A DNA stretch of 34,289 bases. Origin: Candidatus Latescibacterota bacterium (GTDB lineage Bacteria > Latescibacterota > UBA2968 > UBA8231). Shown here in pieces: positions 1-34,289 of this stretch (positions within the stretch are counted from its first letter, which is position 1; each line of letters begins with the position of its first letter). The notes beneath the pieces are model-generated. The model was not told where the DNA came from, did not search any database, and was given only the letters and a program-made list of their open reading frames with translations. The position numbers were made by a program, and so were the translations under genes. The DNA is taken from the NCBI GenBank assembly GCA_007136405.1, contig SLHA01000120.1:1-34289 (forward strand), in the 5' to 3' direction.

Positions 1-113
1 GGCCTTTCCTGTGCTCCGCCCTTCTCTATCTATTACCGTATACCGCAAGATTACAACAGGTCTATCATGGCCAAACAGGATCGTTCCAGACTTGTCTGCC
101 GCGTAGCGGCTTA

Positions 114-192
114 GTCCAACAACGCATTCAACCCGGACGCGCGTAACCGCGCGCCGGTTAACGCAGACGATGGCGCGGACGCTTCGCGCCGC
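114..192 (+). repeat. attC-like hairpin repeat, copy A
   Basis: GTCCAAC (114-120) could be an integron R'' core. It is followed by an imperfect inverted repeat, AACCCGGACGCG (130-141) against CGCGCCGGTT (150-159), with one extra base on the left arm as in attC L'' boxes. The end of this block (169-192) is identical over 24 bases to 4853-4876 and itself folds (GGCGCG/CGCGCC). A canonical R' core (GTTRRRY) is not seen at the expected distance; CTTAGAC at 195-201 is the nearest. Calling it attC-derived is an inference from the pairing and from its reuse at 4.8 kb. Confidence 0.45.
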
Positions 193-243
193 CCCCTTAG
201 ACAGCAAGGGCATTCGACCGAAGGTCAAGCGAAAGGAGGTGAC

Positions 244-669
244 ATGAAATCAATGAAGCTCGTGCTGCTTCTGGTGCTGGTTGTCGCTTTGGCGGCAGTT
301 GTGCTCCAGAACCAAGCGCCCTGGCAAGTTCGTTTTCTCTGGCTAAAGGGAGAAGTGCCAGGCATCATCCTGCTGTTCCTCGCCGCAGCGGCGGGGTTCA
401 TCGCAGGACTCACTGTCGCGCTTCTGGTGAAGCGTGACGCAAAACCACACAACAGTAGACAGGAGAAAGACATGAACGAGAAAGAACTGTATCAACAGAA
501 GAAGCAGGCCCAGTTGGACGAATGGAAAGCGGAAGTAGACAAGCTTAAGGCAAAGGCCTCTGGGGCCACTGCCGACGCACAGATCGAGTTGAACAAGCAG
601 ATCGAAGCGCTCGAAGGCAAGATCGAAGAAGGCAAGACCAAGGCTTGCCGAAATTGCGGACACAGGTGA
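244..669 (+). CDS. LapA/DUF1049-like membrane protein read in frame into a coiled-coil protein
   Basis: The first ~76 residues look like a LapA (DUF1049) domain: a hydrophobic segment at about 5-21, a short loop containing NQAPWQVRF, and a second hydrophobic segment at about 38-62 followed by a basic KRD. Such proteins are small inner-membrane proteins, in E. coli linked to lipopolysaccharide assembly. AAAGGAGGT precedes the ATG ideally. The frame has no stop where LapA should end and runs straight into a second, separately initiated protein (ATG at 472). It then ends in an unrelated tail, KACRNCGHR, because of a frameshift near 642. Either this is a true LapA-coiled-coil fusion, or a base change has removed the LapA stop: the next frame has a TGA overlapping the downstream ATG. 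As read, the product is 141 residues. Confidence 0.65.
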   Translation: MKSMKLVLLLVLVVALAAVVLQNQAPWQVRFLWLKGEVPGIILLFLAAAAGFIAGLTVALLVKRDAKPHNSRQEKDMNEKELYQQKKQAQLDEWKAEVDKLKAKASGATADAQIELNKQIEALEGKIEEGKTKACRNCGHR

Positions 670-763
670 AGACGCATGGGAGTCCATCAAAGACGGTGTA
701 GAGTCCGCATGGGATTCCATGCAGTCTGCTTTCAGTGAGGCCGTCGACAAGTTCAAGAAATAG
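472..763 (+). pseudogene. small charged coiled-coil protein, frameshifted
   Basis: ATG at 472 is preceded by CAGGAGAAAGAC, a good ribosome binding site, so this is probably its own gene. It starts MNEKELYQQKKQAQLDEWKA and continues as a Lys/Glu-rich helix. The reading frame breaks near 642. Dropping one G from the AAGG at 640-643 restores an in-frame continuation beginning LAEIADTGEDAWESIKDG and ending at TAG 761-763. That tail (acidic, with repeated W-x-x-hydrophobic spacing) is what this family of ~95-residue stress-type coiled-coil proteins normally has. So the gene carries a one-base insertion, either a real mutation or a sequencing error. The exact function of the family is not known to me. 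Confidence 0.7.
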
Positions 764-765
764 CT

Positions 766-1292
766 GCCTAACACGTATATGGCCTCCGCTGTCAAGACAC
801 AAATTGATCCCTGGATAACGAAAGGTTTCATTTTCTCGTTACCGAACGTTACCTATACCCTACGCTGACGTACGCGTGCTGACTTCATTTCTAGCAGGGG
901 CAGCAACCTGGATAGCCCGGGTCTGCACCAAACACATATTGAGGCTCAACGAGCTGACGAGATGGGACTATGGCTCGTGGTACGGGTACGATGCCCGTAC
1001 GGCCTAGAAACCTGTTCGTACCCTCATCCCGGCCGACGCAAAAGTAGGAGTTCAAGCAGATGATCACTTGTCCCAGTTAGTATGCGGCTCGGAGGAGGGG
1101 CAGCGCCCGTCACGCTTCTGCTCGAGTATAGGTCAAAGATATGGCACGGCGCCGGTGTCCAATCAAAGCGTCCAGATCCGGGATTGTGCGCTATACATAC
1201 CGGTATGCATGCGTTGGTGCGGTAGATAGGTATGTGGCTCAGCGTCCTCCCCAACGGACCCAGTTAGGCGTCGGGCTCACCGACGCCGGCCG
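766..1292. other. noncoding stretch; possible attC R'' core and hairpins
   Basis: No convincing gene. GCCTAAC at 766-772, three bases after the preceding stop codon, is a canonical integron R'' core (RYYYAAC). A perfect 7-bp hairpin lies at 980-1000 (GTACGGG / CCCGTAC). At 1259-1305 there is a nested structure: CCCAGTT pairs with AACTGGG (1299-1305) around a perfect 8-bp stem GGCGTCGG/CCGACGCC, and includes GTTAGGC (1263-1269), the exact complement of the R'' core. The stretch lies downstream of the transposase gene and could be the noncoding arm of the insertion sequence, the place where IS1111-group elements keep their guide (bridge) RNA. That assignment is inference. Confidence 0.4.
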
Positions 1293-2312
1293 TTATTCAA
1301 CTGGGTAGCAAGCGTTTTTCGTCAAACGGCTGCTTTCGTTTGAGTATGTAGTAGGCACAGCGTCCCAATTTGTGGGCGACGATGGCAAGTTCTTGGGCTT
1401 GTATTTCTGCACGGCTGGGCAACAGCGGATCAGCAGAGCGGCTGCCGCGGAGAACGCCCATTTCCAATGTGCGTTACCTATTTCTTTACCTGAGTGGCAG
1501 TACGTTTTACCCGCCGATTGATGCGCGCCTTGAATGAGACGGCAGTAGGAGCAGAAGTTCTGTACGCGGGGGAAACGGTGGATGTCGTGAATCTCGTAGA
1601 GCAGGACCAGCGCCAGAATCTTGCCGACCCCGCGGATGGAACGGAGCAGATGAAAGGCCTGGGGATCATGGATTTTGGCGGTGCTGACCCAATTCAACTC
1701 TAATTGGGTCAGCAGTGGATCATAGAAGTCGATGAGCTTCAGGTTCACTTCCATGCTCTGTCGTACGGCTTCATCCGGGAAATGATCAGCCACTCCTTCG
1801 CGATTGGCCTTGTAGGCGATTTTCCGGCCGATGGGGGGCAGATTATATTGACTATTGGTGTTTCGGATGTGGGCTAGCAACTGGGCGCGCTGCCGCATCA
1901 GATGCATGCGCCGGCGTAGCAGATCGCGGGTGGCACGCATTGCGGTAGGATAGACGTATGCCATGGGAATATACCCACCCCGCAGTAGGTGAGCGATCTT
2001 GGCCGCATCGATACGATCGTTTTTGGTCTTCCCGCCGTGAATGGCTTTCATATAAAGCGCGTGTCCCAAGACAAAGGGGAGATTCTCCCGGGCACACAGA
2101 TCGGCGATCCAATACCAGGTGAAGATGCACTCGACGCAGACCACCAGGTCGGTGCGATAGGACGCAATCACGTGGAGAAAGGCTTCTGGATCGCTTTTTA
2201 TATTGCGGTGTAGCAGGACGTCACCGGCCTGGTTGAGAATACACAGGTACATGGTTTTGGCATGCAGATCAATGCCGCAGTAGTACGCGTGTTGCTGGGT
2301 GAAGAAGCGCAT
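1293..2312 (-). pseudogene. IS110/IS1111-family DEDD transposase, frameshifted near the C-terminus
   Basis: The N-terminal RuvC-like DEDD domain shows GIDLHAKT (D15), VVCVECIF (E61) and KTKNDRIDAAKIAHLL (D99, D102). The C-terminal half has the Transposase_20 helix-hairpin-helix segment SIRGVGKILA and a QSAGK motif carrying the family's serine. The protein then degenerates after VQKYK. Adding one base near 1395-1398 restores AQELAIVAHKLGRCAYY and a normal C-terminus ending KRLLPS at a TGA (1297-1299). The last ~35 residues are therefore out of frame, and the enzyme may be inactive unless the shift is a sequencing error. The ATG at 2310-2312 has a GGAGGAG ribosome binding site that can be sequestered by an upstream complementary segment (see 2314-2380). 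Confidence 0.9.
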
Positions 2313-2313
2313 C

Positions 2314-2380
2314 GGTCTCCTCCTTGTTGAGGGTTCCTTGCTCGGGATACGGCTAAGATATATCCTGCAAGGAGGAGGCC
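2314..2380 (-). promoter_or_regulatory. hairpin hiding the transposase ribosome binding site
   Basis: Read on the minus strand, GGCCTCCTCCTTG (2380-2368) can pair with CAAGGAGGAGACC (2326-2314), 12 of 13 positions, with a 41-base loop. The second arm is the Shine-Dalgarno sequence of the transposase. A transcript reading in from outside would fold and block translation. This kind of protection is known for several insertion sequences; its use here is inferred. Confidence 0.6.
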
Positions 2381-2408
2381 ATAATAAATATCAAAGCCAT
2401 GCAGCCAA
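2381..2408 (-). promoter_or_regulatory. possible transposase promoter at the IS/attC junction
   Basis: On the minus strand, TTGGCT (2408-2403), a 16-base gap and TATTAT (2386-2381) form a plausible sigma-70 promoter. The -35 box lies in the attC-like flank and the -10 box in the element. A transcript from here would start about 2374, inside the anti-Shine-Dalgarno arm, and so would escape most of the hairpin. Confidence 0.35.
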
Positions 2409-2445
2409 CGCTCGTACCTCGCGCGGCTGATGGCTGCCGTTCGGC
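2401..2445 (+). other. attC half-site, right part, with R' core GTTCGGC
   Basis: GCAGCCA (2401-2407) and TGGCTGC (2431-2437) are a perfect 7-bp inverted repeat, followed directly by GTTCGGC (2439-2445). That core is the exact complement of GCCGAAC at 3043-3049, which is how the two ends of one integron cassette match. The R'' core of this site is missing on the left, consistent with interruption by the neighbouring insertion sequence. Confidence 0.55.
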
Positions 2446-2523
2446 AATTAGCTAGGTGAGCAGGTGGAAGGCCGAATGCAGTAAAATTAATGGATATCAG
2501 TTCTCTGTGGAGGATGTGCCATC

Positions 2524-2745
2524 GTGAAAACAGAAGACTTGTTGCGAGAAATCGAATCACTCCCTGTGGAGGAGCGCGCGAGGGTAGCTGACTCGGTGCT
2601 CAAGAGCCTAAATCCACCGGAGTCGGGAATCGACAAAAAGTGGGCGGAAGTAGCCAAGCGACGGTTGGATGAGATCCAATCAGGTACGGTCAAGCCAGTA
2701 TCAGGAGAAGAAGTTTTTGAAGAGATCTGGAAACGGTTCTCGTGA
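2524..2745 (+). CDS. antitoxin of the addiction-module component family (TIGR02574 type)
   Basis: A 73-residue acidic helical protein starting at GTG, with GGAGGA at 2509-2514. MKTEDLLREIESLPVEER and ADSVLKSLNPPESGIDKKWA are the hallmarks of the small addiction-module component family. These are antitoxins with an N-terminal helix pair and a C-terminal toxin-binding tail (here GEEVFEEIWKRFS). Its TGA overlaps the ATG of the downstream toxin frame (TGATG), so the two were translationally coupled. It lies within an apparent integron cassette, and toxin-antitoxin pairs are common cassette cargo that stabilises arrays. The antitoxin is intact while its toxin is broken. Confidence 0.85.
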   Translation: MKTEDLLREIESLPVEERARVADSVLKSLNPPESGIDKKWAEVAKRRLDEIQSGTVKPVSGEEVFEEIWKRFS

Positions 2746-3041
2746 TGAGGTACTCGTTCCATCCAGAGGCTCGAGAGGAGTTTTGACGCGCAATTGATTA
2801 TTACGAAGAGCGAGAGACGACACTTGGGTACCAATTCGCGGCCGAAGTGTATGCAGCGATAGAGCGAACCTCGGCACATCCAGAGATGTGGGCCTTTATT
2901 GAAGAAGGCGTTCGCCGGTGTCTTGTCCGTCGATTCCCGTATGGGGTCATCTACTATCACGACAAACGCAACAATGAACTGATTATCCTGGCGGTAATGC
3001 ACCTTCACTGCGAACCGTACTACTGGGCTCATCGAAGCTAA
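2745..3041 (+). pseudogene. RelE/ParE-family toxin broken by an in-frame TGA
   Basis: Reading from ATG 2745 gives MRYSFHPEAREEF, then a TGA at 2784-2786, then RAIDYYEERETTLGYQFA and a continuous frame to TAA at 3039-3041. The parts match the RelE/ParE toxin fold: the start motif (F-H-P-E-A), the helix AIDYYEE, and the closing strands VRRCLVRRFPYGVIYY and ELIILAVMHLH with a terminal YWAHR. Full length would be 98 residues. TGA is used as a normal stop by other genes here, so recoding is unlikely and this is a nonsense mutation. Loss of the toxin leaves a solitary antitoxin. A shorter product from a later start (from 2847) would lack the N-terminal helices and is unlikely to work. Confidence 0.85.
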
Positions 3042-3042
3042 T

Positions 3043-3129
3043 GCCGAACAAGCCCATCAACGCCGACAGCCCAAAGCTACGCTCCTTCGTCGCTCCGCTT
3101 TCGGCTGTGGGTTATGGGCAGCGTTCGAC
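3043..3129 (+). other. integron attC-like recombination site
   Basis: An 87-base imperfect palindrome starting two bases after the toxin stop codon. R'' is GCCGAAC (3043-3049) and R' is GTTCGAC (3123-3129). Inside, GCCCAT pairs with ATGGGC and ACAGCCCAAAGC pairs with GCTTTCGGCTGT apart from one mismatch, around a short loop. Size, end cores and unpaired spacers fit attC. The cores deviate from RYYYAAC by a G, as in many environmental integrons (recalled, not checked). Confidence 0.65.
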
Positions 3130-3143
3130 GGAGAAATCAATCT

Positions 3144-4286
3144 ATGAAAATGACACCGAAACAGAATCTTATCGCCGTCCTTTCTGGCGGGGAGCCGCAA
3201 TGGATCCCCGTCTGCATGCATATTGCCAACACCAACAATCTGCCAGGGCATCTGCCACAAGCCCTCCTCGAAGAGCCTCTCGACCGGCTGCACATCAGCG
3301 AGTTCGTAGGGGGCGACATGCTCCATGAAGTCAGCGCAGTCCGCACGAAGGCGAACACAGGCTGGGACATCAAGACTGAGGCTCGCGGGGATATGCGTAT
3401 TTCGACATTGACCACAACGGAAGGCGCTCTGACGCAAGAAGTGATGACTGCCGCAGTTTCCACCCCCGTCTATGATCCCTTACCTGAGGGGCACATTCTT
3501 CCCGGGCCGATCATGAACAGTGTCCATAAAGCCTTTTTCGTAAAGCAACTGTCGGATTACCGGATTCTGAAGTGCTATTACGAAACCCTGACGTACGAAT
3601 GTGACAATAATCTGATCGCCCGCGAGCAGGCGCGCGTAGCTGAGAAAGGCCTTTGCGTTTTGGGTGGCGGGCCTTCCAGTCCGCTGTATGCCTTGGTGTC
3701 AAGTCATGTCGGGATAGAGCGATTGAGCCTTGACCTGTTCGACGATTCGGAGGAGGTGGAGTCAACAATGCAGGTGATGACAGACACTGCCTGTCGCTGG
3801 TACCGCACAGCCGCCGCTTCGCCCTGTGAAGTAATACGTTGCACCGAAGATCTGGATACCAAACTGGTTTCACCCGATTGGTTCAGACGTTACGCCGTGC
3901 CGGCGCTCACGAAATACGCCCGAATCTGTCATGCGGCAGGGAAAAAGTTTGTCATTCATATGTGTGGTCCCGTCAGAGATTTTCTCCAGGACATTAAGGC
4001 AACCGGGGCGGATGCCATCCATTGCCTCACCGCACCTCCCATGGGGAACACCGCCATCCAAGAGGCACGCAGAATGCTACAAGGCCATATGGCGGTCATG
4101 CTGCGCGTGGATGCTCATCTGCTGTTGAGCGGAAGTGTCGGGGAAATTGATTGTGCCGTTGCGAATATGTGCAGCGAATTGGGCGACTGGAATAATGTCC
4201 TGGCAATCATACCATGTGGACGCGCTCCCCTTGAAAACATCCGTCGCGTTATTGATCAATTCCGTAAACAAAACCACCGGAGATGA
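3144..4286 (+). CDS. uroporphyrinogen decarboxylase (URO-D)-family methyltransferase carried as a cassette
   Basis: A 380-residue protein starting at ATG 3144, with GGAG at 3130-3133. It opens with MTPKQNLIAVLSGGEPQWIPV, the standard start of the URO-D superfamily TIM barrel. Near residue 272 it has VIHMCGPVRDF: the H-x-C-G zinc motif of the MtaA/MtbA/CmuA type, in which a zinc-bound thiol takes a methyl group from a corrinoid protein. True HemE enzymes lack this motif, so a methyltransferase is more likely than haem synthesis. The substrate is unknown. The gene is flanked by attC-like sites whose cores complement each other (TTCGAC at 3124; GTCGAAC at 4293), so it looks like a mobile gene cassette, large for that class. 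An in-frame upstream ATG at 3114 lies within the attC and is less likely. Confidence 0.8.
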   Translation: MKMTPKQNLIAVLSGGEPQWIPVCMHIANTNNLPGHLPQALLEEPLDRLHISEFVGGDMLHEVSAVRTKANTGWDIKTEARGDMRISTLTTTEGALTQEVMTAAVSTPVYDPLPEGHILPGPIMNSVHKAFFVKQLSDYRILKCYYETLTYECDNNLIAREQARVAEKGLCVLGGGPSSPLYALVSSHVGIERLSLDLFDDSEEVESTMQVMTDTACRWYRTAAASPCEVIRCTEDLDTKLVSPDWFRRYAVPALTKYARICHAAGKKFVIHMCGPVRDFLQDIKATGADAIHCLTAPPMGNTAIQEARRMLQGHMAVMLRVDAHLLLSGSVGEIDCAVANMCSELGDWNNVLAIIPCGRAPLENIRRVIDQFRKQNHRR

Positions 4287-4292
4287 AATGGA

Positions 4293-4352
4293 GTCGAACC
4301 ATCGGCTCGTGTAGACACGCTAATCGCGCGCCGCACAGCCGCGTCGTTATGT
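4293..4352 (+). other. short integron attC-like site
   Basis: A 60-base site directly after the methyltransferase gene. R'' is GTCGAAC (4293-4299), L'' is CGGCTCGTG and L' is CACAGCCG, pairing with one extrahelical C on the left arm as in classical attC. R' is GTTATGT (4346-4352). R'' is the exact reverse complement of the GTTCGAC that opens this cassette at 3123. Confidence 0.65.
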
Positions 4353-4374
4353 GTCAAAACAAAGGAGACTAAAA

Positions 4375-4620
4375 ATGGGACCAGAATATTTTTGGATGGG
4401 TGGAATGTGGATATTCCCAATCATTATGATTGTTGTAATGTTGATTGTTGTTTACCTGATATTTGGACGAGGCAATATCAGACCACCATGGTGTGGTCCC
4501 AGTCAATATTACGATAATGTGAAAAGCTCAGAACCCGCTTTGGAAATCTTGAAAAAACGATATGCCAAAGGCGAAATTACAAAAGAAGAATTTGAACAAA
4601 TGAAAAACGATATTATCTGA
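4375..4620 (+). CDS. SHOCT-domain membrane protein
   Basis: An 81-residue protein from ATG 4375, with AAGGAGA at 4362-4368; an earlier in-frame start lies inside the attC site. It has one membrane helix at about residues 10-32 (WIFPIIMIVVMLIVVYLIFG), a short linker, and a C-terminal SHOCT domain beginning LEILKKRYAKGEITKEEFEQ. SHOCT domains are short helical pairs thought to support oligomerisation; the role of such small membrane forms is not established. The gene is noticeably AT-richer than the chromosome around it, as expected for cassette cargo from another source. Confidence 0.85.
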   Translation: MGPEYFWMGGMWIFPIIMIVVMLIVVYLIFGRGNIRPPWCGPSQYYDNVKSSEPALEILKKRYAKGEITKEEFEQMKNDII

Positions 4621-4631
4621 GGCGAATGAAA

Positions 4632-4799
4632 ATGACTGATTCAGATTTAGATAGAGCATGTCTAAGCAAACAAGAACAAAATTGGGAAAATACATTTACG
4701 AATTACCCCGATATATTTGGAAACTAACCTAGCAAAGCGGCATTAAAGGCTGCTGAAACATTTAAGAAAGACGGCTCAACATATTATACGAGAAGGTAG
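4632..4799 (+). pseudogene. N-terminal remnant of a SAM-dependent methyltransferase
   Basis: The frame from ATG 4632 reads NWENTFTNYPDIFGN, then a TAA (4725-4727), then PSKAALKAAETFKKDGST, then TAG at 4797. This is the N-terminal stretch that precedes the S-adenosylmethionine-binding loop in small class I methyltransferases (W-x-x-x-F...P-D-x-F-G...S...A-A-x-x-F-K-x-x-G). In the next frame the end reads ILYEKVGQAT, faintly like the expected ILELGAGQG, and the gene then stops at the repeat at 4809. It is thus broken by a nonsense codon and a frameshift, and truncated by the hairpin repeat. It follows the SHOCT gene and shares its AT-rich composition. Confidence 0.6.
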
Positions 4800-4808
4800 G
4801 ACAAGCTA

Positions 4809-4876
4809 CTTGAACCCGGACGCGGGCAAAGCCCGCGCCGGTTAAGCTGGGCGATGGCGCGGACGCTTCGCGCCGC
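4809..4876 (+). repeat. attC-like hairpin repeat, copy B
   Basis: CTTGAACCCGGACGCGGGC pairs with GCCCGCGCCGGTTAAG around a three-base loop, again with one extra base on the left arm. It is a second copy of the unit at 114-192: the stem-loop is rebuilt with different bases while the 3' end (4853-4876) is identical over 24 bases. Covariation of the stem argues that the fold matters. The site truncates the methyltransferase remnant. Confidence 0.5.
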
Positions 4877-4882
4877 GCCATC

Positions 4883-5003
4883 GGGGCGGCGGATTACCCT
4901 CCGCTTTCTGTCCGGCGCTTCGCGTCGGCCATCAAGCGGATGCAGCGGTCGGCCGTCCACGCGAGCAAGCTCGCGCGTCCGCCCGCCGCTGATCCGCCGC
5001 CCC
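4883..5003. repeat. long GC-rich inverted repeat
   Basis: GGGGCGGCGGAT (4883-4894) and ATCCGCCGCCCC (4992-5003) are a perfect 12-bp inverted repeat enclosing ~97 bases with further internal pairing. GTTCGAT follows immediately (5004-5010) and would serve as an R' core, so this may be a long attC. No gene is apparent in 4877-5148. Confidence 0.45.
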
Positions 5004-5148
5004 GTTCGATGTGCGCCTTCGGCGCAGAGATTAGATGATTATCAACATAGGAAAAATATTATATGGGTTCGCGCTTCGCGCGGCATAAACTGCGCCAAAA
5101 TACGCCTCGCAGATTAAGAAAATGTTTGAAGATAGGAGGCGATACCAC

Positions 5149-5250
5149 ATGAACACTGCAAAAGACGAAGTGAAAGAAATTCATCTTATCGTTATGCTGA
5201 AGAAGGTGGAGCATGGAGACGGTGCCCAAGGCGTGCCCTGGGCAGTCTGA
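5149..5250 (+). CDS. very short ORF with a good ribosome binding site, unknown
   Basis: ATG at 5149 follows GATAGGAGGCGATACCAC. The 33-residue product begins MNTAKDEVKEIHL and ends at TGA 5248. The start resembles small antitoxin-type proteins, and the rest looks out of place, so it is possibly the stub of a truncated gene. No function can be assigned. It lies in the cassette-like region directly before the DUF2442 gene. Confidence 0.3.
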   Translation: MNTAKDEVKEIHLIVMLKKVEHGDGAQGVPWAV

Positions 5251-5274
5251 AGTGCGCTGCGGCGACGTGGAGGC

Positions 5275-5592
5275 ATGATGGAAATCGACAGCACCGATGC
5301 GCAGAGGATCTGCCTATGCGGGAGCTTCCGCTTTGTGGATGACATGATGTATCCCTCTGTAATAGGCGTTCGCGCCAATGACGACTTCACGCTCCACGTC
5401 GAGTTCGATAACGGGGACGAGGGCATTCTCGACATGAGGCCTCACCTGGGGCTCGGGGTCTTCCAGCGCATTGCGGAGATCGATGCGTTCAAGACGGCGC
5501 GCGTGGCATTCGACACTGTCCAATGGGACAACGGAGTCGATCTTGATCCTGAGTTTGTACATGCCCGATGCCGAAAGATTCAGAGAGCATAA
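5275..5592 (+). CDS. DUF2442 family protein
   Basis: A 105-residue protein. The recognisable DUF2442 domain starts at MYPSVIGVRANDDFTLHVEF and runs through FDNGDEGILDMRP, GVFQRI and DTVQWDNGVDLDPEFVH to the end. GTGGAGG lies just before the ATG at 5275, which decides that start. The family core begins only at residue ~25, so a start at 5344 or 5347 would give the usual ~80-residue length. DUF2442 genes usually pair with a DUF4160 gene in mobile, toxin-antitoxin-like units; no DUF4160 partner is present, only the short ORF at 5149. Function unknown. Confidence 0.75.
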   Translation: MMEIDSTDAQRICLCGSFRFVDDMMYPSVIGVRANDDFTLHVEFDNGDEGILDMRPHLGLGVFQRIAEIDAFKTARVAFDTVQWDNGVDLDPEFVHARCRKIQRA

Positions 5593-5820
5593 CATAGAAT
5601 GTCATTATGTCATTATCCAAAAGGTCAAGGCTTTTCTTCCTGTAGAGGGCGAGATCCTGCAGCTGGCGATAATGTCGTATCGGCCTTGAGCAGACCCGGC
5701 TACTGTCACGGCCGTTGCTTACGCAACGCCCGCGCCAGCTTCACGCCGGGCAGCTCATTGAACTGCACGTGAAACACAGCGGCAGGATGGGTTCCTTGAT
5801 GCCTGGTACCTCGAAAATCA

Positions 5821-6585
5821 TCACGTGCCGCGCCGGTCCAGAATCTCCTGCATGTTGTGGCGGAAAATTCGCTGTTTTTCCTCTTCGGTCAGTGCGGCCC
5901 CCAGGATTTTGCCGACGCCGCCTTCCATGGTCATGTCCGTGCCGAAAAGCAGGCGTTCCACGCCCAGCTCGCGGGCGGCCATGTCCACCATACCCTCGTC
6001 GATGACGCTGCCGCTGGTGTCCAGGTATACCGATGGCGCCTGGCGCAGCTGCCGGATGGCCCACTCCCAGTCGCCGCCGCCGCCGATGTGGCCCTCGATC
6101 AGCACGGCTTCCGGGTACAGGCGCGCGGCGCGGACGAAATCTCCGGCATGCGACATGTTGGGCTGCGCCTCCCACTGGTCCCGGGTCGTGGGATACCCGG
6201 CATGTTCCAGGATGGGAATTCGCTCCTGGATCGACTTTTCGATGACGGCATGGACGGCCGGATCCCAGAGCTTGTATTGATTGTACAACTTGATGCCGAT
6301 CATGCCCTGGTCCAGGCACCGGTCGATTTCGTCGAGGGATTCGCGGTACCCGGGTACGACGAAACAGTAACCCAGGATACGCCCCTTGTACCGCTGCATG
6401 GCGGCCAGCACGTCGTCGTTGCAGGCGCGTATCTCGTCCATGGCCGGCATGCCGCGCGTAACCGGTATGGAGCTGCACAGCCGTTCGATTTCCAGCCGGT
6501 CGGCGGCCTCGATGATACGGTCGTTGTGTTCCCAGTTCCACGCCACGGAGCGGCCCTTGACGTGCATGTGACAGTCCAGCTTCAC
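5821..6585 (-). CDS. amidohydrolase-family (metal-dependent TIM-barrel) hydrolase
   Basis: A 254-residue protein starting at GTG, preceded on the minus strand by AAAGGAG. It opens with MKLDCHMHV, the H-x-H metal motif after strand 1 of amidohydrolase_2 barrels. PILEHAGYP and LIEGHIGGGG supply later histidines, and LLFGTDMTM supplies the aspartate at strand 8. It belongs to the decarboxylase/hydrolase-like group that includes ACMS decarboxylase relatives. The substrate is unknown. It is the third gene of an apparent operon: its start is 22 bases after the stop of the URO-D-type gene, so it probably processes a product of the methyltransferase steps. It is shorter than typical members (~280-300 residues) but keeps the motifs. 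Confidence 0.8.
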   Translation of the reverse strand: MKLDCHMHVKGRSVAWNWEHNDRIIEAADRLEIERLCSSIPVTRGMPAMDEIRACNDDVLAAMQRYKGRILGYCFVVPGYRESLDEIDRCLDQGMIGIKLYNQYKLWDPAVHAVIEKSIQERIPILEHAGYPTTRDQWEAQPNMSHAGDFVRAARLYPEAVLIEGHIGGGGDWEWAIRQLRQAPSVYLDTSGSVIDEGMVDMAARELGVERLLFGTDMTMEGGVGKILGAALTEEEKQRIFRHNMQEILDRRGT

Positions 6586-6607
6586 GCGGTGCTCCTTTCG
6601 TCGGATG

Positions 6608-7681
6608 CTAATTCCGCCGGTTTGGGATGGGCAGTCTGCCGTCGGCATCTATGGCGCGTGCGATAGTCAGCATGTTCTGCTGCCAGCGGTCTGCGGGAAT
6701 ATCCTCGGTGATGCCGATGATCAGACGATCGCCAGGCGCTGCCTGGGCGATCAGCGCACGGGTGGTGGCCTGAATGCCCTCAAGGGTAGCCAGGTGCACG
6801 GAAGACGGGAAGTTGAGCCAGAGGAACTTTCCCGGCCATCGATCCAGTGCCTCCCTGATGGATAGATCGCAGTCCGGCGGCGGGGTGAAGGCTTCGACAT
6901 AATCCAGGCTGGAGGCGGCCACGGCGTGCGCCCAGGCGCGGTTGTTCCCATCCAGGTGCGAGCCCAGCAACACACCGTGAGCATGAAGCTCGGTGGCGGC
7001 CTCCGCATACAAGGGCAGGCAGTACTGTTCGAAACGTTCCACCCCCATGACTTCCGGGACCTCGTTGCCGCCATAGTTGGCGTGAGAAGCAGGTGAACGG
7101 GCCACGAGCCGGTAGATTTCGCGGTGGCGCTGCGCCATGATCCGGTACAGAGCCAGGATCTCATCGCGCCGTTCCATCCACTCCACCGCGAAGGTTTCCA
7201 CCCCCATCCAGCCGATCATGATCTGATGCAATGGGGTGGCAGCGATGCCGGCGCGCAGGATGAAATCTTCCCCCAGATCCGCTTGCTTGCGCCTGAAATC
7301 ATCATAACGCGGCTCGAACCGCTGATCCTCCACCAGAAAGCGCAGCTTGGCGTAATCCTCGGGTTGCTTGAACATCCGTTCCATGTGCCAGGAGGTGAAG
7401 CCGGCCGGGCGATTGACCTCGGTGAGCGTGCCCACGGGCGTCTCGGTGTGGACACGCACGTACTGGACGCCATCCTGTTCAAAGGTCTCGCTCGTACGTC
7501 TGACATTGGGCGTGTGGGTGGCGAAGACAGCCGTCCGGTACACGATGCACAAGCCGTCGTTGCGCAGTTGCCGTTCCACCGTGCACTGAGGGATCATGCA
7601 CTCGTACATTGTCAACGGCACCTTGTCCGGCAGGTCGCCGTGCAGGATGGCCTCGACGCGCTTTCTGGGGGTCCAGTTCAT
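6608..7681 (-). CDS. URO-D-family methyltransferase-like protein
   Basis: A 357-residue protein with the superfamily opening MNWTPRKRVEAILHGDLPDKVP. The mid-protein motif GVLLGSHLDGNNR stands where corrinoid-type members have H-x-C-G, so the zinc-binding cysteine is absent. The rest of the barrel (NEVPEVMGVERFEQYCLPLY, FPSSVHL, GITEDIPADRW) is intact. It lies 14 bases downstream of the MttB-family gene, in the same operon. In such clusters URO-D-like proteins often pass methyl groups between a corrinoid protein and a final acceptor; without the usual cysteine this one may use other chemistry. It is only distantly similar to the URO-D protein at 3144, so it is not a recent duplicate. Confidence 0.8.
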   Translation of the reverse strand: MNWTPRKRVEAILHGDLPDKVPLTMYECMIPQCTVERQLRNDGLCIVYRTAVFATHTPNVRRTSETFEQDGVQYVRVHTETPVGTLTEVNRPAGFTSWHMERMFKQPEDYAKLRFLVEDQRFEPRYDDFRRKQADLGEDFILRAGIAATPLHQIMIGWMGVETFAVEWMERRDEILALYRIMAQRHREIYRLVARSPASHANYGGNEVPEVMGVERFEQYCLPLYAEAATELHAHGVLLGSHLDGNNRAWAHAVAASSLDYVEAFTPPPDCDLSIREALDRWPGKFLWLNFPSSVHLATLEGIQATTRALIAQAAPGDRLIIGITEDIPADRWQQNMLTIARAIDADGRLPIPNRRN

Positions 7682-7695
7682 GGAGATTGCCCGCC

Positions 7696-9123
7696 TCAGG
7701 CCAGGTGACGACGCGCCGACTGCAGGATGCGGTCGATCTCGCGCTCCGTGTCGGGGTCCAGGGGGATGGATTCGTGCGAGGCGAGCAGCTGCTCCTTGGC
7801 GGCGATGCAGCGCTGATGCATGCTGGTACCGCCGTCTTCGCGCCAGGCGTCCCAGTAACGGCGGTCGAGCAGTTGCGGGAACCAGAGTTCCTGCCGGAAA
7901 TGGCGCGCCGTATGCTCGTTGTCCAGAAAGCTGCCGTCGTGCCCGACCTGACGGATCACGTCCAGCGCCAGGTGCTCGTCATCCACCTGGAAGCCCTCCA
8001 TGAGGCGTTCGATGTATTGCACGATCTCGTGTTGCAGGAGCAACATCGGCAAGGACGCGGCCTGGTCCACGCCACAGATACCCAGATGACCGAAGATGTC
8101 CGCGCCCGCCAGCACTCCGGAAAGCAGCGTCATCCCCGCCTCCATGCCGGCCTGGGCGTCCGGCAGCTTGCTGTCTGTGAGCCCGACGTTGATGTACACG
8201 GGAAGACCGTAGTGCCTTCCCAGCTGGGCCATGGCCATGGCCATCAATGCCTGTTCCGGACCGGCGAAGATCAGTTGCGTCGTGCGCATGTCGAAGGCGT
8301 GCGGTATGCCGCCGTAACAGACAGGTAGACCGGCACGGATGAGCTGGGTGATGCAGACGCCGGCCAGGATCTCCGCGTTCTCCTGCGCCAGCGTTCCCGC
8401 CAGGGTGGCCGGCGCCGTGGCGCCCACCTGGGCCATGGGACCGATGGGCACCGGCAGCGACAGGCGCGCCGTCTCGAAGAGCAGGTCGATGCCGTCGAAG
8501 GGGAACTTCAACGGGCTGATGGGTTCCAGAAAGGGATAGGCCAGCGGGTAGCGCGTCGCCTCCGTCTCGTTGCCGCGCACCGCTACCATCAGTTCCAGCA
8601 CATACCGGGCGGAGGCGCGGTCCGAGAACCAGAAATGGATGGGTTTGGTGGTGTGGCGCAACTGCGCCGCGGCAACTTCTACACAGCGGTACGCGGTGGG
8701 GATCTCGTGCGGATCCGCCATGGCGCCCACCAGGTCGATGCGCGGCAGCGCGTCTCCCAGGCGGGTAGCGGTCACCACATCGTCCAGACAGGCGTAGCGC
8801 CGCTGCGTGCCCAGGTCGTCTACCCAGAGCGCCTCGCCGGCTATGGAATTGTAGTTGCGCTCGCCTGCACCGAAACGTGCCTGCCGGTTGTGGTCGCGTC
8901 CATACAGGGTGAAAGTCTTGCCGGCCGATTGCAGCGAACTCTCGATCAGGGCGGCAGGAATGAAGACGTGTGCGGTGGTGTCCTCCACCCGGGCGCCGGC
9001 GGATCTGAAGCGCCGGCGTACTTCATCATGGGGTACGCGCACACCCACAGTAGCCAGGATCTCCAGCGAGGCTCCATGGATGCTCTCCAGCTGCTGTGGG
9101 GTGAGACTGCGTAGGGTCAGCAT
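7696..9123 (-). CDS. MttB-superfamily (trimethylamine methyltransferase-like) protein, non-pyrrolysine
   Basis: A 475-residue protein starting MLTLRSLTPQQLESIHGASL and showing the MttB barrel throughout (GEALWVDDLGTQRRYACLDD, FLEPISPLKFPFDGIDLLF, QVGHDGSFLDNEHTARHFR near the end). Pyrrolysine-containing MttB genes have an in-frame TAG; this frame has none, so it belongs to the larger non-Pyl group. Characterised members (MtgB, MtpB, MtcB) demethylate glycine betaine, proline betaine or carnitine onto a corrinoid protein. No corrinoid protein or reductive activase is in the window. It is the first gene of the MttB, URO-D, amidohydrolase operon. An in-frame upstream start (to 9219) exists but adds a low-complexity extension; the start chosen follows family length. 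Confidence 0.85.
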   Translation of the reverse strand: MLTLRSLTPQQLESIHGASLEILATVGVRVPHDEVRRRFRSAGARVEDTTAHVFIPAALIESSLQSAGKTFTLYGRDHNRQARFGAGERNYNSIAGEALWVDDLGTQRRYACLDDVVTATRLGDALPRIDLVGAMADPHEIPTAYRCVEVAAAQLRHTTKPIHFWFSDRASARYVLELMVAVRGNETEATRYPLAYPFLEPISPLKFPFDGIDLLFETARLSLPVPIGPMAQVGATAPATLAGTLAQENAEILAGVCITQLIRAGLPVCYGGIPHAFDMRTTQLIFAGPEQALMAMAMAQLGRHYGLPVYINVGLTDSKLPDAQAGMEAGMTLLSGVLAGADIFGHLGICGVDQAASLPMLLLQHEIVQYIERLMEGFQVDDEHLALDVIRQVGHDGSFLDNEHTARHFRQELWFPQLLDRRYWDAWREDGGTSMHQRCIAAKEQLLASHESIPLDPDTEREIDRILQSARRHLA

Positions 9124-9253
9124 GGTCTCTGCCGTCTGTCGTTGCGGTCTCTTCGCGTGGCCAGGCCCCGAATTCCCGAACATCGAACCCTGGCAGATCG
9201 AATGGGCTGCGGGCGCCATCCAGGGTCCGCCGCGACGCCCCCAGGGACCGAAC

Positions 9254-9325
9254 CCCCCGGCGCGCCCAAAGCCGGAGGTGCCGGGCCGCAGGCACGCCAG
9301 CCGTGGCTGCCGGGCGTGCCGGGGG
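9254..9325. repeat. strong imperfect inverted repeat between sulfatase and MttB genes
   Basis: CCCCCGGCGCGCC (9254-9266) pairs with GGCGTGCCGGGGG (9313-9325) at 12 of 13 positions. The loop holds smaller hairpins (GTGCC/GGCAC; CAGCC/GGCTG). There is no T-run, so it is not a classical terminator. It lies in a 461-base gene-free stretch (9124-9584) and could be a transcript-stability or processing structure between the sulfatase and MttB messages. Confidence 0.55.
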
Positions 9326-9479
9326 CCGCCGAGATGGCGCCCCGATCGCCGCGACGTTCTACCATACTACGTCAACTCAGCGGTCCGATCAAGCGTGCCG
9401 GGCCTGGCGGAGGCCGCCCTGTCAGCGCACCAGCCGCGACCACACCGGACCGCTTCCTACGGCGGGCACCATGCTGCAA

Positions 9480-9605
9480 GACCAATCGTCCGGACAACAA
9501 ACCCAACCGTTCGAATTTCAGCTCTGCCGTTCGAACTACAACAGGCCCAACCGTTCGGCCAACAAACCCAACCGTTCGAATTACTTACAGGCCCAATCGT
9601 TCGAA
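9480..9605 (-). repeat. six degenerate tandem repeats copied from the sulfatase 3' end
   Basis: On the minus strand the motif TTCGAACGGTTGGG occurs six times with variation, with starts spaced 21, 20, 24, 21 and 25 bases. The first copy (9605-9591) encodes FERLG near the sulfatase C-terminus. The others follow the stop codon and would still read FERLGLL or variants in some frame. Units are joined by TTTGTTG or CCTGTTG linkers. Confidence 0.85.
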
Positions 9606-11048
9606 CTGCTCTGGCGGCGCGGCGTTGGCCCGCATGAGGTCGACCATCAGTCCGGTCATGCGTTTCTCGACGGCGGCATTCCGGATGGGGCGTTCCTGGT
9701 GCGGGTCGTCTTCCAGATCGAAGAGCAGCGTGCCGAATTTGAACAGGTCGCGTTTGCTGGTGGCGTCGCACCTCAAAGTCGGCAGTCCCTTGGTGAAGGG
9801 GAAGGGGTCGGACAGTCGGGCGCTGCGCAACTGGTCCTGACCGAAGAAACCGCGCATGTGCGTCGGCATGAGCGTATAGTTGAACAGTGGTGCGTTCGCG
9901 GGCCTGGCCGGGGCGCGCATGTAGACATAGCGGCCGTCGGTGACGTTGACGTGTCCGCCGTGAATGCCGAACAACCCGGCTTCGCGAACGGGTGTGTCGG
10001 CGGCCACCGTCGAGGCCAGGGGCACACCCTGGCAAGCCGGTGGCAGGGGCTGCCCGAACCACTCCAGCAGCGTGGGCGCCAGGTCGATCGTCTGCACGAG
10101 TGCGGCGCGACGTTCGCCGCGGGCTCCCGAACGCGGATCCCAGATGAACAGCGGTGTGTGCGCCACCTCGTCGTAGAATGGCTGCCAGCACTTGGCCCAC
10201 ATGCCATGCTCACCCAGCATGAAGCCATGGTCTGTGTTGACGATCAGCATGGTGTCGTCCCACAGGTGCAGCGCGTCCATGCGCTCGAGTATCGTTCCCA
10301 GCCAATGGTCGCACATGCTGACCAGCGCGAAGTATTCGCGCCGACAGTGCTCCACCTGCTCCGCAGGCTGGTTGACGGCGGCGTAGGGAGGCCAGTCAAA
10401 GTGCGGTCCCCGGTAGTCCCCGGGGTAGAGATCCTTGTACTTCCGTTGCGTGAAAAACGGTTCATGTGGATCAAAGGTCTCGATGTGCAGAAACCAGTCG
10501 TCCTGACTGCCGTTTTCGTCCAGGAAGTCCAGGCCCATGCGGAAGGTGTTGGCCTGGGGTTGATCTTCTTCACGGCTCATGTACTGTCGGTTGACCCAGT
10601 CCTGCCGCCAGTGCCTGTTGCTGTGGCGGTTCACGGACACCGTTACCGGAATATCCGGATCTCGCACCTGCCCCTTCCAGGGATCTCCCTCCTGTCCGCG
10701 GGCTATTTCCCAGGTCCCGTAGCGCGTGTGGTAGGTTGCTCCGCCGTCCTCCCAGTAATGGTAGTGATCGCTGGCCAGGTGGGTGTGGATGCCGTGTTCC
10801 TGCAGGATGCAAGGCATGGAATCGTCAAAGGGTTCCAGCGGTCCCCACGAACGGTGCAGGAAGTTGTAACGCCCGGTGTGCAATTCGCGCCGCGCCGGCA
10901 TGCAGGGCATGCTGGCCACATAGGCGTTGTCGAATGTGATCGTGCGTTCCGCCAGCCGCCGGAAATTCGGCGCGTGGACGTAGTCGCATCCGTACGGCGG
11001 CAACATGCGCCGGTTGAGCGAGTCGAACATGATCATGATGGCTTTCAC
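9585..11048 (-). CDS. formylglycine-dependent sulfatase (arylsulfatase superfamily)
   Basis: A 487-residue alkaline-phosphatase-fold enzyme. MIMFDSLNRR near the start provides the first metal aspartate (D9). SMPCMPARRELHTGR carries the C-x-P-x-R signature, with Cys49 as the residue converted to formylglycine. MLIVNTDHGFMLGEHGMWAK gives the second metal-site D-H-G motif. No signal peptide is visible, so it is either cytoplasmic or exported by an unrecognised route; many catabolic sulfatases are secreted. The cysteine-type motif would require a maturase (FGE or anSME), not seen unless the radical SAM protein at 32718 serves, which its motifs do not suggest. Phosphonate monoester hydrolases share the fold and motif and cannot be excluded. 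The last residues, QFERLGL, are coded by the first unit of the downstream repeat array. Confidence 0.88.
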   Translation of the reverse strand: MKAIMIMFDSLNRRMLPPYGCDYVHAPNFRRLAERTITFDNAYVASMPCMPARRELHTGRYNFLHRSWGPLEPFDDSMPCILQEHGIHTHLASDHYHYWEDGGATYHTRYGTWEIARGQEGDPWKGQVRDPDIPVTVSVNRHSNRHWRQDWVNRQYMSREEDQPQANTFRMGLDFLDENGSQDDWFLHIETFDPHEPFFTQRKYKDLYPGDYRGPHFDWPPYAAVNQPAEQVEHCRREYFALVSMCDHWLGTILERMDALHLWDDTMLIVNTDHGFMLGEHGMWAKCWQPFYDEVAHTPLFIWDPRSGARGERRAALVQTIDLAPTLLEWFGQPLPPACQGVPLASTVAADTPVREAGLFGIHGGHVNVTDGRYVYMRAPARPANAPLFNYTLMPTHMRGFFGQDQLRSARLSDPFPFTKGLPTLRCDATSKRDLFKFGTLLFDLEDDPHQERPIRNAAVEKRMTGLMVDLMRANAAPPEQFERLGL

Positions 11049-11473
11049 GGTGAGACTCCTGGCGGATACGGGGTTCTCCGGTAACTCGGGCTTCGGTCAG
11101 GCGAGCTATGGCCGGACCACCGAAGGTCCTGCTGCGGCGGTAGGCGCCGGACCAGGCGGAGTTGGCCGGATAGGGCTGTCCTGTTGTGCGGGTGAAGTGC
11201 AGAGGATCGTCACATCGGACGCCCCCGGAAAACGTTCGGGGCGGGCGCACAGCGCTTGCTCCAGCGCATCCAGGGCCAGATCGCCGCGCAGGCTGTCCGC
11301 TATGCGCCAGCCGACGATGTGGCGCGCGAACCCGTTTGTTGCCGTTCTGGGCGAAACCGCTCGACACGGCCAGCCACGGGCCCTGGGGTGCTGGTTCCCG
11401 TCGGCGAGCCACGAGGTTGGGCGGGTGGCTGCGGGAAGCCCCGCGGGCCCCTTAGCCAACCGCCCCCCCCTGG
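11049..11473. other. gene-free stretch holding a transposase relic
   Basis: Between the sulfatase start and the end of the beta-propeller gene, no intact gene is visible. The one recognisable item is the IS3-type transposase fragment at 11235-11335. The remaining GC-rich sequence is unassigned and may be decayed insertion-sequence DNA. Confidence 0.6.
11235..11335 (-). pseudogene. fragment of an IS3-family transposase (OrfB, integrase core)
   Basis: One minus-strand frame reads GFARHIVGWRIADSLRGDLA followed by LDALEQAL. This is the rve-domain segment that follows the second catalytic aspartate in IS3-family transposases (S-R-x-I-V-G-W...L-V-x-D-A-L-x-x-A-L). About 33 codons are recognisable; the catalytic motifs on either side are lost or out of frame. 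It marks an old insertion upstream of the sulfatase gene. Confidence 0.6.
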
Positions 11474-12568
11474 TCACGGGGCGCGCTTGATCTCCCCCCA
11501 GGATCGCGGTGCTACGCCGGTCTGCTGCTCCTGGAACATCCACCAGCTGCGTCCGGGGCGTTCGACACGGAAGGTCTCCACGTGGCGGGCATCGGCAACG
11601 GTGACATAAGCGGTGCGTCCGTCCGGTCCGCCGAAGGCGATGTTGCTGGGATTGCTGCCGTGCAGCTCGATTTCACGCAGCACATCGCCGGCCGGGTTGA
11701 TCTTGGCGATCACCCCCTTGCCGTAGCGGGTGACGTACAGGTTGCCGTCGACATCGCAGCGCATGCCGTCCAGGCCGTAGTCTGGAAACTCGATGAGCAG
11801 GCGTTTGTTGCTGACATTGCCGGCCCCATCCAGGTCATAAGCCCAGATCCGGCGTTGTCGTGTTTCGTTGACATAGAGGACGGCGTCTCCGGGCGCCACT
11901 TCGATGCCATTGGTGGTTCCCATGTCCGCTTCCAGCAGGGTCACCGTGCCGTCTGGATCGATGCGCCAGAGCTGGCCGGTGCCGTCGGACCAGTTCGGGT
12001 CCGAAGCGTAGACGCGGTCCTGGGTGTCTATGGCCAGGTCATTGGGCTGGTGCATGCGCGGCTCGTGTGCCAGCACGCTCACCTGGCGCGTGGCCATGTC
12101 GACGCGCAGTACGTTGTGTCCGGTGTAGTCGGCAATCAGCATGGCGCCGTCGCTGGTAAAGCGGATGCCGTTGCCGGTGCTGCCGGCCGGCAGTTCGAGG
12201 AACAGCTCGGCGTCACCCGCCGGACTGACCCGGCCGATGTTTCCCCGCTGGCCGAAGCTGACCGCGTACAGCATACCGTCGGCGTCGCAGGCGGGGCCCT
12301 CGATGCCGCCGGTGAACAGATTCGGGGCAGTAAGGATTGAACTCTCGTACGATGCTTCGACAGGATCATCGAGAGGCGCGGCGGCTGTAGCCGGCGGCCA
12401 TCCCAGTGGCAGGATCATGATCAGCGCCAGGAATTGCCAAGGTATCGGGCGAAGTCTGAGACCAATGGGCAACGGACGGGACGGAGAACCGATGGTGTCG
12501 CGGACGCCAACCGGCCAGACGGCCGGGACGAACCGCCGGCTGATCCGGCGGATGGTGCAGGTCTGCAT
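11474..12568 (-). CDS. secreted SMP-30/gluconolactonase-like beta-propeller
   Basis: A 364-residue protein; the ATG at 12566-12568 is preceded by GGAGG on the minus strand. An N-terminal basic stretch and a hydrophobic segment (WQFLALIMILPLGW) ending in ATAAAP form a likely signal peptide cleaved near residue 45, so the protein is probably exported. The mature part is a repeated six-bladed-propeller pattern: GIEGPACDADGMLYAVSFGQ, GNGIRFTSDGAMLIADYTG, QPNDLAIDTQDRVYASDPNW, TTNGIEVAPGDAVLYVNE and DGMRCDVDGNLYVTRYGKG. The E, N and D positions in these blades match metal ligands of SMP-30/gluconolactonases, so lactone hydrolysis of a sugar lactone is the family-based guess. It neighbours the sulfatase and the DUF5107 gene, fitting carbohydrate breakdown. 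Confidence 0.82.
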   Translation of the reverse strand: MQTCTIRRISRRFVPAVWPVGVRDTIGSPSRPLPIGLRLRPIPWQFLALIMILPLGWPPATAAAPLDDPVEASYESSILTAPNLFTGGIEGPACDADGMLYAVSFGQRGNIGRVSPAGDAELFLELPAGSTGNGIRFTSDGAMLIADYTGHNVLRVDMATRQVSVLAHEPRMHQPNDLAIDTQDRVYASDPNWSDGTGQLWRIDPDGTVTLLEADMGTTNGIEVAPGDAVLYVNETRQRRIWAYDLDGAGNVSNKRLLIEFPDYGLDGMRCDVDGNLYVTRYGKGVIAKINPAGDVLREIELHGSNPSNIAFGGPDGRTAYVTVADARHVETFRVERPGRSWWMFQEQQTGVAPRSWGEIKRAP

Positions 12569-12723
12569 GATAACCTCCAGTGACGGGTTGATAGGGCTGC
12601 CTGAAAAGCTAACCACGGGCGCGCATGCAGACGAGTCCCGGTTGACTGGGGTTCATCTCCATACCTACTTCTCACCGGTACGGGATCTACCACGAACGCA
12701 ACCTGACCAGCGGGGATAGAACG

Positions 12724-14751
12724 ATGAGTGAGCTTCGATTCGAGACCATAACCATGCCCGGCGCCGACCTCGGTCCGGAGAACCCGCTGCCGCCGTTGCG
12801 GCGCGGCGGCGGCAGCCGCAAGCCGGATACGTCCCGTTACCCCGGCTTTCCGGCGGAGATACTGCGTAACATGGCGTACGGCAATGTCGCCAACTACCTG
12901 CCCTACACCATGCAGGACCGCTACGGGCGGCAGCTCACCGAACGGAGCTTCCGGGCGGCCATTCTGGAAAACGAGACCCTGCGGGCCACCTTCGTGCTGG
13001 AACTGGGGGGACGCCTGTGGTCGCTGGTGCACAAACCGTCCGGGCGTGAACTGCTGGAAGCCAACCCGGTCTTCCAGCCGGCCAACCTGGCCATTCGCAA
13101 CGCCTGGTTCAGCGGCGGCGTGGAATGGAACATCGGCATGCGCGGACACTGCCCCTTCACCTGCTCGCCGCTGTTCGCCGCCCGCTTGTCGCAACCTGAC
13201 GGCACGCCGGTGCTACGCTTGTGGGAGTGGGAGCGCATCCGCCAGGTGCCGTTCCAGATAGACGCCTATCTTCCCGACGGCAGCCCCATGCTGATGGTCC
13301 GGGTGCGCATCATCAATCCGCACGACCATGAGGTGGCCATGTACTGGTGGTCCAACACCGCGGTGCCGGAAACCCCGGAGACGCGGGTCCTGGTGCCGGC
13401 GAACGGGGCCTACAATTTCGGTTACGGCAAAGGCGGGCCGGCCATCGTCGAGATTCCCGTGGTGCAGGGAACCGACATCACCTACACCACCAACATCGAT
13501 CGTTCGGCGGATTTCTTCTTCGATCTGGACGACGGTGCCCGGCCGTGGATCGCGGCGCTCGATGCCACCGGGCAGGGACTGGTCCAGGTATCCACGGACC
13601 GGCTCAAAGGGCGCAAGTTGTTCCTCTGGGGTATGGGTGCCGGCGGGCGCCGCTGGCAGGAATTCCTGTCGGTCAAGGGACACGCGTACATCGAGATTCA
13701 ATCGGGTCTGGCGCGGACCCAGACCGAACACATTCCCATGCCGGCCAGGACTACGTGGGAGTGGTTGGAAGGGTACGGGCTGATGGCCGCGGATCCTGCC
13801 GTGGTGCACGGTGCCGACTGGGTAGCGGCCCGGGAAACGGTGCATACGGGTCTGGAGACGATGCTGCCGCGCGCGGCGATGGACGCCGAAATGGAACGCA
13901 CCGCCGCCTGGGTGGACCAGGCGCCCCAGGAAATCGTCCAGCACGGTTCCGGCTGGGGCGCTCTGGAGCAGGGGCGCCTTCAAGCCGCCGGCCTGCCGCC
14001 CTGTGCCGGTCAAGCCATCCCCTTCGGACAGGAATCGATGGGCAACCAGCAGGAACCCTGGGAGCAATTGCTGCGGCAAGGCACACTGCCTGAAGCGGAT
14101 CCGGATGACGAGCCGCTGGGGTACATGACGCAGACTGAATGGTGCGATCTGCTGGAAGGGGCGGCACGTGAGGGGCGGGGTGATCACTGGTGGACGTGGC
14201 TGCATCTGGGGGTCATGCGCTATGCGGCGGCCGACTATGACGGCGCGCGCGCGGCCTGGGAGCAGTCACTGGCCAGACGGGAGACGCCCTGGGCGCGGCG
14301 TAACCTGGCCGTACTGGCCAGGGAGGAAAATCGCACCGGAGACGCCGCGACGCTGTACGTCGAGGCTTGCCGCCAGCGGCCGCAGCTGTTTCCGCTGGCC
14401 GTCGAGTGCGGCAGTTTCCTCATCCAGGCTGAACGTCCTCAGGAGTGGTTGGATCTGGTGCGTGATGCGTTACCCGAATCCGTGCGCACGGCGGGCCGCA
14501 TACGCTTGCTGGAGGGGCAGGCCGCTCTGGCCACGGGAGACCTGGACCGGGTGGAAGCCATCCTGAACGAGAAGCTGGTCATCGACGATCTGCGTGAAGG
14601 CGAGCGGTCACTGTCTCATCTGTGGTTCGGTCTGCACGAACAGAAGCTCAGCCGGCAGGAAGGGGTGGCCGTGGACGACGCGCTGCGCGCTCGGGTCCGG
14701 CGCGAGTTTCCGGTACCGGAGCACCTGGATTTCCGCATGTCGACCGATTGA
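12724..14751 (+). CDS. DUF5107/TPR carbohydrate-associated protein
   Basis: A 675-residue protein on the + strand. Residues ~20-330 match the DUF5107 domain, a beta-rich domain resembling galactose-mutarotase/lyase-like sandwiches: ENETLRATFVLELGGRLWSL, NPVFQPANLAIRNAWFSGGV, WWSNTAVPETPETRVLVPA, FLWGMGAGGRRWQEFL. Residues ~480-660 are helical TPR-like repeats (WWTWLHLGVMRYAAADYDGA, EENRTGDAATLYVEACRQRP). This domain order is typical of proteins beside glycoside-degradation genes. The enzymatic role is unproven, and no signal peptide is seen. It is divergent from the SMP-30-like gene across a 155-base gap that may hold promoters for both. Its 3' end abuts four 40-base tandem repeats. Confidence 0.78.
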   Translation: MSELRFETITMPGADLGPENPLPPLRRGGGSRKPDTSRYPGFPAEILRNMAYGNVANYLPYTMQDRYGRQLTERSFRAAILENETLRATFVLELGGRLWSLVHKPSGRELLEANPVFQPANLAIRNAWFSGGVEWNIGMRGHCPFTCSPLFAARLSQPDGTPVLRLWEWERIRQVPFQIDAYLPDGSPMLMVRVRIINPHDHEVAMYWWSNTAVPETPETRVLVPANGAYNFGYGKGGPAIVEIPVVQGTDITYTTNIDRSADFFFDLDDGARPWIAALDATGQGLVQVSTDRLKGRKLFLWGMGAGGRRWQEFLSVKGHAYIEIQSGLARTQTEHIPMPARTTWEWLEGYGLMAADPAVVHGADWVAARETVHTGLETMLPRAAMDAEMERTAAWVDQAPQEIVQHGSGWGALEQGRLQAAGLPPCAGQAIPFGQESMGNQQEPWEQLLRQGTLPEADPDDEPLGYMTQTEWCDLLEGAAREGRGDHWWTWLHLGVMRYAAADYDGARAAWEQSLARRETPWARRNLAVLAREENRTGDAATLYVEACRQRPQLFPLAVECGSFLIQAERPQEWLDLVRDALPESVRTAGRIRLLEGQAALATGDLDRVEAILNEKLVIDDLREGERSLSHLWFGLHEQKLSRQEGVAVDDALRARVRREFPVPEHLDFRMSTD

Positions 14752-14752
14752 C

Positions 14753-14912
14753 CGTCCAGCCGGAGTGTCCGCAGCCATGGCCAAGGCGCCCGCGTCCGGC
14801 CTGAGTGTCCGCAGCACTGGCCGTGGCGCTTGTGTCCGGCCGGAGTGTCCATAGTAATGGCCACGGCGCCCGCGTCCGGCCGGAATGTCGGGAGGAATGG
14901 CACCAGGGTCCG
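14753..14912. repeat. four tandem 40-bp repeats between convergent genes
   Basis: Units start at 14753, 14793, 14833 and 14873, an exact 40-base period. Each begins YGTCC followed by a variant of GGCCGGAGTGTCCGCAG and then a conserved ATGGCC...GGCGC block. The array starts two bases after the DUF5107 stop codon and ends 27 bases before the 3' end of the glycyl radical enzyme gene. Copies differ by several bases, so the array is not very recent. No terminator-like T-run is present. Confidence 0.92.
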
Positions 14913-14939
14913 GTGGTGGTGAGGTTCAGGTCGTCCGGG

Positions 14940-17147
14940 TCAGCAATGCTCCGTGCGTTCCAGCAGCGACGCCTTGAGCGCCGGTGAAAGCCGGTTGAAA
15001 TACTCGGAGTAACCACCCACGCGTACCACCAGATCCTGGTGCCGCTCCGGATGGTCTATGGCCTCGCGCAGGACGGCCTGGTCCACCACGTTGATCTGCA
15101 ACTGCATGCCGCCCAGGTCGAAATAGGTGCGGATGAGACCGATCAAGCGTTCGCGCTGCTCCGGCTCCTGCAGCATGGAGCGTGCGAAGCGTGCGTTTAC
15201 GACCAGCGTTCCGGGGGCCAGATCGTGGGTGATGCGCGTCACGGAGCGCAGCATGGCCGTCGGGCCGTGGTGGTCTCGTCCCTGATATGGCCCGGCGCTG
15301 TCGGCGATCGGCGCGCCGGCGAAACGGCCGTCTGGCGTGGCCATGACGCTTTCGCCGGCGCCGGCATAGGTGACGAACATCAGACAGGCCGGCAGGAAGC
15401 GACCACCGCGCCATGGGGCGTACCGGCGCAGATCGGTGAAGACGAAGCGGGACACCGACGCGGCCAGCTCGTCCGCTTCCGGGTCATCGTTGCCGAAACG
15501 GGGACAGTTGGCCAGCTTTTCCCTGAGCGCCTCATGGCCGGCGAAGTCCGCCCGGAGAGCGTCCCGCAGGTCCGTGCCCGTCAGCATCTGTTCCTGGAAC
15601 ACCAGCCGGCGCACCGCGGCCAGCGAATCCGCCACATTGGCCAGGCCACCTACGTTGACCACGCTCCAGTTGTAACGCGCCCCACCGGCATTGAACTCCA
15701 CGCCCGCATCGATGCAGTCGTCGACCAGCAGAGACCGGATCGGCTGCGGCTGCCACTGGGCCTTGGCTTCCTGGTCGGCGTTGACCTCGGCCACGAGCCG
15801 AGCTATGGCGTGGCGTAGATCGGCGTAATACGCGTTCAGCAGGGCATCGAACCGGTCCGCCACGGGCAGCTCCCGTTCCAGGGTCCGGGTGAGGATCTGC
15901 GGCAGGTTGATCCCGGCATCCAGCGAACCCACGTTGGAGGTGCCGTGCATCATGGTTTCGGTGCATCCCCCGAAGGCGAAATCCGCCAGGTCCTCCTGAC
16001 GGATATTCAGGTGCGCCCGGCGCAGGGCCAACTGATATCCTTCTTCGCTGTACAGGGCGGGAATACCGCAACCCGTGGCGATGGCATCCAGGGCCAGATC
16101 CAGGATGTCGCGCGGTGTGTCGCGGCGGAGGCGCAGGGCCAGATTGGGCCGGCGAATGGACCGGGCCGCCCGTAAACCGGCCCGGGTGAAGCCGTTGTAG
16201 GCCGGCTTGCCCTCCCCGTTGGAACCGCCCAGCGCTACATTCCAGCCCGAGTTGGCGTCCACGTTTTCCCACAGCGCGCGTACCAGCCGGGTTCCATCCT
16301 CTTCCGTAAGCCTGCCGCCGGCGAGGTCCTGGTCGTAGTACGAGCCCAGGTCCTGGTCGATGCGGCCCAGACTGTCGCAGCCATCCAGGTAGTACACGAA
16401 GTTGGCGCAGACCAGGGCTTCGAACAGGTTGCGGGCCGGACTGAACGGCACACGCCGCAGGGCGGCCAGCAACTGCTGCCGCGGGGAGCCGCCGCTGGTC
16501 ACACCTGGGCGCGCGTCACCGGGGTCCGGGGCGCTCTCCAGGTGTGCCAGACAGGCCGCGTGCCAGGCGCGCACTCCGGCTAGAACGTCGATGAGTGCGG
16601 TGCACAGATTGATGGCCTCATCGTCCTTCCGGGCACGGGCCCGCTCCAGGCACTGGCCTATGCGTTCCTGATAGCGGTCCAGCCCTTCACGGGCAATCCG
16701 GCCGAAATTCGGAATGCTGTGGGTGTACCCGGCGCCGCCCAGGCGGAACTCGGGCGATATGGGAGCGCCGACCATCGGGTAGTCGCACAGACACCGGTGC
16801 AGTGCCTTCAGGTCCAAGGCGGTGTCCGGATGGTTCTGGCGCAATTCCTGGCAGACGCGGGCGTCGTAATGCAGGGAGCGGGAGTATTGAAAGGTGACGA
16901 TGCGCCCTCCCTCCCAGATGTTGTACCGGCCGCCCGGGTACAACAGGTGGTCCTCCCAGACAGGAGCCTCACGATTCTCCAGATGACGCCGCAGAGCCCT
17001 GCCCATGCGCTGGACGATGGACTGGGCCGGTGCCTCGAAAAAACCGGCTGCCAGGTGTTCGCCCAACCGGGCCAACGTAGCGACGGCTGGCGCGGTTGGA
17101 ACAACGGGCGCATGTGCATCAAAAGCGTACGCGTGTGCCGTGGTCAT
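14940..17147 (-). CDS. glycyl radical enzyme, pyruvate-formate-lyase superfamily (C-x-E type)
   Basis: A 735-residue protein. Near residue 395 it has ADFAFGGCTETMMHG: the thiyl-radical cysteine (Cys395) with a glutamate two residues on (Glu397), as in the eliminase group (choline lyase CutC, glycerol and propanediol dehydratases). Pyruvate formate-lyase instead has two adjacent cysteines. Near the C-terminus, VVRVGGYSEYFNRLSP gives the glycyl radical site (about Gly712, R-V-x-G-Y-x-x-x-F). Both catalytic loops are intact. The usual PFL N-terminal motifs are divergent and I do not recognise the subfamily, so the substrate is unknown. The required activating radical SAM enzyme is not next to it. 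Location beside methyltransferase, sulfatase and carbohydrate genes suggests a catabolic eliminase or lyase. Confidence 0.88.
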   Translation of the reverse strand: MTTAHAYAFDAHAPVVPTAPAVATLARLGEHLAAGFFEAPAQSIVQRMGRALRRHLENREAPVWEDHLLYPGGRYNIWEGGRIVTFQYSRSLHYDARVCQELRQNHPDTALDLKALHRCLCDYPMVGAPISPEFRLGGAGYTHSIPNFGRIAREGLDRYQERIGQCLERARARKDDEAINLCTALIDVLAGVRAWHAACLAHLESAPDPGDARPGVTSGGSPRQQLLAALRRVPFSPARNLFEALVCANFVYYLDGCDSLGRIDQDLGSYYDQDLAGGRLTEEDGTRLVRALWENVDANSGWNVALGGSNGEGKPAYNGFTRAGLRAARSIRRPNLALRLRRDTPRDILDLALDAIATGCGIPALYSEEGYQLALRRAHLNIRQEDLADFAFGGCTETMMHGTSNVGSLDAGINLPQILTRTLERELPVADRFDALLNAYYADLRHAIARLVAEVNADQEAKAQWQPQPIRSLLVDDCIDAGVEFNAGGARYNWSVVNVGGLANVADSLAAVRRLVFQEQMLTGTDLRDALRADFAGHEALREKLANCPRFGNDDPEADELAASVSRFVFTDLRRYAPWRGGRFLPACLMFVTYAGAGESVMATPDGRFAGAPIADSAGPYQGRDHHGPTAMLRSVTRITHDLAPGTLVVNARFARSMLQEPEQRERLIGLIRTYFDLGGMQLQINVVDQAVLREAIDHPERHQDLVVRVGGYSEYFNRLSPALKASLLERTEHC

Positions 17148-17242
17148 GTTTTTTACCTGCCTGGCCTTATTTTTCAGGTTGTGCCGGTGCGGTAGTCATG
17201 ATGATCTGCCTGACGGGTCTGTTCGCGCGATGATCCGTTGCC

Positions 17243-17335
17243 TGCGCCACCGTGCATTTTTTGCCCACCGCGGGTTTTTGCCTACCGTGGGTCGTTGTCC
17301 ACCGCGGATTTTTGTCCACCGAGAGTTTTTTGTTT
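17243..17335. repeat. 17-bp tandem repeat array with T-tracts
   Basis: Four clean units start at 17262, 17279, 17296 and 17313, an exact 17-base period, with consensus TGYCCACCGCGGGTTTT. A looser first unit (from 17243) and a partial last one flank them. The array sits ~100 bases upstream of the glycyl radical enzyme start. Regularly spaced T-tracts at under two helical turns could bend DNA or serve as a protein array; this is inference. Confidence 0.85.
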
Positions 17336-17419
17336 CGGCGCCCGTGACCGGGGCAGTGCGCCTCCTCCCGGTACCCGGCTCACGGTGCGTCCAGGGCCAA
17401 CCTGCAGCCGGCGCCCATG

Positions 17420-17445
17420 GTCGTAACTATATAGTCGTAACTATA
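17420..17445. promoter_or_regulatory. AT-rich direct repeat, possible regulator site
   Basis: GTCGTAACTATA occurs at 17420-17431 and again at 17434-17445, period 14, in a short AT-rich island inside GC-rich DNA. A TATAGT-like sequence is included. It could be an operator or promoter element upstream of the glycyl radical enzyme gene; nothing confirms this. Confidence 0.4.
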
Positions 17446-17581
17446 GTGACTTGTAAAGCTGTGGCAATGGGCTTGCACGCTGCGACCGGAACGCCCACAG
17501 GCGCGCCGCATGAGTAGCACGGTAAGCACCATTATTTCTGCAACGGTGTACTACCTGCGTTGGAAGGTTGCCCCTTTCTGC

Positions 17582-18424
17582 TCAATGATTCTGTTTCCTG
17601 ACCGCTCCCTTGACGATGGATTCGGCCAGCCTGGGCCAGAGCAGGTTGAGCACCAGCAGCGCCTTGAGCTTCCATGGAATGATCAGCGTGCGCCGGCGCC
17701 GGCGGATGGACCGGATGATGGCGTGGACCGCATCATCCAAAGGTACCGACTCACGGCTGTGACCGCGCGACGAACGGCCCAGCTGGCGGCCGTCTCCCCC
17801 GAAGGCATGATCGCGCAGCTCCGTACCGCGCAACCAATGCGGCATCACCGTGAGGATATCCACACCACTGCCTTCCAGCTCCATGCGGAGGGTTTCGCAA
17901 AACCCCTGCAGAGCGTGCTTGGAGGCGACGTACCCCGTGTGTAGCGGGACTCCGATCTTGCTCTGGATGGACGATATCACCACGATCATGCCACTGGTTT
18001 TACGCAGCTCCGGCAGGGCGAAGTGAACGCAGTGCAACGCCCCCAGGTAGTTGACTTCCATCAGGCGACGGAACACGTTGAGGTCCTCCACATCCTCGAA
18101 ACGCGACCACATGCTGATACCTGCATTGGCAATCAGGTAATCCACTCGACCGTACTCCGCCACGGTTGAGGCGAGCAGACGCTGGCAGTCTTCCGGCACT
18201 GTCACGTCACCGGTGACCGACAGGGCACGGGCTCCCGCAGCGTGGCAGCGCGCTGCCACGGCTTCCTGCTTTTCGGCCTCCGGAGATAGAAGCGCCAAAT
18301 CTGCGCCCAGAGCGGCGAACTCGGTAGCCAGACGGGCCCCCAGTCCAGATGAAGCGCCGGTGATCACGATAGTGCGGCCGCGGTATTCAGCCGGTACGGA
18401 CGGCGGTTTCTGGCCGGGGCTCAT
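17582..18424 (-). CDS. short-chain dehydrogenase/reductase (DHRS7B/PexRAP-like)
   Basis: A 280-residue classical SDR. TGASSGLG (22-29) is the nucleotide-binding loop, NAG is at 100-102, and Ser151/152 with Tyr165-x-x-x-Lys169 (GYVASK) form the catalytic set. The C-terminus has a basic RRRRR stretch and a hydrophobic segment (LKALLVLNLLWP), suggesting membrane association. The overall style (MPHWLRGTELRD; the basic and hydrophobic tail) resembles DHRS7B-type SDRs. Mammalian DHRS7B/PexRAP reduces acyl/alkyl-dihydroxyacetone phosphate, the step right after alkylglycerone-phosphate synthase. Its ATG directly follows the TGA of exactly such a synthase gene (TGAATG), so it is translationally coupled to it. 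The substrate assignment rests on this context. Confidence 0.85.
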   Translation of the reverse strand: MSPGQKPPSVPAEYRGRTIVITGASSGLGARLATEFAALGADLALLSPEAEKQEAVAARCHAAGARALSVTGDVTVPEDCQRLLASTVAEYGRVDYLIANAGISMWSRFEDVEDLNVFRRLMEVNYLGALHCVHFALPELRKTSGMIVVISSIQSKIGVPLHTGYVASKHALQGFCETLRMELEGSGVDILTVMPHWLRGTELRDHAFGGDGRQLGRSSRGHSRESVPLDDAVHAIIRSIRRRRRTLIIPWKLKALLVLNLLWPRLAESIVKGAVRKQNH

Positions 18425-20293
18425 TCAGTCCTCGTCAGCGGGCTTGTCCGTGCTGGTGCACACATTGTTGGCGATGGCGAAGATATTGGCCGGATCCATG
18501 GCCAGCTTCAGCTGACGCACTACGGCGATGCTGTTGGGTGTCTGGATCTGGTCCAGAAAACCCTGGCGGATCTTGCCGATACCGTGGTGATGAGACAGCG
18601 AGCCGCCGTTATCCAGGATGGTCTGACGGATGTGCTGTTCGATGGCATGATACACACGGGTTCGATCCGCCAGGTTACGCCCGCTGAAACCCATGGTAAA
18701 ATAGACACAGACGCCGGTCTGGTAGGTCTGGGTGACGCGGTAGGACAGATAAGGACGGCCTTCCACCCCATGCGTCCGGCACTGCTCGAACAAGGCCTTT
18801 TCCGCGGCGCTGGTTACCGGTCCAATGCGGTTCCAGGGTACCGTCGTCTCGAATGTCTCGCCGATGATGTGGAACTGGTTGAAGAACTCCCTGATATAGG
18901 CGATGGCGAAAGTGAGCATGTACCCGCGCTTGCCGTTGCTGGAGCCGCCGCTGACACCGCCGTATTTCTTGCCCGTACTGAACACCACGCGCCGCTGATG
19001 GCGCACCTCCGCCGGGGTGCCTTCCATCAGGATGGTGCAGGCGCACATCTCCAGCGGCCGAAAGCCCAGAATCTTCAGAAGCACGAATTTCTGCACTGCG
19101 GTGACGATCCTGCGACAACGCCTTGCTTCCGGTTTGAGTGCCTGGCCAAAGCGGAACTCGAAATTATTGACCAGCCGAATGCTGGCCGGCAGAACCCCCT
19201 GCCGCTGGCGCAATTCCTTGAGAAACGCCACGCCGCGCTCGAAGGTGGGGAACACCAGCGAGCCATACTGCTGGGCCTGCGGTTTGGGGTGGATTTTGAG
19301 CACGGCGCGGGTGATGATGCCGAAGTTGCCCTCGCTGCCGAAGAGGAAATACTTGGGCTGAACCCCCACCGAGTTGCGCGGGGTGGGATGGTGCATTTCG
19401 ATCGCACCGGTGGGCGTAACCACCGTGGCCTCGATGACGATATCCTCGATGTTGCCGTAGCGGTTTTTCTTCATGCCGCTGGCATGGGTGGATATCCAGC
19501 CTCCAAGGGTGGACAGTTCCACGCTGTCCGGATCATGGCCCGAGGTATACCCGCGTTCCAGCAGCTCGCGCTCCAGGGTCATGCCGAGTATGCCGGCCTC
19601 GACGCCGGCCTGCAGGTTGTCTTCGTCCACCCACAGGATGCGGTTCATCCGGCGCATGTCAACCACGGCGATGTGCCTCCGCTCCGCGACGGGGAGGGTG
19701 AGGGCGCCGCTGACATTGGTGCCGCCGCCGTAGGGGACCAGGACGACCTGGTGGGTGCCGGCCAGCCGGACGATGTGACGGACTTGATCTTCGTTCTCTG
19801 GATACAGGACCACATCGGCAAGCCGCTCCGGGGGGCTGTCGTACAGGAGCCGGTAAACTTCGTCGACGCTGAGTTGCCCATGACTGTGGGCCAGGCGATC
19901 CTGGTCATCCTGGCAGATCTGACCTGCGTCGAGCACGGCGTTCAGGGCCCGCAGGAAACCATCATCGCCAACCGGCGCTGGCAGGTGTTCGTACCGGAGC
20001 TCGGACTCGGCATCCTCGGGACGGATGGGTACCTGCAGAACCTCCTCCGCAAACGGAACGAACTCCGGCATAACCGTGCCTGAGATGGGGTAGCGGCTGC
20101 CGGTGACCCGGATTCGACGCGGGGCATCAAAGACGAACTGGGTATCGGTAAACCCCCAGCGGTGCCGGTATGGCTCTCCTTCGTCGAAGGAGTAGGAATA
20201 TTCCAGCGCCTTTCCCGGTCTGCCGCGGCGCAGGATGCCGACTATGATTACCGCCGCCAGTACCAGTGTGATGACCGACGCAACTACCACCAT
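18425..20293 (-). CDS. alkylglycerone-phosphate synthase-like FAD enzyme with a membrane anchor
   Basis: A 622-residue protein; the ATG at 20293 follows AAGGAGAT on the minus strand. Residues ~2-20 (VVVASVITLVLAAVIIVGIL) are a membrane anchor. The PCMH-type FAD domain shows VLVPYGGGTNVSGAL, TSGHDPDSVELSTLGGWIST, YGNIEDIVIEATVVTP and LFGSEGNFGIITRAVLKIHP. The substrate domain ends with SLSHHHGIGKIR, whose three histidines (about 568-570) match the essential His triad of eukaryotic AGPS. AGPS exchanges the acyl chain of acyl-DHAP for a fatty alcohol, forming the ether bond of ether lipids. Related FAD oxidases (GlcD, D-lactate dehydrogenase) share the FAD domain but usually lack the HHH motif. 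It is followed directly by the coupled reductase gene. Confidence 0.85.
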   Translation of the reverse strand: MVVVASVITLVLAAVIIVGILRRGRPGKALEYSYSFDEGEPYRHRWGFTDTQFVFDAPRRIRVTGSRYPISGTVMPEFVPFAEEVLQVPIRPEDAESELRYEHLPAPVGDDGFLRALNAVLDAGQICQDDQDRLAHSHGQLSVDEVYRLLYDSPPERLADVVLYPENEDQVRHIVRLAGTHQVVLVPYGGGTNVSGALTLPVAERRHIAVVDMRRMNRILWVDEDNLQAGVEAGILGMTLERELLERGYTSGHDPDSVELSTLGGWISTHASGMKKNRYGNIEDIVIEATVVTPTGAIEMHHPTPRNSVGVQPKYFLFGSEGNFGIITRAVLKIHPKPQAQQYGSLVFPTFERGVAFLKELRQRQGVLPASIRLVNNFEFRFGQALKPEARRCRRIVTAVQKFVLLKILGFRPLEMCACTILMEGTPAEVRHQRRVVFSTGKKYGGVSGGSSNGKRGYMLTFAIAYIREFFNQFHIIGETFETTVPWNRIGPVTSAAEKALFEQCRTHGVEGRPYLSYRVTQTYQTGVCVYFTMGFSGRNLADRTRVYHAIEQHIRQTILDNGGSLSHHHGIGKIRQGFLDQIQTPNSIAVVRQLKLAMDPANIFAIANNVCTSTDKPADED

Positions 20294-20393
20294 ATGGATC
20301 GATCTCCTTGCTTCCGGCAAAATTCCGGCAGGGCTTCCGGCACACGGGACCACGCCCGGTAACCGGCTTCCGGACCGGAGATAACCCGGGATA

Positions 20394-20407
20394 CTTTGGC
20401 GCCAAAG
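20394..20407. promoter_or_regulatory. perfect 14-bp palindrome
   Basis: CTTTGGCGCCAAAG is a perfect palindrome, 100 bases upstream of the synthase start and 270 bases upstream of the DUF134 start. Its size and position suit a dimeric regulator's operator; no regulator is assigned. Confidence 0.4.
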
Positions 20408-20456
20408 GCGCTGGATGCGGCTTCTATCGCCGGAGCGCCGCGGAGGTGGAATCACA

Positions 20457-20492
20457 GAGCTTCAGGCCGTGCACGAGCTTCAGGCCGTGAAT
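20457..20492. repeat. 18-bp direct repeat
   Basis: GAGCTTCAGGCCGTG occurs at 20457 and 20475 in the divergent intergenic region (20294-20679). Three copies of TTCCGGCA-like sequence lie at about 20310-20340. No gene is seen in this region. Confidence 0.6.
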
Positions 20493-20613
20493 GGACCGCC
20501 CGCTGTCACCGTTCCCGGCTTCCGGGCTGACCCAATAATCGCCAGACCTCGCCTTCGTGGCAAGGGCTGTGGTCCGCCCTCAATGCCATCCAGACGGCGT
20601 GTTGGTATACCCC

Positions 20614-20658
20614 TTGACAAAGCTTCGTAATGAGCATATGTTCATAAATGAGCGATTT
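20614..20658 (+). promoter_or_regulatory. sigma-70 promoter and possible operator for the DUF134 gene
   Basis: TTGACA (20614-20619), a 17-base spacer and TATGTT (20637-20642) form a near-consensus promoter 38 bases before the DUF134 start. TGAGCATATGTTCA, a near-perfect palindrome with one mismatched pair, covers the -10 box, and AATGAGC is repeated 17-18 bases apart on either side. A repressor bound there would block the polymerase. Self-regulation by the DUF134 protein is a reasonable guess. Confidence 0.65.
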
Positions 20659-20679
20659 GAACGAGAAGGAGGACACGTC

Positions 20680-21165
20680 ATGCCGCGCCCGCCGAAAACC
20701 CGCTTCATCCAGGGCGGACCCCAGGTGGTCTCATTCAAGCCCAGCGGCGTACCGGCCCGGACACTGCAGACGGTGGTTCTGGGGCTGGACGAGTTGGAAG
20801 CCATTCGGCTGGCTGATCTGGAGGGGCTCTATCATGAAGTGGCGGCAGCGCGTATGCGGATCAGCAGGCCCACGTTCGGGCGTCTGCTGGCCCAGGCCCG
20901 GGCCAAGGTGGCGGACGCGTTGTTTCACGGTAAGGCGCTTGTTTTCCAGGGTGGTGCGGTGCATCTGGGAGATGCCGCTGGTTTCCAGTGCGGTCGCTGC
21001 GGCAGGCGCTGGGAGGTACCCGGGCGGAGCGCGCCACCGCGGGCTTGTGCGGCCTGCGGATCGGATCAGATCAGCAGCACGGTGCCGCCGGGAGCCACCA
21101 CCGGTCCGGGGCGTGGAGGCCACGGCCATGGGCGCGGGCGGCATGGGAGGGGGTGTGATCGTTGA
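20680..21165 (+). CDS. DUF134 family predicted DNA-binding protein
   Basis: A 161-residue protein with AAGGAGG before the ATG. It starts MPRPPKTRFIQGGPQVVSFK. It continues with the DUF134 helix-turn-helix core (LGLDELEAIRLADLEGLYHE followed by MRISRPTFGRLLAQARAKVA). Then come a Zn-ribbon-like CGRCGRRW...CAACGS (two C-x-x-C pairs) and a Gly/His/Arg-rich tail. DUF134 proteins are small regulators of anaerobes and archaea, usually next to DUF5320 and NifX/NafY-like iron-molybdenum-cofactor domain genes. Here the DUF5320 gene follows but no NifX-like gene does; instead the Fe-S assembly pair does. The His-rich tail may bind metal. A longer in-frame start at 20557 would include the promoter and is rejected. 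Confidence 0.88.
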   Translation: MPRPPKTRFIQGGPQVVSFKPSGVPARTLQTVVLGLDELEAIRLADLEGLYHEVAAARMRISRPTFGRLLAQARAKVADALFHGKALVFQGGAVHLGDAAGFQCGRCGRRWEVPGRSAPPRACAACGSDQISSTVPPGATTGPGRGGHGHGRGRHGRGCDR

Positions 21166-21259
21166 ATGGGTGCATCACTGGCCGGTCATGTCACTGGAGT
21201 CATCCGGCCAGTCCACGAATCACTCCAGGTACCAGTAACCAAAACCAAGGAGGGCAATC

Positions 21260-21652
21260 ATGCCACGCGGAGACAGAACCGGGCCCGTGGGAGCGGGACC
21301 GATGACCGGAAGGGCTGCTGGATCCTGTGCCGGGTACCCGGTACCGGGTTACGCCAATTCGGCGCCCGGTTGCGGGTACGGCAGGGGATACGGACGCGGC
21401 GGTGGCCGGGGCATGGCCTGGCGCCGCGGGCGGGGTGGAGCAGGATACTCCGCCGGGGCCTATGGCTGGGCACCGCCGCCTGCGACCCCTGCTGACGTAC
21501 CCCCTGAGGGCGTGCCGCAGATGTCACGGCAGCAGGAGCGCAAGGCTCTGGAACAGCAGTTGGCGGGACTGCAGTCGCAGTTGAGCTACCTGCAGGAACG
21601 TCTGGAAGCTCTGAATGACACGCCTGAGCCGGAAGATCAGCCGGCCCAGTAG
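21260..21652 (+). CDS. DUF5320 family protein, Gly/Arg-rich with a C-terminal coiled coil
   Basis: A 130-residue protein from ATG 21260 with AAGGAGGG upstream. It starts MPRGDRTGPVGAGPMTGRAA, the invariable DUF5320 opening (P-x-G-D-x-T-G-P...G-P-x-T-G-R). A low-complexity stretch of Gly, Tyr and Arg follows (about residues 38-70). The end is a helical coiled coil (RQQERKALEQQLAGLQSQLS and LQERLEAL). DUF5320 proteins accompany DUF134 regulators and nitrogenase-cofactor-like proteins in anaerobes; their function is unknown. It probably shares a transcript with the DUF134 gene. Confidence 0.85.
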   Translation: MPRGDRTGPVGAGPMTGRAAGSCAGYPVPGYANSAPGCGYGRGYGRGGGRGMAWRRGRGGAGYSAGAYGWAPPPATPADVPPEGVPQMSRQQERKALEQQLAGLQSQLSYLQERLEALNDTPEPEDQPAQ

Positions 21653-21958
21653 GGCTCGGGGTGGCTGATCCCTGTTTTTAGCAGTGCCAGGCGGCGGTCC
21701 GATCCGGGTCGCCGCCTGGACGATCGTGGGTCGGTCACCTCATGACCAGCAGCATGCCGGAACGGAAGTCTCCGGTGCCGCCTGGATGCGGGACCGGCGC
21801 GCAGCCGGCTGCCGCAGTCCATCGGGCGACGAACAGCCATCGACCGTTGACACAGCCCGTCGCATCCGTTATTTGTTGATGGATATGACAGTTGGGGCAT
21901 ACGTTCTACCTGGTATGGCCCCGGTTCCGATACAGCGATGCGGGTGAGGCGGGTATAG
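21653..21958. other. 306-base intergenic region with a stem-loop and promoter
   Basis: Contains a perfect 10-bp stem, CCAGGCGGCG (21687-21696) and CGCCGCCTGG (21710-21719), without a T-run. It also has a candidate promoter TTGACA (21847-21852), 17 bases, TATTTG (21870-21875) for the Fe-S genes. No ORF with family features was seen. Confidence 0.5.
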
Positions 21959-22489
21959 ATGGACTGGACGGACAGGCTGGCTGACAAGGTCGAGCAGCTG
22001 CTGCGTAAACGGATGAAGGAAGACCAGCCGGCCGCGGCTACCCAACAGACGCAGGCCGCGGCGGCACCGCAGATGTCAGGGCCGGTACTGTACTACACGG
22101 AGGCAGTGATCGACCATTTTACGGATCCGCGCAATGTCGGGGATATGACAACAGAAGAAGCGGATGGGTACGCCGTCATCGGGGATCCGCTGTGCGGCGA
22201 CCAGATGAAACTGTGGATCAAGGTGGAAGACGAGCGCATAGTGGACATCCGTTTTCGTTCGTATGGGTGTCCGGGGGCTATTGCCACCAGCAGCATGACC
22301 ACGGAGCTGGCTCGCGGCAAGAGCGTCGATGAGGCCCTGAAGCTGACGGATGACGAGGTCGTCACGGCATTGGGTGGAGTGCCGGAGAACAAGCGCCACT
22401 GTTCGCTGCTGGGAATCAACGCCCTGCATGCCGCAGTGGTGGACTACATGGAAAAATCCACTGAGGCCTCGGACCCAACGGTTTCCTGA
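21959..22489 (+). CDS. IscU/NifU-N Fe-S cluster scaffold protein
   Basis: A 176-residue protein. The IscU fold starts near residue 45 (YYTEAVIDHFTDPRNVG) and keeps all ligands: Cys79 and Asp81 in GDPLCGDQM, Cys104 in YGCPGAIATSS, Cys148 in HCSLLG. These hold a nascent [2Fe-2S] cluster built from sulfur supplied by the adjacent desulfurase. The first ~44 residues are an unusual helical, Gln/Ala-rich extension (DWTDRLADKVEQLLRKRMKE), absent from ordinary IscU. Its stop is four bases before the GTG of the cysteine desulfurase, so the two are coupled. They could supply the glycyl radical activase, radical SAM and dehydratase enzymes of this region. Confidence 0.92.
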   Translation: MDWTDRLADKVEQLLRKRMKEDQPAAATQQTQAAAAPQMSGPVLYYTEAVIDHFTDPRNVGDMTTEEADGYAVIGDPLCGDQMKLWIKVEDERIVDIRFRSYGCPGAIATSSMTTELARGKSVDEALKLTDDEVVTALGGVPENKRHCSLLGINALHAAVVDYMEKSTEASDPTVS

Positions 22490-22493
22490 ACCG

Positions 22494-23642
22494 GTGATCT
22501 ACTTCGACTATAACGCAACCACGCCCCTGCACGAGGATGTGCTGGAGGCCATGGTTCCGTTCCTGACCCTTCGTTTCGGCAATCCTTCCAGTTACTACCA
22601 GCTGGGGCGGGATGCCCGTCAGGCGCTCGAGCAGGCTCGGCGGGATGTGGCCGTGTGCCTCGGAGCCCAGCCGGACGAGATCGTCTTTACGGGGGGCGGT
22701 ACGGAAGCGGACAACCTGGCGTTGCGCGGTGTCGCGCATGCACTGCGGGAAAAAGGCCGGCACATCGTCACGTCGGCGGTGGAGCATCACGCGGTATTGC
22801 GTACGGCAGAAGCGCTGCAGGCGGACGGACTGGATGTCACCTGCGTCGGCGTGGATGCTTCCGGCTGCGTGGACCCGGACCAGGTGGGCCGCTGTATTCG
22901 CCCGGATACGGTGCTGGTCAGCATCATGGCGGCCAACAACGAGACCGGGGTGATACAACCCATCCGCGAGATCGCCGCCGTGGCGCATGCAGCGGGTACG
23001 TTGTGCCATACGGACGCCGTCCAGGCGGTGGGCAAAGTGCCCGTAGACGTGGGTGACTGGGGCGTGGACCTACTCACCTTGACAGCCCACAAGATATATG
23101 GTCCCAAGGGCTCAGGGGCGCTCTACATCAAGAGAGGGACACCGCTCTTGTCGCCGATTACCGGCGGGCACCACGAGCAGTCCCGGCGCGCTGGCACAGA
23201 GAACGTGGCGGGTATCGTCGGTCTGAGCGCCGCTCTGCGCATCGTGCTGGAAAGCCTGGAGACGGAAGGCCGGCGCCTGGAGGTTCTGCGCCAGCGTCTG
23301 GAGGACGCCCTGGGTGCCCAACTGGATGGTGTCCATGTTCATGGTGCCGGAGCATCGCGCGTGCCGAATACCAGCAATCTGAGCTTCGCCCGGGTGGACG
23401 GGGAAGCCGTCATCCTGGACCTGGATCTGCACGGCATCTGCGCGGCCACCGGATCCGCCTGCACCACGCACGAACCTGAACCGTCCCACGTGCTGCTGGC
23501 CATGGGTGTGGAGCCGCGCCTGGCCCAGGGCGCCGTCCGCATCTCGCTGGGCAAGGACAGCACGGCGTCCGACGTGGATCGACTGGTCGGCGTCCTGCTG
23601 GACTCCGTGCCGCGTCTGCGCCGGATATCCAGCTTCGCCTGA
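22494..23642 (+). CDS. cysteine desulfurase (NifS/IscS type)
   Basis: A 382-residue pyridoxal-phosphate enzyme starting at GTG (22494), four bases after the scaffold stop. It shows IYFDYNATTPLHEDV, the VEHHA motif, the cofactor lysine Lys200 in LTLTAHKIYGPKGSGALY, RRAGTENVAG, and the catalytic Cys323 in ATGSACTTHEPEPSHVL. The 12-residue-type loop without a long insertion fits group I NifS/IscS enzymes, which hand persulfide to IscU. Upstream in-frame codons (from 22350) overlap the scaffold gene and are out of place. Confidence 0.93.
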   Translation: MIYFDYNATTPLHEDVLEAMVPFLTLRFGNPSSYYQLGRDARQALEQARRDVAVCLGAQPDEIVFTGGGTEADNLALRGVAHALREKGRHIVTSAVEHHAVLRTAEALQADGLDVTCVGVDASGCVDPDQVGRCIRPDTVLVSIMAANNETGVIQPIREIAAVAHAAGTLCHTDAVQAVGKVPVDVGDWGVDLLTLTAHKIYGPKGSGALYIKRGTPLLSPITGGHHEQSRRAGTENVAGIVGLSAALRIVLESLETEGRRLEVLRQRLEDALGAQLDGVHVHGAGASRVPNTSNLSFARVDGEAVILDLDLHGICAATGSACTTHEPEPSHVLLAMGVEPRLAQGAVRISLGKDSTASDVDRLVGVLLDSVPRLRRISSFA

Positions 23643-23716
23643 AGTAGCCTGTTGTCGCGCACACAACCCGCGCAACTTGCACCGCGCGAATGGGATTCAT
23701 GTCCAGGCCGCCGCGA

Positions 23717-24493
23717 TCACTCCGGGAACCGCCGCAGATCGCCACGGTACTCCAGGCCCAGCACCTGGCGCCCCCGGGCGGCGTTGCAGTACTGATCCGC
23801 CTCCGGCAGTCCGGCCGTATGCAGTACCTCCAGACCGATATCCTCTTTTTCGATTGCCAGCCGGCAGGCTTCGGCCAGGTCGTGCCGACAGACGGCACTG
23901 ACTCCTTGTTGCTCCAGCGGTTTGCGATACTTGGTGATGCCCAGGTGGCTGTCGACGATCGAGCAGGGGCGCAGCACGACTATGGACAGGCCGAAAGCTG
24001 CGTGGAACTGCCGGCACATCTCTTCCTGCAGCCGCTTGCTCACCGCGTACGGTGAGCCGTCCGGGCGGCGCACGTCAGCGTCGAAAAAGACTCCGCCGGG
24101 GTGCTGGACCTGACAGGAACCGATATGCACGATGCGCCGGATTTCCTGCTGCCGCGCCACCTCGAGCACGTTCCACATGCCTTTGAGGTTCACCAGCCAG
24201 GGACGATCGTCGTTGGTCTGGTAGCCGCTCCCGCGGACCCCGCCGCCCAGGATGGTGGCATGGACGATGGCATCCATGTCCTGGATGGCGGCGCTGACGT
24301 GCTCATAATCGGCGATATCACCGTGAACCACCTCGCCCTCCCATGCGCCGTCGATATCCTCGTACGCCTTCCAGGCCTCCGGTCCGATATCCACGGCGCG
24401 TACCGTGTGCCGCTCCGCGAGACTGGCCAACACGGCGCGTCCCACCCAGCCGGCAGCTCCAAAGACGACGATGCGCTGAGGATCGTTGCTCAT
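23717..24493 (-). CDS. NAD-dependent epimerase/dehydratase (extended SDR)
   Basis: A 258-residue protein; the ATG at 24493 is preceded by GGGAGGA. IVVFGAAGWVGRAVL is the NAD-binding G-x-x-G-x-x-G loop, and VHGDIADYEHV and VHATILGGGV follow the SDR pattern. The YAVSK motif (Tyr-x-x-x-Lys) is the catalytic pair, with HIGSCQVQHPGGVFF preceding it. Shorter than most sugar-nucleotide epimerases (~310 residues). The substrate may be a sugar, a sugar acid or a steroid-like alcohol and cannot be read from the sequence. It lies 244 bases downstream of the transporter genes on the same strand and may act on the imported compound. Confidence 0.82.
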   Translation of the reverse strand: MSNDPQRIVVFGAAGWVGRAVLASLAERHTVRAVDIGPEAWKAYEDIDGAWEGEVVHGDIADYEHVSAAIQDMDAIVHATILGGGVRGSGYQTNDDRPWLVNLKGMWNVLEVARQQEIRRIVHIGSCQVQHPGGVFFDADVRRPDGSPYAVSKRLQEEMCRQFHAAFGLSIVVLRPCSIVDSHLGITKYRKPLEQQGVSAVCRHDLAEACRLAIEKEDIGLEVLHTAGLPEADQYCNAARGRQVLGLEYRGDLRRFPE

Positions 24494-24737
24494 AATGTTC
24501 CTCCCAAGTTTGCCTGCATCTGGTCTCCGGGCAGGCTGAAGCCCAGCATCATACAAGAAAGTGGCCAATCTGGCCCTGGAAACGGATAGCGGAACCCGAT
24601 TAAACCCCGGTGGCACCGGCACCCGCTGCAAGCCCGCCGAAAATCCGGGTAACCTGACAAGAATCAACCGACGGTCCCAGTCCCTGATTCCTTCCAGCCG
24701 GGAGCCATTCCGCCGAGTGCAATGATAGAGAACCGCC

Positions 24738-26612
24738 CTATTTCTCCGACGGCACAGCGATACCGCGCATGATCGTGCGCTGGGTGAAGAGGAATATGGC
24801 CAGGGTGGGCAGGCTGGTCACCACGATAGACGCGAAGACCGCGGAGGTCGGCGCCTGCTGTTGAAACTGATGCAGCCAGACCGCCAGCACGTGCATTTCC
24901 TCCTGGGGGGCGACCAGCAACGGGTACATGAACATCATCCAGGCATGCCGGAAGGTCTGCAGGGCCACCACGGCGAGAATGGGTTTGCTCAGCGCCATGG
25001 TGACTTCCCAGAACATGCGTAACTCGCTGGCGCCGTCTATGAGCGCTGCTTCGTACAGGTGCTGAGGCAGCGAGTCGAAGAAGCCTTTGAGCAGGAAGAT
25101 CAGGTAGCCATTGACGATGACCGGCAGTACCAGCGCCACGAACGTGTTCAGCAGGTTCAACTGCCGCAGTATGAGGAACTGCGGGATCATGCCGACCATG
25201 GGCGGGAAGGCCATGGTGGCCATGAATATGAGGATGATCTTCCACATTCCGCGCGGCTGAAACCGCGACAGGGCATACGCGGCCAGCGGCTGCAGCGTCA
25301 GGGTGAGGATCAGCGACAAACCTACGAAGATCATGGTGTTGACGAAGGGCCGTCCTTGTACCACCACTTCGGTGAGGACGTTACGGAAATTGCGCAGCGC
25401 GTATTCCCAGCGCAGGCTCCTGGTGTTGTCGAGCACATGCTGGTATTCCAGCATGGGCATGGGTATCGGTATGTGAACAAAGGAGGCGTAGCTTGCTTCG
25501 TGGGCCCGATTGAGGGCTTCCAGGCTGCCGTATTCGGCGCGCAACCATTCCCGCCAGGTATACTCGGGACCGACCAGATACAGCGATTCGGGGGGTTGTT
25601 CGAGCAGGAATTCGCCGAAATCCTGGCGTACGGCGGCGGGTATCCAGCTGTGCTCTCCGGGTATGGATACGGCGCTGAAACCGGGGTAGCTGGTGTTCCA
25701 ACGCTCGTTAAGCAGGTCGATGTCGCCGTATCTGCGGTTCAGAAACGCTTGAAAGTCCGCATCGCCGGCGTCCGTCCGGACATACGAGGAGTTGAGTACT
25801 TCCCCTACGAACAGCAACCATTCCTGACGCAGGGTAGTCTGACGGGTATCCGGCACCCTTCGGGGCAGCGCATACTGCGTGAAACATTCTATGGGCTGAA
25901 CGTGGGCCAGGTTGTACTCGTCCACTCTGTCTGTGCCATACTCCGGAGAGATGATATTCTCCAGGAAGGTCCCGGTCACGGAGACGAAGGCACGTTCGGC
26001 CAGGGGGCGTTCGTGCAGGAGGGCGAAGTATTCCTCATGGTACGGAGAAGGCTCGTAGTTGTAGCGCTGCAGGGTCCATTCGGGAAAGCGCATGCTCAAC
26101 TGGGCCCAACGCCGCAACGGTGAACCCAGATCCTGCCCCAGCGCGGCCAGGTCGTCCGCATACCGCTCCCTGACCCGGTCGGTAAAGCGGGTCAGGTTGG
26201 CCGAAGCCGTGCGTTGGTACAGTTCCGTACCGCCCAGCATCCACCAGTGATCCGGTATCTCATGCGTCTGGACGAAACGCTGCAGGTCCTCGACGCGTTG
26301 CGGCACGATGCGGTCCGGCAGCGTGGCCAGCCGGAAGCTGTAATCCTGGTACCCGCGCATCCGGTTCATGCTGGCGACATCGTAGTTGTATTTGGTTTCC
26401 AGGAATTTGCGGACCAGTACCTGGTCCTGGGTCATGTAGTCCGGCACCAGGTCCAGGTCAGCCGCATCCATGTCGCTGCGCAGCGAACCGGATACCATGA
26501 GCAGAAAGGGGTAGACCATCGTCACGCCCCCGATTACCAGGGCCAGAAACACCCCGCTCTGGAAGAGGATGCCCTTGGTACTTTTGGCCTCTACCTTGGT
26601 CAATACCGACAT
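24738..26612 (-). CDS. MalG-type ABC permease with a ~350-residue insertion after helix 1
   Basis: A 624-residue protein; ordinary MalG-type permeases have ~280. Helix 1 is at about 15-40 (GVFLALVIGGVTMVYPFLLM). The normal permease core resumes near residue 415 (FVNTMIFVGLSLILTLTL) with the EAA loop LYEAALIDGASELRMFWEVT at ~515-535. Between them lies a hydrophilic domain, expected outside the membrane. It has two related stretches, FLNRRYGDIDLLNERWNTSY and WLRAEYGSLEALNRAHEASY, like the Y-G-x-x-x-x-L-N-x-x-W repeats of GH42-type beta-galactosidases. That suggests a sugar-binding or degenerate glycosidase-like domain. It follows the binding-protein/permease fusion by 59 bases, so the two form one importer. 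No ATPase is nearby. Confidence 0.87.
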   Translation of the reverse strand: MSVLTKVEAKSTKGILFQSGVFLALVIGGVTMVYPFLLMVSGSLRSDMDAADLDLVPDYMTQDQVLVRKFLETKYNYDVASMNRMRGYQDYSFRLATLPDRIVPQRVEDLQRFVQTHEIPDHWWMLGGTELYQRTASANLTRFTDRVRERYADDLAALGQDLGSPLRRWAQLSMRFPEWTLQRYNYEPSPYHEEYFALLHERPLAERAFVSVTGTFLENIISPEYGTDRVDEYNLAHVQPIECFTQYALPRRVPDTRQTTLRQEWLLFVGEVLNSSYVRTDAGDADFQAFLNRRYGDIDLLNERWNTSYPGFSAVSIPGEHSWIPAAVRQDFGEFLLEQPPESLYLVGPEYTWREWLRAEYGSLEALNRAHEASYASFVHIPIPMPMLEYQHVLDNTRSLRWEYALRNFRNVLTEVVVQGRPFVNTMIFVGLSLILTLTLQPLAAYALSRFQPRGMWKIILIFMATMAFPPMVGMIPQFLILRQLNLLNTFVALVLPVIVNGYLIFLLKGFFDSLPQHLYEAALIDGASELRMFWEVTMALSKPILAVVALQTFRHAWMMFMYPLLVAPQEEMHVLAVWLHQFQQQAPTSAVFASIVVTSLPTLAIFLFTQRTIMRGIAVPSEK

Positions 26613-26671
26613 GTGAATTCCCGTTCCTTCAGGGGTGTCATACGATCAGTCAACCTTACCTGCTGTCAGTC

Positions 26672-29554
26672 TCACTTGGTGTCCGCGGTGGCGAATTCCG
26701 CCCTGGACATACGCTTGAGCTGGTAAGCCGTGAGCACGATGACCAAAGCCCCCAGGATCCAGGCCATGGCTGCTCCTACGCCATATTGCAGTTCCATGAA
26801 GCTGCGCTCGAAGATATCCATGCCCAGGACGCGCGTGGCTCCGCTTGGACCACCGCCGGTCATGGCCAGGATGAAGTTGGTACCGCCCTTGAAAGCGCCG
26901 ACGATGGCCCCTACGAGCTGGATCAGAATGAGAAATTTGACCCGTGGCAGGGTGATGTAGGCGATTTTCTGCAGGATGGTTGCCCCGTCGATGGTGGCGG
27001 CTTCGACGAGTTCCTCGGGCACGGTTTTCATCGCTGCGAGGTAGATGATGCAGCCGGGGCCGGCCATGGCCCATACCGTGGGCAGAACCACGCAGAGCAT
27101 GGCCAGATCCGGGTCCTCGAGCCAACCGAGCGGCTGGATGTTGAAACTGCCGACCAGGCCGGTTAGAAACGTCAGCACGCCGGATAAGCCGCTGACCTGG
27201 GAGGGGTCCAGTCCAAGGGCCTCGATCTCCAGCGGCGAAGGGCCGCGATAGGCGCTGACGACGGGCCACAGCGTGGTACCAAGCAGGGCGGTGGCGAAGG
27301 CCGCCACGGCGCCGCGCACCGGCCAGCTGAGTTCGCGCAGCTGGTATGCGGCGGCATAGAGCAGACCGATGAGAGAAAACCATATCCCCATAGCGAGCAG
27401 CTTGATCGCCGTCCCGCCCACCGGCCCCAGGTCGTTGAGCAGCAGCAGCAGCTGGTTGAAGAAGCCGGACTCCGATGGCTCGTAGAGCTGTCGCCAAAGG
27501 AAGACCATGATGACTCCGCTGACGACGGTGGGCAGGTAGAAGACCGTGCGGAAGAAATACTTCAGCGTTTCGGTGGGAATCTCGTCCAGCAGGATGGCGA
27601 CCATGATGGGCGGCCAGAAACCCAGTCCGACGGTAAGCAGCACCCAGTAGAAGGTGCGGGCCAGAGAGGCCCAGAATCGTTCGTCGTACAGCACGGTGGC
27701 GAAGTTGTCGATACCCACGAAGGCGCTGTGGATGACCAGTTCGTAATCGAATAACGCCAGTGGCGCTCCCATGATGACCGGGAGGTATTGCCAGAGCAGC
27801 ACGACGGCCAGTGCTGGTGCGATCAGCAGGTAGGCTTTGCGGTAATACCACCAAGTTCGCTTTGAGGGACCCTCTCTCTCGGCGCGGGTGAAGGCGCGCC
27901 AGACCCACACCAGCGAGCCGGTGAAGACGACGATGATGAAGGTCAACACGGAGAAGCCGACGGCGCGGCGCCGGGCCCACTCCTCCTCGGACAGTTCACC
28001 GAGCATGTAGCGGTCCACCCTGTCGGCGTAGTAATCCAGCGTTTCTTCGATACGGCGCAGGGCTTCTTCCCTGGGCAACCTGAGCAGCGGCTGTTGCAGG
28101 GCGCGGTTGATGGGCTCGGAAACGTTGCGGTAGATGAACTGGGTATTGCGGCCATACGGTTCCGGGACCCCGGTTCGCAGGGAAGTCTCGAAGGTCTCGC
28201 GCCAGCCGGGCGGAACTCGCCGCAGGATATCGTGATAGCCGAATTTCTCCAGAATGTCCGGGTTTACGAAGCGCCCGTATCCGTTATCGACGTAGACCCG
28301 GGTGCGGATGCGCTGGGCTTCTTCTCCGGTGATGAACCAGATGTAGCGCATCACGGCGATCTTCTGTTCCGGTGTTGTTTGTCTGAAGACCCCCAGCATG
28401 CGGCTGTTGAGCTCGCCGCCGCGCGTGCCCTTGGGCGAACGGGGAATGGGAGCTATGCCCACCAGTTCCGGATTGAGCGTGGCCAGCATCTCACGGTTCA
28501 ACGTGGTGAACTGCATGCCGATCTGGCCGCGGTTCCACCGCAGGGCGGCGTCGCTGCCGACGATACCCACATAGGCGGCGCCGGTATGGGTTCTGCCTTC
28601 GTGCTCGAACGGCTCGTTGACCAGCCGCATGGTGTAGTAGATGGCTTCGGCAGCCTCGCGCGTATTGAAGGCCGCGTGCCACTCGCCTTCTTCGTTCTGT
28701 TGCATGTACCGCGCGCCATTGGCCACCATGAAGCTGTATATGCCCCAACTGATGGTGGGGCCGCCGGCAAAGGTAATACCATGCACGTTGGGAAGGGTCG
28801 TGATCTGGCGGGCGTATTCCAGCAGTTCATCCCAATTGTCCGGAGGGCGGCGCGGATCCAGCCCGGCTTGCTGGAACAGGTCTTTGCGATACAGCAGCGC
28901 CTTGACCAGAACGTCGGTGGGCATGGCCCACACATGCTTGCCCGGTGGGATCCCCTTCTTCTGCACGTCCGCTCTCCTGTACATCACCGGCCATACCGGT
29001 TCGACCACACGGTCACGGATTGTCTGCAAGCTTGCCGCGATCTCTTCCGGAGAGGGGTCGGCCAGCCATTCACCATCCGGACCCGCCTGCCGGGTCTGTG
29101 GATCCGGGCTGTTCACCCGGGCCAGCAGTTCCTCCAGAGGCTCGAGGAAACCATGGTTGATGTAGCTGGAGGACTGCCGGAAGTTGACGTATATGGCATG
29201 CGGGGGATGCCCGGAGGCGATGCCCATCAGGGGGCCGGTATCCATGGCACTGCCCTCGATGGCCGGCATCTGGAAGGGTTCCACATGGTATTGCGGATAC
29301 TGTTCCAGAAAGGCGCGGACCACGGCGCGTTGCGCTATGGCGCTGACATCCATGTCCGTGGGGTTGGGCAGCGCGGCGGCGCGAAAGGTGATGCGCTCCT
29401 TGGCCTGGGCCCATCCCGGGCTGCTGTCCGCCAACAACAAAACACCGAACAGCAGGATACCCAGGCTGGCGGGCCGTAACGAACCGGCTAGACGCAGGAA
29501 TCTGGCGGCATGGCGCATATACGAACAACGGCATGTGTGTGAGTGTCGTGGCAC
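26672..29554 (-). CDS. fused extracellular solute-binding protein and MalF-type ABC permease
   Basis: 960 residues from GTG 29554, chosen because AAGGAG lies 7 bases before it; an ATG at 29518 has no such site. Residues ~15-50 form a signal or anchor segment (LGILLFGVLLLADSSPGWAQ). Residues ~50-530 are a family-1-like sugar-binding protein (PTDVLVKALLYRKDLFQQAG, WDELLEYARQI, GSDAALRWNRGQIGMQFTTL). A membrane segment follows (LTFIIVVFTGSLVWVW), then a full MalF-type permease with LLIAPALAVVLLWQYLPVIM and the EAA loop EELVEAATIDGATILQKIAY near residue 850. The binding protein is thereby tethered 1:1 to its channel instead of diffusing. It is co-directional with the second permease. Substrate unknown; an oligosaccharide or glycoside is likely. 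Confidence 0.88.
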   Translation of the reverse strand: MPRHSHTCRCSYMRHAARFLRLAGSLRPASLGILLFGVLLLADSSPGWAQAKERITFRAAALPNPTDMDVSAIAQRAVVRAFLEQYPQYHVEPFQMPAIEGSAMDTGPLMGIASGHPPHAIYVNFRQSSSYINHGFLEPLEELLARVNSPDPQTRQAGPDGEWLADPSPEEIAASLQTIRDRVVEPVWPVMYRRADVQKKGIPPGKHVWAMPTDVLVKALLYRKDLFQQAGLDPRRPPDNWDELLEYARQITTLPNVHGITFAGGPTISWGIYSFMVANGARYMQQNEEGEWHAAFNTREAAEAIYYTMRLVNEPFEHEGRTHTGAAYVGIVGSDAALRWNRGQIGMQFTTLNREMLATLNPELVGIAPIPRSPKGTRGGELNSRMLGVFRQTTPEQKIAVMRYIWFITGEEAQRIRTRVYVDNGYGRFVNPDILEKFGYHDILRRVPPGWRETFETSLRTGVPEPYGRNTQFIYRNVSEPINRALQQPLLRLPREEALRRIEETLDYYADRVDRYMLGELSEEEWARRRAVGFSVLTFIIVVFTGSLVWVWRAFTRAEREGPSKRTWWYYRKAYLLIAPALAVVLLWQYLPVIMGAPLALFDYELVIHSAFVGIDNFATVLYDERFWASLARTFYWVLLTVGLGFWPPIMVAILLDEIPTETLKYFFRTVFYLPTVVSGVIMVFLWRQLYEPSESGFFNQLLLLLNDLGPVGGTAIKLLAMGIWFSLIGLLYAAAYQLRELSWPVRGAVAAFATALLGTTLWPVVSAYRGPSPLEIEALGLDPSQVSGLSGVLTFLTGLVGSFNIQPLGWLEDPDLAMLCVVLPTVWAMAGPGCIIYLAAMKTVPEELVEAATIDGATILQKIAYITLPRVKFLILIQLVGAIVGAFKGGTNFILAMTGGGPSGATRVLGMDIFERSFMELQYGVGAAMAWILGALVIVLTAYQLKRMSRAEFATADTK

Positions 29555-29650
29555 CGGCAAACTCCTTGATAACCCGGGGTCGAATGATGGCCGCGAGCCT
29601 GTGCGGTGCAGTAATCGTCAGGAATCACTGCTGAGGATGATCGAGGCGGA

Positions 29651-29721
29651 CAAAAGCGTGCATCAAAAGCGACTGCGTGGATAAAAACCGTCTGCGTGGA
29701 TTAAAACCGTCTTCAAGAATA
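29651..29721. repeat. 19-bp tandem repeats upstream of the transporter operon
   Basis: Units starting AAAA at 29665, 29684 and 29703 repeat with a 19-base period (AAAACCGTCTGCGTGGATT and variants), with a shortened one before them. On the minus strand they read TTTTTATCCACGC, similar to the 17-bp units at 17.3 kb. The array is ~100 bases upstream of the transporter fusion gene. Confidence 0.75.
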
Positions 29722-29809
29722 TGGGGGTACTATCCCGCAGCATCAAGAGGCAGCCGGGCCCAGGGTGGAAGGGCTGCCCGATGACCGGCAACCGAAATGC
29801 TGGCGCGGT

Positions 29810-30631
29810 TCAGCCTTGCGGTGCACACGGGGACACGGCGCCGGCTTGTGGCGCGGTGCTCCATTCCTGCAGGCATTGCTGAATGAAATCGACGGTTGCC
29901 TGTTGTTCCTCTGCACCGCGTTTCTGCACCGTCATGGGAGGGCCGAAGGCGAAACGTACTTCCTTGGAGGGATCGACCGGGCCGAAATCCTTCAGATACT
30001 TGCCGTTGCCCCAGGCATCGGTTTTCAGGGCCAGCGGCACCACCGGGACGCCGGCGCGGTGCGCCAGCTTTACGCCGAGGCTGGTGAACCGGGAGGGATC
30101 AAAGGAGGTGGTGCGGGTGGTCTGTGGAAAGACGACGATGGACAGCCCCTGGCGAACTCTGTCCGATCCCTCCTCCAGCACTTTTTTCAGGTCCTGCCGG
30201 GGATGCGTGCGGCTCACGGCGACGGGGTTCAGGGCTCGCATGATCGGACCGAACACCGGGTACGTGAGCAGGCTCTGTTTGACGATGAAGGTGAGCGGGC
30301 GAAAGGGATGTATGATGATGGGCAAGACCACCGTTTCCAGAGCGCTCATGTGGTTGGCGATGATCACGCACGATGAGTTCAGATCGCGGATGTGGTTGAT
30401 GCCGGTGACCTCTATGGCAATGCCCAGCCGTTCCAGCAATCTGAAACAGGCAAGTGTGCTGCGGCACAGTTGATCATCGTCGAAGCGTTTCTGTCTGGCG
30501 CATCGGTTGGCGTGCAGTACGATGCGCAGGAAGGGCAGGTACAGGGAGAGCGAAGGGCATAGCCTGGCCCGCAGAGGTATGCTGCGGGGTTCGCTGCGGT
30601 AGGTATCGTCGCTGAACTCCAGCCAACTCAT
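29810..30631 (-). CDS. PlsC-like lysophospholipid acyltransferase
   Basis: A 273-residue LPLAT-family protein. CVIIANHMSALETVVLP carries the catalytic motif as H94-x4-E99, glutamate replacing the usual aspartate. VVFPQTTRTTSFDPSRF stands for the FPEGTRS motif with Q for E and T for G, and GVPVVPLALKTDAWG is motif IV. These variants form a consistent subgroup signature, so they do not by themselves mean inactivity. The N-terminal LYLPFLRIVLHANR segment may associate with the membrane. The normal reaction adds an acyl chain to lysophosphatidic acid. With the alkylglycerone-phosphate synthase and reductase 10 kb away it could complete alkyl-acyl-glycerol phosphate, but linkage is not demonstrated. 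Confidence 0.8.
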   Translation of the reverse strand: MSWLEFSDDTYRSEPRSIPLRARLCPSLSLYLPFLRIVLHANRCARQKRFDDDQLCRSTLACFRLLERLGIAIEVTGINHIRDLNSSCVIIANHMSALETVVLPIIIHPFRPLTFIVKQSLLTYPVFGPIMRALNPVAVSRTHPRQDLKKVLEEGSDRVRQGLSIVVFPQTTRTTSFDPSRFTSLGVKLAHRAGVPVVPLALKTDAWGNGKYLKDFGPVDPSKEVRFAFGPPMTVQKRGAEEQQATVDFIQQCLQEWSTAPQAGAVSPCAPQG

Positions 30632-30776
30632 GGGTGATGGCCTTTCCGGAGGGCCGGACTGTGATACACGCGGAACGCTGCCGCCGGCGAGGGGCGATGA
30701 CGCCGGCAGCCAGAACAGCCGGCGTCATCACGGATGCGATCCGCGAAGGACTGGAATGCACTGCAGCCAAAGACGG

Positions 30777-32450
30777 TTACGGAATACGGTGGCGGATCAC
30801 CGCTCCCTTGTCGGCGGATTCGGCTAGACGGGAATACAATGCCAGATAGCCACGGGTGAACTTGGGAGCGGGTCGTTTCCAGGTTTCGAGACGCTTCTGG
30901 ATCTCGAGCTCCGGGATCTCCAGATGGAGGCTCCGCTGCGGTATGTCGATGGCGATGCGGTCGCCATCCCGGACCGCGGCGATGGGGCCTCCGGCGGCAG
31001 CCTCCGGCGACACGTGACCCACGAAGCAGCCATTGTTCGTGCCCGAGAAGCGGCCGTCGGTGACTACCGCGGTTTTCAGCGCCAGCCCACGGCCGTACAG
31101 CAGTTTCATGGCGGTGTACATCTCGCGCATCCCCGGCCCCCCCTTGGGGCCTTCGTACCGGATGACGACGACCTCGCCGGCCTGGACCTTGCCATCCATG
31201 ATAGCCTCTATGGCCATTTCCTCTCCATCGAAACATATAGCCCGGCCCGAGAAGGTCTGCATGTCCGGATGAATGGCGGCCGGTTTGGTGATGGCGGAGT
31301 CCGGGGCCAGGTTGCCCCGCAGGACAGCCAGGGCGCCACCGGCGGACCACGGTGCGCTCAATGAGCGGATGATACGATCATCCGTGGCCTGAGCCTTGGC
31401 CACGTTTTCCGCCACGGTGCGTCCGGTGACGGTAAGCGCCTCGCCGTGGAGCAGTGGCAGCAGTTCGCGCATCACTGCCGGCACCCCTCCGGCTGCGTGA
31501 AAATCCGGGACATTGGGAGCCGCCGCCGGATTCATGCGGGCCAGATACGGCGTGGTGCTGCAGAGTCGCTCGAGTTCATCCATGCCGATGTCGCATTCAG
31601 CTTCATAGGCGATGGCGGGAAAATGCAACGCCATGTTGGTGGATCCGCCGATGGCCGCGCCGAGGCGGATGGCGTTTTCCAGTCCCGCCGAATTGATGAT
31701 CCGGCGGGCATGGTGACCTTCGCGCACCATGTCCACGATCCGGCGTCCGGAAGACTGAGCGACGCGCAGCCGTTCGGCCCGGGTGGCGGGTATGGTGGCG
31801 CTGCCCGGCAGCGACATGCCCAGGGCTTCCGCCATGCAGCACATGGTGTTGGCCGTGCCCAGAAAAGAGCACGAACCGCACGTGGGCGTGGCCCGGTCTT
31901 CCAGTTCCAGATACTCGTCCAGCCCGATTCGTCCCTCCTTGAGCATGCCCAGCCCCTCGGTCAGGGAGGTGGTGTCGGCGGCGCGATCGTCGAACATGCA
32001 GCCACCTTCCATGGGCCCTCCGGCGACGAGAATGGCCGGGAGATCCAGGCGGGCGGCAGCCATGAGCATACCCGGAACGATTTTGTCGCACGAACCCAGC
32101 AACACCACGGCATCGAGCCGGTGGGCCTGCATCATGAGCTCGATATCGTTGGCGATCAGGTCGCGCGTCGGCAGGATGTAGTGCATGCCGGTGTGGCCCT
32201 GGGCAACGCCGTCACAGGCAGCGATCACCCCGAATTCGACCGGAGTGCCGCCTGCCTGCAGAATGCCCTGCTGCACATACTCCGAGACGAGGTCCAGATT
32301 GTAATGACCCGGAACGATGCGATTCCCCGAATTGGCTATGCCGATGATGGGACGATCCAGGTCGTAGTCGCTGTAACCCATGGATTTGTACAGTGCCCGG
32401 TGCATGGCATAATCCGGGCGTTGCAGCACCTCACGGCTGCGCCAGTTCAT
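30777..32450 (-). CDS. IlvD/Edd-family dihydroxy-acid or sugar-acid dehydratase
   Basis: 557 residues, the normal length; the ATG follows AAGGAG on the minus strand. The Fe-S and Mg motifs are ACDGVAQGHTGM (Cys79), VLLGSCDKIVPGMLMAAARL (Cys121) and TPTCGSCSFLGTANTM (Cys194). The first cluster cysteine of E. coli-type IlvD (P-C-N) is replaced by glycine in IVPGHYNLD; the C-D-G cysteine occurs instead, a pattern also seen in archaeal and many anaerobic IlvD proteins. IlvD makes 2-ketoacids in branched-chain amino-acid synthesis; Edd and sugar-acid paralogues act in catabolism. No ilvBCN genes are nearby and transport and epimerase genes are, so a sugar-acid role is possible. Function is not settled between these. 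Confidence 0.87.
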   Translation of the reverse strand: MNWRSREVLQRPDYAMHRALYKSMGYSDYDLDRPIIGIANSGNRIVPGHYNLDLVSEYVQQGILQAGGTPVEFGVIAACDGVAQGHTGMHYILPTRDLIANDIELMMQAHRLDAVVLLGSCDKIVPGMLMAAARLDLPAILVAGGPMEGGCMFDDRAADTTSLTEGLGMLKEGRIGLDEYLELEDRATPTCGSCSFLGTANTMCCMAEALGMSLPGSATIPATRAERLRVAQSSGRRIVDMVREGHHARRIINSAGLENAIRLGAAIGGSTNMALHFPAIAYEAECDIGMDELERLCSTTPYLARMNPAAAPNVPDFHAAGGVPAVMRELLPLLHGEALTVTGRTVAENVAKAQATDDRIIRSLSAPWSAGGALAVLRGNLAPDSAITKPAAIHPDMQTFSGRAICFDGEEMAIEAIMDGKVQAGEVVVIRYEGPKGGPGMREMYTAMKLLYGRGLALKTAVVTDGRFSGTNNGCFVGHVSPEAAAGGPIAAVRDGDRIAIDIPQRSLHLEIPELEIQKRLETWKRPAPKFTRGYLALYSRLAESADKGAVIRHRIP

Positions 32451-32510
32451 GGTGTTCTCCTTCTGCCGGTCATTTCGGGGTAAGGGTAGGTGTCAGCAAG
32501 TTGCCGCATG

Positions 32511-32541
32511 ACTATACTAACGAGACTGCGGGCTGCGTCAA
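32511..32541 (-). promoter_or_regulatory. candidate promoter of the dehydratase gene
   Basis: On the minus strand, TTGACG (32541-32536) and TATAGT (32516-32511) are separated by 19 bases, slightly long for sigma-70. It lies ~60 bases upstream of the dehydratase start in the 267-base divergent region shared with the radical SAM gene. Confidence 0.4.
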
Positions 32542-32717
32542 AACGGCGGTCAGCCACGCTGAGTCTGTGCCTGAAGCTGATTGTCCGTCATCATCCGCTG
32601 CCGCGTCTGCCGGGAGCTGCGCGCACCAGTACCATCCGCACCGGTGTTCACGTAAGCCAGCCCCAGGCGAACTGCCAAGCAAGTACCGGATCGACCCCGA
32701 AGGCAAGGGAGTATGCC

Positions 32718-34154
32718 ATGAGTCCTGCTGCCTCCTACACGGACGAACACCAACGCGAATTGGATGCCCTGCTGGCCACCCGGGCCTGGCAGCAGGTGCT
32801 GCGCTCAGGGCTGGTGCAGGAAGTGAGTCGCACCCGCCTGCAGCCGGGCACGCGGCCGGATTTTATCGATACCGTAGTCGAGCCGCTCCTCCAGTTGAAC
32901 CAGCCGTACGTCGAGTGCATGCTGCGGGCCGGAGAACGAGATACCACTCGGCTGGCGGACGCGCTGGGGCGCTGGCCGGAGTCATTGGACGGCTGGCGGC
33001 CGCAGCTGTCCTTTCTGGGGCTGAACGTCACGGCGGCCTGCAACTGTGTGCCACACTGCCTGTACTGCAACCAACAGGCGGTGCCTGAAGGCGTTGGGAT
33101 AGAGGGCTGGAAGGAGATCATCGCCGAAGTGACGGCCGTCAACCAGGGCTCCGGCCCGTATATGTACATCACCGGCGGCGAGCCCCTGGTGCTGGGCGAG
33201 CGGTTGTGGGGTGAGGAGGGCCTGGTGGCCTATGCCACGCAGCGTGGCGCGGCGGTCAATATCAACACCAACGCCCTGGAATTGACGCCCCGGGTCGCTC
33301 TGCGACTGGTTCAATCCGGACTGGCGCGACTGCACATATCCCTGGACACGGCGGACGAGGAGCTGCAGAACTACCTGATGGCCGGAGATCGTCAGCAGGC
33401 CGTGCTGCGCGGCATAGCCAATATTCAGATTGCGCGCGACCTGCTGGGGGTCACCTATCCGGAGATACACACCAACTGCGTCCTGACGCGGCACAATTGG
33501 GCCTTGTTCCCCGATTTGTTCCGGTTCATTCTGAGACTCCGGCGCCGCAGTGCGGATCGCCGTGATCCCCTGTACCAGGACTTGTTTCCGCACGTCATAC
33601 CCGTGGGGGGCGACAGCAATGCCGCCATGCGTCCGTCGGCAACCGAGTTTCACCGGTTCTATACGGAGGTATGGCCCGAGGTCTGTAACCTGTGGGACAC
33701 GTATCAGGCCGAACTGGGCCTTCCGCCGAAGGAACGCGGTGTGTTGTTCGGTTACTTTTCCAATCCTTTCCTGCGCGTGTCCCACCGGGGTGGTCTGAAC
33801 GCTTATGTGGAAACCTCGGCGCGCGGCCGCTACGGCGCTCTGGCTCTGGCGCGACGGTGCTATGTGGCGCCCACGCAGGCCAGCTTTACGCCGGACGGTC
33901 GGCAATACCGCTGCGGTTCCCACGCTATCCGCCGGATACACGCGATCGGCCAGTACGGCGCCACCGGGGTGTATGACAGTATCAGCGCAGGACTGCGACA
34001 GCTGACGGCGTACCCCGATGCAGACGACTGTTACGGCTGCGCGCTGGCAACCCTGTACATCAACCAGGCGGTGGAACAACGCCTGGAAGAAAGAGCAGTG
34101 GCGTTGCTGGCCGGCGAGCCGCAGGGGCATGTCTCCGGGAGTGTGCCGGAATAG
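32718..34154 (+). CDS. radical SAM protein with C-terminal cysteine-rich region
   Basis: 478 residues; AGGGAG precedes the ATG. The barrel has the cluster motif C-x3-C-x2-C in ACNCVPHCLYCNQQ (Cys110, Cys114, Cys117), the GGEP motif in YMYITGGEPLVLGE, NINTNALEL, and LHISLDTADEE. About 110 residues precede the cluster. C-terminal cysteines (ARRCYVAPTQASFTPDGRQY followed by RCGSHAI, and DADDCYGCALATLY) resemble a shortened SPASM/auxiliary-cluster region. Such proteins modify peptides, proteins or cofactors. It is not a typical glycyl radical activase or sulfatase maturase. It is divergent from the dehydratase, and its target is unknown. Its last ~14 codons are partly repeated 70 bases downstream. 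Confidence 0.87.
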   Translation: MSPAASYTDEHQRELDALLATRAWQQVLRSGLVQEVSRTRLQPGTRPDFIDTVVEPLLQLNQPYVECMLRAGERDTTRLADALGRWPESLDGWRPQLSFLGLNVTAACNCVPHCLYCNQQAVPEGVGIEGWKEIIAEVTAVNQGSGPYMYITGGEPLVLGERLWGEEGLVAYATQRGAAVNINTNALELTPRVALRLVQSGLARLHISLDTADEELQNYLMAGDRQQAVLRGIANIQIARDLLGVTYPEIHTNCVLTRHNWALFPDLFRFILRLRRRSADRRDPLYQDLFPHVIPVGGDSNAAMRPSATEFHRFYTEVWPEVCNLWDTYQAELGLPPKERGVLFGYFSNPFLRVSHRGGLNAYVETSARGRYGALALARRCYVAPTQASFTPDGRQYRCGSHAIRRIHAIGQYGATGVYDSISAGLRQLTAYPDADDCYGCALATLYINQAVEQRLEERAVALLAGEPQGHVSGSVPE

Positions 34155-34210
34155 CGGTGCTGCCCCTATACAACGCCCTTCCGGCGAGCCGCAGGGGCCT
34201 GCCTCCCGGA
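34111..34210 (+). repeat. direct repeat copying the radical SAM gene's 3' end
   Basis: 34111-34140 and 34181-34210 match at 27 of 30 positions (both begin CCGGCGAGCCGCAGGGGC). The first copy encodes AGEPQGHVSG near the protein end; the second lies after the stop codon. The spacing is 70 bases. Confidence 0.88.
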
Positions 34211-34289
34211 ACACGCTGAGACCGTGGCACTGCGCGGCGCGCCGCCGCCGCCACCCCATTCCGCGCAATGGCCGACCAGCCTACCAGCC

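What the first reader, a model, noticed from the sequence alone, without database searches (positions are those of the whole stretch)
2401..4352. Two integron-like cassettes with perfectly matching ends
GTTCGGC (2439) opens a unit that closes at R'' GCCGAAC (3043). GTTCGAC (3123) opens the next, which closes at R'' GTCGAAC (4293). In real integrons the R'' core of a cassette's attC and the first bases of the same cassette are complementary, because they were joined in the free circle. Finding this twice, with attC-sized hairpins in between, is strong evidence for a cassette array although no integrase is visible.
Basis: partly seen in the sequence, partly recalled or inferred. Interest (0 to 1): 0.75.

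Follow-up and report, generated by a model that had tools for sequence, protein, structure and literature searches.

The report
Degraded integron cassette array, integrase elsewhere
The start of this stretch is a real, partly decayed array of integron gene cassettes (small mobile genes stored in a row) in an uncultured bacterium whose integrase gene lies on another contig of the same genome; it is a new example of a well-known system rather than a new kind of system.

Summary
All four 7-mers are at the stated positions, and the perfect R''/first-bases match occurs in both units. A covariance model trained on 25 attC sites from other genomes put C38:3043-3129 first (35.9 bits) and C38:114-175 second (30.0 bits) in the whole 4.29-Mb genome. 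Four relatives without an IntI over cut-off (24.5 Mb) gave no hit. The 4293-4352 site scores only 11.9 bits, but its circular-cassette form folds as a textbook attC (chance about 6e-4). The attC in front of the first unit was missed: an IS1111-type element split it, and rejoining its flanks gives a clean attC. Relatives of that IS on Nitrospirota, Vibrio and Catenovulum plasmids sit at the same attC position. The refutation test fails: the genome has a full-length integron integrase (469 bits, cut-off 265) on contig C41 with a recognisable attI 168 nt past its stop. The array is partly decayed (frameshift, in-frame stop, degenerate sites). A 152-bp ORF-less mini-cassette with a GAT core is repeated at an orphan attI, after attC sites and at two sites outside any array. 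Verdict: new member of a known kind, a sedentary chromosomal integron split by assembly; the contig itself is CALIN-like.

The parts
114..175 (+). attC1: R'' GTCCAAC, L arms TTCAACCCGG/CCGGTTAA, crossover G at 169 followed by ATGGCG (GAT core)
   Evidence: Model R1 30.0 bits, window E 2.3e-5, second-best hit of the whole genome; 83% identical over 58 nt to a Pseudoduganella array attC
170..196 (+). Short deletion form of the ORF-less mini-cassette (first 24 and last ~5 nt), ending at the next cassette boundary (C)TTAGAC
   Evidence: 96% identity to the ends of 4853-5004; the same short form lies at C123:951-977
197..772 (+). Cassette A: LapA-domain / sll1863-family stress protein (ORF 244-669 continued in another frame 644-763; frameshifted), R'' GCCTAAC at 766-772
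   Evidence: sll1863 profile positions 1-55 in ORF 244-669 and 56-93 in frame 644-763; LapA just below its cut-off
773..2392 (-). IS1111-attC-type insertion sequence (transposase 1293-2312, subterminal inverted repeat ATGGCCTCC near both ends, ~520-nt noncoding region downstream of tnp), inserted between R'' and L'' of attC2
   Evidence: NF033542 169 bits over cut-off 140; relatives on three plasmid backgrounds end at the same attC position; single copy in the genome
2393..2445 (+). 3' part of attC2 (L'' GCCATGCAGCC, L' GGCTGATGGC, R' GTTCGGC)
   Evidence: R1 13.7 bits although the 5' end is cut off; joined to 766-772 it folds into a complete attC
2440..3122 (+). Cassette B body: addiction-module antitoxin (2524-2745) and ParE-like toxin (2745-3041) with an in-frame TGA
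   Evidence: PF09720 61 bits; PF05016 34 bits when the TGA is read through
3043..3129 (+). attC3: R'' GCCGAAC, L'' GCCCATCAAC, L' GTTATGGGC, R' GTTCGAC
   Evidence: R1 35.9 bits, genome-wide E 1e-4, top hit of the genome; circular form folds as attC, z -4.2
3124..4345 (+). Cassette C body: intact URO-D / MtaA-CmuA-like protein, ORF 3144-4286 (380 aa)
   Evidence: PF01208 57.8 bits
4293..4352 (+). attC4: R'' GTCGAAC, L'' CGGCTcGTG, L' CACAGCCG, R' GTTATGT
   Evidence: Weak R1 score 11.9 bits; circular form folds as a full attC with one extrahelical base; shuffle frequency 6e-4
4347..4853 (+). Cassette D: small membrane protein with SHOCT domain (4375-4620)
   Evidence: PF09851 44.4 bits
4796..4853 (+). 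attC5, degenerate R'', good L arms, crossover G at 4853 followed by ATGGCG
   Evidence: R1 18.8 bits, window E 0.013
4853..5004 (+). ORF-less 152-bp mini-cassette with GAT core; its own attC6 at 4927-5004, followed by TTCGAT
   Evidence: R1 21.0 bits; copies with the same ends at C8:6372-6537 and C160:18758-18900, and at C152:1-121 (cut by the contig end)
5005..5600 (+). Possible last cassette (DUF2442 protein 5275-5592); no closing attC recognised, so the array end is uncertain
   Evidence: PF10387 40.7 bits; no attC hit after 5001 in this part

Best explanation
Window 1-~5000 is the cassette array of a sedentary chromosomal integron. Each cassette is a gene plus a folded attC site. The integrase IntI, encoded on contig C41, cuts the folded attC of a free circular cassette and joins it at attI or at another attC between G and TT (G^TT). 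That is why the first bases of each cassette are complementary to the R'' of its own attC. In this integrase clade attI and the array lie downstream of intI, so the end of C41 and the start of C38 are probably two sides of one assembly gap. The array is partly decayed: an IS1111-attC element interrupts attC2, two cassette genes are broken, and several core sites are degenerate. Shown: the attC sites, the integrase with an attI in the same genome, the IS at an attC, and the broken genes. Inferred: that C38 and C41 are physically joined, that IntI acts on these sites, and that the remaining cassettes can still move.
For: Top two genome-wide hits of an attC model trained only on other genomes, with no hits in four relatives lacking an IntI over cut-off and strong hits in two IntI-bearing ones. 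Full-length IntI of 469 bits. attI core GTTGAAC 168 nt after the intI stop, where relatives have theirs at 166-183 nt. Relatives' arrays lie downstream of intI on its strand. R''/first-base complementarity in two cassettes plus stems, below 1e-3 each by shuffling. attC2 restored by joining the IS flanks, and relatives of the IS sit at attC R'' cores elsewhere. Toxin-antitoxin cassettes here and on C123.
Against: No integrase on the window's contig, and physical linkage to C41 is not shown (no overlap between the contig ends). attC4 and attC5 score weakly. The cores after attC1 and attC5 are GAT, not GTT. The genome is a 165-contig draft, so binning error cannot be excluded, although C38, C152 and C41 share mini-cassette or attI sequence.
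Confidence: 0.93

Rival explanations
1. A true CALIN: an orphan attC cluster whose integrase was lost, unrelated to the C41 intI, which would serve another array.
For: No intI on the window's contig; decayed sites and broken genes; another cassette cluster exists on C123.
Against: intI sits 303 bp from a contig end, on the side where relatives carry their array, and C38 begins inside an array. The first C41 cassette starts GTTGAAC, and the first C38 attC has R'' GTCCAAC, 6/7 complementary.
Confidence: 0.35
2. Chance hairpins and terminators between ordinary small genes.
For: A perfect 7-mer pair alone is not rare (5-9% of shuffles); attC4 alone scores 11.9 bits.
Against: Top genome-wide covariance-model hits, clustered on one strand; attC-specific IS at one site; integrase in the genome.
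Confidence: 0.02
3. The attC-like sites belong to a dispersed repeat family (MITE or REP) and not to an integron.
For: The 152-bp element also lies outside any array, in C8 and C160.
Against: attC2, attC3 and attC4 are not copies of it. Its boundaries coincide with attC and attI crossover points, including the orphan attI of C152. The repeat-like element is itself best read as an ORF-less cassette.
Confidence: 0.04

Closest known systems
Sedentary chromosomal integrons with attI and array downstream of intI (Chlorobi, Planctomycetota, Actinomycetota and others in this search)
   Same: IntI 58-75% identical, attI at the same distance from the stop, + strand arrays, attC anatomy
   Different: Contig-split, short, decayed; IntI not of the same clade as the integrases of its own family's genomes
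CALIN as defined by IntegronFinder (PMC9024848)
   Same: At least two attC and no intI on the contig; small size
   Different: The genome does hold intI and attI, and the CALIN state is plausibly an assembly effect, which that paper describes for drafts
IS1111-attC insertion sequences (ISKpn4, ISPst6; Tetu and Holmes 2008, Post and Hall 2009, cited in PMC11187229)
   Same: DEDD transposase, noncoding region downstream of tnp, one end of an attC as target
   Different: Closest plasmid relative found is only 67% identical (Candidatus Manganitrophus); direct comparison with ISKpn4/ISPst6 not made
Cassettes without ORF and insertion at non-classical attG sites (PMC8618304 legend; Loot et al. 2024 cited in PMC12901181)
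   Same: The mini-cassette has no obvious gene, ends at G^ boundaries and is found outside the array
   Different: GAT core at its own 5' end; several copies within one genome, including at an orphan attI

Membership tests
Integron (genome level) | Integron integrase gene of the IntI subfamily | tested here: met
   C41:304-1317(-), TIGR02249 469 bits vs cut-off 265, residues 23-337
Integron (genome level) | attI adjacent to intI | tested here: met
   GTTGAAC 168 nt after the stop with the same context as relatives' attI
Integron (genome level) | At least two attC sites in a cluster with spacing under 4 kb | tested here: met
   35.9 and 30.0 bits at 3043 and 114, with weaker sites between and beyond
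Integron (genome level) | Array physically linked to intI/attI | tested here: inconclusive
   Both are at contig ends with consistent orientation; no overlap between C38 and C41
Integron (genome level) | IntI recombines these sites | not testable with these tools
   Needs a suicide-conjugation or in vitro assay
attC site (3043-3129) | RYYYAAC/GTTRRRY-like R boxes, L stem with extrahelical base, hairpin | tested here: met
attC site (4293-4352) | Covariance-model score clearly above background | tested here: not met
   11.9 bits, window E 0.6; structure and complementarity support it nevertheless
IS1111-attC group | IS110-family transposase with longer noncoding region downstream of tnp and subterminal inverted repeats | tested here: met
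   rule stated in PMC11187229
IS1111-attC group | Insertion at one fixed end of attC sites | tested here: met
   Empty-site fold; same junction GTG|TTRRRY-like in four relatives
IS1111-attC group | Phylogenetic placement with ISKpn4/ISPst6 | not tested
   No reference sequences were fetched

The most novel reading that the evidence does not exclude
A 152-bp ORF-less integron cassette with a GAT (not GTT) core has multiplied within this genome, entering an orphan attI (C152), positions directly after attC1 and attC5, and two sites outside any array (C8, C160). It would be a miniature cassette that spreads by IntI alone.
Probability: 0.45. Interest if true: 0.5.

Novelty: new member of a known kind. 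Interest (0 to 1): 0.35.

Why it matters
It adds a chromosomal integron to a phylum in which only 7 of 64 held genomes carry an IntI above cut-off, with an integrase from a clade that crosses many phyla. The locus catches several processes together: cassette decay, an RNA-guided type of IS using attC as its target, and a cassette without a gene that appears at attI, at attC and at sites outside the array. The last would allow a direct test of how far cassettes leave integrons.

Tried and rejected
Rfam gave no hit in the window, so an attC model was built from 25 sites in intI-bearing loci. A first alignment of 43 sites mixed two spacer classes and was not used for the model. A strict pattern scan found only 3043-3129. 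C41's 12 kb gave no convincing attC upstream of intI, so the array is not on that side. The weak 9557-9630 hit (16.6 bits) lies in a run of short direct repeats and is probably chance. A 20-bp match of the C41 end to C58 lies in an ordinary transporter locus and was dropped. The mini-cassette was not found in the other 63 phylum genomes or in plasmids.

Full report
Observation. A perfect 7-mer alone is not impressive: 9% and 5% of dinucleotide-preserving shuffles contain one. A perfect R'' followed by an attC-like stem with correct spacers and GTT was seen in 0.06% and 0.08% of 5000 shuffles.

Independent attC test. Rfam gave no match. I took the IntI found elsewhere in this genome, fetched 80 loci encoding relatives, extracted attC sites from their arrays, aligned 25 of one spacer class and built a covariance model (R1). 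The training stems covary strongly, and the model recovers attC sites in loci not used for training. No site from the window was used. In the whole 4.29-Mb genome the best hits are C38:3043-3129 (35.9 bits, E 1e-4) and C38:114-175 (30.0 bits). With filters off the window also shows 4927-5001 (21.0), 4802-4853 (18.8), 2392-2439 (13.7, 5' part missing) and 4293-4352 (11.9), all on the + strand within the first 5 kb. Four relatives without an IntI over cut-off (G038, G039, G050, G051; 24.5 Mb) gave no hit at E <= 10. G063, which has a divergent IntI, gave none either. The IntI-bearing G054 and G057 gave hits of 35-51 bits. Scores near 20 bits also occur as partial hits in G059, so 4927-5001 needs its other support.

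The split site. The unit starting at 2439 seemed to lack a proper attC in front. It has one: R'' GCCTAAC at 766-772, then an IS110-family element, then L''-L'-R' at 2393-2445. The two flanks joined fold into a complete attC. The transposase (1293-2312, -) is over the NCBIfam IS110 cut-off, and its long noncoding region lies downstream of tnp, the IS1111 arrangement (PMC11187229). Its relatives on plasmids of Candidatus Manganitrophus, Vibrio campbellii and Catenovulum all end in ...TATxxGTG running straight into GTTAGGC, GTTCGGC, GTTATGT or GTTAGGT, that is, at the R'' core of an attC. [quoted passage not shown] So an element with its own targeting rule also treats this sequence as an attC.

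The second site. 4293-4352 would not pass a model threshold. As it stands in the array its fold is unremarkable, because R' belongs to the next cassette. In the circular form it folds as a seven-pair R stem, a five-pair L arm, one extrahelical base and four further pairs. Its folding energy is not exceptional (z -0.8), so the support is the shape and the complementarity, not the energy. I accept it as a weak attC.

The integrase and attI. The genome has a full-length integron integrase on C41:304-1317(-), 469 bits against a cut-off of 265. The contig ends 303 bp past its stop. In relatives (L045, L047, L053, L054, L060, L061, L069 and by eye L046) a GTTRRRY-like core that starts the first cassette lies 166-183 nt after the intI stop, and their arrays follow on the same strand. 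C41 has GTTGAAC at 168 nt in matching context. The start of C38 is therefore a reasonable continuation, and the first C38 attC has R'' GTCCAAC, 6/7 complementary to GTTGAAC; physical linkage is not shown. Contig breaks inside integrons of draft genomes are a known effect (PMC9024848), and attI directly downstream of intI is described for archaeal integrons (PMC9668308). The IntI branches within a multi-phylum clade and not with the integrases of its own family's genomes, which suggests horizontal acquisition; the bootstrap of that tree had not fully settled.

Cassette content and decay. Cassette A encodes an sll1863-family stress protein whose profile is split between two frames. Cassette B is an addiction-module antitoxin with a ParE-like toxin that has an in-frame TGA. 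Cassette C is an intact URO-D/MtaA-like protein. Cassette D is a SHOCT-domain membrane protein. Toxin-antitoxin cassettes are typical of integrons (PMC8618304). G+C is 50-56% in the first 6 kb against 61-66% from 6 to 9 kb. The broken frames may be real or consensus errors.

Mini-cassette. Window 4853-5004 is a 152-bp sequence without an obvious gene (some frames are open, but it is short and G+C-rich), repeated in C8, C152 and C160, with short deletion forms at C38:169-195 and C123:951-977. The three full-length copies start at G^ATGGCG and end at CCCCG^; the C152 copy is cut by the contig end. Its own attC has R'' GGCCATC, 6/7 complementary to its first bases GATGGCG. In C152 it follows an orphan copy of the attI region exactly at the crossover G, and in C38 copies follow attC1 and attC5 at the crossover position. 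It was not found in 63 other phylum genomes or in plasmids. I read it as an ORF-less cassette; the copies in C8 and C160 could be insertions at non-classical sites of the attG kind (Loot et al. 2024, cited in PMC12901181). That last step is inference.

Verdict. It is a new member of a known kind: a decayed sedentary integron array, CALIN-like on its contig, with integrase and attI in the same genome. The organism's name could not be read from the tools; the phylum is represented by 64 held genomes.

Noticed in passing
window 4853-5004; G000:C8:6372-6537, C160:18758-18900, C152:1-121; short forms C38:169-195, C123:951-977: 152-bp ORF-less mini-cassette with GAT core repeated in this genome only, found at an orphan attI, after attC1 and attC5 and at two sites outside any array.
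   Followed up: partly
L135 (G000:C152) 121-215: Orphan attI-like copy, 83% identical to the C41 attI region over 87 nt, without an intI beside it; next to an MFS-type transporter gene.
   Followed up: partly
L127 (G000:C123) 900-2600: Second cassette cluster: BrnT/CopG toxin-antitoxin pair closed by an attC (26.4 bits), a further BrnT-like ORF, and just upstream a stretch that resembles the 3' end of a group II intron (from memory; Rfam gave no hit).
   Followed up: partly
window 644-669 and 2745-3041: Frameshift in the sll1863-family gene and in-frame TGA in the ParE-like toxin gene: decay of the array or consensus errors.
   Followed up: partly
window 3144-4286: A URO-D/MtaA-CmuA-like protein of 380 aa as an integron cassette, near an MttB-like methyltransferase gene at 7696-9219.
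   Followed up: no
window 9477-9610: Short direct repeats around CCAACCGTTCGAA(T/C)T, four copies 21-44 nt apart, between two genes.
   Followed up: no
window 14754-14901: Three to four tandem copies of a ~40-bp unit (GTCCGGCCGGAGTGTCC...) between two genes.
   Followed up: no

Follow-up and report, generated by a model that had tools for sequence, protein, structure and literature searches.

The window analysed here is a stretch of 34,289 nucleotides from a Candidatus Latescibacterota genome (contig SLHA01000120.1), and at 17582-20293, on the minus strand, it carries a two-gene unit encoding an alkylglycerone-phosphate synthase (AGPS) and an SDR reductase. Direct reading of the AGPS gene (18425-20293, 622 aa) places its ATG start at 20293, its TGA stop at 18427-18425, and its ribosome-binding site, AAGGAG, at 20304-20309 on the same strand, ending 10 bases upstream of the ATG; past the AGPS start lies a DUF134 gene in divergent orientation. 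The SDR gene (17582-18424, minus strand, 280 aa) is intact and begins with an ATG at 18424 immediately after the AGPS stop, so that the junction reads TGAATG (GACTGAATGAGC). An earlier note on this DNA had the two genes fused by translation at this point; they do adjoin there and are probably translationally coupled, but they are separate open reading frames and not a fusion. The G+C content of the pair equals that of the window (0.62), and there is thus no sign of recent import.

Judged by its sequence, the product of 18425-20293 is a true member of the AGPS family (EC 2.5.1.26). In a phmmer comparison with all PDB chains its residues 45-609 match guinea-pig AGPS (4bby) with 497 bits, Dictyostelium AGPS (2uuu) scores 296 bits, and its identity to the guinea-pig enzyme is 42.1% over 560 aligned residues, a level equal to the approximately 42% reported between Myxococcus MXAN_1676 and human AGPS (PMC9131029). 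The His triad to which the earlier note drew attention is real: it lies within GSLSHHHG at residues 568-570 and aligns with guinea-pig H615-H617. The remainder of the catalytic set is also kept, with R373, R468 and Y531 corresponding to guinea-pig R419, R515 and Y578, and guinea-pig H300, D303, T309 and L469 are likewise unchanged in the alignment. R419 and Y578 are the positions altered in the guinea-pig mutant chains 4bc7 and 4bca, and the Dictyostelium equivalents of the two arginines and the tyrosine (R352, R447 and Y508) are reported to be important for catalysis (PMC3509576). A hydrophobic helix occupies residues 2-20 at the N-terminus.

Pfam reports only the general FAD_binding_4 and FAD-oxidase_C domains in this protein, and its NCBIfam GlcD match lies far below cut-off, observations that would fit a lactate, glycolate or other 2-hydroxyacid dehydrogenase that merely resembles AGPS. 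We rejected that identity as highly improbable, given that the best redox match, to D-lactate dehydrogenase, scores 87 bits against the 497 bits for AGPS and is confined to residues 113-362, and that the three histidines and the Tyr/Arg/Arg set are retained. The phylogeny of the flavoenzyme proposed in the earlier note points the same way, as a branch with 100/100 support in a maximum-likelihood tree parts AGPS and the window protein from GlcD, LctD, D-LDH and D2HGDH-like enzymes, and the GlcD-type paralogues of the same genome fall on the redox side of that branch; within the AGPS side, long branches leave the branching order unsure.

The downstream gene product matches PF00106 (E 1.7e-46) and NCBIfam PRK06181 (292 bits, cut-off 215), and its cofactor site and catalytic YxxxK are intact. 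The motifs TGASSGLG (residues 22-29), NAG (100-102) and YVASK (165-169) are common to all classical SDRs and so are weak evidence of an alkyl/acyl-DHAP reductase, its PDB matches are other SDRs, and identities among SDRs are reported seldom to exceed 30% (PMC13256971). The strongest evidence for its proposed role as an alkyl/acyl-DHAP reductase (EC 1.1.1.101, the activity of DHRS7B/PexRAP and Ayr1) is its linkage to AGPS. With a threshold of E<=1e-55, orthologues were identified in 37 of 60 genomes searched, and in 36 of these 37 genomes the gene follows AGPS directly in the same orientation, with gaps ranging from -20 to 1795 bases and a median of about 36. This recurrence, with AGPS itself in 42 of the 47 class genomes, is far from what chance would give. 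Several families of the class to which this genome belongs thus show the SDR as the regular companion of AGPS, and all five class genomes that lack AGPS also lack the SDR orthologue.

AGPS needs both acyl-DHAP and a fatty alcohol. The earlier proposal of a two-gene ether-lipid unit of the AGPS type stands as far as the identity of AGPS and its partnership with the SDR are concerned, but the pair is not a stand-alone pathway; candidates for the missing functions are encoded at other places in this genome and, in sister families, within the operon itself. In families f3 and f4 the operon order is FAR (NAD_binding_4 plus Sterile), a protein designated C3, AGPS and SDR, and in family f2 an acyl-CoA synthetase (ACS) gene precedes the same four. 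Several genomes have the FAR-C3-AGPS-SDR operon divergent from a short gene that is followed by fabH and fabD; the position next to fabH is the usual one for bacterial plsX. Family f1, to which the window's genome belongs, has the AGPS-SDR pair standing alone, with C3 located elsewhere.

C3 is an HX4D protein of about 650 aa with no confident Pfam match, encoded in the window's own genome on the minus strand of another contig (G000:C151:1140-3023; L113:1119-3338). Its blocks PTHQSLLDH, a later EGTT or MGTT, and IVPLAFRG occur in the order of the glycerolipid acyltransferase blocks, an assignment that is our own; PTHQSLLDH together with EGTT is present in some f1 members, and others have HX4E or MGTT/AGTT. 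Matches to PF01553 are weak in 12 of 20 members and exceed the Pfam cut-off in three relatives (G005, G024 and G019), an hhalign comparison with PlsC gave a weak, 16-column match at block I only, and profile searches of the PDB with C3 returned no match. We consider C3 a probable unrecognised family of glycerolipid acyltransferases and, from similarity at the motif level only, a probable DHAP acyltransferase; it could instead use G3P or do something else. The fatty alcohol in this genome is probably supplied by the FAR part of an ElbD-like protein of 1481 aa on contig C21 (L048:11324-15769), which has NAD_binding_4 and Sterile (FAR), AMP-binding (ACS) and weak acyltransferase matches; no carrier domain was detected in it by Pfam.

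A comparison of 47 genomes of the class with 13 genomes from other classes of the same phylum reveals a reciprocal distribution. AGPS is present in 42 of the 47 class genomes and C3 in 46, whereas neither occurs in the 13 others, and AGPS is similarly absent from all 17 genomes outside the class when the 64 phylum genomes are searched. In contrast, PlsY (PF02660) is found in 11 of the 13 other-class genomes and PlsX (PF02504) in 12, and all 47 class genomes lack PlsY and show no PlsX match over cut-off. PlsY was likewise not found in the window's own genome, which is only 86.7% complete; the absence of both proteins extends, however, to two single-contig class genomes estimated to be about 99% complete (G027 and G030). 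These two also give no sign of PlsB, since the sole PF01553 protein in each, of about 223-241 aa, is PlsC-sized. The pattern suggests that C3, AGPS, SDR and FAR replaced PlsX and PlsY on one occasion, in the class's ancestor, and because it may reflect a single evolutionary event, the small Fisher p-values obtained for 47 against 13 genomes overstate the independence of the observations. We note that the AGPS genes of two class genomes, G002 (TAA; L029) and G046 (TGA; L033), each have one stop inside the match, possibly representing end-of-match stops, frame errors or decay.

The interpretation that we favour, with a probability of roughly 0.8, is that the AGPS-SDR pair provides steps two and three of a peroxisome-like, DHAP-based ether-lipid pathway, and that this route seems to replace PlsX/PlsY across the class, which would thus begin its glycerolipids by a DHAP/ether route. 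The reactions, substrates and direction assigned to C3 and the SDR, like ether-lipid production itself, are what we infer from sequence. C3 (on C151 in this genome) would supply acyl-DHAP; AGPS, which is FAD-dependent and needs no O2, would replace the acyl chain on 1-acyl-DHAP by a fatty alcohol to give alkyl-DHAP; and the SDR, with NAD(P)H, would reduce alkyl-DHAP, and perhaps acyl-DHAP too, yielding 1-alkyl-sn-glycerol-3-phosphate. A PlsC-type enzyme would then attach the sn-2 acyl chain. A possible sn-2 acyltransferase is encoded within the window at 29810-30631 (minus strand) by a divergent PlsC-type gene (PF01553, 66 bits) in which HX4E and FPQTTR replace HX4D and PEGTR; a scan of the genome for PF01553 finds just one other protein over cut-off.

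Such a pathway could shape the membranes to different degrees. In the strongest version, the whole class has lost PlsX and PlsY and, through a eukaryote-like route of FAR, HX4D acyltransferase, AGPS and SDR, builds membranes mainly of 1-alkyl-2-acyl phospholipids, which we put at somewhat below an even chance. Just as plausible is that ether lipids are minor or serve in signalling, and that C3 acts as a G3P acyltransferase analogous to PlsB and makes the bulk ester lipids, with AGPS tapping a small pool of acyl-DHAP. In genus g4, four of five genomes (G008, G011, G014 and G017) lack AGPS, SDR, PlsX and PlsY and yet keep C3, as would be expected if C3 were the general enzyme, and these losses show that AGPS ether synthesis is not strictly required by the PlsX/PlsY replacement; moreover, disruption of AGPS in Myxococcus lowers ether lipids only slightly, ElbD being dominant there (PMC9131029). 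The f2-f4 operons, on the other hand, place C3 between FAR and AGPS, where an acyltransferase that feeds acyl-DHAP to AGPS is expected.

The same g4 genomes bear on whether the SDR mainly converts acyl-DHAP to lysophosphatidate, such that ester lipids arise by the DHAP route, AGPS diverts part of the flow to ether lipids and the membrane is mixed. The mammalian enzyme is described as an acyl/alkyl-DHAP reductase (PMC7517302), and the SDR does accompany AGPS; but in these four genomes it is missing along with AGPS and so goes with AGPS rather than with the general C3 step, and we consider a mixed membrane of this origin rather unlikely.

A separate matter is the anaerobic PlsA/PlsR (Ger) route, which also yields bacterial ether lipids but works by reduction of a pre-formed ester lipid and involves neither DHAP nor an alcohol. 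The contrast with PlsA/PlsR drawn in the earlier note holds for most of the class, in that 45 of the 47 class genomes have no DUF2229 match over cut-off, whereas DUF2229 matches occur in every other-class genome examined; it does not extend to the window's own genome, which encodes a PlsA-like BcrAD/DUF2229 protein (G000:C134; L127:2-2995) of 998 aa, cut by the contig end, and in which a second ether route is therefore possible. A PlsA-like BcrAD/DUF2229 protein of 1195 aa is also present in G007 (C20; L129:1599-5186).

Bacterial AGPS is already known, in Myxococcus (MXAN_1676) and, as sequence homologues, across many phyla; taken by itself, the pair adds one more case to a known type. The Myxococcus xanthus operon MXAN_1676-1674 encodes AGPS, a FAR1-GNPAT fusion and an NAD-dependent epimerase/dehydratase (PMC9131029), and shares with the arrangement described here an AGPS about 42% identical to its mammalian counterpart, the linkage of AGPS both to functions of the FAR/acyltransferase kind and to a reductase-like, NAD-dependent gene, and the presence of an ElbD-like protein in the genome. 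In the class, by contrast, FAR and the acyltransferase are separate genes (or FAR lies within ElbD), a classical SDR encoded immediately after AGPS supplies the reductase, and PlsX and PlsY are missing throughout. ElbD-type clusters are also known in sponge symbionts (PMC9426513). Agps homologues have been reported across many phyla in Black Sea metagenome-assembled genomes, including 67 of 92 Latescibacterota and 120 of 347 Myxococcota (PMC11868695); neither the AGPS-SDR pair nor the FAR-C3-AGPS-SDR operon nor a loss of PlsX/PlsY is mentioned in the available part of that report. The likeness to the peroxisomal pathway of animals and protists (FAR1, GNPAT, AGPS and DHRS7B) lies in the inferred order of steps and in the AGPS catalytic residues; here, by contrast, the system is bacterial, AGPS has an N-terminal hydrophobic helix, and C3 is similar to GPAT/GNPAT only at the level of motifs.

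What appears to be new is the class-wide context, the FAR-C3-AGPS-SDR arrangement with PlsX and PlsY missing, and we found no description in the openly licensed literature of an AGPS operon replacing PlsX/PlsY. Since AGPS and its partners turn up where PlsX and PlsY have been lost, this may be the principal route by which membrane lipids are begun. It offers enzymology a bacterial counterpart of the human RCDP pathway within one operon and bears on the bacterial origin of peroxisomal ether-lipid enzymes.

DHAP-based ether synthesis has been regarded as a hallmark of aerobes (PMC9702350). A gene for a PFL-like glycyl-radical enzyme of 735 aa, which falls short of all NCBIfam equivalog cut-offs, lies 434 bases downstream of the SDR (14940-17147, minus strand); it suggests an at least facultatively anaerobic life, and its presence next to the pair raises the possibility that the route works without oxygen. 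Elsewhere in the window, an MtaA/CmuA-like methyltransferase (3114-4286, plus strand) and an MTTB-family methyltransferase (7696-9219, minus strand) point to anaerobic metabolism of methylated compounds, and an IS110 family RNA-guided transposase is encoded at 1293-2312 on the minus strand.
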